Shown: positions 1 to 64,000 of the stretch, one piece after another
Layout: every line of letters starts with the position of its first letter
Numbering within the stretch: the stretch's first letter is position 1
NCBI RefSeq assembly: GCF_021129235.1
Contig: NZ_JAJOMA010000006.1
Span: forward strand, 197,580 to 261,579
Direction: 5' to 3'
Length of the DNA stretch: 64,000 nucleotides
From: Kineosporia mesophila
GTDB taxonomy: Bacteria > Actinomycetota > Actinomycetes > Actinomycetales > Kineosporiaceae
The notes under the pieces: generated by a model
The model's input: the letters and a program-made list of their open reading frames with translations, nothing else
Database searches by the model: none
Told to the model about the DNA's origin: nothing
Translations under genes and position numbers: made by a program

Positions 1-432
1 GGGCACGTCACCTCGCCCGACCGTTCCGAGTGCCGGGTCTGTGGCCTGACGGTTCCGCCGCAGGCGCCGATCCTGGTCGCCCGTCCGCCCCTGGGCGTGC
101 TGGTGTTCGACAACGGTGACCGCATCGAGGTCGACCGCCCGGTCGTGCTCGGTCGTGACCCCAAGCCGCGCACCGACTCGGCCGACCCCGAGGCGCCGTA
201 CCTGCACGCCGTGGCCAGCTCCACCGGCCAGGTGTCCCGCACACACGCCGAGATCCGGCCCTCCGGCTGGGATGTCCTGCTCACCGACCTGGGCGCGATG
301 AACGGCACGGCGCTGACCCTGCCGGGTGAGTCGCCGCAGGCCATCGACCCGGGTGTGCCCACCGTGATCAGCCCGGGCTGCCGGGTCGACCTCGGTGGCG
401 AGACCGGCTTCGTGTTCGAGGTCGAGGGCTAG
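1..432 (+). CDS. FHA-domain protein, 5' end missing
   Basis: The frame is open from base 1 to a TAG at 430-432, so only the C-terminal 143 residues are in view. A CxxC pair (fragment residues 11 and 14, CRVCG) suggests half of a zinc ribbon at the start of the fragment. An FHA domain follows: the GRDP turn near residue 50, SRTH near 79 and the MNGT loop near 100, which are the residues that contact phosphothreonine in this family. It probably binds phosphorylated partners of Ser/Thr kinases. The start and any N-terminal domains lie outside the window. The stop abuts the stop of the convergent MFS gene with no gap. Confidence 0.85.
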   Translation, partial: GHVTSPDRSECRVCGLTVPPQAPILVARPPLGVLVFDNGDRIEVDRPVVLGRDPKPRTDSADPEAPYLHAVASSTGQVSRTHAEIRPSGWDVLLTDLGAMNGTALTLPGESPQAIDPGVPTVISPGCRVDLGGETGFVFEVEG

Positions 433-1797
433 TCAGTCCAGGTTCCGCTGACGAGCGGGGGTCCGGTTCACTGGGCCCCCGCTCGTGCTTTGTGCCTGGG
501 CCCGCTGACGGTGCTCGCGGAAGGTGTAGCCCACGCCGGCGAGGGTGAACAGCAGGGCGACGTCCATGAAAACCATCTGCGAATAACCGTTCTGGGGCAG
601 CAGCACGATGGACAGGCCGGCCGCGGAAACCAGCGCGACGTTGAAAACTACGTCGTACAAGCCGAAGACACGTCCGCGGAAAGCATCGTCGACGTCTCCC
701 TGCAGGATCGAGTCCACACAGATCTTGATGCTCTGGCCAGTGACGCCGAACACGAAAGAGCCGAAGTAGAGCAGCCAGATCGCCGCGTCGGCCACGAAGA
801 ACGCCTGCACCACGGCCGAGATGGCGAGGCAGGCGCCGATCCAGCGCCAGGCCCCGATCCGGGCGGCCACCATCGGGGTGACGAAGGCGGCGGTGGCCAC
901 GCCGAGGCCGAGCGCAGCCACGACCTGGGCCAGCAGCCGAACCCCTGCATCCGGATTGTTCGGGTCGCTGAAGTAGTTGCGGCACAACAACATCACCGTG
1001 ATCGTCATGATCCCGTAGCCGATCCGGTGTACCCCGATCACGCCCAGGGCGTTGGCCACCGTGCGGCGACTGCGGATGTGTTGCCCACCGGCCCGCAGGT
1101 CACGCAGCACGTCGCCGGCCAGGCTGCCGATCGAGCGCAGGTTCAGGGGTGCGCTCTGATCCGGACCGAGCAGGGTGCGGGGCATGCGCAGGGCGAGGAG
1201 CGATGCGGTGGCGTAGCCGAGGGCGGCGATCGTGACCACGGTGGCGTCGGTGGAGTCGCCCGCACCCAGCAGCGTCCGCACGCCGTACCCGAGGGCCCCG
1301 CCGGTCATCGTGGCCACGGTGCCGCAGGTGGGGGAGACCGCGTTGGCCATCACCAGCTCGTGCCGGGGCACCACGTGCGGCAGGGACGCGCCCAGGCCGG
1401 CCAGGAAGAACCGGTTCATCGACAGACAGGCCAGGGCGCTCGCGTAGACCGGTGGGCCGACCCCGATGGTGAAGATCATCGTGGCCACCGCGAGCACCAT
1501 CACCGACCGGATCGCGTTGGCCAGCAGCAGCACCTGCCGCCGTTGCCAGACGTCGAGCAGGACACCGGCGAACGGGCCGATGAGGGTGTACGGCACGACC
1601 GTCACCACGGCTGCGATCGCCACGGCGGTGGGAGTGGTGGCGCGGCCGGCGGAGAAGAAGACCAGGCTGGCCAGGCCGACCTGGAAGGCTCCGTCGCTGG
1701 CCTGAGACACCAGCCGTACGGAGAACAGCTTGCGGAAGTTCGCGCCCCGCAGCACGACCATCAGGTCGGCGAGGAATGACGTTCGGTCTCCCGGCAC
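433..1797 (-). CDS. MFS transporter
   Basis: A 454-residue protein with about 12 hydrophobic segments, typical of the major facilitator superfamily. It opens with a short cytoplasmic stretch before the first membrane helix (VVLRGANFRKLFSVRL), a beginning common in actinobacterial MFS exporters, and ends in an Arg/Gln-rich cytoplasmic tail. The start is GTG at 1797; an in-frame ATG at 1761 is possible but would remove residues that look conserved. The substrate cannot be told. It converges on the FHA gene with abutting stop codons (TAG|TCA). Confidence 0.85.
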   Translation of the reverse strand: MPGDRTSFLADLMVVLRGANFRKLFSVRLVSQASDGAFQVGLASLVFFSAGRATTPTAVAIAAVVTVVPYTLIGPFAGVLLDVWQRRQVLLLANAIRSVMVLAVATMIFTIGVGPPVYASALACLSMNRFFLAGLGASLPHVVPRHELVMANAVSPTCGTVATMTGGALGYGVRTLLGAGDSTDATVVTIAALGYATASLLALRMPRTLLGPDQSAPLNLRSIGSLAGDVLRDLRAGGQHIRSRRTVANALGVIGVHRIGYGIMTITVMLLCRNYFSDPNNPDAGVRLLAQVVAALGLGVATAAFVTPMVAARIGAWRWIGACLAISAVVQAFFVADAAIWLLYFGSFVFGVTGQSIKICVDSILQGDVDDAFRGRVFGLYDVVFNVALVSAAGLSIVLLPQNGYSQMVFMDVALLFTLAGVGYTFREHRQRAQAQSTSGGPVNRTPARQRNLD

Positions 1798-2166
1798 GCG
1801 ACCAACAGTAGGCGCGTCATCGCTTCAGGCAATGGATGAGCTGTGGAAATCGTCCATTTCCCGGAAGCCGTCAGACCGTCGATGGCATCCCTTTCGACAG
1901 ACGGCCGACCGCACGCAGAACCTCGGGGATCCGGTTCGGGCCGGCGAGGTTCCGCACCGACCCGGCCGCCTCGTCCACTGCTGTGCCGACAGCGGTGACG
2001 AGCCACGGGCGCTGCGACGAACCCGTCCGCCAGCAGCAGGTCGGGCAGCTCGTCCTATCGGGAAAGGCCCGCGAACCCGACCTAGCCCCGCTGGTGAGGT
2101 GCCCCTTCGGGCATTTTGCCGGACCTGGGCGTCCTCAGTTTTACGTTGTCACTGGAGGGGATTCCG
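1798..2166. other. intergenic region with a possible decayed gene fragment
   Basis: No intact gene is visible in these 369 bases. On the minus strand, 1871-2060 reads as coding-like sequence with strong G/C third positions in two adjoining frames: DELPDLLLADG, then after a frame change VTAVGTAVDEAAGSVRNLAG to a TGA at 1871-1873. A TAG precedes the first frame. This could be the remnant of a small frameshifted gene, or chance in high-GC DNA. I do not recognise a family. Confidence 0.25.
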
Positions 2167-2493
2167 ATGGACGTTGTGTGGTTGTTTCTGATGAGTGCGC
2201 CACTGACGGTGCTTCTCGCGATCTGTGGCGGCCTGCTGCGCGCGTTCCGCGGGCAGCTACCGGGGTGGTACTTCCCGGTCGGGCTGGTGGTGTGTCTGGT
2301 GATCCTGATCTGGGCGGAGATCTGGGTCCGGGAGAACACGGACGGGGGTCTGGACGCGATTCCGGCCCTGATCGTCGAGGTCAACGTCGTGCTTGCGGCG
2401 GCTGCCCTGATCCTGGCCTGGGTGGTGTGGAAGGTCCGGGCGGTGCGCAAAACCCAGGAGCCGGACAGCGCGAACGCTGCCCGGCTCCGGTAG
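2167..2493 (+). CDS. small integral membrane protein of unknown function
   Basis: A 108-residue protein. The start at ATG 2167 is set by a purine-rich GGAGGGG at about 2154-2160, which beats the upstream in-frame start at 2116. Three hydrophobic segments are visible (roughly residues 3-22, 32-50 and 66-86), each separated by short charged loops, and the C-terminus is basic then polar (KVRAVRKTQE). I do not recognise a family and no neighbour suggests a role. It ends 19 bases before the stop of ino1 on the other strand. Confidence 0.65.
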   Translation: MDVVWLFLMSAPLTVLLAICGGLLRAFRGQLPGWYFPVGLVVCLVILIWAEIWVRENTDGGLDAIPALIVEVNVVLAAAALILAWVVWKVRAVRKTQEPDSANAARLR

Positions 2494-2512
2494 GACGGTG
2501 GTGCTGTGAGGA

Positions 2513-3586
2513 TCAGGCCTCGCCGCGGATGAACTTCTCCACGTCTTCCTTGGCCTGGTTGTCCTCGACCTGGACCGGCGGGGACTTCATGAAGTAAGCC
2601 GAGGCGGAGACGACGGGGCCACCCACGCCGCGGTCCTTGGCGATCTTCGCGGCGCGCAGGGCGTCGATGATCACACCGGCCGAGTTCGGGGAGTCCCAGA
2701 CCTCGAGCTTGTACTCCAGGTTCAGGGGCACGTTGCCGAACGCACGGCCCTCGAGGCGCACGTACGCCCACTTGCGGTCGTCCAGCCACTGCACGTAGTC
2801 GCTCGGGCCGATGTGCACGTTGCGGGCGCCGAGGTCGTGCTCGATGTTGCTGGTGACGGCCTGCGTCTTGGAGATCTTCTTGGACTCGAGACGGTCGCGC
2901 TCGAGCATGTTCTTGAAGTCCATGTTGCCGCCGACGTTCAGCTGGTACGTGCGGTCGAGTACGACACCACGGTCTTCGAACAGCTTCGCCATCACGCGGT
3001 GGGTGATGGTGGCGCCGACCTGGCTCTTGATGTCGTCACCGACGATCGGCACACCGGCGTCGATGAACTTCTGCGCCCACTCGGGGTCGGAGGCGATGAA
3101 CACCGGCAGGGCGTTGACGAACGCGACGTTCGCGTCGATCGAGGCCTGCGCGTAGAACTTGTCGGCCTCTTCCGAACCCACCGGCAGGTAGCTGACCAGG
3201 ACGTCGACCTTGCGCTCCTTGAGCACCTCGACGATGTCGACCGGGGTCTCGTCGGACTCCTCGATGGTCTCGCGGTAGTACTTGCCCAGACCGTCGAGCG
3301 TGTGGCCACGCTGCACGGTGACGCCGGTCGGCGCCACGTCGGCGATCTTGATGGTGTTGTTCTCGCTCGAGTTGATCGCATCCGCGAGGTCGAAACCGAC
3401 CTTCTTGGCGTCCACGTCGAACGCGGCGACGAACTCGATGTCGCTGACGTGGTAGTCGCCGAACTGGACGTGCATCAGGCCGGGGACGGTGCCCTGCGGG
3501 TCAGCATCGGCGTAGAAGTTGACGCCCTGCACGAGTGAGGACGCGCAGTTACCTACACCGACGATGGCAACGCGGATGGAGCCCAT
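2513..3586 (-). CDS. ino1: inositol-3-phosphate synthase
   Basis: Converts glucose 6-phosphate to 1D-myo-inositol 3-phosphate with NAD, the first step toward phosphatidylinositol and mycothiol in actinobacteria. The 357-residue protein has an N-terminal Rossmann motif ([12 protein letters not shown]) and the conserved [16 protein letters not shown] and [10 protein letters not shown] stretches of actinobacterial Ino1. ATG 3586 is preceded by AGAAGGAGA; longer in-frame starts lack such a site. It lies 19 bases downstream of padR on the same strand and is probably co-transcribed, the same pairing as Rv0047c-Rv0046c in M. tuberculosis. Confidence 0.97.
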
Positions 3587-3605
3587 GCGTTTCTCCTTCT
3601 GGGTT

Positions 3606-4250
3606 CTAACGGGATTCGTGATCGGGACCGGGCGCCGGGGCGGGGAGTGGCGGACGGTCACCGTCGTGTGGGGGGTGGGTCATGTTGCTCGCCCGCTCGG
3701 TGTCGATGAGCTCCGAGAGCCATCGCACCTCGCGGTCCACGGACTCCAGGCCGTGCCGCTGCAGTTCGAGCGTGTACTGCTCGGCGCGTTCCCGGCTGCG
3801 GTGCATCGACTGCCGGTAGCCCTCGCGCCGCTCTTCCAGACGGCTTCGCCTGCCCTCCAGGATCTGCAGCCGGGTGCCGGCGTCGGTCCTGGCGAAGAAG
3901 GCGAAGTGGACGTCGAAGCGCTCGTCTTCCCAGGCTGCGGGGCCGGGGTGGCTGACGAGCGACTGGAAGCGCTCTTTGCCCTCTGCGGTGAGCTCGTAGA
4001 CGATCTTGGCCCGCCGGCCGGCCAGAGGGGAGGCCGGGGTGGCAGTGCCGGCTTCGTTGCCGGCTCCTGCTTCGTGGATCCACCCGGCGGCCAGAAGCGA
4101 CTTCAGGCACGGGTACAACGTGCCGTAGGACAGCGCCCGGAACGGGCCGAGGAGGGCGTTGAGCCGCTTGCGCAGCTCGTAGCCGTGGAGCCCGGACTCC
4201 TGGAGCAGGCCGAGGACGGCCAGCTCCAGAACGTCGCTACGACGACCCAT
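3606..4250 (-). CDS. PadR-family transcriptional regulator
   Basis: A 214-residue winged-helix regulator. The N-terminal PadR domain ([23 protein letters not shown], then a wing near [17 protein letters not shown]) is followed by a helical PadR C-terminal dimerisation domain. ATG 4250 sits 8 bases after GAGGAGG; the GTG at 4259 lies inside that site and is less likely. It heads a two-gene unit with ino1, so inositol synthesis is its likely target, and inverted repeats upstream (4333-4360) suggest it controls itself. The effector is unknown. Confidence 0.93.
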
Positions 4251-4332
4251 GCCCGGCACCTCCTCTTCCTGTCTCTGGTCGATCTCATCGGGCTTCGAGG
4301 GGACCCGGATATACGGACTGCAGTTGCTGCGT

Positions 4333-4360
4333 TACATCGAAGCAATGTATCGGAGCGATA
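4333..4360. promoter_or_regulatory. probable PadR operator
   Basis: Two overlapping perfect inverted repeats lie between padR and the divergent penicillin-binding protein gene: TACAT, 7 bases, ATGTA at 4333-4349, and TATCG, 3 bases, CGATA at 4348-4360. PadR-type regulators usually bind ATGT/ACAT dyads near their own promoters, so this is a good operator candidate. Binding is inferred from position and symmetry only. The rest of 4251-4624 shows no gene. Confidence 0.5.
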
Positions 4361-4624
4361 TATCCAAGGTTCGACTTGAAGATACGACGCCGTGAACGCG
4401 AGGACAAGGCCGGGTAGCTCACAGTTGGCGCGTTACTCGTCTCAATCCCGTCTCTTTGGTAACTCGGCGTTAAACCTGGCCCAGCGCGACGTCACTCATA
4501 GCCGGACCCCTTACGCTCACTACCGGCGGATTTGGGAACATGTGGGGAGTCGCCGCACACTGGACCGAGCCGTCAAACGGACGAATGCCTCAGGGCGCAC
4601 GGAAACAGGAGGGCATCGGCCATC

Positions 4625-7600
4625 GTGGAACGTCCTTCTGGTCCATCCCGTCGTCGCCCAGGTGGGCCCGACGGAGACCCGAACGCTCGCGACGGCCTGG
4701 GTGGCCGCCGCCTGGACGCGCAGCAGCCGGGCCAGCCCGGCGTCGGTGGCGGGCAGCGTCCCGCCGCACAGCCCGGTCTGGGGGGACGCCGGCTGAACGC
4801 CCAGCAGGGGCAGTCTCGACCCGGACTCGGCGGGCACCGCAACAGCGGTGGTCAGGGTCCGGCTACTTCCGGTGACCAGGGTCGCCAGCAGCCGCCGCCG
4901 TCACGCGCGGAACTGCGGCGCGCGCAGCAGGCTCAGGCCCAGCAACAAGCCCCTCAGTCTCCGCAGGCTCCTCAGCAGCCGTCGAGGCCCGCGCAGCCTT
5001 CCCGCGAACGTCCCCGCCAGAACCGGCCCGACCCGGGATACGCGCAGGATTCGGGATATGCGCAGGATTCGGGATATGCCGAGAACCGCAGTGCTCCGGT
5101 CGCTCCTGGTTCTTACCAGCGTGACCCCTACCAGCGTGACGAGCCGATGCGGCCGACCGCTGATCCGCGCGAACGTCCGCGGAGTTCGCGGTCGGCCGAA
5201 CGGCCCACGGCCCGCCCGGCTACTCCCGGTTCCGACCCGTATTCCGCTCCCTCCTCCTTCGACCACCAGGATGCTCACACCGTCGCCTACGGCGCGTCGC
5301 CGTACGACGAGCTGGGTGGTCCGGCACAGTCGCCCGACGGAATGTCACGAGGCCGACGGACGCAGAACCGTCTGCGGGACAGTCGCGCCGGTCAGCTGTT
5401 GGCCAACACTGGTGCGCTGAGCCTTTTCGGCAGCCAGGAGGATGAGCAGCTGGACAGGACCGGTGCGCCCTCGCGTGGCTCCCGCACGTCCCGTTCACGT
5501 GCCGGTGGGGGTGGCGCCGGTCTGCCCCCGCAGGGTTACCACCGCTATCTCAACTACCCGCGCTGGGGTAAGCGAGGCGTCAAGCGCTGGCTGCCGTCCT
5601 GGAAGCTGGTCACCGGTACCTTCGCGTTCTTCACGCTGCTGCTGGTCGGCGTCGTGTTCTATTTCTACAACTCGGTCTCCATCCCGCCCGAAGACCCGAG
5701 CACCCTGGCACAGACCACCACGGTCTACTACGCCAACGGCAAGGACGAGATCGGCCGGCTCTCGGCGACGAACCGCCAGAGTGTGAGCATCAAAAAGGTT
5801 CCCGACTCGCTGATCCACGCCGTGCTCGCTGCGGAAGATCACTCGTTCTACGAGAACAGCGGCGTCAATTACACCTCGATCTTGCGTGCCGCCATCGCCA
5901 CCGTGACCGGCGGGAACCAGCAGGGTGGTTCCACGATCAGCCAGCAGTACGTGAAGAACGTGTACAACGAGCGCGAAGTGTCGTACAAGCGGAAGATGAA
6001 CGAGGCCGTGCTGGCGGTCAAGATCAACCGCAAACTCGACAAAGACGTCATCCTCGAGCGCTACCTCAACACCATTTACTGGGGTCGTGGCGCCTGGGGT
6101 GTGCAGGCCGCCTCGAAGACCTACTTCAACAAAGACGTCTCCAAGCTCGACGAGTCCGAGAGCGCCTTCCTCGCCGGCATCATCAACGCCCCGCGTCTCG
6201 CCGACCCGACGGACGGCGACCCGCTGCACAAGGAACGCGCCAACCGCCGCTGGGGTGTCGTGCTCGACGCGATGGTCACCCAGAACTGGCTCGACGCCAC
6301 CAAGCGCGCGGAGCTGAAGTTCCCGAAGGTCGTCAAGCAGAAGACGACCACCTCTGGCACCGGTCAGGCCGCCTACCTCATGGAAATGGTGAGGAACGAG
6401 GCCCAGGACGCCGGTATTGACGAGCAGGACCTCAGCACCGGCGGATACCAGATCACCACCACGTTCAACAAGCGCCTGGTCAATGCCGGCGACAAGGCCG
6501 TGAAGAGGTGGACCAAGGACGCGCCCAAGGGCCTACGCGTCGGCATGGCCTCGATCAACCCGAAAACCGGTGGCGTGCTTGCCATCTACGGCGGCACGGG
6601 GATCGACAAGCAGCTGAACCAGGCCACCAAGGACCGCGCCCAGGCCGCCTCCACCTTCAAGCCGTTCACTTTGATCTCGGCGCTGGAAGACGGCGTCAGC
6701 CTGGAATCGACGTACAACGGCAACAGCCCCCGCGTCATTCGGGTCGGCACCAAGGAGATCAAGAACGACAGCGGCGTCAGCTACGGCTGGATCAACCTGA
6801 TCAAGGCGACGGCCAGCTCGGTCAACACCGTCTACGTCGACCTGAACAACCAGATCGGCCCGGAGAAGACCAAGAACGCGGCGATCGCCGCCGGCATCCC
6901 GAAAGACACGCCTGACCTCGGCTCCAACCTGGTCAACGTGCTCGGTACCGCCAGCGTGCACCCCATCGACCTGGCCAACGCCTACGCCACCTTCGCGGCA
7001 CAGGGTGTGCACCGGCAGTGGCACACGATCAGCAAGATCACCAGGACCCAGTACCCCGATTACAAGTACGTAGTGCCCTCGGACGTCGTCAAGGGCGACA
7101 AGGTCTTCGAAGAGGACAAGGTCGCCGACCTGACCTACGCGATGGAGCAGGTCGTCCAGCAGGGTTCGGGCGTCTACGCCAAGGCCCTCAACCGTCCTGT
7201 AGCCGGCAAGACAGGTACATCGACCGGTAGCAAGTCGGCCTGGTTCGCCGGGTTCACCCCCCAGGTGGCTACGGTCGTCGGTCTGCACCAGGTCAAGAAA
7301 GACGGAAAGAGCCTGGGCGAGCTCCAGGGCTTCGGCGGGTTCTCCACCATCTACGGTGGTTCCATCCCGGTACGGATCTGGACCGACTACATGACCGCCG
7401 CGCTCGCCGGTAAAGAGGTCGTCGACTTCGCGAAGCCGCCGCACGGTGGTGAAATTGTCAGCTCCTCGCCGACGCCGACGGTCACCGTGCCCCCGACCCC
7501 GACCGAGACCCCGACGGAAACACCGACCGAGCAGCCGACCGAGCAGCCCACCCGGCCGTCTCAGCCGACGTTCACTCAGGGTCCGACGGCCCAGCCGACA

Positions 7601-7702
7601 GAGACAACCACCCCGCCCGTCACCTCGACCACGGACACGCTTCCGACGTTCCCGGGCCAGGGCGACGACGATGACGACGACGGGAACAACGGGTTCGGAT
7701 GA
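4625..7702 (+). CDS. ponA: class A penicillin-binding protein (transglycosylase/transpeptidase)
   Basis: Bifunctional peptidoglycan synthase of 1025 residues, longer than most because of low-complexity ends. Order: Pro/Gln/Arg-rich cytoplasmic region with a YAQDSG-type repeat, one membrane helix near residues 335-355, GT51 transglycosylase (EDHSFYE near 403, then GGSTISQQ), and transpeptidase with catalytic STFK (Ser 676), SVN (732) and KTG (862). A Thr/Pro-rich tail ends in an acidic Asp run. GTG 4625 is chosen from AGGAGG at 4607-4612, 12 bases away, which is rather far; upstream starts are weaker. Synteny matches mycobacterial ponA1. It overlaps the next gene by ATGA. Confidence 0.95.
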   Translation: MERPSGPSRRRPGGPDGDPNARDGLGGRRLDAQQPGQPGVGGGQRPAAQPGLGGRRLNAQQGQSRPGLGGHRNSGGQGPATSGDQGRQQPPPSRAELRRAQQAQAQQQAPQSPQAPQQPSRPAQPSRERPRQNRPDPGYAQDSGYAQDSGYAENRSAPVAPGSYQRDPYQRDEPMRPTADPRERPRSSRSAERPTARPATPGSDPYSAPSSFDHQDAHTVAYGASPYDELGGPAQSPDGMSRGRRTQNRLRDSRAGQLLANTGALSLFGSQEDEQLDRTGAPSRGSRTSRSRAGGGGAGLPPQGYHRYLNYPRWGKRGVKRWLPSWKLVTGTFAFFTLLLVGVVFYFYNSVSIPPEDPSTLAQTTTVYYANGKDEIGRLSATNRQSVSIKKVPDSLIHAVLAAEDHSFYENSGVNYTSILRAAIATVTGGNQQGGSTISQQYVKNVYNEREVSYKRKMNEAVLAVKINRKLDKDVILERYLNTIYWGRGAWGVQAASKTYFNKDVSKLDESESAFLAGIINAPRLADPTDGDPLHKERANRRWGVVLDAMVTQNWLDATKRAELKFPKVVKQKTTTSGTGQAAYLMEMVRNEAQDAGIDEQDLSTGGYQITTTFNKRLVNAGDKAVKRWTKDAPKGLRVGMASINPKTGGVLAIYGGTGIDKQLNQATKDRAQAASTFKPFTLISALEDGVSLESTYNGNSPRVIRVGTKEIKNDSGVSYGWINLIKATASSVNTVYVDLNNQIGPEKTKNAAIAAGIPKDTPDLGSNLVNVLGTASVHPIDLANAYATFAAQGVHRQWHTISKITRTQYPDYKYVVPSDVVKGDKVFEEDKVADLTYAMEQVVQQGSGVYAKALNRPVAGKTGTSTGSKSAWFAGFTPQVATVVGLHQVKKDGKSLGELQGFGGFSTIYGGSIPVRIWTDYMTAALAGKEVVDFAKPPHGGEIVSSSPTPTVTVPPTPTETPTETPTEQPTEQPTRPSQPTFTQGPTAQPTETTTPPVTSTTDTLPTFPGQGDDDDDDGNNGFG

Positions 7703-9426
7703 GCGGCAGACGGGTCCGGCAGCCCAGTGTGAGACCGGGCTCGCCCCGCTGGTCACAGACACCGGCAGACATCGATGACGGTGAGGGCGTCTACGCGCCC
7801 TCCCGTCTCGACCCCCTGGTGCGCTCGGCCAGTCCCGTCATCGGCGGGCCGGCCGGGCGCCGCCTCGCCTCGGCCGGTGGGTTCTGGCGCGCCGGCACCG
7901 TACTCGTGGTGCTCTCGGCCGTGGTGTTCGGGCTCGGCATCGTGCAGAAACAGCACTGCCGCGCCAACGGCTGGAGCTCACCCGACCAGTTCTGGCACGC
8001 CTGCTACAGCGACATCCCGGTCGTCTACGCCAGCTCCGGCCTCGGCGGCGCCGACCGTCTCGGCCTGAGCGCATCCCTCGGACCCGCCGGTGGTCTCGGC
8101 CAGTCACCGCTCGCCGGGCTGATGATGTGGGTCACCTCCGGCCTCATCGACGGCGACGCCGCGGGCGCCAACCGCAGCTTCTTCGACCTCACCGCGCTCC
8201 TGCTCGCCGCCTTCCTGGCGGTCGCGGTGGCAGCCACCGCCTTCACCCTGGGCCGCCGCGGCTGGGACGCATCCCACCTAGCCCTCAGCCCGGTCATCGT
8301 CACCGCCGGCCTGATCTCTTACCAGCTCCTGGCCGTCGCCCTGGTCGCGATCGCCCTCTTCGCCCTGTCCCGCAGCCGGGCCCTGGCCGGAGGAATCCTG
8401 CTCGGCCTGGGCATCGCCGCGGCCCCCCAGGTCGCGGTCATCGGCCTGGTCGTCGCCGTACTCGCACTCTGGCGATCGCACTCCTACGACCCCGAGTCCG
8501 AACTCGACTCCGACGAGGCGGTCATCGAGGCCGGCCGCGACCCCCGCGCACTGGCGGGCGTGTCCTTCGCCGGCAGCGCCGTGATCACCTGGCTCGTGGT
8601 GCGGGTACTGCTGCTGCCCGGTGCCACCGGCGAACTCGGAACGGCCTGGGACTCCTGGCGCCACGGTTCGCCCGGGTACGGCTCGCTCTGGCTGGTGCCG
8701 CAACTGCTGGGCGCGTCCGAGCCGGACCCGGCCTCGTCGTGGGGCGGCCGTGCCGCGCAGCTGTTCTTCGGCTGGCTCTTCAGCGCCGATGCGCTCAGTG
8801 GCACCGCGACCTCGGCACTCGTCGCGATCGCGATGATCGCCGCGGCCGCGCTGCTGCTGCGCCTCACCGTGGCCCGGGTGGCACCGCTGGCCCCGATCCG
8901 AACGGCGCGAACCGAGGACGACGACCAGACCGCCACCGGCCCGCGCTCGTCCACCCCCTCGTCCACCATGGCCGACTGGGTGGTCCGGCGCGTCGCGCCG
9001 ACCTCGCTCGCGGCCCTCGCGTTCTTGCTGGTGATCTCGAAATCCCTGCCGGCCCAGGCATCCCTGCTTCTGTTGCCGTTGATCGCCCTGACCGGCCTGC
9101 GCTGGCGCGACCACCTGATCTGGGCCGGCACCGAGGCCGTCTACTTCGTCGGGATCTGGCTCTACATCGCCGCCGAGACCACGTCCAACCGCGGGTTGCC
9201 GGCGCAGTTCTACCTGATCATGCTGCTGGCCCGGCTGGCCGGCATCACCTGGGTGGGCATCCAGGGCATCCTCGTCTACCGCGGATCGCAGGCCGTGGAC
9301 GAGACATTCCGCGACCAGGCGGTGCCCACCGGCAGCATCGGTATCGAGGAGATTTCATCTCCAGGCCTTGACGAAGGTACGCTTCGAGGCGATCGAGAAG
9401 CTGGGACTCCCCACTCCCTGGGGTGA
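7699..9426 (+). CDS. GT87-like integral membrane protein
   Basis: A 575-residue multipass protein with roughly ten or more hydrophobic segments after an 80-residue cytoplasmic head. The first membrane segment (VLVVLSAVVFGLGIV) is followed by an extracytoplasmic Cys-containing loop (CRANGWSS...WHACYSD). This is the position and look of the Rv0051-type glycosyltransferase 87/DUF2029 proteins that follow ponA1. Such proteins usually use polyprenyl-phosphate sugars outside the membrane. The start overlaps the PBP stop (ATGA), so translation is probably coupled. The exact reaction is unknown. Confidence 0.8.
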   Translation: MSGRRVRQPSVRPGSPRWSQTPADIDDGEGVYAPSRLDPLVRSASPVIGGPAGRRLASAGGFWRAGTVLVVLSAVVFGLGIVQKQHCRANGWSSPDQFWHACYSDIPVVYASSGLGGADRLGLSASLGPAGGLGQSPLAGLMMWVTSGLIDGDAAGANRSFFDLTALLLAAFLAVAVAATAFTLGRRGWDASHLALSPVIVTAGLISYQLLAVALVAIALFALSRSRALAGGILLGLGIAAAPQVAVIGLVVAVLALWRSHSYDPESELDSDEAVIEAGRDPRALAGVSFAGSAVITWLVVRVLLLPGATGELGTAWDSWRHGSPGYGSLWLVPQLLGASEPDPASSWGGRAAQLFFGWLFSADALSGTATSALVAIAMIAAAALLLRLTVARVAPLAPIRTARTEDDDQTATGPRSSTPSSTMADWVVRRVAPTSLAALAFLLVISKSLPAQASLLLLPLIALTGLRWRDHLIWAGTEAVYFVGIWLYIAAETTSNRGLPAQFYLIMLLARLAGITWVGIQGILVYRGSQAVDETFRDQAVPTGSIGIEEISSPGLDEGTLRGDREAGTPHSLG

Positions 9427-9458
9427 AGCAGTTTCCGACGACGCGCAAGACCCCTCCT

Positions 9459-9477
9459 GTCACGGAGAGACCGTGAC
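9459..9477 (+). promoter_or_regulatory. hairpin in the rpsF leader, possible S6:S18 site
   Basis: GTCACGG (9459-9465) pairs perfectly with CCGTGAC (9471-9477) around the loop AGAGA, 30 bases before the rpsF start. Leaders of rpsF operons in many bacteria carry an RNA motif bound by the S6:S18 complex. The position fits and a CCG is present, but I cannot confirm the full consensus. Confidence 0.35.
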
Positions 9478-9506
9478 CGCTTAGACCGAAGGAGGTGGGT
9501 GTTCGC

Positions 9507-9797
9507 ATGCGTCAGTACGAACTGATGATCATTCTCGACCCTGAGCTGGAAGAGCGGACCGTCGCGCCCTCGCTCGACAAGTTCCTCGGCGTCATCCGTA
9601 AGGGTGGCGGCACCGTCGAGAAGGTCGACATCTGGGGCCGTCGCCGGCTCGCGTACGAGATTCAGAAGAAGGCCGAAGGCATCTACGCGCTGGTCGACAT
9701 GACCACGACGCCTGCCGACGCCAAGGAGCTCGACCGCCAGCTCAACCTCAACGAGTCGGTGCTGCGGACGAAGCTGATCCGCCCCGGCGCTCGCTGA
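9507..9797 (+). CDS. rpsF: 30S ribosomal protein S6
   Basis: A 96-residue small-subunit protein with the family start MRQYELM and conserved middle [10 protein letters not shown]. The strong AAGGAGGTG at 9489-9497 sits in front of ATG 9507; an earlier in-frame start at 9495 lies within that site. First gene of rpsF-ssb-rpsR-rplI. S6 pairs with S18, encoded two genes on, in the platform of the 30S subunit. Confidence 0.98.
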
Positions 9798-9870
9798 TCT
9801 CCTCACCGCTGTCCGGCCGTAGCGCCGTCGGCATCCCCACCAGTAACCAGCAGGACCGGAGAGAAACCGT

Positions 9871-10440
9871 ATGGCCGGCGACACGACGCTCACGCTGATC
9901 GGCAACCTCACCAACGACCCCGAACTGCGTTTCACCCCGTCCGGGGCGGCGGTGGCCAACTTCACCGTGGCCTCGACCCCCCGCGCGTTCGACCGTCAGT
10001 CGAACGAGTGGAAAGACGGCGAGACGCTGTTCATGCGCTGCTCGGTGTGGCGAGAGGCGGCGGAGAACGTCGCTGAATCGCTGACCCGGGGTTCTCGCGT
10101 GATCGTCACCGGGCGGCTGAAGAGCCGCACGTACGACACCCGCGAGGGCGAGAAGCGCACGGTCGTCGAGCTCGAGGTCGAAGAACTCGGCCCGTCGCTG
10201 CGATACGCCACTGCCAAGGTCGCCAAGACTCAGCGCAGTGGTGGCGGTGGTGGTGGCGGCTTCGGCGGTAACGGTGGTGGTGGCGGCTACTCCGGTGGCA
10301 ACAGCGGCGGTGGCGGTGGTGGCTACTCCGGTGGTGGCGGCGGAAACTCCTCCGCTCCGGCCGACGACCCGTGGGCCACGGGTCCGGCGTCCGGTGGCGG
10401 CGGCGGTTTCGGCGGCAGCCAGGAAGAGCCCCCCTTCTGA
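9871..10440 (+). CDS. ssb: single-stranded DNA-binding protein
   Basis: A 189-residue SSB. The OB-fold covers about residues 1-115 ([20 protein letters not shown], later [15 protein letters not shown]). It is followed by a long Gly/Ser linker and ends EEPPF, the acidic tip that recruits partner proteins. RBS GGAGAGA precedes ATG 9871. As in other actinobacteria it lies between rpsF and rpsR, which supplies it in step with ribosome synthesis. Confidence 0.97.
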
Positions 10441-10504
10441 TCATTCCGCCGGCCGGGCTCAGGCCCGACCGGCGCACCCACTCGTGCAGTAAGGAGTAAC
10501 CACG

Positions 10505-10741
10505 ATGGCAAAGCCTCCCGTGCGCAAGCCGAAGAAGAAGCAGAACCCCCTGAAGGCCGCCAAGATCACGGTGGTCGACTACAAGGACACCGCTCTGCTG
10601 CGGAAGTTCATCTCCGACCGGGGCAAGATCCGTGCCCGTCGGGTCACCGGTGTCACGGTGCAGCAGCAGCGTGAGATCGCCAAGGCCGTCAAGAACGCGC
10701 GGGAGATGGCCCTGCTGCCGTACTCCAGCTCGGCTCGCTGA
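10505..10741 (+). CDS. rpsR: 30S ribosomal protein S18
   Basis: 78 residues with a basic N-terminus ([13 protein letters not shown]) and the S18 core [26 protein letters not shown] precedes ATG 10505. No CxxC zinc pair is present, so this is a zinc-independent form. S18 binds S6 on the 30S platform. Confidence 0.97.
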
Positions 10742-10758
10742 GTAGAGGAGAAGCGACG

Positions 10759-11208
10759 ATGAAGCTCATCCTCACGCAGGAAGTCTCCGGCCTGGGTACC
10801 CCGGGCGACGTGGTCGAGGTCAAGGACGGCTACGGCCGTAACTTCCTCGTACCCCGTGGCCTGGCCACGTCCTGGAGCAAGGGTGGCGAGAAGCAGGTTT
10901 CCGCCATCCGTAAGGCCCGCAAGACCCGTGAGATCGCCACTCTCGAAGAGGCGAACTCGGTCAAGGCCAAGCTCGAGTCGAAGCCGGTCCGCCTCGCGGT
11001 CCGCGCCGGTGCCTCGGGTCGTCTGTTCGGTGCGATCACCCCGTCCGACGTCGCCGCGGCGATCGTCGAGGCGCAGGGTCCGCAGGTCGACCGCCGCAAG
11101 GTGGAGATCCCGTCGGCCATCAAGACCACGGGTGAGCACATCGCCCGGGTCCGGCTGCACCCCGACGTTCAGGCCAAGGTGACGCTGAAGGTTGTCGCCG
11201 AGGGCTGA
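10759..11208 (+). CDS. rplI: 50S ribosomal protein L9
   Basis: 149 residues: the N-terminal rRNA-binding domain ([30 protein letters not shown]), a long central helix and the C-terminal domain. AGAGGAG precedes ATG 10759. Last gene of the operon, followed at once by a strong hairpin terminator. Confidence 0.98.
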
Positions 11209-11226
11209 GCAGTACCTCGTTCACGA

Positions 11227-11259
11227 AACCCGGTTCCCGCTCTGCGGGAGCCGGGTTTC
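11227..11259 (+). terminator. terminator after rplI
   Basis: Fifteen-base arms 11227-11241 and 11245-11259 (AAACCCGG... and ...CCGGGTTT) pair with one G-T wobble around a 3-base TCT loop, 18 bases after the rplI stop. The descending arm ends in TTT. Confidence 0.85.
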
Positions 11260-11307
11260 GCGCATTGGCACTTTGGTCGTCCGCCGTCACCGGCGAGAAT
11301 GTTTCCT

Positions 11308-11511
11308 ATGAGTAACGCAGTACGACCCTCGTTCGGGCGCCGCATGTACATGGCTCTGTTCCAGATCATGGGCCCCGCCGACGTGAAGCCGGTGGGCAGC
11401 CCCGCGGCGCACAACCCGCACGACCCGACCATCCCGGCCGGCTACCACCTGGAGACCTTCACCCAGCCCGACGGGGTGAAGAAGCGGATCATGGTGCCGG
11501 ACTCCGAGTAA
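11308..11511 (+). CDS. small conserved-looking protein of unknown function
   Basis: 67 residues from ATG 11308 (MSNAVRPSFGRRMYMALFQIMG); an alternative ATG is at 11299. Third positions are almost all G or C after the first codons, which supports real coding. The N-terminal part is basic and mildly amphipathic; the C-terminal part is polar (GYHLETFTQPDGVKKRIMV). No known domain was recognised. It stands alone between the rplI terminator and the convergent MATE gene. Confidence 0.6.
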   Translation: MSNAVRPSFGRRMYMALFQIMGPADVKPVGSPAAHNPHDPTIPAGYHLETFTQPDGVKKRIMVPDSE

Positions 11512-11518
11512 GTCGGAG

Positions 11519-12874
11519 TTATCGATAAGCGCCGGTGACCAGCCACTGGTCACCTCGCTCGCGCCGCCGCAGCACCACCGCGCGCACCACCATCCAGCCG
11601 CCGGCGAAGGCCACCCAGAGCCACACCAGGCCGGCCTTGCCGTCCGGGCCCCAGAGTCCGATCGCGATCGCCGCCGGTGCGTACAGAGCGGTCTGGAGCA
11701 CGGCCGCGTAGGCCAGGAATCGTCCGTCCCCGGCCCCGATCAGCACGCCGTCGAGCACGAACACGTATCCGGCGACCGGCTGGGTGAGGGCCGCCACGAT
11801 CAGGGCCCCGGTGAGGGCACGGCGGACCTCGGGATCGTCGCTGAACAGCGGTCCGAGCACCCCGGCGCAGAGCAGCAGCACGCCCGCGAACACCACTCCC
11901 GCGCCGATGCCCCAGCGCACCATCCGCTGGGTCGCCTCCCGCACGCCGGCCACGTCGCCCCGGCCCAGTGCGGTCCCGGTCAGCGCCTGACCGGCGATGG
12001 CCAGCGCGTCCAGGCCCAGCGCGAGCAGGTTCCAGACATTCAGCGCCACCTGGTGAGCGGCCAGTGAGGGAGCCCCGAAACCGGCGGCCACAGCGGTGGT
12101 CAGGAGCAGCAGCAGGCGCATGGCCATGGTGCGGATGAGCAGAGGGACGCCGGTGCGGCCGGCCAGCCTCACACCGGCCAGGTGGGGCTTCAGGGAGACA
12201 CCCGCGCGGCGGGCGTCGCCCACCACGTAACCGGTCGCGGCGATGGCCATGCCGCACTGGCTGATGGTCGTGCCGATCGCGGAGCCGGCGATGCCCCAGC
12301 CCACCCCGTGCACCAGCAGCAGGTTGAGCACGGCGTTCAGCAGGGCGCCGCTGACCGCTATCCACAGGGTCACCCGGGTGTTCTGCAGGCCCCGCAGCAC
12401 GCCGACCAGGGCCAGCACGATGAGCATGGCCGGTACCCCGGGCAGGGCCCAGCGCAGGTAGGTGATGGCGGCCTCGCGCACGCCGGGCTCGGCTCCGGCC
12501 GCCCCGACCAGGTCCACCGCGTAGGGCGCCACGGCGTAGCCCAGGAGCGCCACACAGACGCCGATCCCCGCCGCCAGCCAGGCCGCATCCATCCCGATGG
12601 CAATGGCCCTGGTGCGGTCACCCGCGCCCATCAGCCGGGCGACGCTGCTGGTGGTGCCGTAGGCGAGGAAGACGAAGATGTAGACGGCCGTGGTCAGGAT
12701 GCCGCCGGCGATGCCCAGACCCGCCAGCTCCGTGGTGCCCAGGCGGCCGACGATGGCCGAGTCGACGAGCAGGAACAGCGGTTCGGCGATCAGTGCGCCC
12801 AGCGCGGGCAGCGCCAGGGCCAGGATCTGCCGGTCGGTGTTGCTCCGGCCGGGGTTACTACTCAGCCGGATCAC
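11519..12874 (-). CDS. MATE-family efflux transporter, DinF type
   Basis: A 451-residue protein with 12 predicted membrane helices and the two-fold MATE repeat. It starts with [32 protein letters not shown], the usual first-helix pattern of the DinF branch. Such proteins exchange Na+ or H+ for organic cations; the substrate here is unknown. GTG 12874 is the start. A MATE gene between rplI and dnaB is also found in Streptomyces, so its place is ancestral and not a sign of transfer. Confidence 0.92.
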
Positions 12875-13312
12875 CTCGTTGTCTCGCTCTTGTCTCGTCG
12901 TGGACGACTCTCACGTCACAGTGTGCCCGACCCGGTGCCGCTGTTCCGGAATGTACCGATTTTCGTTCGGTTTCGGCTGCGAGGGGCAGTTGTGAGGTTT
13001 TTGGTGACGGTGAGGTGACGATGCACTGAATAGGCCAGAGCTTTTTGGCATCCACAGCCCGTGGACAGATCCTTGGCCGGTCAGAGGCCTGTGAGACCTA
13101 TCTCGCCCACCGGTTTTCCCCACTGTTATCCACAACCTGTGCACAAACCCCGGGCTTTGTTAACCACTTATCCACAGGCAGAGCCGAGTTGTGCACCGAT
13201 CCGGGCACCCCCTGTGGAGAGTGGCGTTGAACGCCTGCCCGGCGACCCGTATTTTTCAGGGGCCTGCTCACCCGTCGAGTCGGTCGCAGAGCAACAGCTG
13301 GGAAGAGGTTCG
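12875..13312. promoter_or_regulatory. dnaB upstream region with DnaA boxes
   Basis: A 438-base gap between divergent genes. It holds two perfect DnaA boxes TTATCCACA in the same direction at 13126-13134 and 13168-13176, a degenerate copy TTAACCACT at 13160-13168, and related stretches (TTTTCCCCA near 13114). AT content is raised here compared with flanking genes. No other gene is convincing: the reading frame open upstream of dnaB lacks a good start site and has poor codon usage. Confidence 0.6.
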
Positions 13313-15901
13313 ATGTCACTCGCCGATCTGTCCGTGTCGCCGTCCGATTCGGGCGGTGGGTCGGACCTGGGTCGCACGCCACCGCAAGACGTGGCGGCCG
13401 AGCAGAGCGTGCTCGGCGGCATGATGCTGTCGAAAGACGCGATCGCCGACGTCGTCGAGGAGCTGCAGGGCACCGACTTCTACCGCCCGGCCAACGAGCT
13501 GGTGTACGACGCGATCCTCGACCTCTACGGCCGCGGTGAGCCCGCCGACGCCGTCACGGTCGCGGCCGAGCTGACCAAGCGCGGCGAGCTGGCCAAGATC
13601 GGCGGCCCGGCCTACATCCACACCCTGATCTCGTCGGTGCCCACGGCCGCGAACGCCGGGTACTACGCCCGCATCGTGCGTGAGCGGGCCGTGCTGCGCC
13701 GCCTGGTCGACGCCGGCACCCGCATCGTCCAGCTCGGCTACAACGGTGCCGACGGCCGCGGAGGCGGTGACGTCGAGGAGATCGTGAACTCGGCGCAGGC
13801 CGAGATCTACAAGGTCAGCGAGCAGCGCACCAGCGAGGACTACCACGCCCTCTCCGAGGTGATCGAGGGCGCGATCGACGAGATCGAGGCCTCCAGCCAC
13901 CGCGGCGACGGCCTGACCGGCGTCCCCACCGGCTTCGTCGACCTCGATGCTCTCACCAACGGCCTGCACCCGGGCCAGATGATCATCATCGCCGCCCGCC
14001 CGGCCATGGGTAAGGCCCTGGCCCTCGACACCCCTCTGCCCACGCCCGACGGCTGGACCACGATGGGCTCGGTCCGGGTCGGCGACGTGCTGATGGGTGC
14101 CGACGGCCGCCCCACCCGGGTCGTCAACGCCACCGACATCATGGTCGGCCGGCCCTGTTACGAGGTCGAGTTCTCCGACGGCACCGTGATCGTGGCCGAC
14201 GCTGAGCACCAGTGGCTCACCGACACCCGGGCCTCCCGCCGCGCCGCCCAGCCACAGGCCGAGGTCCGCACCACCGAGCAGATCGCGGCCACTCTGCGCT
14301 GCGCCACGGCAGATGCTCGCCTGAACCACAGCGTCCGCAATGCACAGGCGCTGGCCCTGCCCGAAAAAGACCTCCTGGTGCCGCCGTACACGCTGGGCGC
14401 CTGGCTCGGCGACGGTACGAGTGCCACGTCCCAGATCACCTCGGCCGACCCGGGCATCGTGATCCGGCTGGAAGACGACGGTCTGGAGGTCGTCCCCAGC
14501 AACAGCGCTGAGCTGCGTTACTCGCTGAAGCTCCCGATCCCGGCGGTTCCCGACCGTGAGTGCGTGGTCTGCGGCGTCACGTTCACGCCCAAGGCAGCGG
14601 TCGTGCGCACCTGCGGCCAGTCGTGCGGCGGTCGGGCGAAAGCAGTCACCGCCCCGGTGCCGCCGGCTGCGTGCCTGGACTGCGGTCGCGAGATCACCGG
14701 CTTCGGGCGCTGCCAGTCCTGCCACGACATCTACGGCACGGTCACGGGCCGTCTGCGCACCATCGGCGTGCTGGGGAACAAGCACATTCCGCGCAGCTAC
14801 CTGCGGGCGTCCGAGGCCCAGCGGCGTGATCTGCTGGCCGGGCTGCTCGACACCGACGGCACCGTGCACTCCACGGGCGCCATCCAGTTCGCGGTGACCA
14901 ACGAACGCCTCGCGCTCGATGTGCAGGAGCTCGTGCTCAGCCTCGGCTACCGCTGCACGATCATGCGGAAGGCGGTGAAGGGCCGCAGCGAGGCGAGTTC
15001 CGTCGCCTACACGCTGAACTTCACCACCGACGACCGGGTGTTCAACCTCGAGCGCAAGCACCTGCTGCACAAAGACCGGCTGAACCGCCGCTTCCAGCGC
15101 CGTGACTCGCGATTCATCACGGCGGTGCGGCCGATCCGGAGCGTTCCGGTGCGCTGCGTCGAGGTGGACAACGACAGCCACCTGTACCTGGCCGGGCGCA
15201 CCATGATCCCGACCCACAACTCCACCTTCGGCCTGGACATCCTCCGCTCGGCCGCCATCCATCACCGCATGACCTCGGTCATGTTCAGCCTCGAAATGGG
15301 GCGCAACGAGATCACCATGCGCCTGCTCTCCGCCGAGGCGCGCATCCCGCTGCAGAACATGCGTAAGGGCACCATGCGGGAGGAAGACTGGACCCGCCTG
15401 GCCAAGACGATGGGCGATATCAGCGACGCGCCCCTGTTCATCGACGACAGCCCGAACATGTCGCTGATGGAGATCCGGGCCAAGTGCCGCCGGCTGAAGC
15501 AGCGGCACGACCTCAAGCTCGTCGTGATCGACTATCTCCAGCTGATGACGAGCGGTAAGCGCGTCGAGAGCCGCCAGCAGGAAGTCTCCGAGTTCTCCCG
15601 GGCCATCAAGCTCCTCGCCAAGGAGCTGCAGCTGCCGGTGATCGCGCTGAGCCAGCTGAACCGTGGTCCCGAACAGCGCACCGACAAGAAGCCGGCCATG
15701 TCCGACCTTCGCGAATCCGGTTCTATCGAACAGGACGCGGATATGGTCATCCTTCTCCATCGAGAAGACGCGTACGAGAAGGAATCTCCGCGCGCCGGCG
15801 AGGCCGACTTCATCGTGGCCAAGCACCGTAACGGCCCCACCGACACGATCACGGTGGCTTTCCAGGGTCACTACTCGCGTTTTGTGGACATGGCTCAGTG
15901 A
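13313..15901 (+). CDS. dnaB: replicative DNA helicase DnaB with intein
   Basis: Precursor of 862 residues that should splice to a 460-residue helicase. The N-terminal domain (PQDVAAEQSVLGGMMLSKDAI) and linker occupy residues 1-200 or so. The RecA-like domain is interrupted after PAMGK of Walker A, at residue 234, and resumes with STFGLDIL; later come FSLEMG, the Walker B VVIDYLQLM and the SQLNRGPEQR loop. ATG 13313 is preceded by GGAAGAGG. DnaB is a hexamer that unwinds DNA at the replication fork. Because the ATP-binding loop is split, the helicase cannot work until the intein has excised. Confidence 0.97.
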   Translation: MSLADLSVSPSDSGGGSDLGRTPPQDVAAEQSVLGGMMLSKDAIADVVEELQGTDFYRPANELVYDAILDLYGRGEPADAVTVAAELTKRGELAKIGGPAYIHTLISSVPTAANAGYYARIVRERAVLRRLVDAGTRIVQLGYNGADGRGGGDVEEIVNSAQAEIYKVSEQRTSEDYHALSEVIEGAIDEIEASSHRGDGLTGVPTGFVDLDALTNGLHPGQMIIIAARPAMGKALALDTPLPTPDGWTTMGSVRVGDVLMGADGRPTRVVNATDIMVGRPCYEVEFSDGTVIVADAEHQWLTDTRASRRAAQPQAEVRTTEQIAATLRCATADARLNHSVRNAQALALPEKDLLVPPYTLGAWLGDGTSATSQITSADPGIVIRLEDDGLEVVPSNSAELRYSLKLPIPAVPDRECVVCGVTFTPKAAVVRTCGQSCGGRAKAVTAPVPPAACLDCGREITGFGRCQSCHDIYGTVTGRLRTIGVLGNKHIPRSYLRASEAQRRDLLAGLLDTDGTVHSTGAIQFAVTNERLALDVQELVLSLGYRCTIMRKAVKGRSEASSVAYTLNFTTDDRVFNLERKHLLHKDRLNRRFQRRDSRFITAVRPIRSVPVRCVEVDNDSHLYLAGRTMIPTHNSTFGLDILRSAAIHHRMTSVMFSLEMGRNEITMRLLSAEARIPLQNMRKGTMREEDWTRLAKTMGDISDAPLFIDDSPNMSLMEIRAKCRRLKQRHDLKLVVIDYLQLMTSGKRVESRQQEVSEFSRAIKLLAKELQLPVIALSQLNRGPEQRTDKKPAMSDLRESGSIEQDADMVILLHREDAYEKESPRAGEADFIVAKHRNGPTDTITVAFQGHYSRFVDMAQ
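14015..15220 (+). other. DnaB intein, class 3, with LAGLIDADG endonuclease
   Basis: A 402-residue protein intron inside dnaB. It begins with Ala, not Cys or Ser, and ends THN before extein Ser. It has the class 3 WCT set: Trp 67 in block B (EHQW), Cys 381 in block F (VRCVEVDND) and Thr 400 in block G. In class 3 inteins the block F Cys makes the first acyl shift. The homing endonuclease has both LAGLIDADG motifs: LGAWLGDGT from residue 127 and LAGLLDTDG at 274-282, with Asp in each. Between them lie two four-Cys clusters (183-236). It appears intact, with no stops or shifts. Confidence 0.92.
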
Positions 15902-15967
15902 TGCCCTATTGCTATGGCCCTAATAAAACAAAACCACACAAACAGTTGGCTGCGGTAAGATTTGCTC

Positions 15968-17024
15968 GTGCCTACGGTCTCGGCTGATGCAGACGAACTC
16001 GCTGTTCTTTTGAACTGGAAGAAGCGTGATGATTCGTTCATTCTGATCGACTGGAGGCTGAAGCTGTTGTGTATGCCTCATTGGGTGTCGATGCTGAGAT
16101 GATCGCGGTATCGGTGGAGCGGCCGTCGCTGACGGTTTCTGGGTAGCTGAGGGATTGGGAGAATCTCGGCTACATTCGGTGGTGACGGGTCACGCCAAGA
16201 ATGAGAATGCGGCGAAGCTGACGGAGGACCAGAAGTCCGAAGTGACTCAGGTACTGGCGTCACCGCCGGCCGAGAGCGGGGTGCGGGCGGCTTTCTGGGA
16301 TGTCCCAGCATTGCAGAATGTTGTGAAGATTCTTTTTGATGTCGAGTACGAGTCCCGGTCGTCCTATCGGTTGCTCATGAAGTTCCTCGGGATGAGTTTC
16401 AAGCTGCCGGACCTGTTCGACAAGCGTCGTGATGAGGACCCCATCGTGACGCGCATGGTTGAGGTGAAGTCGCAGGTCGCGGGGCCGATAGCGTACGAAT
16501 ACGAGGGTTACACCCTGGACGAGGTCTGGGTGCAGCACGAGGCCGAGACCCGGCGGATGCGGCTTCCCCGGGGTGAGCGGACGAAGCCGTACGTCTATCG
16601 GGAACGGTCCGCGAGATCGTTCTTTAGCGCATTGAGCCTAACCACGAAGAAGATGGAGATCTATCTTATCGACGGTATGCAAAACGCTGAGCAGATCATT
16701 CATATGATGAATCGCCTAGTTGCCTGAGGCATCGGCCGAGAAGATCGCTGTCGTGCTCGACAACGCGAGTTTTCATCGTGCGAAGAAATTCACCAAACTG
16801 TGCGTCCGGGAGATATTCGAACGAGTCACTCTGATCTCTTCCCGCCGTACGCTCCCAATCACAACCCGACCGAGCGCGGCTGAAACGCCGCGAAGGGGCA
16901 AATCGCGAACCTGCAGCAAAGCGCCCCGGAAGAGGGCTTCGTTGAGTTCATGAACTTTGTTCCCGGGCCTGAATTCGATTATGACTTCGAGAATATATCG
17001 ATCGTGAAGAGTCCCGCCGACTGA
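15968..17024 (+). pseudogene. IS630-family transposase, decayed
   Basis: Pieces of one transposase read in several frames. They are an N-terminal part from GTG 15968, then EAVVYASLGVDAEMIAV, then a stretch starting near 16170 (LTEDQKSEVTQVLASPPAESG, later YTLDEVWVQHEAETRR) and the DDE part KIAVVLDNASFHRAKKF near 16738. After a frame shift comes YAPNHNPTERG, then a TGA where Trp is expected, and NAAKGQIANLQQ to a TGA at 17022. At least two shifts and two nonsense codons make it inactive. No terminal repeats were found. It marks the left side of a low-GC island right after dnaB. Confidence 0.85.
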
Positions 17025-17142
17025 ATAATGTCAGCCATACGACGGCGAGTCCACGGTCGATCTTGCGATATTGGCCAGAATCAGCAGCGGCTGATCGGGC
17101 CTAAGGGACCGCCGGAGGCGAGGCATGCACAACCTCGGTTGA

Positions 17143-17309
17143 TCATGAATTTTGCCTAAGCACGTGTTTTAGGTTGCCCTGGACGCCTGCGAGCAGGCTG
17201 GCTTCACGTCCGTAGAGATACTTGGCGTGAGCGGTCTGGGTGTGGCATTACGTTGACGGAGATCAGGACACCGGTTAGGTCGGGGATCTGCCCCAATAGC
17301 CACTCCCCG
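17143..17309 (-). pseudogene. ISAs1-family transposase fragment
   Basis: On the minus strand one frame reads GEWLLGQIPDLTGVLISVNV, and after a one-step frame change HTQTAHAKYLYGREASLLAG, then VQGNLKHVLRQNS and a stop at 17143. The order 'LxGVxxxxDALHTQxxHAxYL...GAxYLxxVKGN' is the centre of ISAs1/H-repeat transposases. Only this part remains. The rest of 17025-17600 shows no further gene. Confidence 0.6.
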
Positions 17310-17501
17310 TAACCACTCCAAGGAACGGGTATAGACATATAAAATCAGACCCGACCACTCAGTGGGAAACAATGATTGTAATACAAGCCAGGTCAAGCAT
17401 GCAGCGCCAGCACACCGTCGCGAGCCAACCAGGGCTCGACTACTTAACCTTAACCCTAGCCGATATCAGGCAAGGACCCACAAGCAAACGCGCCTGTGAC
17501 T

Positions 17502-17547
17502 TTGAACACGAACATAAGGCATAAATAATGTAGCTACCGTCTGGTAG
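17502..17547 (+). promoter_or_regulatory. candidate promoter and small hairpin of the export cassette
   Basis: TTGAAC at 17502-17507 and TAATGT at 17526-17531, 18 bases apart, resemble sigma-70 type -35 and -10 elements in an AT-rich stretch. Just downstream CTACC and GGTAG pair around GTCT (17534-17547), which could be a small operator or RNA hairpin. This is about 55 bases before the first gene of the cassette. Confidence 0.35.
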
Positions 17548-17600
17548 GTTCCAAAACGCTCGATTGTGCGGGAAACCGCCTGATGAATTGGTGGCACTTA

Positions 17601-18017
17601 ATGAAGAGAAGTCATGTCGTTCGCGGGTCAGCAGCCTTTGCTGTCGCCGCGGCCATTGTCACCATTTCGGCCTCTGCCTCCCAGGCAGTGACTGAAACGG
17701 CCATCACTGTGGGTTCACAGACTCAGGGGACCTGGACCTGGAAGAGTACCTCCAGCTTCGGCAATGCTTCCCTCAAAGTCTGGGACACCAAATGCGATGC
17801 CCACTCCGCGCGTGGCCGCTTCCAGTTCCAGGACCAGAACGGCGATCTTCAGAGTTTCCAGATCCGGGAAAATGAGAAGGGCTGCGGTGAATCGCAGGAG
17901 TGGACGGGCCTCAGCGGCTCCAGCGGTTCGGCCATCACGAAGCTTCGGGTGAGGACTTACACCGCGGGTACCGACTATACTGAGCCGTCGGACTACGTCT
18001 CGAACCCCTACTGGTAA
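17601..18017 (+). CDS. small secreted protein, candidate exported effector of the cassette
   Basis: A 138-residue protein from ATG 17601; an ATG six codons earlier is possible but delays the signal peptide. The N-terminus is a clear Sec signal: MKRSHVVRG, a hydrophobic core, then SASQA with likely cleavage after Ala 29. The mature part is about 109 residues, rich in Thr, Ser, Gly and Trp, starts near GTWTWKS (43-49), has just two cysteines (65 and 95, a possible disulfide) and ends in NPYW. A GTW near the mature start and an aromatic C-terminus recall lactococcin 972-type bacteriocins, but the likeness is weak. Base composition is poorer in GC than the flanks. Confidence 0.75.
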   Translation: MKRSHVVRGSAAFAVAAAIVTISASASQAVTETAITVGSQTQGTWTWKSTSSFGNASLKVWDTKCDAHSARGRFQFQDQNGDLQSFQIRENEKGCGESQEWTGLSGSSGSAITKLRVRTYTAGTDYTEPSDYVSNPYW

Positions 18018-18068
18018 AGACTGATGAGTCGGCGGTGGGCAGGTAAAACGGGATCGGGAGTTCTATCG

Positions 18069-18908
18069 ATGCGCCGTATTCTTTCAATGGGTAGCACTGT
18101 GGCTGTGCTGACACTGGCCGTCTCAGGGTGCAGCCAGGCTCCAGAGGCTGATATGTCCACGGGCGCAGTGGCTCAGGTGGATGCGGTGAGCGGAACGATT
18201 GCACTTCCGTTGGATGAATATCTGCCTACCGCGACGCAGGCCACCGTCTTTACACACGCGGTAGACATTAAGGCTCGCGAGTGCGCCAAAGCTCAGGGCA
18301 TCGATTTCCGGGTGATCATGCCGGATCCACAACCAGTGAACAATAACTACGGTGTCTGGCGAAAATCCCAGGCCGAGAAGTATGGCTATGGACAGCCGAT
18401 TCCGCAAACAGTCCCTGTTGATTCCCAGCACAATGCAAACCTCTCCGAAGCGGAGGGCAAAGTAGTTTACGACTGCATGGTCAAACCCGAGGTTAGCCAG
18501 GTGAAATATCCGGGCAAGCTAATCAAGGGCGATCTACCGTTTCTGCGCACTCTGACGAGAGTGCGTTCGATAGATACCAAACAAGGCCAAGAAATTCTCA
18601 AGGAATGGCATAACTGCCTCAAGGAGAACGATATCGCGGCGCCCTCGATGCCCGAGGAAATGACGGTGTACGACTGGACGCCACCTAATGTTGGTTCCAT
18701 GACTCCGGAGGAACGCTTTCAGGCCGCGCTGATTGATGTCGCCTGCAAGGACAAAGTAGACTTGGTGCAGCGACTCGCCGATATCGAAGCTGGCCAGCAG
18801 AAGGCGGTCATTGATGGGCATACCGCAGAACTTGCTGCCTTTCGGGATACCTGGCAGCGGAATCTGACCGCAGCTCAGAAAGTGGTTGACGAGTTCTCCG
18901 GTGCCTGA
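18069..18908 (+). CDS. lipoprotein of the export cassette
   Basis: A 279-residue lipoprotein: MRRILSMGS, hydrophobic stretch, lipobox VSGC with the acylated Cys near residue 22. The body has spaced single cysteines in similar settings (ARECAKAQGIDF, VVYDCMVKPE, EWHNCLKENDI, DVACKDKVD) and a helical, Gln/Ala-rich C-terminal end. Lipoproteins of this Cys-spaced kind are common in actinobacteria beside ABC exporters; their role is not known. ATG 18069 follows GGGAG and lies 51 bases after the secreted-protein gene. The last bases overlap the next gene. Confidence 0.8.
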   Translation: MRRILSMGSTVAVLTLAVSGCSQAPEADMSTGAVAQVDAVSGTIALPLDEYLPTATQATVFTHAVDIKARECAKAQGIDFRVIMPDPQPVNNNYGVWRKSQAEKYGYGQPIPQTVPVDSQHNANLSEAEGKVVYDCMVKPEVSQVKYPGKLIKGDLPFLRTLTRVRSIDTKQGQEILKEWHNCLKENDIAAPSMPEEMTVYDWTPPNVGSMTPEERFQAALIDVACKDKVDLVQRLADIEAGQQKAVIDGHTAELAAFRDTWQRNLTAAQKVVDEFSGA

Positions 18909-20175
18909 TGCGTCGCAACAGCGGTCGGTCGCGCTGCCCTGGATCCAACGACCGAGACTCCTGGCTAGTCTGGCTCTGGGTTGGATCGCTTCTTTGGTCC
19001 TCGCCTTTCTGATCGGTAGCCAGATCCATGCGAGTGAACCGGCGACCAATCAGAGCGTCTCCGTGGCGCCGACTTATGCGGTGGCTACGGAACGTTCCGT
19101 GCAACAAGTACAGACACGTGAAGGCGTCGTGGCGGGCCGTAGTGTGGTTTCAGTCCCGCCGCCAAGCAATGCCGACTCGGACGCTTCGCGCAATGTGGTC
19201 TCGGATCAGGCTGTCAAGGTAGGGGACACCGTACGGTCAGGTGACATCCTAGCTGTGGTATCCGATCGACCCGTCTTTCTATTGAAATTGGAAGTCCCCC
19301 TGTATCGGTCGCTGCATTCCGGTGATCAGGGTGAGGATGTCGCCCAACTGCAGCGAGAGCTGTCTCGGCTCGGTCTTTTCAATGGCGGGGTAACCAAAAT
19401 TTTTGACGTCTCGACCATGTCCGCAGTTTCGTCGCTTTATATTCGCGCGGGATTGTCCGCACAGACCGAACCTGCGGCAACGCAGAAGGCTGATCAAAAC
19501 GGCAAGGACGGTGGTAGCACCAAGGAAGCGCCTAAGCAGTTAGTGTGGCTGCCATTGGGAGAGATTTACTCGATCGAGCAGAACCAGGCCCAGGTGGACA
19601 CCGCTGTACGGCGGGGACGGGTCCTCGAGGGCTCTGCGCCGGTGGTCAAGCTCCGGATCGGCGGACTGCGAGTCAGTGTGCGGATCGGGGTGGACGAGAA
19701 GAGTCATTATAAGGCTGGAACCGCCGTTGTACTTTCGGCGCCGGAACTGTCCGACCAGACCTGGAGGGGAGAAGTCACCTCAGTAGGTCCTTTCGATCAG
19801 GGATCCGGAGGTGACGGGTCAGAACTCGGCCAGGTAGAGGAGGATTCTGATAGCGATTCCTCAAACTCCGGTGTCCAGGCCGAACTTCCCGGCTATGACG
19901 TCACGATCCGGCTCTCGAGTCGTCCACAGGTTCTGACGAACGGCAGGAAGGTACAGGTCCGACCTAAGGTTGCAACCAAGACCAAAAACCTGGCGGTCCC
20001 GCTGATCGCGATCCGGCAAGACTCCCGTGGCACCTACGTCCGACTGGCACCGGCTGGCGATGGCCAAGCTGCCACTGAGCTTCCGGTGACGGTGACAAGT
20101 GACGCTGATGGTTGGGCAGCGCTCGAACCGACCAAGGATCTTCAACCGGGAGACAGCGTCCAGGTGACCCCGTGA
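18901..20175 (+). CDS. membrane-fusion protein with peptidoglycan-binding domain
   Basis: A 424-residue HlyD/MacA-like adaptor. One membrane helix near residues 20-40 (LLASLALGWIASLVLAFLI) anchors it. A biotinyl-lipoyl-like half (VKVGDTVRSGDILAVVSDRPVF) is split by a PG_binding_1 domain (LHSGDQGEDVAQLQRELSRLGL) and followed by the beta-barrel region. An acidic Ser/Asp stretch (EEDSDSDSSNSG) lies near residue 325. The likely start is GTG 18901, overlapping the lipoprotein stop by 8 bases; TTG 18886 is possible. It should link the ABC permease to the cell wall in a monoderm exporter. Confidence 0.85.
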   Translation: MPDASQQRSVALPWIQRPRLLASLALGWIASLVLAFLIGSQIHASEPATNQSVSVAPTYAVATERSVQQVQTREGVVAGRSVVSVPPPSNADSDASRNVVSDQAVKVGDTVRSGDILAVVSDRPVFLLKLEVPLYRSLHSGDQGEDVAQLQRELSRLGLFNGGVTKIFDVSTMSAVSSLYIRAGLSAQTEPAATQKADQNGKDGGSTKEAPKQLVWLPLGEIYSIEQNQAQVDTAVRRGRVLEGSAPVVKLRIGGLRVSVRIGVDEKSHYKAGTAVVLSAPELSDQTWRGEVTSVGPFDQGSGGDGSELGQVEEDSDSDSSNSGVQAELPGYDVTIRLSSRPQVLTNGRKVQVRPKVATKTKNLAVPLIAIRQDSRGTYVRLAPAGDGQAATELPVTVTSDADGWAALEPTKDLQPGDSVQVTP

Positions 20176-20840
20176 GCCGTCCGCTGCTGGAACTGCGCGG
20201 AGTGAGCCGGGTGTATGGGCCACCCGAAGTCTTGGCACTCCAAGAGATCAACCTCGTGGTGCCGCGGTCAGAGTTTTTGGCCGTCACGGGGGCCTCAGGC
20301 TCGGGAAAAAGCACCATGCTGAACGTGCTCGGATTACTGGACCCACCCAGCAGCGGCGAGTACCAGGTCAATGGCCAAGACATCACAATGTTGCGGGCTC
20401 GTGAAGTGGATCAGCTGCGATCACGTCTGTTCGGGTTCGTATTCCAGGCTTCGCACATGCTGCCTGAACGCACGGTGGCTGCCAATGTGGCGTTGCCGCT
20501 ACGGATCGCGGGCGTCCCAAGAAGTACTCGCCCTGGACGCGTCTGGAAGTCGTTGGAACGAGTTGGGCTAGTGCAGCGGGCGCAGGCTCGAGCGTCGTCT
20601 TTATCCGGTGGCGAGCGGCAGCGCGCCGCTATAGCCAGGGCCCTGGTGAACGAGCCGGAGGTGCTGCTCGCCGACGAGCCCACCGGCAATCTGGATGCCG
20701 AGAATGCCGAGCGGGTTATGACAATCTTCGATGAGCTTCGGCAGGCCGGCCTGACCTTGGTGATGATTACGCACAACCAGGAACTGGCTGAGAGAGCCGA
20801 CCGTCAAGTGGTCCTTTCCGATGGGCGTTTGCTCGCATGA
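20172..20840 (+). CDS. ABC transporter ATP-binding protein, MacB/LolD type
   Basis: A 222-residue ATPase with Walker A GASGSGKST, Q-loop (FVFQAS), signature LSGGERQRAAIARAL, Walker B VLLADEPTGNLD and the switch His (MITHN). This set is typical of the MacB/LolD/FtsE group, which drive mechanotransmission and do not import. GTG 20172 overlaps the stop of the adaptor gene (GTGA), and its own stop overlaps the permease start (ATGA), so the three are translated together. Confidence 0.93.
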   Translation: MSRPLLELRGVSRVYGPPEVLALQEINLVVPRSEFLAVTGASGSGKSTMLNVLGLLDPPSSGEYQVNGQDITMLRAREVDQLRSRLFGFVFQASHMLPERTVAANVALPLRIAGVPRSTRPGRVWKSLERVGLVQRAQARASSLSGGERQRAAIARALVNEPEVLLADEPTGNLDAENAERVMTIFDELRQAGLTLVMITHNQELAERADRQVVLSDGRLLA

Positions 20841-22030
20841 TCCGTTCAGCCTGGACCCAGTTCAGCGATCTTTTGGGTGATGTCCTTGACGGACTGCTCA
20901 CCCGTCCTGGCAGGTTCTTTCTATTGATTGCTATGTTCGCCATTGGTTCGGGCGGATTCGTTGCGGCTGCGGGGATCAGCAGAAGCGCCGCAGACCAGAT
21001 CACCAGCCGACTCACTCCCTCGGACTTGGACCAGGTGATGATTCGGGAGGCTGACCCGGGAGATCTGCCCGAGCAGGCAGAAAGCCGCGTGCAAGCAGTG
21101 AACGTTGTACGTGCAGCTGGAACGGCCTGGCCGGTGGAACCGGGAACAGTTTCGCTAAGTGGGCTGCCCGAGCGTGCATCGACAGAAACTACGACGATGG
21201 CTGCGCCAGTTTATGGGGCTGGCCCTTCCTGGCTCAAGGTTCAGGAAGCCGTGGTTATACCGGCCGGGGCTGTCGATCATTTGGCTGGAGATTCCGCGGA
21301 CCATGTGGCAGTCGTCGGGGCACAATTGAGTCGCCGGATGAATCTGGCCTCCGCAGGTCCAGGCGCCAAGATTTGGGTAAATGGCCGATCATTTGACCTC
21401 GTCGGAGTGCTGGAATCCAGCGGCCGCGACGCCACACTCGGGCAAGCCCTCATCATCTCTCCTGGCGCGATCCGAGAGCTAGTGCCGACGGCGACGGGGG
21501 TGGTCACCGTGCGCACGATGGTCGGGGCAGCTTCCGCAGTTTCGAAGATGATCGCGACGACGGTCCGTCCGGATGCGCCGGGCCTGCTGCAGGTGGACCC
21601 AGTTGTCGACCTTGCCAACCTACGTCGTGGGGTAGCCACCGATCTGGACCGCAGCGTTGCGACTCTGTCTTTCCTTGTACTTGCCTTCGCAGCTCTGACT
21701 TGTGGCAACGCCATGGTTGTAACGGTCATAGCTAGAACCGGCGAGATCGGGCTGAGGCGCGCGATGGGTGCATCGCGAACCGGTGTGGCGGCATTGTTCC
21801 TAACCGAGGGGGTGGTGACTGGCGTGGCAGGTGGACTGCTGGGCAGCGTGCTGGGGCTAGCCGCAGTTCTCGGCGTGGCCGAGGCTCGCGGGTGGGCACC
21901 AGTGGCCAGTCTCCTCACCGTTCCAATGGGCCCGTTACTGGGGCTTCTTGTCGGTGTAGTCGCGGCTCTCTATCCCGCGATGCGGGCCGCCGCGATTCCC
22001 CCGGCACAAGCTGTCCGGCACACCGCCTAA
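20837..22030 (+). CDS. ABC permease, FtsX/MacB type
   Basis: A 397-residue permease with the MacB layout: one N-terminal helix (about residues 26-50), a large extracytoplasmic domain of some 210 residues, then three C-terminal helices (about 280-300, 325-350, 365-385) with the FtsX motif GEIGLRRAMGASRTGVAALFL. Permeases of this kind move substrates from the outer face of the membrane or signal through it. With the upstream ATPase and adaptor it completes a three-part exporter; the secreted protein or a related peptide is the likely substrate (inference). Confidence 0.9.
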   Translation: MIRSAWTQFSDLLGDVLDGLLTRPGRFFLLIAMFAIGSGGFVAAAGISRSAADQITSRLTPSDLDQVMIREADPGDLPEQAESRVQAVNVVRAAGTAWPVEPGTVSLSGLPERASTETTTMAAPVYGAGPSWLKVQEAVVIPAGAVDHLAGDSADHVAVVGAQLSRRMNLASAGPGAKIWVNGRSFDLVGVLESSGRDATLGQALIISPGAIRELVPTATGVVTVRTMVGAASAVSKMIATTVRPDAPGLLQVDPVVDLANLRRGVATDLDRSVATLSFLVLAFAALTCGNAMVVTVIARTGEIGLRRAMGASRTGVAALFLTEGVVTGVAGGLLGSVLGLAAVLGVAEARGWAPVASLLTVPMGPLLGLLVGVVAALYPAMRAAAIPPAQAVRHTA

Positions 22031-22104
22031 GCCCCTAAGTAGCTGGCGACCCAGGATCGGAGCGTGTGGGGCATGTGAGGTTCCCCGAAAGGGTGGACAG
22101 ATGG

Positions 22105-22247
22105 TTAAGTAGCGTTAGCTGTGCCTGTCAGGGGCTGTTCGTAGCGGATGGGGCTGAGCCCTCCTGCTCCTGAGTGAAGACGTTCATGTTTGAACCGTTG
22201 GATTCATGTGTCAACTCCAGCAACGAGTTCCGTCTTGGCGGTTACGA
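22105..22247 (-). pseudogene. IS3-family transposase, C-terminal remnant
   Basis: The minus strand reads VTAKTELVAGVDT, a TGA where Trp is expected, then IQRFKHERLHSGAGGLSP, IRYEQ and a stop at 22105. KTEL...W..RFNHERLHS..GY.SP..YE is the end of OrfB in IS3-type elements. The distance between KTEL and RLHS is shortened, so there is also an internal deletion. It marks the right side of the island. Confidence 0.75.
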
Positions 22248-22535
22248 GGCTAGGCCGCGTATTTCCGTAACGGCAACTCTGCGCGGAAGTTCTTCACGAT
22301 CGACAGTTGCGTCCATGAGCGTCTTGCGATCTTCGACAATCGCAAGTGCGATATACCGGGCCGTCGGTGGGGCGAGCGCTATGACGGCGCCTGGTTGCCA
22401 CACCCGGGGTGTTCCGCCAATCTGGAAACGTCCGCAGGGTGGCAGCGCATGCCAGTCATTGAACGATTGCGGTAGGCCGTGTGCGCGAGAAGCGCGTGCA
22501 CGGCTTGACGGGCGGGGGCTGGAAACGGAGCCCAT
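22242..22535 (-). CDS. doubtful open frame, function unknown
   Basis: A 97-residue frame on the minus strand with a protein-like C-terminal two thirds (QPGAVIALAPPTARYIALAI, VAVTEIRGL) and a poor N-terminus. It ends inside the IS3 remnant. It may be a remnant of an older gene or chance. No ribosome site was found at its start. The rest of 22031-22595 shows no other gene apart from the IS3 piece. Confidence 0.25.
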   Translation of the reverse strand: MGSVSSPRPSSRARASRAHGLPQSFNDWHALPPCGRFQIGGTPRVWQPGAVIALAPPTARYIALAIVEDRKTLMDATVDREELPRRVAVTEIRGLAS

Positions 22536-22595
22536 GGGCCACCGCGCCAGTCCCCGACCCTACTGAGGACGTGGTGGGGAAGGAGGCGGTCGGCG

Positions 22596-23459
22596 ATGAC
22601 TTCAACCCCTCCCACCTGGGGTAAGGCTGAAAGACTCGATGCCGGGCAGATGGCCGATGAGCTCCACACCCGGACCGGGACGCGGCTCGTGGTGGAGGGG
22701 CCATGCGCCGGTGGGGAAGTGGGCGCGGCCTTCGTGCGCTGGGAAGACGGCCACCGGTCAGTGCTCAAGTGGCGTCCGCACAGCAGGAAGGCCGATCTGC
22801 TGCGGGGTCCGCTCGCGGTCTGCGAAGCGGCCCGGACAGCGGGTATCCCGGCTCCGGGAACAGAACTCGTGGAACAGGTCGGGCACGCCGTGGTCATGGT
22901 GCAGGAGCTCAGGCCCGGCACCCAGCTCGACCATCTCGACGAGAGCCTTCTTCGCCAGGTACTGGACATCAATGACCGGCAGAAAGACCTGCTCGTCGAC
23001 CGTCCAGACATCCCCCAGATCCAGCTGTTCCTGCAGGATGACGGGCCCGGATACTGCCTGCACGAACCACTCAGGCAATACAGCAAACGCACTGCGGCCC
23101 TGGAGCGCCGCATCCGCGAGGTCGCCCCGGACGCCGCCAGGCACCACGACGCCGTTCACCTGGACTTTCACCCGGGCAATCTGCTGGCCGAAGACGGCTC
23201 GATCACCGGTCTCGTCGACTGGGACGGCGCCGGCCGTGGAGACCACCGCCTCGACCTGGTCACTCTCTACTTCGGCGCGCACCACCAGAACCAGCCCCTG
23301 GAAACCTCGATGCTCGACGGCGTCCTCAAGCGCATCCCCGACGACGAACTCAAACCCCTCTGGGCCCACATGAGCCTGCGCCTGACTGACTGGGCCATCC
23401 GGCACCACACCGACGATGACGTGAATCATTGGCTCGACCTCGCCGAGCAATGCCTTTGA
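22596..23459 (+). CDS. aminoglycoside phosphotransferase-family kinase
   Basis: A 287-residue small-molecule kinase of the APH fold. The catalytic loop HLDFHPGNLL (H-x-D-x4-N) and the metal-binding LVDWDGAGRGD (DFG equivalent) are intact. The nucleotide-binding lysine is probably in SVLKWRP. AAGGAGG precedes ATG 22596. Family members phosphorylate aminoglycosides, other antibiotics or metabolites, so resistance cannot be assumed. It sits just right of the island, with GC back near normal, and ends before a strong two-way terminator. Confidence 0.88.
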   Translation: MTSTPPTWGKAERLDAGQMADELHTRTGTRLVVEGPCAGGEVGAAFVRWEDGHRSVLKWRPHSRKADLLRGPLAVCEAARTAGIPAPGTELVEQVGHAVVMVQELRPGTQLDHLDESLLRQVLDINDRQKDLLVDRPDIPQIQLFLQDDGPGYCLHEPLRQYSKRTAALERRIREVAPDAARHHDAVHLDFHPGNLLAEDGSITGLVDWDGAGRGDHRLDLVTLYFGAHHQNQPLETSMLDGVLKRIPDDELKPLWAHMSLRLTDWAIRHHTDDDVNHWLDLAEQCL

Positions 23460-23483
23460 AGTGAGAGTTACCGCAAACAACGA

Positions 23484-23520
23484 GAGGACGCCGACCGCAC
23501 CAGGTGCGGTCGGCGTCCTC
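23484..23520. terminator. bidirectional terminator between the kinase gene and ileS
   Basis: A perfect 16-base-pair stem (23484-23499 with 23505-23520, GAGGACGC... and ...GCGTCCTC) and a 5-base loop, placed between two convergent genes. Confidence 0.88.
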
Positions 23521-23531
23521 AGTTGTGGTTG

Positions 23532-26500
23532 TCAGGCCCTGGTGACCGAGACGGTGACGTCCACCTCGCCCGCGACCCCGGCGAAACCGCCGGTCAGCGG
23601 CTCGGAGCTGAGCTCCACAGCATCGGCCAGCACCTCACCGGCCACGAACTCCTGGTGGGTGCGCACCGCGTCGAGAACCTCCGACGGGCCGCTGACCACC
23701 AGGTTGATGCGGTCGGAGATGTCCAGGTCGGCGTCGCGCCGGGCCTGCTGCACGACCCGGACCACGTCGCGGGCCAGGCCCTCGACCTCGAGCTCGGGCG
23801 TGACCTCGGTGTCCAGGGCGATCGTGACGCCGCGCTGGGTCTCGACGACCCAGCCCGAGCGGGGGAGCTCGGTCACGACGACCTCGTCGTTGGTCACGTC
23901 GACCAGCGCGCCCTCGAACTCGACCTTCACCACGCCGTCGGTGCGCAGGGCGGCGACCACGTCGTCCGCCGGCAGCGCCGCCAGCGACTTGGCCACGCCC
24001 TGCGTCTGCTTGCCGAAACGCTTGCCCAGAGCCCGGAAGTTGGGCTTGATCTCGACGTCGACGACCGCGCCGGCGGCAGCCAGCGTGTCGAGGTTCTTGA
24101 CGTTGAGCTCCTCGGCGATGTCGTCGAGCAGAGCCTGCGACAGCGTCACGCCGCCCGGCAATCCGACATAGGCCGTGGCCAGGGGCTGACGCACGCGCAC
24201 CTTCGACGCCTTACGCGCCGCCCGGCCGGCTTCGACGGCGTTACGGGCGGTGCGCACCTCCTCCGACAGCGCCGCACTCATCAGCGACACGTCGGCGGTC
24301 GGCCAGTCGGCCAGGTGCACCGATTCGGCGGCCGAGGCGTTGCCCGGCCGCACGACCAGCTGCCAGACCTCCTCGGTGATGAACGGGACGATCGGCGCGA
24401 GCAGCCGGGTCAGCACATCGAGGCACTCGTACAGCGTGACGAGCGCGTCCATGTCGCCGTCCCAGAACCGCTGACGCGAGCGCCGCACGTACCAGTTCGA
24501 CAGGTCGTCGACGAAATCGCCCAGGACGCGGCCGGTTCCGGCGGTGTCGTAGTTCTCCAGCTTCTGGTCGACGTCGCGCGCCAGCGCGTGCAGCTCACCC
24601 AGCACCCAGCGGTCGAGGGTGTTGCGCTCGCGGACCGGCTTGGCCTCGGAGGGCTTCCAGTCCACGTGGCTGGCGTACAGCGAGAAGAACGACGCCGTGC
24701 TCCAGTAGGTGGCCAGCAGCTTGCGGGTGATCTCGTCGAGCGGGCCCGGACCCACGCGGCGCGGCGACCAGGGTGAGCCGGAGCAGGCCATGAACCAGCG
24801 CAGGGCGTCGGCACCGTGGTCGTCCATCAGCGGGATGGGGGCCAGGATGTTGCCCAGGTGCTTGCTCATCTTGCGGCCGTCCTCGGCCATGATGTGGCCC
24901 AGGCAGACCACGTTCTCGTACGGAGAACGGTCGAACACCAGCGTGCCGACGGCCATCAGCGAGTAGAACCAGCCCCGGGTCTGGTCGATCGCCTCGGCGA
25001 TGTACTGCGCCGGGTAACGACTTTCGAGGGCCTTCTCACTGCCGGGCACGTGCGGGTAGCCGATCGCGGCGAAGGGCATGGCGCCGGAGTCGTACCAGGC
25101 GTCGATGACCTCGGGAACCCGGGTGGCCGTCTCGCCGCAGGACGGGCAGTCGAAGGTGATCTCGTCGATGAACGGACGGTGCGGGTCCAGTTCCGAGAGG
25201 TCGCGGCCCGTCAGCTCGCCGAGCTCCTTGCGCGACCCGATCGCCGTGACGTGCTCGTCCGGGCCGGAGCAGCGCCACAGGGGGAGTGGGGTGCCCCAGT
25301 AACGGCTGCGCGAGAGCGCCCAGTCGATGTTGTTCTCCAGCCAGTCGCCGAAGCGGCCGTGCTTGATGTGCTCCGGGAACCAGTTGGTCTGCTCGTTCTC
25401 CCGCAGCAGCTGGTCGCGCACCGTGGTGGTGCGGATGTACCAGGCGGGCTGCGCGTAGTACATCAGCGGCGTGTGGCATCGCCAGCAGTGCGGGTACGAG
25501 TGCTCGAAGCGCTGCGATCGGAACAGCACGCCGCGCTTCTTCATGTCCATGATCAGCGGTTCGTCGGCGTCCTTGAAGAACAGGCCGCCCACCATCGGCA
25601 CGTCGTCCTTGAAGTGGCCGTTGCCCGCGACCGGGTTCACCACGGGCAGCTCGTTGGCCCGGGCGACGATGAGGTCGTCGGCGCCGAAGGCCGGGGCCTG
25701 GTGCACGAGACCCGTACCGTCGGCGGTGGTGACGTATTCAGCGAGGACGACGCGGTGCGCGTCGGGGATGTCGATGAGATCGAACGGACGCTGGTAGTGC
25801 AGGCCTTCCAGCTCCCGGCCGGGCAGCTCAGCGAGCACCTCGGAGTCTTCACCCAGCACGGCGACCCGCAGCGGCTCGGCGACGACGAACGTCCCCTTGT
25901 CGTTCCTCGCGAGCTGGTAGGCGACGTCGGGGTGCACCGCGACGGCGGTGTTCGACACCAGCGTCCACGGGGTGGTCGTCCAGATCAGCAGCTCGGCGTC
26001 GGTATGGCCGGCCAGCGGCTCGACCAGCGGGAACCGCACGTAGACCGAGGGGTCCTTGACGTTCTCGTAGCCCTGCGCGACCTCGTGGTCGGACAGCGCC
26101 GTGCCGCAACGCGGGCAGTACGGCGTGACCCGGAAGTCTTCGTTCAGGCGGCCGTCGGTGTGGATCTTCTTCAGCGACCACCAGACGCTGTCCACGTACT
26201 CCGGGGACATCGTCTCGTACGGGTTGTCGAGGTCGATCCAGTAGCCCATGCGCTCGGTGAGCTGGGCGAACTCGCCCACGTGCCGGGTCACCGAGGTGCG
26301 GCAGCGCTCGTTGAAGAACGCGATGCCGACCTTCTCGATATCGGGCTTGCCGGAGAGGTTGAGCTCCTTCTCCACGGCCAGCTCGACGGGCAGGCCGTGA
26401 CAGTCCCAGCCGGCCTGGCGGGGTACGGAGTACCCCTTCATCGTGCGGTAGCGCGGGAAGAGGTCCTTGAACACGCGCGCCTCGACGTGGTGCGTGCCCG

Positions 26501-26684
26501 GGGAACCGTTCGCGGTCGGCGGGCCCTCGTAGAAGACCCAGCTCGCGCCGTCCTTCGTCCGCTCCAGGGTGCGCTCGAAGATCCGGTTCTGCTTCCACCA
26601 GTCGATGATCTTGTGATCGGTGGCGGGCAGGTCGATCCGCGTGGGAAGGCTGGCGAAGGGGGTGGCGAACGTCTGTTCGGCCAT
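23532..26684 (-). CDS. ileS: isoleucyl-tRNA synthetase
   Basis: Class I aaRS of 1050 residues that charges tRNA-Ile. The HIGH-type motif reads GTHH (63-66, after PPTANGSP) and the KMSKS loop is KMSKH near 605-609. The CP1 editing domain lies between them and an anticodon-binding domain plus C-terminal extension follow. Length and motif variants fit the eukaryote-like IleS type found in mycobacteria, which is linked to low mupirocin sensitivity. ATG 26684 is preceded by AGGAG. The start at 26714 would cover this site. Expression is probably controlled by the T-box leader just upstream. Confidence 0.97.
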   Translation of the reverse strand: MAEQTFATPFASLPTRIDLPATDHKIIDWWKQNRIFERTLERTKDGASWVFYEGPPTANGSPGTHHVEARVFKDLFPRYRTMKGYSVPRQAGWDCHGLPVELAVEKELNLSGKPDIEKVGIAFFNERCRTSVTRHVGEFAQLTERMGYWIDLDNPYETMSPEYVDSVWWSLKKIHTDGRLNEDFRVTPYCPRCGTALSDHEVAQGYENVKDPSVYVRFPLVEPLAGHTDAELLIWTTTPWTLVSNTAVAVHPDVAYQLARNDKGTFVVAEPLRVAVLGEDSEVLAELPGRELEGLHYQRPFDLIDIPDAHRVVLAEYVTTADGTGLVHQAPAFGADDLIVARANELPVVNPVAGNGHFKDDVPMVGGLFFKDADEPLIMDMKKRGVLFRSQRFEHSYPHCWRCHTPLMYYAQPAWYIRTTTVRDQLLRENEQTNWFPEHIKHGRFGDWLENNIDWALSRSRYWGTPLPLWRCSGPDEHVTAIGSRKELGELTGRDLSELDPHRPFIDEITFDCPSCGETATRVPEVIDAWYDSGAMPFAAIGYPHVPGSEKALESRYPAQYIAEAIDQTRGWFYSLMAVGTLVFDRSPYENVVCLGHIMAEDGRKMSKHLGNILAPIPLMDDHGADALRWFMACSGSPWSPRRVGPGPLDEITRKLLATYWSTASFFSLYASHVDWKPSEAKPVRERNTLDRWVLGELHALARDVDQKLENYDTAGTGRVLGDFVDDLSNWYVRRSRQRFWDGDMDALVTLYECLDVLTRLLAPIVPFITEEVWQLVVRPGNASAAESVHLADWPTADVSLMSAALSEEVRTARNAVEAGRAARKASKVRVRQPLATAYVGLPGGVTLSQALLDDIAEELNVKNLDTLAAAGAVVDVEIKPNFRALGKRFGKQTQGVAKSLAALPADDVVAALRTDGVVKVEFEGALVDVTNDEVVVTELPRSGWVVETQRGVTIALDTEVTPELEVEGLARDVVRVVQQARRDADLDISDRINLVVSGPSEVLDAVRTHQEFVAGEVLADAVELSSEPLTGGFAGVAGEVDVTVSVTRA

Positions 26685-26689
26685 CGGGC

Positions 26690-26902
26690 GCACTCCTGGT
26701 TCGTCGGCTCGCATGAGGCATGGGACTCATGCGGGGACGAAGCTGTGCGGCTCCGCGGTACCACCCCGCTTGCACCCACCACCTGCGTGGATGCCGCTCG
26801 AAAGCCGCGATGACGTGCGGCGATTCCGTCCGGTTCTACTGGGAGGCCTGCGGCCCCTGTTCTTCCGGAGGCTCCCCGGTGATGGCCGGATCGGTGCCTT
26901 TA
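26690..26902 (-). promoter_or_regulatory. T-box riboswitch of ileS
   Basis: The minus strand carries the T-box core GGGGTGGTACCGCGG at about 26751-26766, whose bulge pairs with the uncharged tRNA acceptor end. Upstream is the conserved AGCCTCCGGAAGAAC block and, before that, an ATC Ile codon in a short stem I (GGCCATCACCGGGG). No terminator run of T follows; the 3' part instead reaches the ileS ribosome site. This is the short-stem, translation-type T-box known for actinobacterial ileS. A -10 element TATAGT lies at 26908-26913. Confidence 0.88.
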
Positions 26903-26974
26903 CGTCAACTATACGCGCGGCGGCAAGTCGAAATGAGGGACGAGGTGGCTGGCGCGGCGCGCACCATCCCCTTC

Positions 26975-27023
26975 GTTCGTGATCATGCAAAACCTTCCCG
27001 GGAGGTTTTGCATGATCACGAAC
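26975..27023. repeat. 49-base inverted repeat
   Basis: Perfect 21-base arms (26975-26995 and 27003-27023; GTTCGTGATCATGC... and its complement) flank TCCCGGG. It lies between the divergent ileS leader and gltX promoter. There is no T-run, so it is not a typical terminator. It could be a repeat-family palindrome or an operator. Confidence 0.85.
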
Positions 27024-27061
27024 AGGGACGAGGGAGTCGCAGGGCCAGGGCGACTACCATC

Positions 27062-27097
27062 GTGGACGTGTCCGCAACCGGTTGTGGACACGTCCAC
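27062..27097. promoter_or_regulatory. 36-base palindrome before gltX
   Basis: Arms 27062-27079 and 27080-27097 (GTGGACGTGTCCGCAACC and its complement with one G-T) meet with no spacer, 30 bases before the gltX start. It may be an operator or a leader hairpin. No known regulator motif was recognised. Confidence 0.7.
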
Positions 27098-27126
27098 CGG
27101 TAGACGCTCTCAAGGACTGGACCCCA

Positions 27127-28770
27127 ATGCTCGACCGCCAGGTCATCGACTCGCTGTTCCCGGCCGACCTCCCCGAACCGGCGGAGCTGGAGCAGAAGTA
27201 CCCGCCCCGGCAGCTGCCCGAGGGTGCGATGGTGACCCGGCTCGGTCCGTCCCCGACGGGGTTCGTGCACATCGGCGGTCTCTACGTCGGCATGATCAAC
27301 AAGGATTTGGCCGCGAGCACCGGGGGCACGTACCTGCTCCGGATCGAAGACACCGACCAGGCTCGTGAGGTCGAGGGCGCCGCCGAGCAGTTCGGGCGGG
27401 CGTTCGGCTACTTCGGTCTGGAAGCCGATGAGCCCGAGGGTGAGTACGGCCCGTACTACCAGTCGCAGCGCGAGACCCTGTACCTGACCTTCGCGCGCGA
27501 GCTGCTGCGTGAGGGCAAGGCCTACCTGTGCTTCGCCACGCCCGAAGAGCTGACCGACATCCGGGCCCGGCAGGAAGCGTCCAAGGCCCCGACCGGCTAC
27601 TACGGTCGCTGGGCGATCTGGCGCAACGCCACCGACGAGCAGCTACAGACCGCCCTGGACGAGGGCCGGCCCTACGTGGTCCGGTTCCGCACCCCGGAAG
27701 ACGGTGACCGCCGGGTCTCGTTCGACGACGCGATCCGCGGCAAGCTGCAGCACGAGGCCAACCGCAACGACGTCGTCATCCTGAAGAGCTCGGCCGCGGC
27801 TCTGCGTCTGCCCACCTATCACTTCGCCCACGCGGTGGACGATCACCTGATGCGGGTCACGCACGTGATCCGGGGTGAGGAGTGGATCAGCTCGGTGCCG
27901 CTGCACCTGCAGCTCTTCGACGCACTGGGCTTCGAGCGGGTCACCTACGCCCACATCGCCCCGCTGATGAAGACGATCTCCGGCGGAAAGCGCAAGCTTT
28001 CCAAGCGGAAAGACCCCGAGGCGGGCGTCGACTTCTATATCGAGCAGGGTTTCCCGGCCCCCGCGGTGCAGTACTACCTGCGCGGCCTGGCCAACGGCCG
28101 GCTGGCCGAGGTACCGCTTGAGCAGGCGCTTTCCACGCCGCTGGAGCTGGGCGAGTTCGGTGTCGCCGGTCCGCTGGTCGACCTGGTCAAGCTCGAGGGC
28201 ATGAGCGCCGACTACATCGCCTCGCTCACCAGTCCGCAGGTCTACGACCAGGTGCTGATCTGGGCGGAGCGCTTCGACCCCGAGCTGGCCACGGTGCTGA
28301 AGGCCGAGAAGGACCTGGCTGTCAAAGCGATCGGCGTGGAGCGCGAGGGCGTCGAGAACCCGCGCAAGGACCTGCGCAAGTGGTCGGACTTCGGCCCGCA
28401 GTACGGGTTCTTCCTCCCGACGGTGTTCCCCCTGATCGCGGGCCCCACGGACGAGCGGGTCACCGCCCTGAACGTGGCCCCCGAGGTGGTCACCGCGTTC
28501 GTGAACACCTTCATCGAGGGCTACCAGCACCTCGAGGACCAGCCCGAGTGGTTCAACCAGATCCGTGAGGCCGCGGCCAAGAACAACTTTGCGCCCAGCC
28601 CGAAGGAGTTCAAGAAGAATCCGGACGCCTACCCGGGCTCGATCCGCGAGGCCTCGCAGCTGATCCGCGTCGCGCTGACCGGCTCGACCCGCAGCCCCGA
28701 CCTGCACGCCATCGCCGTGGTGCTGGGCCAGGACGAGGTGCTGCGGCGCCTGCGGTCGCTGGCGGGCTGA
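27127..28770 (+). CDS. gltX: glutamyl-tRNA synthetase, non-standard long form
   Basis: Class I aaRS of 547 residues. The HIGH-region motif is in RLGPSPTGFVHIGGLYVG (about 39-56), and the KMSKS loop reads KRKLSKRKDP. The N-terminal extension before PSPTG and the MKTISGGKRKLSKRKDPEAG segment differ from the usual 480-490 residue actinobacterial GluRS and resemble the longer clostridial-type form. It may be a second GluRS beside a standard one elsewhere. ATG 27127 follows AAGGA; the frame continues upstream through the palindrome to a TTG but codon use there is poor. Confidence 0.9.
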   Translation: MLDRQVIDSLFPADLPEPAELEQKYPPRQLPEGAMVTRLGPSPTGFVHIGGLYVGMINKDLAASTGGTYLLRIEDTDQAREVEGAAEQFGRAFGYFGLEADEPEGEYGPYYQSQRETLYLTFARELLREGKAYLCFATPEELTDIRARQEASKAPTGYYGRWAIWRNATDEQLQTALDEGRPYVVRFRTPEDGDRRVSFDDAIRGKLQHEANRNDVVILKSSAAALRLPTYHFAHAVDDHLMRVTHVIRGEEWISSVPLHLQLFDALGFERVTYAHIAPLMKTISGGKRKLSKRKDPEAGVDFYIEQGFPAPAVQYYLRGLANGRLAEVPLEQALSTPLELGEFGVAGPLVDLVKLEGMSADYIASLTSPQVYDQVLIWAERFDPELATVLKAEKDLAVKAIGVEREGVENPRKDLRKWSDFGPQYGFFLPTVFPLIAGPTDERVTALNVAPEVVTAFVNTFIEGYQHLEDQPEWFNQIREAAAKNNFAPSPKEFKKNPDAYPGSIREASQLIRVALTGSTRSPDLHAIAVVLGQDEVLRRLRSLAG

Positions 28771-28784
28771 CCAAATCTGATTGA

Positions 28785-28827
28785 GGACGCGGGTGAGCTC
28801 GCCTTTCCGGCGAGCTCACCCGCGTCC
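28785..28827. terminator. bidirectional terminator after gltX
   Basis: A perfect 19-base-pair stem (28785-28803 with 28809-28827) with a TTTCC loop. The last codons of the convergent DksA-like gene lie inside the right arm. Confidence 0.88.
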
Positions 28828-29163
28828 CAAATTGGCGCAGTTGATACACGTGGTCGCGAGAGGCCTTGCCTGAAGCCGCTCTACGGCGATCGGCAGGCCG
28901 CACGACGCGCAGACGCCATACCGCCCGGCCGCCAGCTCGGCCATCGCCTCGACGATCCGCTCGCGGGCAGCGCGGGTGCGATGCAGGGCCGCGGTGAGCT
29001 GCTCCCGCTCGAACGCGATGGTGGCGCCCTCCGGGTCGTGCTCGTCGTCGGCATTGGAGTCGAGCGAGGCCTCGATCATCCGGGCATGATCCTTTTCGAG
29101 CGCGGCCAGGGCCTCGGTGCTCTCTCGCAGCGCCGCCGTCAGGATCTCGAGTGGCTCCGTCAA
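28816..29163 (-). CDS. DksA/TraR-family zinc-finger protein
   Basis: About 115 residues if started at TTG 29163. A coiled-coil-like helical part with the actinobacterial hallmark DDEHDPEGATIAFERE is followed by the four-Cys zinc finger CASCG...CINC. DksA/TraR proteins bind RNA polymerase through the secondary channel. The start is uncertain: the frame is open to GTG 29328, but that would place the palindrome at 29235-29288 inside the gene and give an unusual N-terminus. It ends inside the shared terminator. Confidence 0.85.
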   Translation of the reverse strand: MTEPLEILTAALRESTEALAALEKDHARMIEASLDSNADDEHDPEGATIAFEREQLTAALHRTRAARERIVEAMAELAAGRYGVCASCGLPIAVERLQARPLATTCINCANLGRG

Positions 29164-29234
29164 TGCGGTGGGGGCCGGGATCCGTCGGCCTTCGAGCGTG
29201 GCCGATCGCGTCCCGGGTGGGCGTTGGCAGGTCT

Positions 29235-29288
29235 GCGTTGTGTACACCTGGTACATCCGGTACCGGATGTACCAGGTGTACACAACGC
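29235..29288. promoter_or_regulatory. perfect 54-base palindrome with GTAC every 9 bases
   Basis: The two 27-base halves (29235-29261, 29262-29288) are exact reverse complements with no spacer. Inside, GTAC occurs five times at a fixed 9-base step. It lies between the patatin gene and the DksA-like gene, both on the minus strand, where a promoter for the latter is expected. A multi-site operator for a cooperative regulator is the simplest reading; a cruciform or large RNA hairpin is also possible. Confidence 0.7.
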
Positions 29289-29409
29289 TGGAGCGGTCAG
29301 GCCACAAATGCACGACGTGGCACCGCACGACGTGGCACGCTTGCGGTCCAGGTTCCGGGTGGGCCGGCGGTGGGTCCCACCCGGGTGACGTCCGTTCGTA
29401 GTCATCACC

Positions 29410-30261
29410 TCAGCTCGGTGGTTCGCCCCAGGCCACGGCCACGCTGTCGCGCACGAGCCGGGCCTGTGACCGGCCGGCCTTGGCGGCGTCGGAGCGGAAC
29501 GCCGGGTCGAGGGGGTTGGAACCCATGGCCCGCTTGGTGTTGGCGTCGGGCATGACCACGGCACTGTGCACGTGCGGGCCGAGCTTCTCCAGCTGGTTGC
29601 CGACCCGACCGCTGCGCCGCACCGAGGCGGCGAACGGGGCCAGCACCACGACGCGTCCGTACCCCTGGGCCAGGTCGGCGTTGGCCGACGAGCGCACACC
29701 GCCGTCGATGTAGCGCCGCCCCTGGATCGTCACCGGCGGCCAGACCGTCGGCACCGCGCAGCTCGCGCCCACGGCATCGACCAGCGGCACCCCGGACTCC
29801 CGGTCGAAGACCACGAACTCACCGGTGGACGCGTCCACCGCGGTCACCTTGAGAGGCTCGGTGGGCCAGCGCTGCTCGGGCAGCCGGCTCTGGATCACCG
29901 AGCGCCGATCGCTCTCCGGCACGGTTCGCGAGGCCAGGGCGGCCTTGCCGATGCGCCTGCGAGCCCGCTCTTCCCGGCCCGGCGCCAGACCCAGCAGGGC
30001 CCAGTGCAGCATCGTGCGTTTCCCCAGCTCGGACGACAGTTCGCCGCGGGCCTCCGCGAGCTGCTCTTCGTAGAGCTGCTCGATCGGCCGCCCCGAACGT
30101 AGTTGCGCCCCGGCGACCGAGCCCGCCGACGTGCCAATGACCAGATCGGCCCGGGACAGGTCGACACCCAGCTCGGCGAGACCCGCGATCATGCCGAGCT
30201 CCCAGGCGATGCCCGTGATGCCGCCACCGGCCAGGACGAGCGCGCGTCGATCGTCCTTCAC
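29410..30261 (-). CDS. patatin-like phospholipase
   Basis: A 283-residue Ser-Asp dyad lipid hydrolase. Near the N-terminus are the oxyanion loop AGGGITG and the nucleophile elbow GTSAGS; the catalytic Asp is in DGGVRSSAN. GTG 30261 is the start, after a run of G. No signal peptide is seen, so it is probably cytoplasmic. Substrate is unknown; family members cleave acyl chains from membrane lipids. Confidence 0.92.
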   Translation of the reverse strand: MKDDRRALVLAGGGITGIAWELGMIAGLAELGVDLSRADLVIGTSAGSVAGAQLRSGRPIEQLYEEQLAEARGELSSELGKRTMLHWALLGLAPGREERARRRIGKAALASRTVPESDRRSVIQSRLPEQRWPTEPLKVTAVDASTGEFVVFDRESGVPLVDAVGASCAVPTVWPPVTIQGRRYIDGGVRSSANADLAQGYGRVVVLAPFAASVRRSGRVGNQLEKLGPHVHSAVVMPDANTKRAMGSNPLDPAFRSDAAKAGRSQARLVRDSVAVAWGEPPS

Positions 30262-30605
30262 AGCTGAAGACCCCCACGAGTGGCCCGAATGGAACCTTGA
30301 TTCTAGATCGGGGGTCCGCGTCTTCCTATGCCCGAGCCCGGGCCCGAGCCGGGCATCGGCCGGTGGTCAGGCGGGGAGAACCGATCGTGGGCCCCCCGAA
30401 ATCGCCACGGTGGCAATCCTGCTCGGCGGCGACGAGTCGTGTGTCGGCCCGGTCGATGATCACAACTGGCGGGATCCGGGCGGGTCAGTATGGTGATCAA
30501 CATCGAGCGAAAGTCCGGAAGGCCGGATTCCATCCGGATTTCACGGACTGCAAGGTCGTGCAAGCAATGGCACCCAACGGAACGTGACGGCACTCGGAGG
30601 AAAAG
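30262..30605. other. intergenic region, nothing recognised
   Basis: A 344-base gap between the divergent patatin and small-protein genes. It has GC-rich short self-complementary stretches (GCCCGAGCCCGGGC near 30331) but no gene, clear promoter or known RNA. The ribosome site GGAGGAAAAG for the next gene is at its right end. Confidence 0.5.
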
Positions 30606-30812
30606 ATGCGAATCCTGTCAGTGGTTCTCGTGGTCTGGCTCCTCATCGGTGTTCTGGCGTCCGCCCAGCGCGGATACTTCGACAGCGACAAGGACCCGGA
30701 CGTGAGCTGCTCCGACGCGGGCACGATCGCGGTCAGCATCGTCGCCGGCCCGCTGAACTACCTGGGCGCCAACCCCAAGGTCGACTGCAAGGTGCCCCAG
30801 CCGAGCAAGTGA
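30606..30812 (+). CDS. small membrane-anchored or secreted protein
   Basis: 68 residues with an N-terminal hydrophobic helix (residues 3-19) and a short exported part holding two Cys (CSDAGTIA and KVDCKVP), a possible disulfide. Small proteins of this build (RGYF...C.DAGTIAV...GPLNYLG) are widespread in actinobacteria with no known role. GGAGGAAAAG gives a strong start at ATG 30606. Confidence 0.8.
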   Translation: MRILSVVLVVWLLIGVLASAQRGYFDSDKDPDVSCSDAGTIAVSIVAGPLNYLGANPKVDCKVPQPSK

Positions 30813-30897
30813 CCGATAGGTTGCTCAGAGTGAAGGGCAAAGCCAAGACGGTAACGAAACTGGCGAAGGTCGTTCTATTCGGGCAAGGTCGGCTGGT

Positions 30898-31608
30898 ATG
30901 ACGACCGAACCGAACTCTGTCGGCGGGACGAATGATGTGGCGGCCGAGGATCAGCTGCCCACCTACACGCGACGCAGCGACCAGACCCGGTACGACGCCC
31001 AGGCCATCAATTCGGCCCTGGACGAGGCATTTCTGTGTCACGTCGCCTATATCGACAGCGGCGACCCGATCGTCGTCCCGATCATTCATGCCCGGGTCGG
31101 CGAGGAACTGATTCTGCGTGTCGGGCCGGAGTCGCGGCTGGCCGAGCTGGCCGCCTCCGGTGACATCGCGCTCTGCGTCACCCTCACGCTGCTCGACGGC
31201 CTGGTGCTGGCCCGCGCGGAGGTCGACAACACGGTCAACTACCGCAGCATCGTGATCCGGGGCACCGGCACGCTCGTGAAAGACGCCGAGGGCCAGCAGG
31301 CCGGGCTGGACGCGGTGGTCGAGCACCTGGTCGCCGGGCGCTCCAACCACTCCCGCCCGCCGACGCCGGAAGAGTTCGCCGAGGTCGTCCTCATCCGCCT
31401 GCCGCTCGCCGACGTGGCGCTGAAGACCCGCACCGGGCCGCCGCAGGACGCCGAGGAAGACCTCCCGCTGCACCACTGGGCGGGCGTCATCAGCGTGCGC
31501 AACGCCTACGGCCCGCCCTTCCCCTCGCCCGACCTGCCCTACGACCGGCAGGTGCCGGCGCAGCTGGCGAACTACAACCGTTCGGCCCGGGCACAGGGTT
31601 ACCGGTAG
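30898..31608 (+). CDS. pyridoxamine 5'-phosphate oxidase-related flavin-binding protein
   Basis: A 236-residue split-barrel protein of the Pyridox_ox_2 type: TRRSDQTRYD near the N-terminus, FLCHVAYIDSGDPIVVPIIH, and the basic NYRSIVIRGTG in the core. Such proteins bind FMN or related cofactors; the substrate is unknown and most are not pyridoxine enzymes. ATG 30898 has only a weak ribosome site. It stands between the small exported protein and the FAD oxidase on the same strand. Confidence 0.88.
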   Translation: MTTEPNSVGGTNDVAAEDQLPTYTRRSDQTRYDAQAINSALDEAFLCHVAYIDSGDPIVVPIIHARVGEELILRVGPESRLAELAASGDIALCVTLTLLDGLVLARAEVDNTVNYRSIVIRGTGTLVKDAEGQQAGLDAVVEHLVAGRSNHSRPPTPEEFAEVVLIRLPLADVALKTRTGPPQDAEEDLPLHHWAGVISVRNAYGPPFPSPDLPYDRQVPAQLANYNRSARAQGYR

Positions 31609-31780
31609 CCCTCCAGCGCCGGAACACCCGCCGTCGTCCCTCTCTCCACCGGCGGATCGCACGCTAAAGTCGCGCGCGGAGGATTGCGACATCCCGGACA
31701 GTGATCGTCCGGGTGCGCGCCGCATGCACCGCTCGGTACTGCCCGTCACCAGCTGACGGTCGCTAGGAGGGATGCCCGCA

Positions 31781-33229
31781 GTGGACCTGCTCGCCGACCT
31801 GCGCGAGATCGTCGGGGACACGCACGTCGTCACCGACCCGGAAGCGGCCCAGCCGTACGCGCAGGACTGGACCAGACGCTGGCACGGCAAACCCCTCGCG
31901 GTGGTGCGCCCGGCGACCGTGGCCCAGGTCTCGGCCGTGCTGAGAGCCTGCGCGGCCGCCGGGATCTCCCTGGTGCCGCAGGGTGGCAACACCGGACTGG
32001 TCGGTGGTGGGGTGCCGCACGACGGGGAGGTCGTGCTGAGCCTGGCCCGGCTCGACTCGGTGGGCCCGCTCGATCCGCTCGGCCGCACGCTGATGGCCGG
32101 CGCCGGGGTCACCCTGGCCCAGCTGCAGCGGGCCGCGCGGAGTGCGGGTCTGGACGTGGGTCTGGACTTCTCCGCGCGCGACACCGCCACGGTCGGCGGC
32201 ATCGCGGCCACCAACGCCGGCGGTGAACGCGTGATGCGCCACGGTGCGGCCCGGTTCCGCATCCGCGGGCTGGAGGTTGTGCTCGCCGACGGCTCGGTGG
32301 TGCGGCGCATGTCCGGCGTGGCCAAGGACAACACCGGCTACGACTTGGTGCAGCTGATGATCGGCAGCGAGGGCACACTCGGAGTGATCACCGCGGTGCA
32401 GGTCGACCTGATCCGCCCGCACAAGATCGTCGGCACCGCCCTGGTCGCGGTGAGCACGGTGGACGACGCCCTGACCGTGCTGCGGGCCGTGCAGCGCGAC
32501 TTCACCGGGCTCGAGGCCGCCGAGTTCTTCCATCACGACGGGCTTCAGCTGGTGCTCAAGCACGAGCGCCTGGCCCAGCCCTTCGAGCGGCCGCACCCGC
32601 TCTACCTGCTCTTCGACCTGGCCGACGACGACAACCGGCCCGACTCCTTCGACGAGCTCACCGCACTGCTCACCGATCTCGACTGCGTGCGCGACGTGGT
32701 GCTGGTCGCCACCGCGGCCGAGCGGCGCCGGCTCTGGGAACTGCGCGAGCTGCAGACCGAGGCCGTCAGCGCCGAGGGGGTGCCGGTCAAGCTCGACGTG
32801 GCCCTGCCGCTGAACCAGCTCTCCAATTTCGAGCGGCAGCTCGCCGAGGTGGTGCGCCCGGTGGCCCGGCACGCCGTGTCGATCATCTTCGGGCACATCG
32901 CCGAGGGGAACGTGCACGTCAACCTGCTGAACGCGCTGGACGAAGACGCCGGCGGCGCGGTCACCGAGGCCGTGCTCGATCTGGTGGCAGCGCTCGGCGG
33001 CAGCATCAGCGCGGAGCACGGCATCGGTCAGGCCAACCGCCGGTGGCTACCCCTCACCCGGGGCTCGGCCGACCTCGCGGCCATGCGCGCGATCAAGCAG
33101 GCCCTCGACCCGGAGGGCATTCTCAGCCCGGGCCGGATGCTGCCCGACCCGGTCGTGCCCGAACCTGAGCCGAAGCCCAAGGTCGCTGCGAAGAAGACCA
33201 CCCGCACCCGGGCCAGGACGACCCGCTGA
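31781..33229 (+). CDS. FAD-linked oxidase, GlcD/D-2-hydroxyacid dehydrogenase type
   Basis: A 482-residue flavoenzyme. A PCMH-type FAD-binding domain (VVRPATVAQVSAVLRACAAA, PQGGNTGLVGGG, RDTATVGGIAATNAGG) is followed by the FAD-oxidase C-terminal domain (GHIAEGNVHVN, SAEHGIGQ). Enzymes of this type oxidise D-lactate, glycolate or D-2-hydroxyglutarate. The C-terminus carries an extra Lys/Arg tail. GTG 31781 is favoured because AGGAGGG at 31765-31771 is at a good distance; ATG 31772 is too close to it. Confidence 0.9.
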   Translation: MDLLADLREIVGDTHVVTDPEAAQPYAQDWTRRWHGKPLAVVRPATVAQVSAVLRACAAAGISLVPQGGNTGLVGGGVPHDGEVVLSLARLDSVGPLDPLGRTLMAGAGVTLAQLQRAARSAGLDVGLDFSARDTATVGGIAATNAGGERVMRHGAARFRIRGLEVVLADGSVVRRMSGVAKDNTGYDLVQLMIGSEGTLGVITAVQVDLIRPHKIVGTALVAVSTVDDALTVLRAVQRDFTGLEAAEFFHHDGLQLVLKHERLAQPFERPHPLYLLFDLADDDNRPDSFDELTALLTDLDCVRDVVLVATAAERRRLWELRELQTEAVSAEGVPVKLDVALPLNQLSNFERQLAEVVRPVARHAVSIIFGHIAEGNVHVNLLNALDEDAGGAVTEAVLDLVAALGGSISAEHGIGQANRRWLPLTRGSADLAAMRAIKQALDPEGILSPGRMLPDPVVPEPEPKPKVAAKKTTRTRARTTR

Positions 33230-33233
33230 CTCC

Positions 33234-33740
33234 TCAGAAGAGAGCGCTGCCCTGCTCCAGATCGAGCAGGTAGCGCTTGCGTTCGAGCCCGCCGCCGTAC
33301 CCGGTGAGCGAGCCGTTCGCACCGATGACCCGGTGGCACGGCACGATGATCGAGATCGGGTTCGCGCCGTTGGCCAGGCCCACCGCGCGGGAGGCACCCG
33401 GCACCAGCCCGAGCTGTGCCGCCACCGCGCCGTACGAGGCGGTGCGGCCGTATCCGATGTGCCGCAGCCGTTCCCACACACCGAGCTGGAACACCGTGCC
33501 GGTGGGGCGCAACGGCAGGTCGAACGCGGTCAGGGAACCGGCGAAGTATTCGTTCAGCTGCGAACGCGCCGCGGCGATCACGATCTCGTCGTCGTTCTCG
33601 GTGCCGCTGAACCGCACTTCGTCCCAGTGCCGGTGCGACGCCTTGTGCGGGCTGAAGAACAGTCCGGTCAGGGCCCCGGACTCAGCGATCAGGAGAAGGT
33701 CACCGACCGGGCTGGGGAGTACCGACCAGCTGATGGACAT
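33234..33740 (-). CDS. ogt: methylated-DNA-protein-cysteine methyltransferase
   Basis: A 168-residue repair protein that moves the alkyl group from O6-methylguanine to its own Cys in IIVPCHRVI, near residue 130. The C-terminal domain with [10 protein letters not shown] and the Arg finger region is complete, and the N-terminal domain is the short Ogt type. It is convergent with the FAD oxidase, with 4 bases between stops. Confidence 0.95.
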
Positions 33741-33884
33741 TCCTTGAGGTTAGAGGCCCGTCCGGGAGTGTTGCTGGCAGAAAAGCGACATTAATAGGGC
33801 CTCTCCCGGCCCGCTAGGACTGGGGGAGATCACAGGTCACCACAGTTGTTCGTCATCCTACGTTCAGATTGCTGGGGAAGAATC

Positions 33885-34661
33885 ATGGCCGTGCCGGTAA
33901 TCGACCTCAACGCCGATCTCGGTGAGTCTTTCGGGCGCTGGACGCTCGGCGACGACGCGGCTCTGATCGAGGTGATCAGCAGCGCGAACATCGCCTGTGG
34001 GTTCCACGCCGGTGATCCGTCCACGCTGCGGCGCAGCTGCGAGCTCGCAGCCGGCGCCGGGGTCGCGATCGGGGCTCAGGTGGCCTACCGCGACCTGGCC
34101 GGTTTCGGCCGCCGCTTCATCGACGTCGCCCCGGACGAGCTGCGCGACGACGTGCTTTACCAGCTCGGCGCCCTCGACGGCTTCGCCCGGGCGGCGGGCA
34201 GTCGCGTCACCTACCTCAAGCCGCACGGCGCGCTCTATCACGCGGCGGTCGGCAACGCGGGTCAGGCGAAGGCGATTGTGGACGCTGTGCGCACCTATGA
34301 CCCGACCCTTGCGGTGCTCGGGCAGCCGGGTTCGTTGCTGCTGAAAGAAGCTGCGGCGGTTGGACTGCGGGCGGTGCCCGAGGCATTCGCCGACCGGCAG
34401 TACACCGCGGACGGCGGCCTGCTCTCCCGGTCCCGGCCCGGTGCGGTGCTCACCGACCAGGCCCGGATCGCCGAGCAGGTGCAGCGGCTGATGGCCGGTG
34501 AGGGCGTGATCGCGGACGACGGCAGCGTCGTACCGGTCAGCGCCGAGTCGATCTGCGTGCACGGTGACACGCCGGGGGCCGTCGAGATCGCGAAAACCGT
34601 GCGCACCGTGATCGCAGCGTCCGGTGGCAGTGTCCAGGCCTTCACGAATCTGCCGTCGTGA
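33885..34661 (+). CDS. pxpA: 5-oxoprolinase subunit A (LamB/YcsF family)
   Basis: A 258-residue protein with the family start VIDLNADLGESFGRW and later SANIACGFHAGDP, YLKPHGALYH and EAFADRQYTADG. PxpA works with PxpB and PxpC to open 5-oxoproline to glutamate using ATP. No pxpB or pxpC lies nearby, so the partners must be elsewhere or its role differs. GGGGAAG precedes ATG 33885. Confidence 0.93.
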   Translation: MAVPVIDLNADLGESFGRWTLGDDAALIEVISSANIACGFHAGDPSTLRRSCELAAGAGVAIGAQVAYRDLAGFGRRFIDVAPDELRDDVLYQLGALDGFARAAGSRVTYLKPHGALYHAAVGNAGQAKAIVDAVRTYDPTLAVLGQPGSLLLKEAAAVGLRAVPEAFADRQYTADGGLLSRSRPGAVLTDQARIAEQVQRLMAGEGVIADDGSVVPVSAESICVHGDTPGAVEIAKTVRTVIAASGGSVQAFTNLPS

Positions 34662-35116
34662 GCGTGGCCAGGTGGGGGGACAGTGGAAAAGGACGCGTGC
34701 CACTGGCCGAGAGGATGAATTCATTCTCGTCAGGTTCGATGATCTACAGCCCGATAACTGGTCACCCGGTGAATCTGAACGATGACTATGTGTAGAGTAA
34801 AACCGCTGTCGAGGGGACGACGCCAGCGGTGTGGGCCGGGGGGCCCATGGGATCGGCATCGCCGACGTCGCGCCAGCTCAGCGGGCACGGCCGACGCCCA
34901 CGAAGGGCGTCTGGCCGCTGACCGGCGCATCACCAATGTCGGGGGACCGGTTGGTGCGCCGGTCAGCGCTCGTTGCCGACCGGAGAATTCGTCAGCTCAC
35001 CACCCCCACGGATCGGAAATCCTGTGCGAGTCAGCGGCCAGCCCGTATCTACCGGCAAACCTGCCGGTCCCCCGATCGGCCAGGAATTCGGGAGCCGACC
35101 GGGCTCGGGTCCGGCG
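34662..35116. other. upstream region of the lycopene cyclase gene
   Basis: About 455 bases without a convincing gene. An AT-richer patch near 34775-34800 (GACTATGTGTAGAGT) may hold a promoter. The lycopene cyclase frame is open back to 34973, so its true start could lie within this stretch. Confidence 0.4.
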
Positions 35117-36340
35117 ATGATCCCGATGGCGCGCCGCTCCGATCGCGGGGCCGGGCTCCTCGTCGACGTGGCGATCGTCGGTGGCGGGGGTGCCGGGCTG
35201 AGTCTGGTGCTGGCCCTCGAGCACGCCGCCCGCACCTCTGGGCGCCGGGCGCCGTCGATCGCCGTCATCGATCCGGTGCGGCGGACGGGTCAGGACCGTA
35301 CCTGGTGCTGGTGGGCCTCCGAGCACGACCAGCCCGCCTGGCTCGCGCCCCTGCTCACGCACACCTGGCCGACCATGCGCCTGGTGAACGGCCAGGGCGC
35401 CACGAAAACCTACGACCTCGCGCCGCTGCGCTATCAGATGCTTCGCTCGGCCGATCTCTACGCCGCGGCCGACGCCGCGCTGGAGCGCATGGGCGGTGTC
35501 CGGATCACCGCGGCGGCCGATGATGTGTACGACGGCATGCCGCACGCGGTGGTGCGGGCCGGGGACGAGCGGATCCGGGCCAGCTGGGTGTTCGACTCCC
35601 GGCCCTCGCCGCCCTCGGCCCCCGGCTCCACGCAGCTGTTGCAGCACTTCCGCGGCTGGACCGTCCGGTTCCCCGACGGCTCGGCCAAGCTGGACGAAAA
35701 TGTGGCCACGCTGATGGATTTCAGCGTCCCGCAGCCCGATCGCGGGGTGGCCTTCGCCTACTGCCTGCCGGTGGCGGCCGACATCGCCCTGATCGAGTAC
35801 ACCGAGTTCAGCCCCGCCGTTCTGGATCCCGCGCGCTACGACGAGGCTCTGCGTTCGTACCTCGACCGCATCTGGCCCGGCGTGACGTATCGGATCGAGG
35901 CGCAGGAAGACGGCGTGATCCCGATGACCGACGCGTCGTTCGCCCGCCGCACCGGTGACCGGCTCTTCCGGCTCGGTACCGCCGGTGGGGCGACCCGGGC
36001 GTCCACCGGTTATACGTTCTCGGCCATGCAGCGCCAGGCGCAGCAGATCGCCGAGTTGCTGCTGGACGACCGTCTCCCTGTCCCGCCCCGGCCCTACCCG
36101 CTGCGGCACCGCTGGATGGACGCCGTGATGCTGCGCGCCCTCGACCGTGGTTACGTCGACGGACCCGGTCTCTTCACCAGCCTTTTCGAGCGCAACCCGA
36201 GCGATCGGGTGATCCGGTTCCTGGACGGCACGAGCAGCCCGGCCGATGAGCTGGCCATCATGAGCTCCACGCCCGCCCCGGCGATGATGCGCTCGGCGAT
36301 GGAAGACGCGTCGGCCCGGCTGAAGCGAATCTTCCGTTAG
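35117..36340 (+). CDS. crtY: lycopene cyclase family protein
   Basis: A 407-residue FAD/NAD-binding protein: VDVAIVGGGGAGLSLVLAL dinucleotide motif, then the family mark DRTWCWW and, further on, IEYTEFS and a GGATRASTGYTF stretch near the C-terminal third. CrtY-type cyclases close the ends of lycopene to beta-ionone rings, giving beta- or gamma-carotene. No other carotenoid gene is present. The start is uncertain; ATG 35117 gives the usual family length, while GTG 35024 is possible. Confidence 0.82.
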   Translation: MIPMARRSDRGAGLLVDVAIVGGGGAGLSLVLALEHAARTSGRRAPSIAVIDPVRRTGQDRTWCWWASEHDQPAWLAPLLTHTWPTMRLVNGQGATKTYDLAPLRYQMLRSADLYAAADAALERMGGVRITAAADDVYDGMPHAVVRAGDERIRASWVFDSRPSPPSAPGSTQLLQHFRGWTVRFPDGSAKLDENVATLMDFSVPQPDRGVAFAYCLPVAADIALIEYTEFSPAVLDPARYDEALRSYLDRIWPGVTYRIEAQEDGVIPMTDASFARRTGDRLFRLGTAGGATRASTGYTFSAMQRQAQQIAELLLDDRLPVPPRPYPLRHRWMDAVMLRALDRGYVDGPGLFTSLFERNPSDRVIRFLDGTSSPADELAIMSSTPAPAMMRSAMEDASARLKRIFR

Positions 36341-36490
36341 CGAGCGGCCGTCGCACAGAGTATCGACTGATCACCTGATGTGACACTACAGCTTTTCCCA
36401 TGACAGAGTCGGTCTGCCGCGGGCAGTCACCGCAGCACCGGAGGCCCTTCGGGACATGTTCCGGTAAGCCGACTTTGGGGACTTCTGACG

Positions 36491-38185
36491 ATGCTGCCAC
36501 GGGCCTTCCGGCGTGCCGGAACCGGTGTTCTGATCAGCGCGGTCGCGGGCGGAGTACTGCTCAGCGCTACCGGTGAGGCAGCGGCCACGGCCGGCCCATC
36601 GTCCAGGAAGAAAGCCGCGGCCGCGGCTGTCGACCGCTACGACGCGCAGAAACTGCGCTGGCGCGCCTGCCTGGACCGCGACGAGATGCCCGGTCTGCCG
36701 GACGACTACTACCGGCTGGAGTGCGCCACCCTGCTCGCGCCCCGTGACTGGAACGTGCCGGAGGGCGGCGTGGACATCCGGCTCAAGGTCAGCCGGCTGA
36801 AGAGCACCACGGCCACGAAACCGGGCATGCTCTTCACCAATCCGGGCGGACCGGGCGCGGACGGCGCCGATCTGCCCCTGCTGATGGTGAGCGCCCGCCG
36901 CAAGAAACTGATGGCCGGCCAGGACATTTACGGCATGGACGTGCGGGGCGGCGGCGGGTCGAGCAACATCACCTGCGGTGGTGCGCAGAACCTGACGGCC
37001 GATCCGCGCCTGCGCTCGGATGCCAGTGTGAACCTCCAGCTCGACGCGGCCGAACTGACCGCGCGGGCCTGTGACGTGGCCGGTCGTGAGCTGAGCCAGT
37101 ACGTCACCACTCCGCAGACCATTCAGGACGTCGACCTGCTGCGCCGGATCGCCGGGCACGACCGGGTGAACTGGCTGGGCTTCTCGGCCGGCACCTGGAT
37201 GGGCGCGCACTACGCGACCCGGTTCCCCGAGCACGCCGGGCACCTGGTGTTCGACTCCAACGTCGAGTTCACCAGCACCTGGGAGAACGCGTTCAGCCGG
37301 CAGCCGCTCGGCTTCCAGCGCCGTTTCGAGCAGGACTTCGCACCCTGGGTGGCGAAGTACCACAGCGTCTACGGGCTCGGCTCCACCCCGCAGGCCGTGA
37401 TCGCGAGCTACGAAAAGCTGCGCGCTCGCATGACTCCCGACGCTCCGGTGCAGGACGCGGTGACACTCGACGACGTCATTGCGGGCACCATGTACGCCAA
37501 GGTGCTCTTCCCCGACGCCGCCGCGTCCCTAGCTGACCTCAACGGGTACCTGCGGGCGCAGGGCAGCGGAAAGTTCCGCACCGCAGACCAGTACGCCGCG
37601 AAGGTGCGCAAGAGCGTGGCCCTGATCCAGCGTGACGGTATGAGCAACACCTTCTCCGGCGACGCCAACAGCTCCGTGTTCCTGGCCGTGACCTGCCAGG
37701 ACACCCCGTGGAACGCGAGTCGCGGGTCGCTGGTCAAGTCTTCGGCCGAGGCCGGCAAGAACTACCCCCTGATCGGCTGGTCGACGATCGACCAGCCCTG
37801 CGCCTTCTGGAACCGGCCCGCCGGGGTGGACCTGCCCACACCGACCGGCCACGGTGTGCCGCCGGTGCTGATGGTGCAGTCCGTGAACGACCCGGCCACC
37901 CCGATCGAGGGGGCCCGGGCGGCCGCCGCGAACTTCGAAGGGGCCCGGCTGCTGACCGTCACGGGTGAGGGCGACCATGGCCTGTACGCCGGTGGAAACA
38001 GCTGTGTGGACAAGAAGGTCGACGACTTCATTCTCAACGGCAAGCTGCCGGCGGCCGGTGCGACCTGCAAGGGCACGGCCATGCCCGACCCCACCGCCGT
38101 CGGCGCGATGAGCGCCGCCCGGCTACCGGTCCGGGGCACCAACCCGCTGCTGGCCCTGCGCCAGATCAGCGAGCTGGTGCACTGA
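36491..38185 (+). CDS. secreted alpha/beta hydrolase, TAP-like tripeptidyl aminopeptidase
   Basis: A 564-residue exported serine hydrolase of the S33 type. A signal peptide (residues 1-33, ending near ATA) is followed by the core: NPGGPG oxyanion loop, nucleophile elbow GFSAGT, Asp in NDPATPIE and His in GEGDHGLY, the last two in the TAP-like C-terminal domain. Relatives in Streptomyces trim N-terminal tripeptides from secreted proteins. It ends exactly where the convergent copA ends, sharing a TGATCA. Confidence 0.9.
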   Translation: MLPRAFRRAGTGVLISAVAGGVLLSATGEAAATAGPSSRKKAAAAAVDRYDAQKLRWRACLDRDEMPGLPDDYYRLECATLLAPRDWNVPEGGVDIRLKVSRLKSTTATKPGMLFTNPGGPGADGADLPLLMVSARRKKLMAGQDIYGMDVRGGGGSSNITCGGAQNLTADPRLRSDASVNLQLDAAELTARACDVAGRELSQYVTTPQTIQDVDLLRRIAGHDRVNWLGFSAGTWMGAHYATRFPEHAGHLVFDSNVEFTSTWENAFSRQPLGFQRRFEQDFAPWVAKYHSVYGLGSTPQAVIASYEKLRARMTPDAPVQDAVTLDDVIAGTMYAKVLFPDAAASLADLNGYLRAQGSGKFRTADQYAAKVRKSVALIQRDGMSNTFSGDANSSVFLAVTCQDTPWNASRGSLVKSSAEAGKNYPLIGWSTIDQPCAFWNRPAGVDLPTPTGHGVPPVLMVQSVNDPATPIEGARAAAANFEGARLLTVTGEGDHGLYAGGNSCVDKKVDDFILNGKLPAAGATCKGTAMPDPTAVGAMSAARLPVRGTNPLLALRQISELVH

Positions 38186-40438
<2,253 letters not shown>

Positions 40439-40440
40439 CG

Positions 40441-40665
40441 TCAGGCCGGGGCGGCGAGCTCGTACCCGGCCTCGTCGACGGCGGCCGCGACGGCCGCGGG
40501 GTCGAGGGGTGACTCGCTGACGATGGTGACGGGGGTGGTGCCCTCGGGGTGCAGGTCGACCTCGACCGAGCTGACGCCGGGCAGGGCCGCCAGCTCGGAG
40601 GTGACCGCCGAGACGCAGTGTCCGCAGGTCATGCCGGTGACATCGATGTTCGTCGTGGTGCTCAT
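40441..40665 (-). CDS. copZ: copper chaperone
   Basis: A 74-residue HMA protein with metal-binding GMTCGHC near residues 10-16. It hands Cu(I) to CopA. AGGAGAGG sits before ATG 40665; the open frame upstream to 40710 includes that site. Only two bases separate it from copA. Confidence 0.95.
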   Translation of the reverse strand: MSTTTNIDVTGMTCGHCVSAVTSELAALPGVSSVEVDLHPEGTTPVTIVSESPLDPAAVAAAVDEAGYELAAPA

Positions 40666-40687
40666 GATTTCCTCTCCTGAGGTTTTG

Positions 40688-40969
40688 CTAGCTACGGACG
40701 AGCCGGGCAATGGCGTCGGCGGCCTCGGTGATCTTGACCCGGGCCTCCTCGTCGCCCTGCCGCGCGGCCTCGACCACGCAGTGCGACATGTGGTCCTCGA
40801 GCAGTCCCAGGCTCACGGCCTGGAGCGCCTTGGTGACGGCGGCGACCTGCGTCAGTACGTCGATGCAGTAGGTGTCTTCGTCCACCATGCGCTGCAGCCC
40901 TCGCACCTGCCCCTCAACGCGACGCAATCGCTTGAGGTAGTCCTCTTTCGAGCCGGTGTACCCAGCCAT
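40688..40969 (-). CDS. csoR: copper-sensing repressor of the CsoR family
   Basis: A 93-residue helical repressor. The Cu(I) ligands of CsoR are present: Cys in DEDTYCIDVL, His and Cys in EDHMSHCV. Copper binding releases it from DNA and turns on copZ and copA, which lie directly downstream. An operator-like repeat is found upstream at 40993-41007. Confidence 0.95.
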   Translation of the reverse strand: MAGYTGSKEDYLKRLRRVEGQVRGLQRMVDEDTYCIDVLTQVAAVTKALQAVSLGLLEDHMSHCVVEAARQGDEEARVKITEAADAIARLVRS

Positions 40970-40992
40970 GTCCGCTCCCTTCCAAGAAACCC

Positions 40993-41007
40993 TACCCCCC
41001 TAGGGTA
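40993..41007. promoter_or_regulatory. probable CsoR operator
   Basis: TACCC, CCCTA, GGGTA: a GC-rich inverted repeat of the form known for CsoR sites (TACCC...GGGTA), 23 bases upstream of csoR. The rest of 40970-41201 shows no gene. Confidence 0.65.
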
Positions 41008-41201
41008 TGCCTAGAGGCAAAGGAAATCTGGGCCCGGGTATTCCAGCAGGGCGGTTCATGGGTCGTACGTGCGTTCCCCGAGCCCATCTTTGCTTGAGCA
41101 AGCGATTCGATGGGGCCCGGTTGCGTTCCGGTCCTGGCCCCGCTGGGCGAGGCCAGACGTTCTGCGGGCAGCGGCGGATCTCTGAGAAAACAGTGCTGGC
41201 C

Positions 41202-42062
41202 TCAAGAGTTCGGCGGTGCCGGTGCGGTGGCAGCCCAGGAGGCCAGCATCGGCAGCACCCGGGCCGTCGCCGAGTCCGGCTCGACGGTGTAGACGATCAG
41301 CCGCTGGTCCGGGTCGAGGGGGCCGGTCAGCATCTCCACGCCGAAGGTCAGGTCGCCGGCCACCGGGTGACGGATGCGCTTGGTCATCGAGGCATAGTCA
41401 CGTACCCCGTGGTCGTCCCACCAGCGGGCGATGTCGGGGTCCCGGCGCAGGCGCTGGATGTCGGTGTGCAGTCGCCTGTCGTGCGGCCGCCGCCCGGCTT
41501 CACGCCGCATCGTGGCCACGGCGGCCCGGGCGAAATCGGGCCAGTTGATGATGCGATCGCGGGCACCCGGATCGGTGAGGAGCCATCCATTGAAGAGCGT
41601 GCCGGGCTCCATCGCGTGGCCCAGCACCTCGCTGAGCAAGGTGTTGCGGGCCAGCACCTGTGACCGGTTACCCAGGAGCAGGGCGGGCAGGTGATCGAGG
41701 GCGGACAGTACCCGCAGCAGACCCGGATCGGCGACCTGTTCCGGCTCGGGGCGATGGCGATGGCGATGGCGTGAGCGGGCCGCCGGGGCGGCCAGGTCAT
41801 GCAGGTGGGCACGTTCCACGTCGTCCAGGCGCAGGGCCCGGGCCAGTCCGTCGAGCACCTCCACCGAGATGTTGGCCTGCCGGCCCTGCTCGAGGCGGCT
41901 GTAGTAGTCCGGGCTGAGACCGGCCAGCACGGCCAGTTCCTCCTTGCGCAGTCCGGGTACCCGGCGGGCTCCGGGGAACGGTGTCATACCGGCCTGCGCC
42001 GGGGTGATCCGGTCGCGCCGGGAACGCAGAAAAGCTCCGAGTGCCGTGCGGTCCTGCGCCAT
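41202..42062 (-). CDS. XRE-type regulator with MmyB-like ligand domain
   Basis: A 286-residue regulator. The N-terminal helix-turn-helix (RRVPGLRKEELAVLAGLSPDYYSRLEQGR) is followed by a His/Arg-rich linker (RSRHRHRHRPEPE) and a PAS-like MmyB-type domain (NWPDFARAAVATMRREAG). This large actinobacterial group usually sits back to back with an SDR oxidoreductase gene that it controls, and here the divergent neighbour is such a gene, broken. ATG 42062 has a weak ribosome site. Confidence 0.9.
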   Translation of the reverse strand: MAQDRTALGAFLRSRRDRITPAQAGMTPFPGARRVPGLRKEELAVLAGLSPDYYSRLEQGRQANISVEVLDGLARALRLDDVERAHLHDLAAPAARSRHRHRHRPEPEQVADPGLLRVLSALDHLPALLLGNRSQVLARNTLLSEVLGHAMEPGTLFNGWLLTDPGARDRIINWPDFARAAVATMRREAGRRPHDRRLHTDIQRLRRDPDIARWWDDHGVRDYASMTKRIRHPVAGDLTFGVEMLTGPLDPDQRLIVYTVEPDSATARVLPMLASWAATAPAPPNS

Positions 42063-42158
42063 CCCAGCACGGTACGTCAGCTCCTGAAGTCCTACCTGGT
42101 CAGGCTGTGACCAGGAACGACAGGGTGCTGGCCGGGCCCCGGCCGCGAGAACCAGGGC

Positions 42159-42405
42159 GTGACAGACGAGCTGAACGGCCGTACCGCCCTGGTCCCCGGC
42201 GCCACCAGCGGCATCGGCGAGGCGATCGTCCGCAACCGGGCCCGGAGCCCACGGGGAGATCGGTGGACGCGGGGATTCCCTGGTCGGCGAACTGCGCACC
42301 GCCGGGGCGAAGGCCGACTTCCTGGCATCCGACCGGGCCCGGATGATTCAGGGGGTCACGCTGGACGTGGACGACGACCTGTCCGCTACCCGCCTGCGCT
42401 GGTAG
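42159..42405 (+). pseudogene. SDR oxidoreductase, truncated and frameshifted
   Basis: GTG 42159 begins NGRTALVPGATSGIGEAIV, the cofactor-binding start of a short-chain dehydrogenase. The frame is then lost; in another frame GDSLVGELRTAGAKADFLAS follows, and this joins directly to a C-terminal-like end (MIQGVTLDVDDD...TRLRW) before TAG at 42403. The YxxxK catalytic part is deleted. It is the likely former target of the divergent XRE regulator. Confidence 0.7.
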
Positions 42406-42410
42406 CCGAC

Positions 42411-42458
42411 TCAGAACGGTGGGCCCGGCGCTTTTTCAGGCCGGGTCCACCGTTCTGA
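42411..42458. terminator. terminator after purB
   Basis: Eighteen-base arms 42411-42428 and 42441-42458 pair with one wobble around a loop that has a T-run on the plus strand. It lies just beyond the purB stop and also faces the broken SDR gene. Confidence 0.8.
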
Positions 42459-42468
42459 ACCCAGTGGT

Positions 42469-43902
42469 TCAGTGCAGCTGGTCGACCAGTTTCGACGCCA
42501 CGCCGACGTAGGTGCCTGGCGTGAGCTCGATGAGGCGCTGGGCCACGTCTTCGGGCAGACCGAGACCGGACACGAACTCGCGCATCACCTCGGCGTCGAC
42601 CTTGCGGCCGCGGGTGAGTTCCTTCAGGCGCTCGTAGGGCTGCTCCAGCCCGTGTACCCGCATCACCGACTGCACCGCCTCGCCGAGCACCTCCCAGGTG
42701 GCGTCGAGGTCGCGGGCCAGGGCCGCCGGGTCGGCGTCGAGACCGGCCAGACCCTTGCGGGCGTTGTCGATGGCCAGCAGCGAGTGGCCGAACGCGATGC
42801 CGATGTTGCGCTGCATCGAGGAGTCGGTCAGGTCGCGCTGCAGACGGGAGGTGACCAGGGTCTGCTCGAGCACCCCGAAGAGGCCGTTGCTGACCTCGAG
42901 GTTGGCCTCGGCGTTCTCGAAGCGGATCGGGTTGACCTTGTGCGGCATGGTCGACGAGCCGACCGAGCCCTGACCGCGCACCTGGATGAAGTAGCCCATC
43001 GAGATGTAGGTCCAGACGTCGGTGCACAGGTTGTGCAGCACCCGGTTGAACCGGGCCACGTCGGAGTACAGCTCGGCCTGCCAGTCGTGCGACTCGATCT
43101 GCGTGGTCAGCGGGTTCCAGGTCAGGCCGAGGTGCTCCACGAAGGTGCGGGAGATCTCGATCCAGTCGGTGTCGGGGGCTCCGGCGATGTGCGCCGAGAA
43201 GGTGCCCGTGGCGCCGTTGATCTTGCCCAGGAACTCGGTCTTGTCGATGCGGCGCAGCTGCCGGCCCAGGCGGTGGGCGAGCACGGCCAGCTCCTTGCCG
43301 AGCGTGGTCGGCGTGGCCGGCTGACCGTGGGTGCGCGCGAGCATCGGCAGGTCGCGCAGCTCGTGGGCCAGGTCGGTGATGTCTTCGTGCAGGGCCCAGG
43401 CGGCGGGCAGCCAGACCAGGGCCACGGCGTCGCGCACCATCAGCGCGTAGCTGAGGTTGTTGATGTCTTCACTGGTGCAGAACAGGTGGACGATCTCGCC
43501 GAGATCGGCGAGCGAGTGCCCCTCCATGCGCTTCTTCACGTAGTACTCGACGGCCTTGACGTCGTGCAGCGTGACCCGCTCCGTCTCGGCCAGCTCGGCG
43601 ACGCTCTCGGCGTTGAAGTCGGAGGCGATCGCCCGCAGGTAGGTGATCTCTTCGGGCGTGAGCTTGCGCAGGCCCGGAACGGCCTGGTTCTCGGTCAGGT
43701 GGATCAGCCACTCGACCTCGACGTGCACCCGGCGCTGGTTCAGCGCGGCCTCGGACAGGTGCTGGGCCAGCGGCGCCACGGTGGTCCGGTAGCGACCGTC
43801 CAGCGGGCCCAACGGCACGTCACCGAGCACGTTCGGCGGCGAGTTGAGCAGGCCGGGCTGATGCAGGGACGGGCCGGGGCGCGGGGTGCTGAGCTGGGTC
43901 AC
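42469..43902 (-). CDS. purB: adenylosuccinate lyase
   Basis: A 477-residue fumarase/aspartase-fold enzyme that removes fumarate from SAICAR and from adenylosuccinate in purine synthesis. The signature GSSTMPHKVNPIRFENAEAN is clear, and the TSEDINNLSYALM stretch and DGRYRTTVAPL start fit the E. coli-like PurB branch. GTG 43902 is the start, with a weak ribosome site. It is transcribed alone. Confidence 0.97.
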   Translation of the reverse strand: MTQLSTPRPGPSLHQPGLLNSPPNVLGDVPLGPLDGRYRTTVAPLAQHLSEAALNQRRVHVEVEWLIHLTENQAVPGLRKLTPEEITYLRAIASDFNAESVAELAETERVTLHDVKAVEYYVKKRMEGHSLADLGEIVHLFCTSEDINNLSYALMVRDAVALVWLPAAWALHEDITDLAHELRDLPMLARTHGQPATPTTLGKELAVLAHRLGRQLRRIDKTEFLGKINGATGTFSAHIAGAPDTDWIEISRTFVEHLGLTWNPLTTQIESHDWQAELYSDVARFNRVLHNLCTDVWTYISMGYFIQVRGQGSVGSSTMPHKVNPIRFENAEANLEVSNGLFGVLEQTLVTSRLQRDLTDSSMQRNIGIAFGHSLLAIDNARKGLAGLDADPAALARDLDATWEVLGEAVQSVMRVHGLEQPYERLKELTRGRKVDAEVMREFVSGLGLPEDVAQRLIELTPGTYVGVASKLVDQLH

Positions 43903-43946
43903 AGGGGCAATGGTCCCACGGCGCCGCAGGCTCTACGGTGCTGGCC

Positions 43947-44396
43947 ATGCCGACGCTTCCCGACTGGGCCAACGGCCTCGGGCTCCAGCAGCACCCCGAG
44001 GGTGGCTGGTTCGCCGAGACCTACCGATCCACGCATGAGCTCGAGCCCGGGCAGCTGCCCGCGGCCGGCTACGAGGGGCCCCGGCCGCTGGCCACGTCCA
44101 TCGTCTTCCTGCTGTTGCCGGGTGAGACCTCGGCCTGGCACGTGGTGCGGTCCGACGAACTCTGGATCCATCAGCGTGGCGGTCCGCTGGCCCTCGGCCT
44201 GGGCGGTGGTGACCCGGCCGGTCCGGGCCCGGCGATCGAGTCGATCCTGGGTACCGATCCCGGGCAGAGCCCGCAGCTGCTGGTCCCGGCCGGTATCTGG
44301 CAGACCGCGCGCCCGGCCGGCGACGAACCGGTGCTCGTGGGCTGCGTGGTCACGCCCGGTTTCGACTACCGCGACTGGCGGCTGGCCCAGCAATGA
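43947..44396 (+). CDS. cupin-fold protein of the DUF985 family
   Basis: A 149-residue single-domain beta-barrel protein with family marks HPEGGWFAETYRS, ETSAWHVVRSDELW and CVVTPGFDYRDW. Its role is not established for the family. The start could be ATG 43947 or GTG 43938. It is divergent from purB and is followed directly by a terminator. Confidence 0.9.
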   Translation: MPTLPDWANGLGLQQHPEGGWFAETYRSTHELEPGQLPAAGYEGPRPLATSIVFLLLPGETSAWHVVRSDELWIHQRGGPLALGLGGGDPAGPGPAIESILGTDPGQSPQLLVPAGIWQTARPAGDEPVLVGCVVTPGFDYRDWRLAQQ

Positions 44397-44442
44397 ATGA
44401 AGGACGAGGTGGTCACCTTGCGGTGACCACCTCGTCCTTCAT
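44397..44442. terminator. bidirectional terminator after the cupin gene
   Basis: A perfect 21-base-pair stem (44397-44417 with 44422-44442) and 4-base TTGC loop between two convergent genes. Confidence 0.88.
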
Positions 44443-44459
44443 CGGTGGACTTTCGAGGA

Positions 44460-46175
44460 TCAGACGGTGGCCGGGGTCTTCTCCGACTCGGCGACCTCGA
44501 GGTTGAGCGCCTCTTCCTCGGCCTTCAGCTCGGCCAGGCGGTCGTTGCTGTTACGCAGCAGGCTGCCGAGCACCAGCAGGGCCAGGCCCACCACGGTGTA
44601 GATGATGAAGACGAGCAGGGCGGACTTGCTGCCCTGGCCGTCGAAGAACGCCATCGACCGCAGCACCGTGGCCGTGGCACCGGGCGGCAGCAGCTGGCCG
44701 ACCGTGTCCCACGGCGACGGCAGCCACTCCGGCACGGTGCTCAGACCGGACAGCGGAGCGCCGAACAGCACCAGCACCGCAACGCCCAGCCCCAGCGCGA
44801 TCCGGCCGGCCAGAGCGTTCAGACCGAGCAGGATGATCGTCGTGGCGAAGAACCCGGCTGCCAGACCGGCGGCCAGGAGCGGGTAGTTGCCGTGCCAGGT
44901 CGAACCGGACACGTAGGTGAGCACGGCGGCGACGGTCAGGCCGAGAGCGGCCGAGGCGAGCACCGCGCCACCGACCTGGGCCAGCGGACGGCGACGGTAG
45001 AGCATGATCAGGCCGATCGCGGGCAGAGCAGCGACGATGACCAGCGGGAGCTCGGCGCCGGACAGGCCGTCGGCGCGCGGATCCTTGGTCGGCTGGGCCT
45101 TGACGTCGGTCACCGTGACCTGGGCCTGGGCCTGGGTCATCAGCGTGTTCGCCACGGTCTGCAGGGCGTCGGAAGCCTGGATGCCGGCCGCCGTCGAGAC
45201 CATCATCTGGGCCTGGGTGTCGTCCACGTACAGACCGCCGTAGACCTCACGGTCCTCGATGGCATTCCGCAGGTCGGACTGACTGGTGTAGGTGTGCACC
45301 TGGAAGGTGCCCTTGCCACCGATCTGCGTCATCAGAGTGGTGAGCTGGGAGCTGATCTCCTTGGCCCCGGCCACACCGACCGGAACGTCGTGCGGCTTGG
45401 CCTTGGCCAGCGGCAGCGCCATCGACCCGATCAGCAGGGCGGCCAGTGCGGCGAGCGCCACCAGCGTGCCGAGCAGCGGGAAGAGCGTGGCGTTCTTGTC
45501 CGCCGGGACCTTCTCGGCCTTCGCGCCCCAGGGGGCCGCAGGCTGAACCGGCTCGACCGGTCCGGCGGGGGTGCCGGACGTGATCACCTCGGCGGGCTCG
45601 GCCTCCGGGGTGGAGCCGGTGGTCGAAGCCGTCGTGGAAGCAGGCGTCGAAGCAGCTCCGGCACCCACGGCACCGCCGGCGGCGCCGACGGTCGTGGCGG
45701 CCAGGCTGGTCTCGATCGGAGCGGTCTTGTCCTCCGGCTCCTCGACCTTTGCCGGGGTCTCGTCGGCCTTGGCCGTCCCGACCTCGGTGACCTTGGTGGC
45801 CTCAGTGGTCTCCGTGCTGTCGGTGGACGCCTTGTCGGCCGCCGTGGTGGGCAGCGGGCGGAGCGTCAGGTCGGCGGGCTCGGCCTTGGCCGAGGTCGCC
45901 GGCTTCGTCTCCGTGCCCGTCACCTCGTCCTTGCCGTCCTTGGCCGTTTCGACCGCACCCTCGTCCGTGGTGTCCTGGGTGTCACCGGGCTCGTCGTCCG
46001 TCGTGTCGACGGCGACCTTCGTCTCCTCAGCGGGGGACGCGTCCTTGGTGGACGTCGCCTCCCCGGTGCCCACGGCGTCCTCAGATGAACTCTTCGGGGT
46101 CGTCCCGGTAGGGTCCGGGGCCGCCTTCTCCGAGTCGGTTTCGGGTCCTGTGCCGGACGCCGAATCGCGGGTCAT
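44460..46175 (-). CDS. YhgE/Pip-like membrane protein with long acidic head
   Basis: A 571-residue protein. Residues 1 to about 235 are a disordered Thr/Glu/Ala/Ser-rich cytoplasmic region. One membrane helix (LFPLLGTLVALAALAALLIG) leads to an extracytoplasmic domain of about 150 residues, followed by five more helices. This is the layout of ABC-2-like permease proteins of the YhgE/Pip or DUF3533 type, some of which act in type VII secretion or phage infection. The function here is unknown and no ATPase is nearby. Confidence 0.75.
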   Translation of the reverse strand: MTRDSASGTGPETDSEKAAPDPTGTTPKSSSEDAVGTGEATSTKDASPAEETKVAVDTTDDEPGDTQDTTDEGAVETAKDGKDEVTGTETKPATSAKAEPADLTLRPLPTTAADKASTDSTETTEATKVTEVGTAKADETPAKVEEPEDKTAPIETSLAATTVGAAGGAVGAGAASTPASTTASTTGSTPEAEPAEVITSGTPAGPVEPVQPAAPWGAKAEKVPADKNATLFPLLGTLVALAALAALLIGSMALPLAKAKPHDVPVGVAGAKEISSQLTTLMTQIGGKGTFQVHTYTSQSDLRNAIEDREVYGGLYVDDTQAQMMVSTAAGIQASDALQTVANTLMTQAQAQVTVTDVKAQPTKDPRADGLSGAELPLVIVAALPAIGLIMLYRRRPLAQVGGAVLASAALGLTVAAVLTYVSGSTWHGNYPLLAAGLAAGFFATTIILLGLNALAGRIALGLGVAVLVLFGAPLSGLSTVPEWLPSPWDTVGQLLPPGATATVLRSMAFFDGQGSKSALLVFIIYTVVGLALLVLGSLLRNSNDRLAELKAEEEALNLEVAESEKTPATV

Positions 46176-46319
46176 CGTCTCTCCTCTTCACGGGGTGGTT
46201 CACGAGGGCCGGTCGGGGCGCAGATTAGCCGACTCAGCAATGAGTCCTTCACAGACAATTTGACCTGGTTGACCCAGGTCAAGTTCAAGCACAGCCATCG
46301 GCTGCCGACGCAAGAAGGC

Positions 46320-47240
46320 ATGGACGTCGTGCCCGCCGCCCGCCTGGTGGCCAATATCGAGCAGGTGGTGCGCGGGCAACACGCCGCCGTCGAGCTGCTG
46401 GCGATCGCCGTCCTTGCCGGCGGGCACGTCCTGATCGAGGACGCGCCGGGCACCGGCAAGACCACCCTTGCACAGTCGGTGGCCCGCACGGTGGGTGGCG
46501 TGTTCCAGCGGATCCAGGCCACGGCCGACCTGATGCCCTCGGACATCACCGGATCGTCGGTCTGGGACCCCAGCCGCCGGGAGTTCAGTTTCATCCCCGG
46601 CCCGGTGTTCGCCGACGTGCTGCTGGTGGACGAGCTGAACCGGATGCCCCCGCGCACCCAGTCCGCGCTGCTCGAGGTGATGGCCGAGCGAATGGTCACG
46701 GTGGACGGCGTGCGGCATCCCGTCCCGCCGACGTTCTTCCTGGTCGCCACCCAGAACCCGCTGGAGCAGCACGGCACCTACCCGCTGCCGGAGGGCCAGC
46801 TCGACCGGTTCGCCGTGCGCCTGCATCTGAGGCCGCTGACCGCCGTCGACGAGTTCACGGTGGTGCGGGAGCAACTCACCGGGCCCACCGTGGACACCCT
46901 CGAGGCCGTGATCGACCCGGCCGGGCTGAACCGGCTGCGTGACACCGTGCACGCGGTCTTCCTGGCCGAACCGGTACTGGAATATGCGGTCAAGCTCACC
47001 CGATCCACCCGCGCCGACCAGCGGATTCGTGCCGGAGCAGGGTCTCGGGCCGCGATCGCCCTGGCCCGCTGCGCCCAGGCCCGGGCCGTGCTGCACGGCC
47101 GGGAGTACGTGACGCCCGAAGATGTCGCCGAACTCGCCGTGCCGGTTCTGGCCCACCGCATCGTGCCCGCCGTGGCGACCCCCGCCGAGACGCTGATCGG
47201 CGAGCTGGTCAAGGCCCACCCGGTTCCGGTGCCGGCCTGA
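46320..47240 (+). CDS. moxR: MoxR-family AAA ATPase
   Basis: A 306-residue AAA+ ATPase: Walker A DAPGTGKTT, Walker B VLLVDELNR, sensor 1 ATQNP and the C-terminal lid. MoxR proteins act as chaperones with the DUF58 protein encoded next. ATG 46320 is very close to AAGAAGG, so GTG 46329 could be the true start. It is the first gene of a moxR-DUF58-transglutaminase unit. Confidence 0.93.
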   Translation: MDVVPAARLVANIEQVVRGQHAAVELLAIAVLAGGHVLIEDAPGTGKTTLAQSVARTVGGVFQRIQATADLMPSDITGSSVWDPSRREFSFIPGPVFADVLLVDELNRMPPRTQSALLEVMAERMVTVDGVRHPVPPTFFLVATQNPLEQHGTYPLPEGQLDRFAVRLHLRPLTAVDEFTVVREQLTGPTVDTLEAVIDPAGLNRLRDTVHAVFLAEPVLEYAVKLTRSTRADQRIRAGAGSRAAIALARCAQARAVLHGREYVTPEDVAELAVPVLAHRIVPAVATPAETLIGELVKAHPVPVPA

Positions 47241-47241
47241 G

Positions 47242-48540
47242 ATGCGACTGGACCGGCAGGGTCTGCGGGTTGGCCGACGGGTCGGTCTAGGGGCCGGTCT
47301 ACGGGCCGGCCTGCGGAAAGACGTACATCTGATCCGGCCGATCACGCCGGGCGGCTGGCTGGCGATCATGCTGGCGGCGGTACTGGCGGCGATCGCGATC
47401 CGGGCCCTGAACCCCTGGCTGCTGCTCGTGGCCTGCGCCCTGGCCGTGCCGGCACTGGTGTCCCAGTTCTTCCGGCCTGACCTGACGTCGGTATCGGTGG
47501 CGTTCCGCTCGCCGGAGCGGATGGTGGTGGGTGAGCCGGTCGAGCAGGTGCTCTCGGTGCGCAATGACGGCCGGAACAGCACTCCTGGTCTCGGTGTGGT
47601 GCACACCTGCGCCGGGCTGGCCCCGGTCACGCTGGCGGTGCCGCCGCTGCCGCCCGGTGGTCAGGTGGAATTCACACTCAGCCGGACACCTGTTCATCGC
47701 AGTCACACCGAGATTCACGAGATCCGGTTGTGGACCACTGCCCCCTTCGGGATGGCCGGGCACGCCCGGCGCATCCGCCGGGAGGCCGAGTTCGTGGTGC
47801 ACCCGGCCCGGGTGCCGGCCCTCGAGATCGGGACCGGTCGCTTTTCGATGGAGGACGCGCAGGGCGCCCGGCTCTCGCAGCCCGGCACCGAGCCGCACGG
47901 GTTGCGGGAATGGCGGCACGGCGACGACCGCCGGCACGTGAACTGGCGCGCCACCGCGCGCCAGCCGCGCCCGGAACAGCTGATCGTGGTGGTGCCGGAG
48001 CCCGAGGTGGAGTCGCGCCTGGTGCTGGTCGTCACCGGCTCGGCGCAGGACGACGACTGGGAGGACCTGGTCTCCCTGGCCGCCTGGTCGGCCTGCGCCG
48101 CGGTCGGGACCCACGCCGAGGTGACCCTGCTGGCGCCGGGCGTCGCCGAGTGGACCGGTACCGACGAGCAGCAGATCCTGGACTGGTTCGCCGGTCTGGG
48201 CGCCGAGCCGGACCCCGGTACCCCGGTCGTGGACGGTGAGGAGTTCCACGCCGACGTGCACGCCCGGGAGTCCGCCGGGGTCGTCGTGGTCGTGGCCACC
48301 ACCCGGCCGTTCGGTCTTCACCTGCTGGCCGGTCACGCGCCGATGCCAGGTCCCGCGACGATGCCGGGCTCCGGGACGATGCCGGGTCCCGGGACGATGC
48401 CGGGCTCCGGGACGATGCCGGGTCCCGCGACGATGCCGGGCTCCGGGACGATGCCGGGCTCCGGGACGATGCCGGGCTCCGGGACGATGCCGGGTCCCGG
48501 GACGATGCCGGGTCCCGCGACGACGCCGGGTCCCACGTGA
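47242..48540 (+). CDS. DUF58 protein with C-terminal hexapeptide repeat
   Basis: A 432-residue membrane protein. Two hydrophobic helices lie at about 32-72, and the DUF58 core (GTEPHGLREWRHGDDRRHVNWRATAR) follows. The last 66 residues are eleven copies of a six-residue unit, mostly TMPGSG or TMPGPG, which is not a family feature. It starts one base after moxR and overlaps the next gene by GTGA, so the three are coupled. Confidence 0.92.
   Translation: MRLDRQGLRVGRRVGLGAGLRAGLRKDVHLIRPITPGGWLAIMLAAVLAAIAIRALNPWLLLVACALAVPALVSQFFRPDLTSVSVAFRSPERMVVGEPVEQVLSVRNDGRNSTPGLGVVHTCAGLAPVTLAVPPLPPGGQVEFTLSRTPVHRSHTEIHEIRLWTTAPFGMAGHARRIRREAEFVVHPARVPALEIGTGRFSMEDAQGARLSQPGTEPHGLREWRHGDDRRHVNWRATARQPRPEQLIVVVPEPEVESRLVLVVTGSAQDDDWEDLVSLAAWSACAAVGTHAEVTLLAPGVAEWTGTDEQQILDWFAGLGAEPDPGTPVVDGEEFHADVHARESAGVVVVVATTRPFGLHLLAGHAPMPGPATMPGSGTMPGPGTMPGSGTMPGPATMPGSGTMPGSGTMPGSGTMPGPGTMPGPATTPGPT
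48340..48537 (+). repeat. 18-base tandem repeat inside the DUF58 gene
   Basis: Eleven in-frame units of 18 bases (ACGATGCCGGGCTCCGGG and variants) that code for TMPGxG. The few changes are at two positions (TCC/CCC and GGG/GCG), so expansion is recent. Confidence 0.92.
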
Positions 48541-51326
48541 AGAGCCCGGCCACGCTGCTGACTCTGGTCTCGGCGGCGCTGGCGCTGGGGCTGGCCGGGT
48601 TGCTGCCCGCCGCTGTCTGCCTGCTGGTGATGGTGCTCGTTGTGGCCGTGGGTGTGCTTGTCCCTCTGAGGTTTCCGCAGGTCACGGGTGCTTCGTGGAG
48701 CCGTACCGCGGTGGCCGGGGCAGCGCTGGGCCTGGTGGTGCTGGCCACGGCCCTGACCGGGTCGCGGGCCCTGATCACGGGTGACGTCGACGATCAGCTG
48801 GCCTCCGCGGCCGCCGTGCTGGCTGTTCCGGAGGGTGTGCCCCTGGGCCTGCTCGCGGCGCTGGCCGCCGGGTCACTGGTGGCGGTCACGCTGGAGCTGG
48901 GCGACCGGCGCGGGGTGCAGTCCGGTCTGGTGCTGGGGGCGGCCGTGCTCGGTCTGGCCTGTGTCGCGGCACCGTCCGGCCAGCGGCTGCTGATCCCGAT
49001 CATCGTGGGCTGGCCCGCGGCCCTGTTCGCCCTGACCAAGCTCACGACCGTGCAGGCCCGGCCGGCCTCCGCCGTCATCGCGATGAAGGTGACGGCGGGC
49101 CGGCCGGAATCGGGCCTGGCCCCGGCCCTGCACTGGCGGGTCGTGCCGGTGCTGCTGGCGATCGCGGTGAGCTGCGCCCTGCTGGGGGCCGCCGCGGCTT
49201 CTGGTCTGGCCGAGGTCGCGATGAGTGCCGCCGCGGGTGCCTCAGGCGGCTCGCCGGGTGGCAGCAGTGCCCGGGCCTGGGACACGAAGTTCCTCGGTGG
49301 CCGCATGAGCCTGAACTCCCGGGGCCCTCTCAGCGAGACCCCGGTGGCCGAGGTCCCCGCCGACGCACCCACCCACTGGCGCACCGCCACGCTGGACTTC
49401 TACACCGGCACCGGATGGCAGACCACCGGCAGCTCGAGTCTGACCACCACGCTGGAGTCGGGTGGGGACGGGGTGGTGCTCCGGACCGCCGGCGACGACT
49501 CGGCCGCCAGTGTCGATGACCTGGACGTCACAACGGACAGCGGGGGCAGCCCGGCAGATGGTGGGGACAGCTCTACCGGCGGTGGAAGAGGCTCTACCGG
49601 CGATGTGGACGGCTCAACGGACGGCACTGCGAATAGCGCGACCGCCGGCACCGACGGCACGGCTGATGACCCTGACGGCACGGCTGACGACCCGGGCGGC
49701 ACCAGTGACGACGCGAACGGCACCGCTGGCGACGAGAACGGCACTGCCACCGACGAGAACGGCACTGCCACCGACTCGTCGGACGGCTCCAGCTCCTCCG
49801 GCTCAGAATCCAACTCCAACTCTGGCTCCGGGTCGGATCCGACTCCGGTCCCGACCACCACCGGCTCTCTGCTCAACCCCGACCCAGCCGTCCCGGATGA
49901 CCTGACCAACCCCGCCGACCCCGGTGAACTGGGCATCGGTAACAGCAGCCTGAAATCCCGCTCCGACTCCCGCTCCGACTCCCGCTCCGACTCCCGCTCC
50001 GACTCCCGCTCCGACTCCCGCTCCGACTCCCGCTCCGGCGCGCACCTCACCCCAGAACCGACCTCAGGATCGGATGTGGTTTCTGGTAGTGGTGCTGCCG
50101 GCGGCGCCGACAGCCTCGAGAGTGCGGCCGATCCGCCGAGCCTGACCACCCAGCTCGGCGCGGTCCGCAGTGACGAGGTGGTGATCCGGGGGCGGGGGAC
50201 GGCCCAGCTGATCTCCCCGGGACGGGTGCTCACAGCGAATCTGCCCGCCCGGTACGCCGATCGCATCTTCATCTCGAACGGTGACCGGGTGATGCTGCCC
50301 GCGAGTAACGGCGACGAGTATCTGGTGCGCAGCCAGGTCTATCCTGTCACCGCCCAACCGGAGTCGATCGGGACCGGTGCGGACGATCGGGTGGTGAGCA
50401 CCTCGTCCACCATTGACCAACGGTGGCTACAGGTCCCCGAGAACCTGCCCACGCGCGTTCTTGATCTGTCGGCTCAACTGACCGCGAACGCGTCCACCCG
50501 CCTGGCCGCCGTGCAGGCGGTCGAGCAGCGGCTCGACCAGATGATGACCTACACGCTCGACGCCGCAGTGCCCCCACAAGGCCGTGACGCCGTCGATTTC
50601 GCGTTGTTCGACTCGGGGCAGGGCTACTGCGAGCACTTCGCCAGCGCCGAGATCGTACTGCTGCGGGCGGCGGGCATCCCGGCGCGCATGGTGGTCGGCT
50701 ACCTCGCCGACGGCAGCGACCGGACCGGTGACGGCCGCCAGGTCATCCGGGGGGCCGCGGCCCACGCCTGGGTCGAGGTGTGGTTCCCGGGCGCCGGCTG
50801 GGTCACCTCCGACCCGACCCCCTCGGGCGGTGTCGGGCAGACCTTCATGCAGTCGCTGAACTCGCGGTTCAACCGGTTGATGTCCGATCTGGCCGATCAC
50901 ACCGTGGCTTTCGTGACCGGAATCGTCGGCCCGGTGATCCTGATCGCGGTCGGTCTGGTGCTCTGGTTGTTTCGCCGGTCGCTCGTGGGCCTGTTCCGGC
51001 GGCGGTCCCGGGAACCGCGGGTGGCCGAGCCGCACCGGATCGACCCAGCTCTGCGAAAAGCTTTCGCAAGCCTGGAATCAGTACTGGAACAGCAGGGCGG
51101 AGCCCGGGCGGAGAACGAGTCCCTCGCGACGCTGAAAGACCGGGTGATCGGTGGCCGGGCCTATCTGGATACGACGGAGAAGGACGAGCTGGAGAAGGCT
51201 TTCGACATACTGACCCGGGCCCTGTATGCGCGGACCCCACCGGACGAGAACGAATGCCGGGAGGCCGCAAGGAGTTTCGATGAAGAAGCCAACCGCCGAC
51301 GGGAAGCCCGGAAAGCCTCCCGGTGA
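48537..51326 (+). CDS. transglutaminase-like membrane protein, TgpA type
   Basis: A 929-residue protein: about six N-terminal helices (residues 1-235), a large exported region, one C-terminal helix (about 795-815) and a cytoplasmic tail. The transglutaminase core has Cys 698 (GYCEHF), His 743 (AHAWVEVW) and Asp 759 (SDPTP). Between helix block and core is an unusual low-complexity insert of about 200 residues rich in Gly, Ser, Thr and Asp, with seven SRSD-type repeats at 474-501. The trio with MoxR and DUF58 is common in actinobacteria. Its substrate is unknown. Confidence 0.92.
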   Translation: MKSPATLLTLVSAALALGLAGLLPAAVCLLVMVLVVAVGVLVPLRFPQVTGASWSRTAVAGAALGLVVLATALTGSRALITGDVDDQLASAAAVLAVPEGVPLGLLAALAAGSLVAVTLELGDRRGVQSGLVLGAAVLGLACVAAPSGQRLLIPIIVGWPAALFALTKLTTVQARPASAVIAMKVTAGRPESGLAPALHWRVVPVLLAIAVSCALLGAAAASGLAEVAMSAAAGASGGSPGGSSARAWDTKFLGGRMSLNSRGPLSETPVAEVPADAPTHWRTATLDFYTGTGWQTTGSSSLTTTLESGGDGVVLRTAGDDSAASVDDLDVTTDSGGSPADGGDSSTGGGRGSTGDVDGSTDGTANSATAGTDGTADDPDGTADDPGGTSDDANGTAGDENGTATDENGTATDSSDGSSSSGSESNSNSGSGSDPTPVPTTTGSLLNPDPAVPDDLTNPADPGELGIGNSSLKSRSDSRSDSRSDSRSDSRSDSRSDSRSGAHLTPEPTSGSDVVSGSGAAGGADSLESAADPPSLTTQLGAVRSDEVVIRGRGTAQLISPGRVLTANLPARYADRIFISNGDRVMLPASNGDEYLVRSQVYPVTAQPESIGTGADDRVVSTSSTIDQRWLQVPENLPTRVLDLSAQLTANASTRLAAVQAVEQRLDQMMTYTLDAAVPPQGRDAVDFALFDSGQGYCEHFASAEIVLLRAAGIPARMVVGYLADGSDRTGDGRQVIRGAAAHAWVEVWFPGAGWVTSDPTPSGGVGQTFMQSLNSRFNRLMSDLADHTVAFVTGIVGPVILIAVGLVLWLFRRSLVGLFRRRSREPRVAEPHRIDPALRKAFASLESVLEQQGGARAENESLATLKDRVIGGRAYLDTTEKDELEKAFDILTRALYARTPPDENECREAARSFDEEANRRREARKASR
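49956..50039 (+). repeat. 12-base tandem repeat inside the transglutaminase gene
   Basis: Seven units TCCCGCTCCGAC, the last ending GGC, code for SRSD x6 and SRSG. The copies are identical, which suggests recent slippage. Confidence 0.95.
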
Positions 51327-52799
51327 TCAGCCCGTCGTGAGTTTCGGGCAGTCGGCGCAGTTGATGTAGAGCGGGCACGAGGTCAGGGCGCAGGTGACTG
51401 TGTGCCCGGCCAGACCCAGGTAGACCCGCTCCATGTGCATGGCGCGTGATCCCTTGGCCAGTACCACCGCCGGCTCTGACGAGGCGTCAAGAATGTCTTT
51501 GACCTGCGCGAACGCCTCGCGCGCGGACGCGACCGGGTAAATGTCGGCAGCGGGTACCCCGTCTTCGGCGGCGCTCTCCCGCAGCGGCGCGGCGGCCTCG
51601 CCCACGGTGACAAGATGTGTGACGCTCGTGGCCGCCTTGCGCCCGACCCGGGAGTGCAGCTCGTGCGAGAACTCGCCCAGCTCGCCCATCTGCCCCAGCA
51701 CGGCCACCTTCACCCCGCCGGGCAGGCTGCCCAGCAGGTCGAGCGACGAGATCATCGCGTCCGGGCTGCCGTTGTAACTGTCGTCGATCATCAGCAGCTC
51801 GTCGTCGATACGACGCAGCGACGCCCGCCCGGCCGGCGGCTGCACACCCCGCAGCGCCTCGATGCTCTCGCTCGGCGCGATGTCGTAGACCCGGCCCACG
51901 GCCACCGCCAGCATGGCCGCGTAACCGAAGTGCCGCCCGGCCGCGCCGGTGCTGAACCGCAGCGACTGGCCGTCCACCTCGATCACGCCGCGGGTGCCGT
52001 GCTCGTCCACCGTGACGTCGACCGCGCGCAGGTCGTTGCCCTCGTCGAACCCCACCCGCACCACCGTGGCCTGTGCGGCACCGGGAAGGGCGAGCGTGGT
52101 GGAGGTGAGCAGCTGGTCGTCACCGTTGATGATCCACACCCCGCCCGGGCGGGTGTGATTGAAGATGTCGGTCTTCTCGTTGGCCAGTTCCTGCTGGTCG
52201 GCGAAGTTTCCGAGGTGGGCGAAGCCGACGTTGGTGACCACCGAGACGTCGGGTGCGACCAGCCCGGCCAGGTGGCCGATCTCGCCGGGGTGGTTCGTGC
52301 CGATCTCCGAGATCACCTGGGTCTGCGTGGGCTCGATGGCCGTCAGCGTGAGCGGCACGCCCAGGTGATTGTTGAAGCTGGCCTTGTTCGCCAGGATCTC
52401 GAACTTGGACTGCAGCACCTGAGCGATCAACGTCTTGGCGGTGGTCTTACCGGCCGAACCGGTGACCGCGACCACCGAGGCGGTGCTGCGTGTGCGGGCG
52501 TGAGCCGCGGCCTCCTGCAGCGCGATCAGGGTGTCGGGCACCCGGATCACGGTGATGTCGAGATCGGCCAGCTCCGGAACCTCGGCGGGATCGCGGCTGA
52601 TCAGCGCCCCCGTGGCCCCGGAACGCACGGCCGCGGCCACGAAGTCGTGGCCGTCACGGGAAGGCCCCGGGATCGCGACGAACAGCTCGCCGCCGGTGAT
52701 GTCACGGGTGTCGACGCTCGCACGGCTGAACTGCTCAGCGTTCTTCCGCACGACCTCGGCATCCTCGATCGCCGCGAGGACGTCGCCCACCTGGATCAC
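51327..52799 (-). CDS. murF: MurF-like Mur ligase with cysteine-rich tail
   Basis: A 490-residue Mur ligase: N-terminal domain (SRASVDTRDITGGELFVAI), P-loop VTGSAGKTTAKT, NKASFNNHLGVP and the C-terminal domain (VLGQMGELGEFSHELH). MurF adds D-Ala-D-Ala to UDP-MurNAc-tripeptide. It stands outside a cell-wall gene cluster, so it may be a second copy. The tail has Cys 470, 475, 481 and 484 (CALTSCPLYINCADC), which MurF normally lacks and which could bind metal. GTG 52799 follows GGAGGG; GTG 52820 overlaps that site. Confidence 0.87.
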   Translation of the reverse strand: MIQVGDVLAAIEDAEVVRKNAEQFSRASVDTRDITGGELFVAIPGPSRDGHDFVAAAVRSGATGALISRDPAEVPELADLDITVIRVPDTLIALQEAAAHARTRSTASVVAVTGSAGKTTAKTLIAQVLQSKFEILANKASFNNHLGVPLTLTAIEPTQTQVISEIGTNHPGEIGHLAGLVAPDVSVVTNVGFAHLGNFADQQELANEKTDIFNHTRPGGVWIINGDDQLLTSTTLALPGAAQATVVRVGFDEGNDLRAVDVTVDEHGTRGVIEVDGQSLRFSTGAAGRHFGYAAMLAVAVGRVYDIAPSESIEALRGVQPPAGRASLRRIDDELLMIDDSYNGSPDAMISSLDLLGSLPGGVKVAVLGQMGELGEFSHELHSRVGRKAATSVTHLVTVGEAAAPLRESAAEDGVPAADIYPVASAREAFAQVKDILDASSEPAVVLAKGSRAMHMERVYLGLAGHTVTCALTSCPLYINCADCPKLTTG

Positions 52800-52850
52800 A
52801 GAATCGTTCCCTCCACGCACAAACCGCCGGAGGCCCGATTCTAGGGCCGA

Positions 52851-53717
52851 TCAGAGCTGGGCGAGTTCGGCCAGGTGCTCCTGGGCCCGGCGCAGGGCGA
52901 TCAGGCCCGCCTGATCACCGACGGCCAGCCGGCTGGCGTGCCACTCCAGGTCGGTGTCGTCGAGGTGTGAGGGGAGTCGGCGGGCCAGGTCGGCGACCTC
53001 GGCGATCTGGGCGCACTGCCGCATCAGGAAGCGGGGATCCACCACGTCGCCGTGGCCGGGCACGATCACGCTGCCCACGCGTTCCAGCAGACGGGTCAGG
53101 GTGGGCGCCCAGTCCAGGGGATAGGCGTGGTCGAACGAGGGCGGCGCCCCCTGCTCGAGCAGGTCGCCGACGAAGGTGACGTCGGCGTCGGGCACCTCGA
53201 CGACCATGTCGTTGTCGGTGTGGCCGCGGCCCGGGTGGTGCAGCACCACCTGCCGGCCCCCGAGGTCGATCGTCGCGTCGGCCGCCATCGTGCGGTTCGG
53301 CGGGGTCACCCGCACCGCGTCCAGCTCGCCGGCGAGCACCTCCTCGCCGGACTCCCGCAGCCAGCTCGCGATCTCGACCCGCTGCTGCAGGCCGTTCGTG
53401 GCCAGGTCGGCGTGAGCGCGCTCGTGCGCCCAGATCTCGCAGTCGGGCTGGTTCTCGGCGAACACCGCGGTGCCGAAACAGTGGTCGAAGTGCGAGTGGG
53501 TCAGGGCCACCACGTGGGGCAGCCCGGTGATCGAACGGACCGCCCGGTACAGCTCAAGGCCCTCGCGCTCGCTGCCGCGGGTATCGATCACCAGGCAGCG
53601 GTCGTCGCCGAGCACCAGACCGGCATTGACGTCGAGAGTTTTGTTGCGGCGCACGAAGACCCGGTCGCCGACCTCTCGCCAGCGGCCCCAGTGGGCGGTG
53701 TGGTGCTGGGTGAACAA
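52851..53717 (-). CDS. MBL-fold metallo-hydrolase
   Basis: A 288-residue metallo-beta-lactamase-fold protein with metal ligands in THSHFDH, the later His in HPGRGHTDND and Asp in FVGDLLEQGAPP, and PGHGDVV. The substrate is unknown. The start is taken at TTG 53717, 5 bases after GGGAG; the frame stays open to ATG 53819, but codon use upstream is not typical and no ribosome site is seen there. Confidence 0.87.
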   Translation of the reverse strand: MFTQHHTAHWGRWREVGDRVFVRRNKTLDVNAGLVLGDDRCLVIDTRGSEREGLELYRAVRSITGLPHVVALTHSHFDHCFGTAVFAENQPDCEIWAHERAHADLATNGLQQRVEIASWLRESGEEVLAGELDAVRVTPPNRTMAADATIDLGGRQVVLHHPGRGHTDNDMVVEVPDADVTFVGDLLEQGAPPSFDHAYPLDWAPTLTRLLERVGSVIVPGHGDVVDPRFLMRQCAQIAEVADLARRLPSHLDDTDLEWHASRLAVGDQAGLIALRRAQEHLAELAQL

Positions 53718-53923
53718 CTCGGCTCCCTCATTCTGGCCTTCAGCTCCCCAGCCGAAGACACGCCGACAGTTGTTGCCTGGATTGCCGGATTGATCAGCAG
53801 TCGTAGCGACAATCCGCATTGATCACACAACGCAGCGTACGCCCGTTCTGGGTGAATACCGACACTCGGGGTGACTTGACAATTACGAAGGGCTTTCGGC
53901 CCCCTCGCGACCAGGTGCTTTAC

Positions 53924-54673
53924 CTAGGGGCGCCGCAAGCTCAATTCAAAGCTGTATCTCGACGCCACGTACACATGGCTGCCGAACTCCACCACTCGTC
54001 CCCGGTCGTCGAAGGTCTGGCGGCTCATGGTGAGCAACGCCGCGCCCCGGGTCTCACCGAGCAGACGGGCCTCCTCGGAGGTGGCTGTGCGCGCGCCGAT
54101 GGTCTGGTGCGCCGCGTGCAGCATCACCCCGGCGGCCCGGATCAGCGAGTAGAGCCCGTGCTCCTCGAGGGCCCGGGTGGTCAGCCCACCGAGCTCGGTC
54201 GGTAGCCAGTTGGTCAGCCGGGCGATCGGGCGCCCGTCGGCCGAGCGCAGGCGAACCAGGCAGATGGTGGACGCGTGCGGCGGCAGGGCGAGCCGGTGGG
54301 CGACGTCGGGTGGTGCCGGTTCGATGCTGTTCGACAGCACCCGGGTGGTGGGCGAGCGGCCGCCGGCGGCCAGGTCGTCGTGCAGGCTGGTGAGTTCCAG
54401 CGGACGGCGCACCCCTGGTCGCACCACCCGGGTGCCGACACCCCGGCGCCGCACCAGTAGGCCCTTGTCGACCAGGTACTGCATGGCCCGGCGGACCGTC
54501 GGCCGGGACAGACCGAGCTCGGCGGCGAGCTGGATCTCGTTGGCCAGCATGGTGTCCGGCGGCACCTCACCGGTGTCGATGGCGTGCTCCAGGTGCTGCG
54601 CGAGCTGGAAGTACAGGGGCACCGGGCTGGACCGGTCGATCACCAGGGACCGCAGCACCGGATCGACCGGCAT
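53924..54673 (-). CDS. GntR-family transcriptional regulator
   Basis: A 249-residue regulator of the HutC/UTRA subgroup. The winged helix (LANEIQLAAELGLSRPTVRRAMQYLVDKGLL) is followed by a UTRA ligand domain. GGAGGG precedes ATG 54673. It is divergent from a sugar ABC import operon, which it most likely controls with the imported sugar or a phosphate of it as effector. Confidence 0.93.
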   Translation of the reverse strand: MPVDPVLRSLVIDRSSPVPLYFQLAQHLEHAIDTGEVPPDTMLANEIQLAAELGLSRPTVRRAMQYLVDKGLLVRRRGVGTRVVRPGVRRPLELTSLHDDLAAGGRSPTTRVLSNSIEPAPPDVAHRLALPPHASTICLVRLRSADGRPIARLTNWLPTELGGLTTRALEEHGLYSLIRAAGVMLHAAHQTIGARTATSEEARLLGETRGAALLTMSRQTFDDRGRVVEFGSHVYVASRYSFELSLRRP

Positions 54674-54753
54674 GGCGCCCTCCAGGGAAGCGGATGTCCC
54701 GGCAGATCTCGGCAGCCGTTCGTCGCTCGACCCGCCCGGGGGCATTGATCTGG

Positions 54754-54801
54754 ATGTCTGACAATCCGACCGTATGACTGTAACTACTGACAAACAGACA
54801 T
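54754..54801. promoter_or_regulatory. possible GntR operator region
   Basis: ATGTCTG at 54754-54760 and CAGACAT at 54795-54801 are inverted copies, and CTGACAA occurs twice in direct order (near 54758 and 54787). The region lies between gntR and the ABC operon. The spacing is wide, so this is only a candidate. Confidence 0.35.
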
Positions 54802-54853
54802 GGAAGGCCTGGTCGGTTCTCGGAAAGTCCCGCTGGCGAAGGGTTTTTCACGC

Positions 54854-55831
54854 ATGTCCAGAACGGGAAGAGCTGTCGTGGCCCTGGTTGCCGCCGTATT
54901 GGTGCTGACCGCCTGCAGCGAGGGCGGCCGGGTCAAGGATCCGGACACCGGCGACGGCACGGCCGGTGACAACTCCGGCTACACGATCGCGATGATCACG
55001 CACGAGACCCCGGGCGACTCGTTCTGGGACCGGGTCCGCGCCGGCGCCGAGCAGGCCGCGAAGAACACCGGTGTGGACCTGAAGTACTCGAACGACCCGG
55101 ACGCGGGCAAGCAGGCCGTGCTGATCCAGAACGCCGTGGACAGTCGCGTCGACGGCATCGCGACCACCCTGGTCACCCCCGACGCGCTGGCCGGATCGGT
55201 GAAGACCGCTACGCAGGCGGGCATCCCGGTGGTCGGCCTGAACGCGGGCATCGACGACTACCGGCGTCTGGGCGTCTCGATGTACTTCGGCTCGGACGAG
55301 ACCCGGGCCGGCACTGCCGCGGGCGAGCGGATCGCGGCCGAGGGCGCCAAGCATCCGCTCTGCGTGATCCACCAGGCCGGGTCGGTGTCGCTGGAGGCCC
55401 GCTGCGAAGGAGTCCGCTCGGCCGTGCCGGACACCGAGAACCTTCAGGTCAACGGCGCCGATGATGCCGCCGTGGTGTCGACCCTCCAGGCCAAGCTGCA
55501 GCAGGATCCGTCCATCGACTACATCGTGAGCCTGGGCGCCCCCATCGCCCTCGACGCGGGCAAGGCCAAAGAATCCGGTGACAGCCAGGCGAAGATCATC
55601 ACCTTCGACCTGAACCAGGAGACCGCGCAGGGGGTAAAGGACGGGACGATCGAGTTCTCCATCGACCAGCAGCCCTACATGCAGGGATTCATGGCGGTCA
55701 CGTCGCTCTACCTGAATCTGAAGAACGGCAACGATCTCGGTGGCGGTGAGGCGGTCCTGACCGGCCCGTCGTTCGTGGACGGCGACAACATCGGCCAGAT
55801 CCTGCCGTTCGTGCAGAACGGGACCCGCTGA
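54854..55831 (+). CDS. sugar ABC transporter substrate-binding lipoprotein
   Basis: A 325-residue periplasmic-binding-type protein. The signal ends in lipobox LTAC (MSRTGRAVVALVAAVLVLTAC). The mature part has the two-lobed sugar-binding fold of the ribose/fructose type (AMITHETPGDSFWDRVRAGA, VDGIATTLVTPDAL, IPVVGLNAGIDD). ATG 54854 follows GAAGG at some distance; ATG 54800 is also in frame. It starts the import operon, and its stop overlaps the permease start (TGATG). Confidence 0.93.
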   Translation: MSRTGRAVVALVAAVLVLTACSEGGRVKDPDTGDGTAGDNSGYTIAMITHETPGDSFWDRVRAGAEQAAKNTGVDLKYSNDPDAGKQAVLIQNAVDSRVDGIATTLVTPDALAGSVKTATQAGIPVVGLNAGIDDYRRLGVSMYFGSDETRAGTAAGERIAAEGAKHPLCVIHQAGSVSLEARCEGVRSAVPDTENLQVNGADDAAVVSTLQAKLQQDPSIDYIVSLGAPIALDAGKAKESGDSQAKIITFDLNQETAQGVKDGTIEFSIDQQPYMQGFMAVTSLYLNLKNGNDLGGGEAVLTGPSFVDGDNIGQILPFVQNGTR

Positions 55832-56892
55832 TGACCGAGAGCCTGGTCGCCGGGAGCCCGAACCCGCTCTCCCACCGTCTCTTCGCCCGACCGGAGATCG
55901 GCGCCACCGCCGCGGCCGGCGTCATCCTGGTCTTCTTCCTGGCGGCCGCCCCGGCCTTCCGCTCGGGCGGCTCGTTCTTCACCGTGCTCTACCAGTCGAG
56001 CACCATCGGCATCGTCGCGATCGGCGTGGGGCTTCTGATGATCGGCGGCGAGTTCGACCTCTCCGCCGGCGTCATCGTCACCACCGCGGGCCTGGCCAAC
56101 TCGATGTTCTGCTGGTGGTTCGGCATCGATCTGTGGGTGGGCGCCCTGCTCAGCCTCGCGTTCTGCCTGTTCATCGGTTTCGTCAACGGCTACCTGGTGA
56201 TGCGCACCGGCATCCCGAGCTTCCTCATCACCCTGGGCACGTTCTTCGTCCTTCAGGGCGCCAACCTCGGCCTCACCAAGGTGGTCACCGGCTCGGTCAC
56301 CTCGCCCGACATCTCCCGCATGGACGGCTACCCGTTACTGGAGGGGGTCTTCGCCTCGAACTTCGACGCCGGCGGTGTGACCGTGTGGGGAACCGTGCTC
56401 TGGTGGCTGGGTTTCACGGCGCTCGCCGCCTGGGTGCTGCAACGTACCCGCACCGGCAACTGGGTCTTCGCCATCGGTGGCAGTGCCGACAGCGCCCGGG
56501 CCGTCGGGGTGCCGGTGGTGCGCACGAAGATCGGCCTGTTCATGACCGTCTCGTTCCTCGGCTGGTTCGTCGGCATGCACACGCTCTACCGGTTCAACAC
56601 GTTGCAGGCCGGCAACGGCGTGGGCAACGAGTTTCTCTACATCATCGCCGCGGTGGTCGGCGGCACGCTGCTCACCGGTGGCTACGGCAACGCTATCGGG
56701 GTCGGCATCGGCGCGTTCATCTTCGGCACGACCAGCCTGGGCATCGTCTATGCGGGCTGGGACCCGAACTGGTTCAAGGCCTTTCTCGGCGTGATGCTGC
56801 TGCTCGCCGTGCTGGTCAACCTCTACGTGAAGTCGCTGGCCACCTCCACCCGGTTGCTGCGCGACTCGCCCGGGAAGGCGGACGACGCATGA
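55831..56892 (+). CDS. sugar ABC transporter permease
   Basis: A 353-residue permease with about ten helices of the RbsC/FrcC type, including the cytoplasmic loop AIGGSADSARAVGVPV that contacts the ATPase and GGTLLTGGYGNAIG. It overlaps both neighbours by a few bases, so expression is coupled. Confidence 0.95.
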   Translation: MTESLVAGSPNPLSHRLFARPEIGATAAAGVILVFFLAAAPAFRSGGSFFTVLYQSSTIGIVAIGVGLLMIGGEFDLSAGVIVTTAGLANSMFCWWFGIDLWVGALLSLAFCLFIGFVNGYLVMRTGIPSFLITLGTFFVLQGANLGLTKVVTGSVTSPDISRMDGYPLLEGVFASNFDAGGVTVWGTVLWWLGFTALAAWVLQRTRTGNWVFAIGGSADSARAVGVPVVRTKIGLFMTVSFLGWFVGMHTLYRFNTLQAGNGVGNEFLYIIAAVVGGTLLTGGYGNAIGVGIGAFIFGTTSLGIVYAGWDPNWFKAFLGVMLLLAVLVNLYVKSLATSTRLLRDSPGKADDA

Positions 56893-57665
56893 CGCTCATC
56901 GAGATGCGCGAGGTCGGCAAGACCTACGGCCCGATCCGGGCTCTCGGGGGTATCAGCCTGAGCGTGCGGGCCGGCGAGGTGACCTGCGTGCTCGGCGACA
57001 ACGGCGCGGGCAAGTCGACCCTGATCAAGATCATGTCCGGGCTGCTCGAGCACACCGAGGGGCAGTTGATGGTGGACGGGGAAGAGCTGGTGTTCTCCTC
57101 GCCCCGGCAGGCCCTGAGCCGCGGCATCGCCACCGTCTACCAGGACCTGGCGGTCGTGCCGCTGATGGAGGTCTGGCGCAACTTCTTCCTCGGCGCCGAG
57201 CTCCGCAGCGGTCGGTTTCCCCTGGCCGGCCTGCGCATCCGGGAGATGCGCCGGATCGCGGACGAGGAACTGCGCAAGATGGGCATCACCGTGAAGGACA
57301 TCAACCAGCCGATCGGCACCCTGTCCGGCGGGCAGCGGCAGTGCGTCGCCATCGCCCGCGCCGTCTACTTCGGGGCCCGGGTGCTGATCCTCGACGAGCC
57401 GACGGCCGCGCTCGGGGTGAAGCAGTCGGGGGTGGTGCTCAAGTACACCGCCGCCGCCCGCGACGCCGGTCTGGGCGTCGTCTTCATCACCCACAACCCG
57501 CATCACGCATACCTGGTGGGCGATCGTTTCCTGGTGCTGAAACGCGGCCGGGTGGAGCTGGACTCACGGCGGGACGAGATCTCGCTGAACGACCTGACCC
57601 AGGAGATGGCGGGTGGCGACGAACTCGACGCGCTGGCCCACGAGCTGCGCCGGACGACGAAGTGA
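56889..57665 (+). CDS. sugar ABC transporter ATP-binding protein, single domain
   Basis: A 258-residue ATPase: Walker A GDNGAGKST, signature LSGGQRQCVAIAR, Walker B VLILDEPTAALG and switch His in FITHN. Ribose-type importers mostly use a fused double ATPase of about 500 residues; this single-domain form is that of FrcA-type fructose importers, where it works as a dimer. ATGA overlap with the permease; GTGA overlap with the next gene. Confidence 0.94.
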   Translation: MTLIEMREVGKTYGPIRALGGISLSVRAGEVTCVLGDNGAGKSTLIKIMSGLLEHTEGQLMVDGEELVFSSPRQALSRGIATVYQDLAVVPLMEVWRNFFLGAELRSGRFPLAGLRIREMRRIADEELRKMGITVKDINQPIGTLSGGQRQCVAIARAVYFGARVLILDEPTAALGVKQSGVVLKYTAAARDAGLGVVFITHNPHHAYLVGDRFLVLKRGRVELDSRRDEISLNDLTQEMAGGDELDALAHELRRTTK

Positions 57666-58834
57666 GCCGGCCCCTGCGGGTGGCTCTGATCGGTTGCGGC
57701 AACATCGCGGTGAACTCGCACCTACCGGCGTTCCTGGCCGATCCCGCGCGCTACCAGGTCGTCGCGGTGGCCGACCCGACCGCCTCGCGACTGGAGATCG
57801 CCCGGGAGGCGGCCGGTCTCGGTCCCGAACAAGCATTCGCAGACCCGTTGCGGGCCATCACCTCGCGCGACGTGGATGTCGTCGACGTCTGTACCCCGCA
57901 GCACCTGCGCCGTGATCTGCTGGTCGCGGCGGCCGAGGCCGGCAAGCACGTGATCTCCGAGAAGCCGCTGGCCTCGATCCCCGCGGACGCGGAGAAGGCT
58001 GTGAAGGCGGCGGAGGCTGCGGGAGTCGTGCTGGGTGTCGTCCACAATTATCTGTTCCTGCCCGAATTCATCGCCGCGCAAAAGATTGTCGACAGTGGCG
58101 AGATCGGTACGGTGCGAGCCGTCACCGTCAACTATCTGGGCGTGCTCGACCTGCCCGGTGCGGGTGGCTACCGGCCCCAGTGGCGGCACGACCCGGCCGC
58201 CGCCGGGGGTGGCGTGCTGATGGACATGCTGCACGCCGTCTACCTGGCCGAACACCTGCTCGGAGCCGAGTTCGTACGGGTCTCCGGGTACGTCGACGCG
58301 GACCTGCCCGGCACCGATTCCGGCGGTGTGGAGACCCTGGCCCTCGCCCGGTTCGAGGCCGATCCCGCCGGCGCCGCGATGGTGAATATGGCCTGGGGCC
58401 ACGGGCCCGGGGGAGTGCAGGTCACGGGCACCCAAGGGCGGCTCATGATTCGCTACGCCGACGACAGCACCCCGCCCTGGGCACCCCTGGCCGGTCTCTC
58501 GGTGACCACGGCCGAAGGAACCCGGCACGAAGACGTGCCCATCGGCGTCCCTTTGCCCGAAAAGATGCCGGTGTCGATCGCCGACGCGCTGGCCGACATC
58601 GCCGACGCGATCAGTCGGGGCCGTCGCCCGGCCGCCGACGGTCGCGCCGCCCTGCACACACTGGCCTGCACCCTGGCGGTTTACACCTCGGCAGCGCTGG
58701 GGCGAACGGTCCAGATCGAGGACGCGGGTGAGCCCGCGGTCTGGTCGGCGGGCGTGGGTGCACTGGCCGGTCTGGACCTACCGGTTCACAGCCCGGTGAC
58801 CCGGGGCCGCCTGTTCCGGGGAAGGTTTGTGTGA
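57662..58834 (+). CDS. Gfo/Idh/MocA-family oxidoreductase
   Basis: A 390-residue NAD(P)-dependent sugar dehydrogenase. The Rossmann start ALIGCGNIAVNSHLPAF, the EKPLA motif with the catalytic-region Lys, and the C-terminal substrate domain are present. Relatives oxidise inositol, glucose or other polyols. As the last gene of the import operon, coupled by overlap, it should act on the imported sugar. Confidence 0.93.
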   Translation: MSRPLRVALIGCGNIAVNSHLPAFLADPARYQVVAVADPTASRLEIAREAAGLGPEQAFADPLRAITSRDVDVVDVCTPQHLRRDLLVAAAEAGKHVISEKPLASIPADAEKAVKAAEAAGVVLGVVHNYLFLPEFIAAQKIVDSGEIGTVRAVTVNYLGVLDLPGAGGYRPQWRHDPAAAGGGVLMDMLHAVYLAEHLLGAEFVRVSGYVDADLPGTDSGGVETLALARFEADPAGAAMVNMAWGHGPGGVQVTGTQGRLMIRYADDSTPPWAPLAGLSVTTAEGTRHEDVPIGVPLPEKMPVSIADALADIADAISRGRRPAADGRAALHTLACTLAVYTSAALGRTVQIEDAGEPAVWSAGVGALAGLDLPVHSPVTRGRLFRGRFV

Positions 58835-58880
58835 TCGCGCCGACCTTCCCCGAACCTCGCGATTTGACCGACCTTTCGGT

Positions 58881-59486
58881 TTAGTGCGCGTAGGCCCGCA
58901 GGAAGGTGTCGACGCCGTCGCGGACGGAGGTCTCGAAGGTCTCGGCGGTGATGCGCAGGGTGCCGAGGGCGGTGAGGCCCGGTAGTTCGGCGTTCACGAG
59001 CACCACGAACTGGCGGGCCGCCTTCACCGGGTCGGCGACCTGGAGGCGCCCGGCGTTGCCCAGCATGGCCAGGCGCCCGGCCAGGGCCTCGTGCATCGGG
59101 CGCACCGCGCGGTTCTGCACCATGTCGAAAATCTCCGGATCACGCCCGATCTCGGCCGTGATCAGGCGATCGAGGAACACCGAGCAAGGGCTGAGGGAGA
59201 AGTCGGCCAGCGCCAGGCCGAGCCGGTAGAGGCCCTCACGCCAGTCGTCGCCGGAACAGTCCAGCTGGCTGATCGCACTGAGCGAGGCCTCGTTCTGCTG
59301 CTGCGCCGAGTCGGCCACCGACTCCCGGAACAATTGCTCCTTGCCGCCGAAATGGCTGTAGACCGTCGGTTTCGAGACGCCGGCGCGAGTGGCGATGGCA
59401 TCGATACTCGCGCGCTCATATCCCTCTTCACCGAAGATCGGTGCCGCTGCATCGAGAATCTCGCGCTTTCTATCCCTCAGTGCCAC
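58881..59486 (-). CDS. TetR-family transcriptional regulator
   Basis: A 201-residue repressor. The N-terminal helix-turn-helix (RASIDAIATRAGVSKPTVYSHFGGKEQLF) and a TetR_C-type ligand domain are clear. It is divergent from an MFS drug exporter and should repress it until a toxic compound binds. Confidence 0.94.
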   Translation of the reverse strand: MALRDRKREILDAAAPIFGEEGYERASIDAIATRAGVSKPTVYSHFGGKEQLFRESVADSAQQQNEASLSAISQLDCSGDDWREGLYRLGLALADFSLSPCSVFLDRLITAEIGRDPEIFDMVQNRAVRPMHEALAGRLAMLGNAGRLQVADPVKAARQFVVLVNAELPGLTALGTLRITAETFETSVRDGVDTFLRAYAH

Positions 59487-59517
59487 GGGGTTGATCCTAC
59501 GACAAACTTCTTCTTTC

Positions 59518-59578
59518 TTGACAGTAACTTAAACCGCACTTGTTAGTTGGTTAAATCAAACCAGTGAGTTTAGTTTGA
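59518..59578 (+). promoter_or_regulatory. promoter and probable TetR operator of the MFS exporter
   Basis: TTGACA (59518-59523) and TGTTAG (59541-59546) are 17 bases apart. Downstream, TCAAAC and GTTTGA form an inverted repeat with an 11-base spacer (59556-59578) just before the MFS start, well placed for repressor binding. Confidence 0.55.
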
Positions 59579-59583
59579 CTGGC

Positions 59584-60981
59584 ATGTCGGTTAATCAAGT
59601 GCAGTGGCCTGCGCTGGCCGCAGTAGCTGCCGCCGCTCTGCTGGCGGTGCTGGACGGCACGGTGGTGGCCGTCGCGCTCAACTCGCTGGCCGGATCCTTC
59701 GAGGTGCGCCTCGACCAGGTGGTGTGGGTGACGATCGGCTACCTGCTCGCCGTCGCGGCCGTGTTGCCGGTGCTCGGTTACCTGACCGCGAGGTTCGGGG
59801 CCCGGGTGGTGTTCGTGGCCGGACTGCTGATCTTCCTGGCCGGTTCCGGACTTACGGCGCTGGCCGGGTCGGTGCCGGCGCTGATCGGGTTCCGGGTGAT
59901 CCAGGGGGTGGGTGGCGGCCTGATCGAGCCGACGGCCATGACCCTAGCCGCCGGGCTGGCGCCGACGCGGCAACTGGGCCGTGTCATGGGGGTGATGTCG
60001 ATGATCATCAACGTGGCCCCGGTGCTCGGCCCGCTCGTCGGCGGCCTGCTGCTGCAGACCGGCCACTGGCAGTGGATCTTTCTGGTCAACTTGCCCCTGG
60101 GCGCTCTGGTGCTGATGGCCGTCCTCAGCGCCACCCGGGAAAGCGGTGCCACCCGGGAAAGTAGCGCCGTCGCCCAGGCATCCGTCCCGAAGGCCGACGG
60201 CCCCGGTCTGCTGCTGCTGACCGTGGGGTTCGTCGGGCTGCTCTTCGCCCTCAACCGCTCCGGTGAGGGTGGCGTGAGCCCGCCGGTCGTGCTGGCGGGC
60301 GTTCTCGGGGCTCTCCTGCTGGCCGCCTACGTGCCGTACGCAGCCCGCATGAGTCGTGAGGGACGTCCACCCGCTCTGGATCTGCGTCTGCTGGCCCGAC
60401 CCGGGTTCGGGGCGGGCATGGGGGTGATGGGACTGGTCGGTCTGGTCATGTTCGCCCAGCTCACGGCCCTGCCACTGTTCGCCGCGCAGCACTTTGGACT
60501 GATCGGTCTGGAGCAGGGCGTGCTGGTCAGCGCGCTCGGTCTAGGCCTTCTGGTCTCGATGAGCGCAGGCGGACGGCTGAGTGACAACGTCGGGGCCAGG
60601 CCCTTGGTCATGGGCGGGGCGGCGGTCACCTTCACCGCGGTGCTGGTCTTCGTCGCGACGCACGATGACTGGCCCCTGGGTGCTCTTTACGCCCTGTTCG
60701 TGTTCGTGGGACTGGGCTTCGGCGCCACGGCGGCACCGACGGTGGCCGGGGCGTTCCGGCTCCTGCGGCCGGGGGAGCAGGCCGCGGGCAGCACCGCACT
60801 GTTCATGACCGTGCAGTTCGGGGCATCGGTCGGGGTGACGCTGCTGGGACTGCTTCAGGCGGTCACCCAGAACTGGGTGACGTGGTTGTTTCTGGTGATA
60901 GCGGGAGTCCAGGTGATCGTATTCGGTCTGGGCTCTCAGCTTTTGACCAGAGGGCAGCTACCGCACTTCTCCTCGCCCTGA
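59584..60981 (+). CDS. MFS multidrug exporter, DHA2 (EmrB/QacA) type
   Basis: A 465-residue, 14-helix proton antiporter. It has the family pattern LDGTVVAVALNSLAGSF in helix 1 and VIQGVGGGLIEPTAMTLAAGL in motif C/A position. ATG 59584 is chosen; TTG 59575 is in frame. It is paired with the divergent TetR gene. Its 3' end overlaps the convergent FhuF-like gene by 46 bases. It might also serve the neighbouring siderophore locus as exporter. Confidence 0.93.
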   Translation: MSVNQVQWPALAAVAAAALLAVLDGTVVAVALNSLAGSFEVRLDQVVWVTIGYLLAVAAVLPVLGYLTARFGARVVFVAGLLIFLAGSGLTALAGSVPALIGFRVIQGVGGGLIEPTAMTLAAGLAPTRQLGRVMGVMSMIINVAPVLGPLVGGLLLQTGHWQWIFLVNLPLGALVLMAVLSATRESGATRESSAVAQASVPKADGPGLLLLTVGFVGLLFALNRSGEGGVSPPVVLAGVLGALLLAAYVPYAARMSREGRPPALDLRLLARPGFGAGMGVMGLVGLVMFAQLTALPLFAAQHFGLIGLEQGVLVSALGLGLLVSMSAGGRLSDNVGARPLVMGGAAVTFTAVLVFVATHDDWPLGALYALFVFVGLGFGATAAPTVAGAFRLLRPGEQAAGSTALFMTVQFGASVGVTLLGLLQAVTQNWVTWLFLVIAGVQVIVFGLGSQLLTRGQLPHFSSP

Positions 60982-61715
60982 CGGTAGAAGAGGCAGCACA
61001 TGCCCCGCACCGGGTCGAGTATCTGCTGCCCAGGACCATTCTCGGCGATACGCACAGTGCCGCGCCGGCGGATCGGCGCTCCCTCGGCCACCAGGGCATC
61101 GAGAAAGAGCTGCCCGGCTGCCCGGCCGGCCTCCTGGCTGCCCCCGGTCAGCAGCGGGCTCTTGGTGGTGGGACCGAGCACGGAGTCGGCGACCTGGTTC
61201 CACATGGCGACCGTGCCGTACCGGATGCTCGTGTGGATCTGCTCGATCAGCGGGGCCAGGGTGGCGTGGGCGCCCCGGGCGGCCCAGACGACGAGCGCCG
61301 CCAGGTCTTCGACGACCTCGACGCCCGGGATGCCGGCCAGTGGGTCGTCGGGCAGGACGGCGAAGCGGTCGGAGCGGATGGCGATCTGCTCGACGAGCCC
61401 GTCCTCGTCGAGGCGCAGCATCAGGGAGTCGGGCCCGACGTCGTAGGCCTGGCCGGTGGTGGCGATCGCGATGCCGAGACGCCCGGCCACCGCATAGCCC
61501 AGGCTCCCGATCAGGCGCGCACCGACGACGGCAGGGCCGTGCTCGTGATGCGGGCCGTCCGACGTCAGCATGGCCTCGATCACCTCACGCGGTGTGAACC
61601 ACGAGCCACTCTGCGGGACGCGGGAGTAGTGCTCAGCCGCGTACGAGTGGGGGCTGTGGGGGTCGAGGGTGCGGAGGCGCTCAGCGAGCAACGCCACTGG
61701 GTTGACACTGATCAC
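60936..61715 (-). CDS. FhuF-like ferric-siderophore reductase
   Basis: A 259-residue protein whose C-terminus carries the [2Fe-2S] motif CC-x10-C-x2-C (GMCCLFYRQGEEKCGSC) of FhuF-type reductases, which free iron from imported siderophores. GTG 61715 follows GGTGGG; the frame extends to TTG 61772 without a site. An iron box lies upstream at 61820-61838, so it is probably induced by iron shortage together with the divergent siderophore genes. Confidence 0.88.
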   Translation of the reverse strand: MISVNPVALLAERLRTLDPHSPHSYAAEHYSRVPQSGSWFTPREVIEAMLTSDGPHHEHGPAVVGARLIGSLGYAVAGRLGIAIATTGQAYDVGPDSLMLRLDEDGLVEQIAIRSDRFAVLPDDPLAGIPGVEVVEDLAALVVWAARGAHATLAPLIEQIHTSIRYGTVAMWNQVADSVLGPTTKSPLLTGGSQEAGRAAGQLFLDALVAEGAPIRRRGTVRIAENGPGQQILDPVRGMCCLFYRQGEEKCGSCPLVKS

Positions 61716-61819
61716 AGTATGTGACCCACCAGTAGGTCGGGGGAGCATGCCGACGGCATGATGAACTGCCAAGACGACACCTCCTCCGAACTACCCGGCG
61801 TAACTGCGTGCAGCCACTA

Positions 61820-61838
61820 TAAGGTAAGGCTTGCCTTA
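61820..61838. promoter_or_regulatory. IdeR/DmdR-type iron box
   Basis: TAAGGTAAGGCTTGCCTTA matches the actinobacterial iron-box pattern (TTAGGTTAGGCTAACCTAA type) over most positions and is nearly symmetric. It lies between fhuF-like and ATP-grasp genes and could repress both when iron is plentiful. The rest of 61716-62046 has no gene. Confidence 0.8.
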
Positions 61839-62046
61839 ATCTTGTACGGGTGCAGGTCGTTTCTGGGGGTTCTTCAGCGGTGTTACGTCATGTATCCAGC
61901 AGGTACCTGTCGGAGACCGGTGCCTCGTTCTTGAGGGCCGGGTCTGGTGACATTGCGTTATGTCAGGACAGCCGGGTGCTGTGGAGTCGCCGCCGGGGTT
62001 CTCCAGAACTTCCCGGGGTGCCTGAGGCCGTGCTGGAGTGATCCAC

Positions 62047-63240
62047 ATGGCTGTGGTTCTTCTCGCCCGTAATCCCACCGATTCCGTGACCCGCGGGCTG
62101 CTTCCGGCCGCTCACGATCTGGGGCTCCCGGTGCGGGTGCTGACCGACGACCCGCAGGCGCATCGCGACGCCTACGCCGAGCTCGGCGACCGTCTGGGTC
62201 ACCCCCAAGTGATCGGTTGCGACGTCCGCGACGTCCGCTCGGTGCTGGCCACGATCGAGGCCACCGGCAGACCCCTCGGGGTGGTCAGCAACAGTGATCA
62301 TCTACAGGTCCAGACCGCTCTGGTCGCGCACTACCTGGAGCTGCCGGGCAAGGACTGGCGCTCGGCCCAGCGCGCCCGCGACAAGGGGCTGATGCGGGCA
62401 AGACTGCGGTCGGCCGGGCTGGACGACACGTACTGCCACCGTCTTGTGTCGAAAAGCCCACTCCCGGAAGAAGTTTCTTTCCCGGTAGTGCTCAAACCCG
62501 CAGAAGGCGTCGCCAGCGAAGACGTCGTGATGGTTCGCGACCGGGCCGAACTGGTGAGCCGGGTCGAGGAGGTGCGGCGCCGGCGCGACGGTGACCTGCT
62601 GCTGGAGGGACTGCTCGAGGGTCCGCTGCACACACTCGAGACCTTCGGCGACGGCGAGCGCCTGCGGGTGCTCGGTGGGTGGCAGACCCGGGTGTCGCCC
62701 CCGCCGTACTTCATCGAGGAGCGCCTGACCTGGAATCCCGCTCCCGACCCGGCGGTGGTGAAGGTCGTGCTCGGGCAGCTCGACCGGCTCGGTGCGGGTT
62801 TCGGGGCCTGCCACACGGAGTTCGTCGTCACCGGCGACGGGCCCCGGATCGTCGAGGTCAACGACCGGCTGATCGGCGACCACTGCGATTTCGCCATGGC
62901 CCGGCTGACCGGGGAGCCGCTGTTCCACGACCTGTTCCGGCTGCTGATCGGTGAGCCGCTGAAAGAGCCTCCGGGGCAATCGGTCCGGAGGGCAGGAGTG
63001 GTGCACTGGGTGCTGGTGGACAGCGACGGCGTGCTGCGGTCGGCCCCGGGTGGATTCGCCGAGCAGCGGGGTGAGTACCGCCTGGACTACCGGCCGATGA
63101 AAGAGCTGGGCAGTGCGGTGCGGGTGACCGGTACGAATCGCGATTACCTCGGTTCGGTCACTGTCACCGGGCCCGATCCGGACGGGGTGGAGGCCGTGAC
63201 CGGTGAATTCCTGGCCGGTGGGCACTGGGTGATCGGATGA
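62047..63240 (+). CDS. ATP-grasp ligase of a siderophore locus
   Basis: A 397-residue ATP-grasp enzyme. It has an N-terminal preATP-grasp part (AVVLLARNPTDSVTRGLLPA), the ATP-binding Lys in FPVVLKPAEGVASEDV, and metal-binding GACHTEFVVTGDGPRIVEVNDRLIGD. ATP-grasp ligases join a carboxylate to an amine. It overlaps the IucA/IucC gene by ATGA, an arrangement like PvsA-PvsB of vibrioferrin synthesis. GGAG precedes ATG 62047; GTG 62038 is also in frame. Confidence 0.87.
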   Translation: MAVVLLARNPTDSVTRGLLPAAHDLGLPVRVLTDDPQAHRDAYAELGDRLGHPQVIGCDVRDVRSVLATIEATGRPLGVVSNSDHLQVQTALVAHYLELPGKDWRSAQRARDKGLMRARLRSAGLDDTYCHRLVSKSPLPEEVSFPVVLKPAEGVASEDVVMVRDRAELVSRVEEVRRRRDGDLLLEGLLEGPLHTLETFGDGERLRVLGGWQTRVSPPPYFIEERLTWNPAPDPAVVKVVLGQLDRLGAGFGACHTEFVVTGDGPRIVEVNDRLIGDHCDFAMARLTGEPLFHDLFRLLIGEPLKEPPGQSVRRAGVVHWVLVDSDGVLRSAPGGFAEQRGEYRLDYRPMKELGSAVRVTGTNRDYLGSVTVTGPDPDGVEAVTGEFLAGGHWVIG

Positions 63241-64000
63241 GGGCCGGTCGTCGTCCGGCCCCGGCGCCGGTGCCCGGGTGGGAACGTGACCTGATTCTGC
63301 GTCTGGGCACGGCTCTTCTGCGGGAAGACGTCGCGGCCCTGCGCACCCGGGGGCAGCTCCTGCCTGCGGCGGAGGCGAGGGTGGCCGGGCGGCGGCAGGA
63401 GCTGCGGTCGTCGATCGGCTGGACGCCCCGGGTCGAGGCCCGGGAGCGGAACGCCGATCTGTGGCTGGCCCTGAACGGTCTGCGGATGCCGGTGCGGGTG
63501 GGCTCGCCGTCGCGGGGTGACCTGGTCAGCGACCTGGTGATGCGTGAACCCCGGGTGATCCGGGTGAGCCCGACCGCTCGTATCGAGGCGACCCGGCTGA
63601 GCGCGGTGGTGCACGTGCTGGAGTCCGAGCTGCTCGACGGCGTGGCCCCGGCGCTGGAGGCCGAGTACCGCACCGGGTTCCGGGCCCTGCTGGCCGAGGC
63701 CCGGGCGGCGGCCGCGGCGGCCCAGGTGCGGCGTCAGCATCGGCCCGAGGTGATGGGCCGGTTGCGCGTGGCCTGGGCCGGGCTGGCCGGTGAGGACAAC
63801 GTGATGGCCGTGCCCGCCGCCGACGACGCAACGGTGGACGAGGCCACCGCCCGGGCCTGGGAGATCACCGAGTCCTTGGCCGCCCACCGCGACCATCCGA
63901 TCTACCCGCTCTCGGTGGCCCGCGTCGGCCTGCGCCGGGCCGACCTGCGGCGCTGGGCCCCCGAGCACGCACCCCGCTTCGGTCTGCGCTGGGTCAGCGT
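63237..64000 (+). CDS. IucA/IucC-type NIS siderophore synthetase, 3' end missing
   Basis: The frame runs from ATG 63237 through the window edge, giving the first 254 residues. HPIYPLSVARVGLRRADLRR, then WAPEHAPRF near the right edge, is the conserved HPxHPxxKxRxG segment of IucA/IucC synthetases, which couple citrate or a derivative to amines or alcohols with ATP. The N-terminal region is Ala/Arg-rich. It is coupled to the ATP-grasp gene by ATGA. Confidence 0.8.
   Translation, partial: MRAGRRPAPAPVPGWERDLILRLGTALLREDVAALRTRGQLLPAAEARVAGRRQELRSSIGWTPRVEARERNADLWLALNGLRMPVRVGSPSRGDLVSDLVMREPRVIRVSPTARIEATRLSAVVHVLESELLDGVAPALEAEYRTGFRALLAEARAAAAAAQVRRQHRPEVMGRLRVAWAGLAGEDNVMAVPAADDATVDEATARAWEITESLAAHRDHPIYPLSVARVGLRRADLRRWAPEHAPRFGLRWVS

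Follow-up and report, generated by a model that had tools for sequence, protein, structure and literature searches.

Five open reading frames lie adjacent to one another on the + strand at positions 17601–22030 of the window (the whole stretch of 64,000 nucleotides of Kineosporia mesophila DNA that was analyzed). They encode, in this order, a small secreted protein, a lipoprotein, a membrane-fusion (adaptor) protein, an ATPase, and a permease (Table 1), as had been stated in the original prediction of five neighboring genes on one strand. The overlapping ends it described for the last four genes amount to 23, 4, and 4 bp. The small-protein and lipoprotein genes are separated by 6 bp (51 bp with the later lipoprotein start) and no terminator-like site was seen between them; in the region, there are five such sites versus 4.7 in shuffled sequence, that is, chance level. 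Over the whole window, there is no Rfam match and no tRNA found by ARAGORN.

Table 1. Features of the five-gene region (window positions)
Feature	Position	Strand	Remarks
Acquired island, present here	15904..22562		Absent from 5/5 congeners; 6.66 kb, low GC
Broken IS630-like transposase, two pieces	16155..16953	+	HTH_33, DDE_3 sub-threshold
Small secreted protein	17601..18017	+	138 aa, Cys 65 and Cys 95
Lipoprotein	18024..18908	+	Likely start 18069; lipobox Cys 36
Membrane-fusion (adaptor) protein	18886..20175	+	N-terminal hydrophobic segment, PG_binding_1
PG_binding_1 domain of adaptor	19327..19431	+	PF01471, residues 148–182
ABC ATPase, FtsE/LolD/MacB kind	20172..20840	+	Pfam/NCBIfam matches, ATPase motifs
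FtsX/MacB-type permease	20837..22030	+	PF02687, PDB relatives, hydropathy

In K. mesophila, a soil actinobacterium, the block belongs to a horizontally acquired island. The match with congener G005 (∼95% DNA identity) ends at position 15903 and picks up 44 bp on at 22563, and the intervening stretch is missing also from four other congeners. The GC content of the island is 0.588 (vs. 0.66–0.73 in windows outside it), and the GC3 of the five genes is 0.60–0.72 (dnaB, 0.90; ileS, 0.94; the neighboring APH-type gene, 0.82). In the ends compared, the two sides of the island have no 10-bp repeat in common, direct or inverted. Decayed mobile genes had been noted nearby, and an IS630-like transposase remnant is indeed present (HTH_33 with E 7.3e-5, DDE_3 with E 0.029 and 0.007, all below the Pfam cut-offs).

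The small protein starts with a signal peptide (approximately residues 1–29, judged by eye). It reaches no family cut-off in Pfam or NCBIfam, has no good match in the PDB and none in the plasmid collection. Two identities were tried and rejected: lactococcin 972 (absent from the Pfam and NCBIfam matches up to E = 1) and an I36 protein (no PF03995 match, with a profile comparison that aligns the signal peptides only). The AlphaFold single-sequence model is all-beta but too poor to use (pLDDT 44.9). The protein is a member of a family of orphan secreted proteins: 14 of its 15 places have no lipoprotein gene within 1.5 kb, contrary to the expectation that its homologs would accompany the other four genes. 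With the small protein itself as query, the only place among 148 relatives besides the window is a weak one with internal stops.

The lipoprotein has the lipobox VSGC (by eye) and, beyond the lipobox cysteine, conserved cysteines at 87, 151, 198, and 241. It matches no family above cut-off in Pfam or NCBIfam and no relative in the PDB; its model is helical and too poor to use (pLDDT 40.7). An initial contig scan with it as query gave no match. With a profile, relatives are found in 31/148 genomes of the class and, with the single sequence as query, in 51/394 (own genome counted in both), the nearest being only ∼25%–32% identical to the window protein. Relatives are present also on plasmid records of Leifsonia, Rathayibacter, Streptomyces, and Kitasatospora. 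The lipoprotein tree contains 60 rows (L138, L178, and L179 left out); for the linkage counts, split matches were merged, which reduces 61 rows to 58 places.

The adaptor has one N-terminal hydrophobic segment (residues 25–43) and a peptidoglycan-binding domain (30.1 bits, cut-off 23). It remains below the curated HlyD/RND cut-offs (HlyD_3, 16.3 of 22.2; RND_mfp, 23.8 of 94.9), and the C-terminal part of its family profile has weak similarity to MexC-like and CusB chains. The ATPase (ABC_tran, 107.7 bits) contains Walker A, LSGGE, Walker B, and the H-loop; NCBIfam relatives include L_ocin_972_ABC, but the score against TIGR03608 (lactococcin 972 type) is 187.7 versus a cut-off of 254.85 bits. 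The permease has an FtsX domain (42.4 bits, cut-off 25.5) and, among PDB relatives, MacB 5lil, 5xu1, and LolF. Its hydropathy peaks (27–45, 280–298, 317–335/330–348, and 359–377/367–385) are rough and overlapping and point to about four transmembrane segments and one large extracellular loop. With the FtsX domain above cut-off and this predicted topology, the transporter would be assigned to the type VII (MacB/FtsX) ABC class, although neither ATPase (212.4 bits) nor permease (31.1 bits) reaches the MacB equivalog NF007826 (cut-off 966). The earlier idea that the ABC transporter exports the small protein is unlikely, since the protein carries a signal peptide of its own and machines of the MacB family take their substrates outside the membrane (PMC8277102).

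The five-part arrangement had been proposed to be a unit, and the same order of parts is found in other actinobacteria. With an I36 partner, it is complete in Cryobacterium sp. PH31-O1, in six Leifsonia records, in further actinobacterial genomes, and on the Leifsonia shinshuensis plasmid NZ_CP043643.1, where ATPase and permease are fused in one gene. The proposed tie between lipoprotein and small secreted protein also holds: a PF03995 (I36) gene occurs within 1.5 kb at 23/58 lipoprotein places versus 0.08 expected under random placement, a lower bound since the I36 partners at L166 and L167, above the Pfam cut-off, lie outside the count. These neighbors are all on the strand of the lipoprotein (23/23), 21 upstream and two downstream. 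Conversely, of the 89 I36 places, 65 lie more than 1.5 kb from any lipoprotein gene. Among 19 inspected lipoprotein places without a Pfam neighbor, no small secreted partner was seen at 12. The cassette recurs, thus, in a looser form than first described: the slot of the 138-residue protein is mostly occupied in relatives by an I36-like protein, and a PF03995 neighbor and a membrane-fusion protein occur together at 3/58 places among the matches listed, so that pump and partner appear loosely coupled. Loci with lipoprotein and pump and no visible small gene are common (e.g., L048, L055, L136, L144, and L147).

An alternative is a lipoprotein–ABC system acting by itself as an antibiotic or envelope-stress pump, with the small genes as incidental neighbors. 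A membrane-fusion protein lies within 2 kb at at least 19/58 lipoprotein places (coordinates compared by hand), at least 16 of which lack a Pfam I36 neighbor, and the adaptor profile matches in 171/394 genomes at E 1e-6. The linkage between lipoprotein and I36 is, however, far above chance, is almost always in one gene order, and holds also at the many loci where no pump is visible nearby. We consider this explanation improbable.

The partners themselves vary. PF03995 is matched at E up to 0.01 by 17 of 22 hand-picked partner proteins, and a profile of the I36-like partners finds beta-gamma-crystallins in the PDB. The partners outside I36 include ricin-B-lectin-like proteins at L172 and L173, proteins of no named family, and the 138-residue type in the window. 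For comparisons, 37 I36-like pairs were hand-chosen by position and by a profile built from such neighbors, not pair by pair with a Pfam cut-off; the set includes two near-copies and excludes the window pair, the non-I36 partners, the identical Leifsonia copies (L116, L123–L125, and L127), and other pairs such as L037, L040, L046, L047, L070, L134, and L138. Partner and lipoprotein distances are correlated in this set (Mantel r 0.83, with 0/2000 permutations as high; Spearman 0.47), a correlation also expected from vertical inheritance. In 13 hand-chosen comparisons, conservation is higher in the I36-like partner than in the lipoprotein 10 times, equal once, and lower twice. The motif [ND][ND]xx[ST]S, which we take to be the crystallin calcium site, is present in 19/37 I36-like partners, 13 of which have at least two copies, whereas 6% of shuffles have one; it is absent from the small protein of the window.

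These partners could be beta-rich binders of wall or surface, or protease inhibitors, held by the lipoprotein and placed by the pump in the manner of dispersin, for surface coating, adhesion, or inhibitor delivery. Their folds are of binding types (beta-gamma-crystallin and ricin-B-lectin-like), the motif is frequent among them, they evolve slowly, and the cargoes of the MacB family include dispersins of about 10 kDa, according to PMC8277102. The window protein, however, has neither the motif nor a recognized fold, and we regard surface delivery as rather unlikely.

Streptomyces has a beta-gamma-crystallin protein of killer-toxin-like type, which would suit a bacteriocin or killer-protein locus, in which competitors would be killed by the small protein and the producer shielded by lipoprotein and ABC transporter. 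No paper on that protein was found in the literature searched, nor, among the matches listed, any on I36, crystallin, or killer-toxin-like secreted proteins that bears on the question (subscription titles fell mostly outside the search). The mobile contexts, the island here and the plasmid records of the four genera, are in favor as well. The same logic of parts is seen in lcn972 with orf2–orf3, lactococcin 972 being described in PMC4055356 as a bacteriocin that leaves the cell via Sec and is accompanied by a putative ABC transporter for immunity, and a like logic in YknWXYZ, which protects against the secreted toxin SDP (PMC4887032). Against this stand the lack of a lactococcin 972 match, the ATPase below the TIGR03608 cut-off, the many pairs without a visible pump nearby, and the similar gene neighbors of five loci of one genus (L036, L044, L050, L057, and L058), which suggest vertical retention. 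The higher conservation of the I36-like partners, unlike that of a fast-diversifying toxin, is mild counter-evidence. A bacteriocin role for the small protein is thus possible, and the locus as a whole is, in our estimate, not very likely to be of this kind.

Beyond the demonstrated gene content, linkage, recurrence, varied partners in one slot, and acquisition as an island, we favor, with a probability of roughly 0.45, a module that handles a small secreted protein. Judging from the sequences, the small protein would leave the cell via Sec with its own signal peptide. Once outside, it may be bound by the lipoprotein tethered to the external side of the membrane, as the genetic linkage suggests. 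By analogy with the MacB family, the adaptor would be anchored in both membrane and peptidoglycan and work with ATPase and permease, and the ABC transporter, powered by cytoplasmic ATP, could shift or detach the protein held by the lipoprotein, acting on it outside the membrane. The outcome might be release through the wall, placement at the surface, or keeping the protein off the producer's own membrane. Handling of secreted proteins is preferred to a simple exporter because the lipoprotein pairs with several kinds of small secreted protein; since one slot holds different secreted partners, lipoprotein and pump may handle such proteins generally. In the actinobacteria covered here, the constant part is the lipoprotein; the secreted partner is exchangeable and the pump optional. 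More doubtful is a wider possibility, in which a single lipoprotein family would be the common receptor of interchangeable beta-rich small secreted proteins (of crystallin, lectin, and other types) and could be coupled to a MacB-type engine fixed to peptidoglycan. Single-membrane bacteria would then have a step following Sec that takes such proteins across the wall or places them on the surface. An uncharacterized lipoprotein family present in about a fifth of the sampled class genomes is now tied to small secreted proteins, many of them I36, and a MacB-type machine whose adaptor has a peptidoglycan-binding domain gains a testable role; if confirmed, actinobacteria would possess a step after Sec devoted to small proteins. 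No earlier description of such an actinobacterial system was found in the literature searched, with subscription titles mostly outside it.

Among known families, Inhibitor_I36/beta-gamma-crystallin proteins take the place of the 138-residue protein in most of the relatives that have a small partner, while the window protein has no detectable relation to them beyond the aligned signal peptides. Dispersin and its MacB-like transporter are Gram-negative and operate with an outer-membrane channel. The likeness, by description, is that of a small secreted protein as MacB-family cargo (PMC8277102). In LanI with LanFEG, a lipoprotein and an ABC transporter act jointly on a secreted product (PMC4828448); by their descriptions, the window differs in its FtsX-type permease, in a lipoprotein of no library family, and in the absence of modification genes from the block. 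In lactococcin 972 and streptococcin B, a Sec-secreted small protein is likewise followed by genes, there thought to serve immunity and transport, but the window has a small protein of another family, a sub-threshold ATPase, and, in addition, a lipoprotein and an adaptor. The MacAB/type VII machines (in Gram-positives, YknWXYZ and Spr0694–0695) have, like the window, an adaptor, a separate ATPase, and an FtsX-type permease. From MacB proper, the window ATPase and permease are set apart by scores far under the equivalog cut-off and, from the type VII machines, the block is distinguished by the peptidoglycan-binding domain of its adaptor and by the extra lipoprotein family and small secreted gene in the operon.

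All five genes that the original prediction described at this place are present where it put them (see the table). The gene of the adaptor (a membrane-fusion protein) overlaps the lipoprotein ORF by 23 bases, and overlaps of 4 bases join the adaptor to the ATPase gene and the ATPase to the permease gene. The parts of the block are of known kinds. The adaptor contains PG_binding_1 (30.1 bits, Pfam cut-off 23), the ATPase matches ABC_tran (107.7 bits, Pfam) with Walker A, signature, Walker B and H-loop all present, and the permease matches FtsX (42.4 bits, Pfam cut-off 25.5) with MacB, LolF, and 5xu1 among its relatives in the PDB. For the small secreted protein and the lipoprotein, no family of Pfam or NCBIfam scores above cut-off.

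Features in the window and in other loci (L, loci fetched from other genomes; G000, the window's own genome)
Feature	Position	Strand	Remark
Intein in dnaB	14013-15223		intein_Cterm and LAGLIDADG_3 both over cut-off
Acquired island	15904-22562		
IS630-like transposase remnant	16155-16953		two pieces, inside island
Five-gene block	17601-22030	+	
Small protein gene	17601-18017	+	138 residues; signal peptide by eye; two Cys, 65 and 95
Lipoprotein ORF	18024-18908	+	more likely start 18069; begins 6 bases past small protein gene
APH-type phosphotransferase gene	22650-23459		adjoins island
I36 protein outside the window	G000:C6:172653-172853		strong match, E 3.7e-17
Tandem of small-protein/lipoprotein pairs	L047 5605-9481		two pairs in succession
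Three consecutive small genes	L061 7719-9058		hydrophobic N-termini; two near-identical at start
Second lipoprotein-like ORF	L128 6064-7275		no Pfam family match
Second lipoprotein-like ORF	L141 5521-6024		
Second lipoprotein-like ORF	L145 2792-3313		

The lipoprotein is the constant part of the arrangement. With the single protein as query, relatives turn up in 51 of the 394 class genomes (own included) and in 15 plasmid records, nine from Streptomyces, two from Kitasatospora, and one each from Leifsonia, Rathayibacter, Arthrobacter, and Nonomuraea (the last counted among plasmids in that collection at 11.85 Mb). In an alignment of 24 relatives, the lipobox Cys and four further Cys are invariant; searches with the family gave nothing above cut-off in Pfam or NCBIfam, and the PDB returned no chain with a useful E-value. 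Just upstream, most loci fetched from this search carry a small gene whose product has a hydrophobic N-terminus, and the pump genes (adaptor, ATPase, and permease) are usually not in view. Among 22 hand-picked small partners, 17 match Inhibitor_I36 (PF03995, or I36, a secreted protein of beta-gamma-crystallin type) and three match Crystall in Pfam; a profile of the small partners leads to beta-gamma-crystallins in the PDB. Tandem pairs and a run of three small genes also occur.

The linkage was counted with three profile searches over the same 148 class genomes, with the own genome in each. The lipoprotein profile gives 58 places after merging (31 genomes), PF03995 gives 89 (44 genomes), and the family of the window's small protein gives 15 (7 genomes). 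PF03995 lies within 1.5 kb at 23 of the 58 lipoprotein places, against 0.08 expected by random placement, always on the same strand (21 upstream, 2 downstream). Conversely, a lipoprotein is found nearby at 24 of the 89 I36 places and is missing from the vicinity of 65. Of the 35 lipoprotein places without a Pfam neighbor, 11 lay in loci fetched otherwise and 19 were fetched for a partner check. A small partner is seen in seven of these 19: I36 over the Pfam cut-off in L166 and L167, a ricin-B-lectin-like secreted protein, over cut-off, before the lipoprotein in L172 and L173 (both from one genome, G230), an I36-like partner, by a custom profile only, in L178 (downstream) and L179, and a weak partner with no Pfam match in L180. 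None was seen in the other 12, which include two pump-bearing loci (L176 and L181) and three (L182-L184) with a fragment, a contig edge, or a lipoprotein ORF not refound.

The window's own 138-residue protein belongs to a secreted family, with V-DT-CDGH and GCG motifs, that occurs in other actinobacteria. A profile from six mature relatives, themselves found through similarity to the window's protein, recovers that protein (excluded from the profile) at 8e-11, with the next unrelated one at 0.15 (967 proteins). Membership in I36 was considered and rejected, with no Pfam match and a profile comparison that aligned signal peptides only. Among the called genes around the six relatives, none matches the lipoprotein, adaptor, or permease, and two of the six have an ATPase match in the vicinity (L105, 8.4e-17; L106, 3.3e-59, about 3.7 kb away). 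The family has a lipoprotein near in one of its 15 places, the window itself. Judged by the criterion that the original prediction set for itself, the idea of a constant five-gene unit around this protein is therefore refuted. The own genome has one I36 protein elsewhere, on a different contig from its only member of the lipoprotein family.

The I36 protein, lipoprotein, adaptor, and ABC genes occur together in Cryobacterium and in six Leifsonia records (five equal-scoring in every gene, one different), and the same arrangement is found on the Leifsonia shinshuensis plasmid NZ_CP043643.1, with the small gene annotated "peptidase inhibitor family I36 protein." ATPase and permease form a single fused gene in every one of these cases, as they do in the two loci of genome G077 (L045 and L131). 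By Pfam or a custom I36 profile, the arrangement is also present in L061, L128, L129, L132, L134, L137, L138, L139, and L141 (the partners in L134 and L138 have no Pfam match); the pair is divergent from the pump genes in L061, L128, and L141. In L130 the slot is occupied by a different small secreted gene, and in L143 such a gene lies farther upstream; neither gene matches Pfam. Lipoprotein and pump occur with no small gene seen in L048, L055, L135, L136, L140, L142, L144, L146, L147, L176, and L181, and the pump without a lipoprotein match in L133 and L145. Genome G066 splits the arrangement, with an I36-like gene and lipoprotein in L054 and lipoprotein and pump on another contig (L055). Similarity to lipoprotein-linked adaptors guided the choice of these loci, so their shares do not represent population frequencies. 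In L128, L141, and L145, a shorter second Cys-spaced lipoprotein-like ORF lies directly 5′ of the adaptor gene.

By hand comparison of coordinates, an adaptor lies within 2 kb at at least 19 of the 58 lipoprotein places, and adaptor and Pfam I36 neighbor coincide at three (G077 twice and genome G179). The complete arrangement is thus the overlap of two commoner pairings. In a lipoprotein tree of 60 rows, the window groups with Leifsonia, Cryobacterium, G066, and the Rathayibacter plasmid (7 rows, 97/82), and the starred branches force at least seven changes in pump presence, out of 12 in all. Because several end branches are long and two of the nearest rows lack a small gene, partner exchange on the line leading to the window counts as the simplest reading and not as proof.

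Partner–lipoprotein distances correlate (Mantel r 0.83, 0 of 2000 permutations; Spearman 0.47; 37 pairs), as expected for a jointly inherited unit. In 10 of 13 hand-chosen comparisons, conservation is higher in the mature I36-like partner than in the lipoprotein (equal in one, lower in two), which speaks against a fast-evolving toxin. The motif [ND][ND]xx[ST]S, which we take to be the calcium site of beta-gamma-crystallins, is present in 19 of 37 I36-like partners against 6% of shuffles; the window's 138-residue protein has none.

The GC content is 0.56-0.64 within about 16.0-22.5 kb and 0.66-0.73 on either side; at third positions, it is 0.60-0.72 in the five genes, 0.90 in dnaB, 0.94 in ileS, and 0.82 in the adjoining APH-type gene. 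The dnaB end is present in six of six genomes of the genus. In the closest congener (G005, about 95% identity), the match ends at window position 15903 and restarts 44 bp on at 22563. The stretch between is likewise missing from the other four congeners and is thus an acquired island. The two ends, when compared, have no direct or inverted 10-bp repeats in common. More distant adaptor-type matches occur elsewhere in four of the five congeners (best E 3.5e-32). DNA similar to the APH-type gene follows dnaB in all five, and that gene is therefore outside the insertion. The dnaB intein is absent from congeners G005, G003, and G002; G002 and G004 have a different insertion at about window position 15720/15725.

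The original prediction, an export cassette for a small secreted effector or bacteriocin, was right about the genes and holds in part as a reading. The 138-residue protein has its own signal peptide and therefore needs no ABC transporter to cross the membrane. On this ground and on the precedents below, we adopt a scheme in which the small protein would be exported via Sec and captured by the lipoprotein, and the peptidoglycan-tied pump would then move it, ATP-driven, outside the membrane, which may serve to release it, to place it on the surface, or to protect the producer. In the literature searched, we found no description of this lipoprotein family, of its association with small secreted proteins that can be exchanged, or of its optional pump. 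According to parts of a review, MacB-family machines act outside their own membrane without carrying substrates across it, with an enterotoxin, a lipopeptide, and dispersins of about 10 kDa named as cargo (PMC8277102). YknWXYZ shields Bacillus from the SDP toxin, in an excerpt that describes SDP as being expelled from the cytosol (PMC4887032). Lactococcin 972 is followed, in the section cited, by a putative ABC immunity transporter (PMC4055356), and the function of the genes after it is called unproven in a passage of a later paper (PMC11796350).
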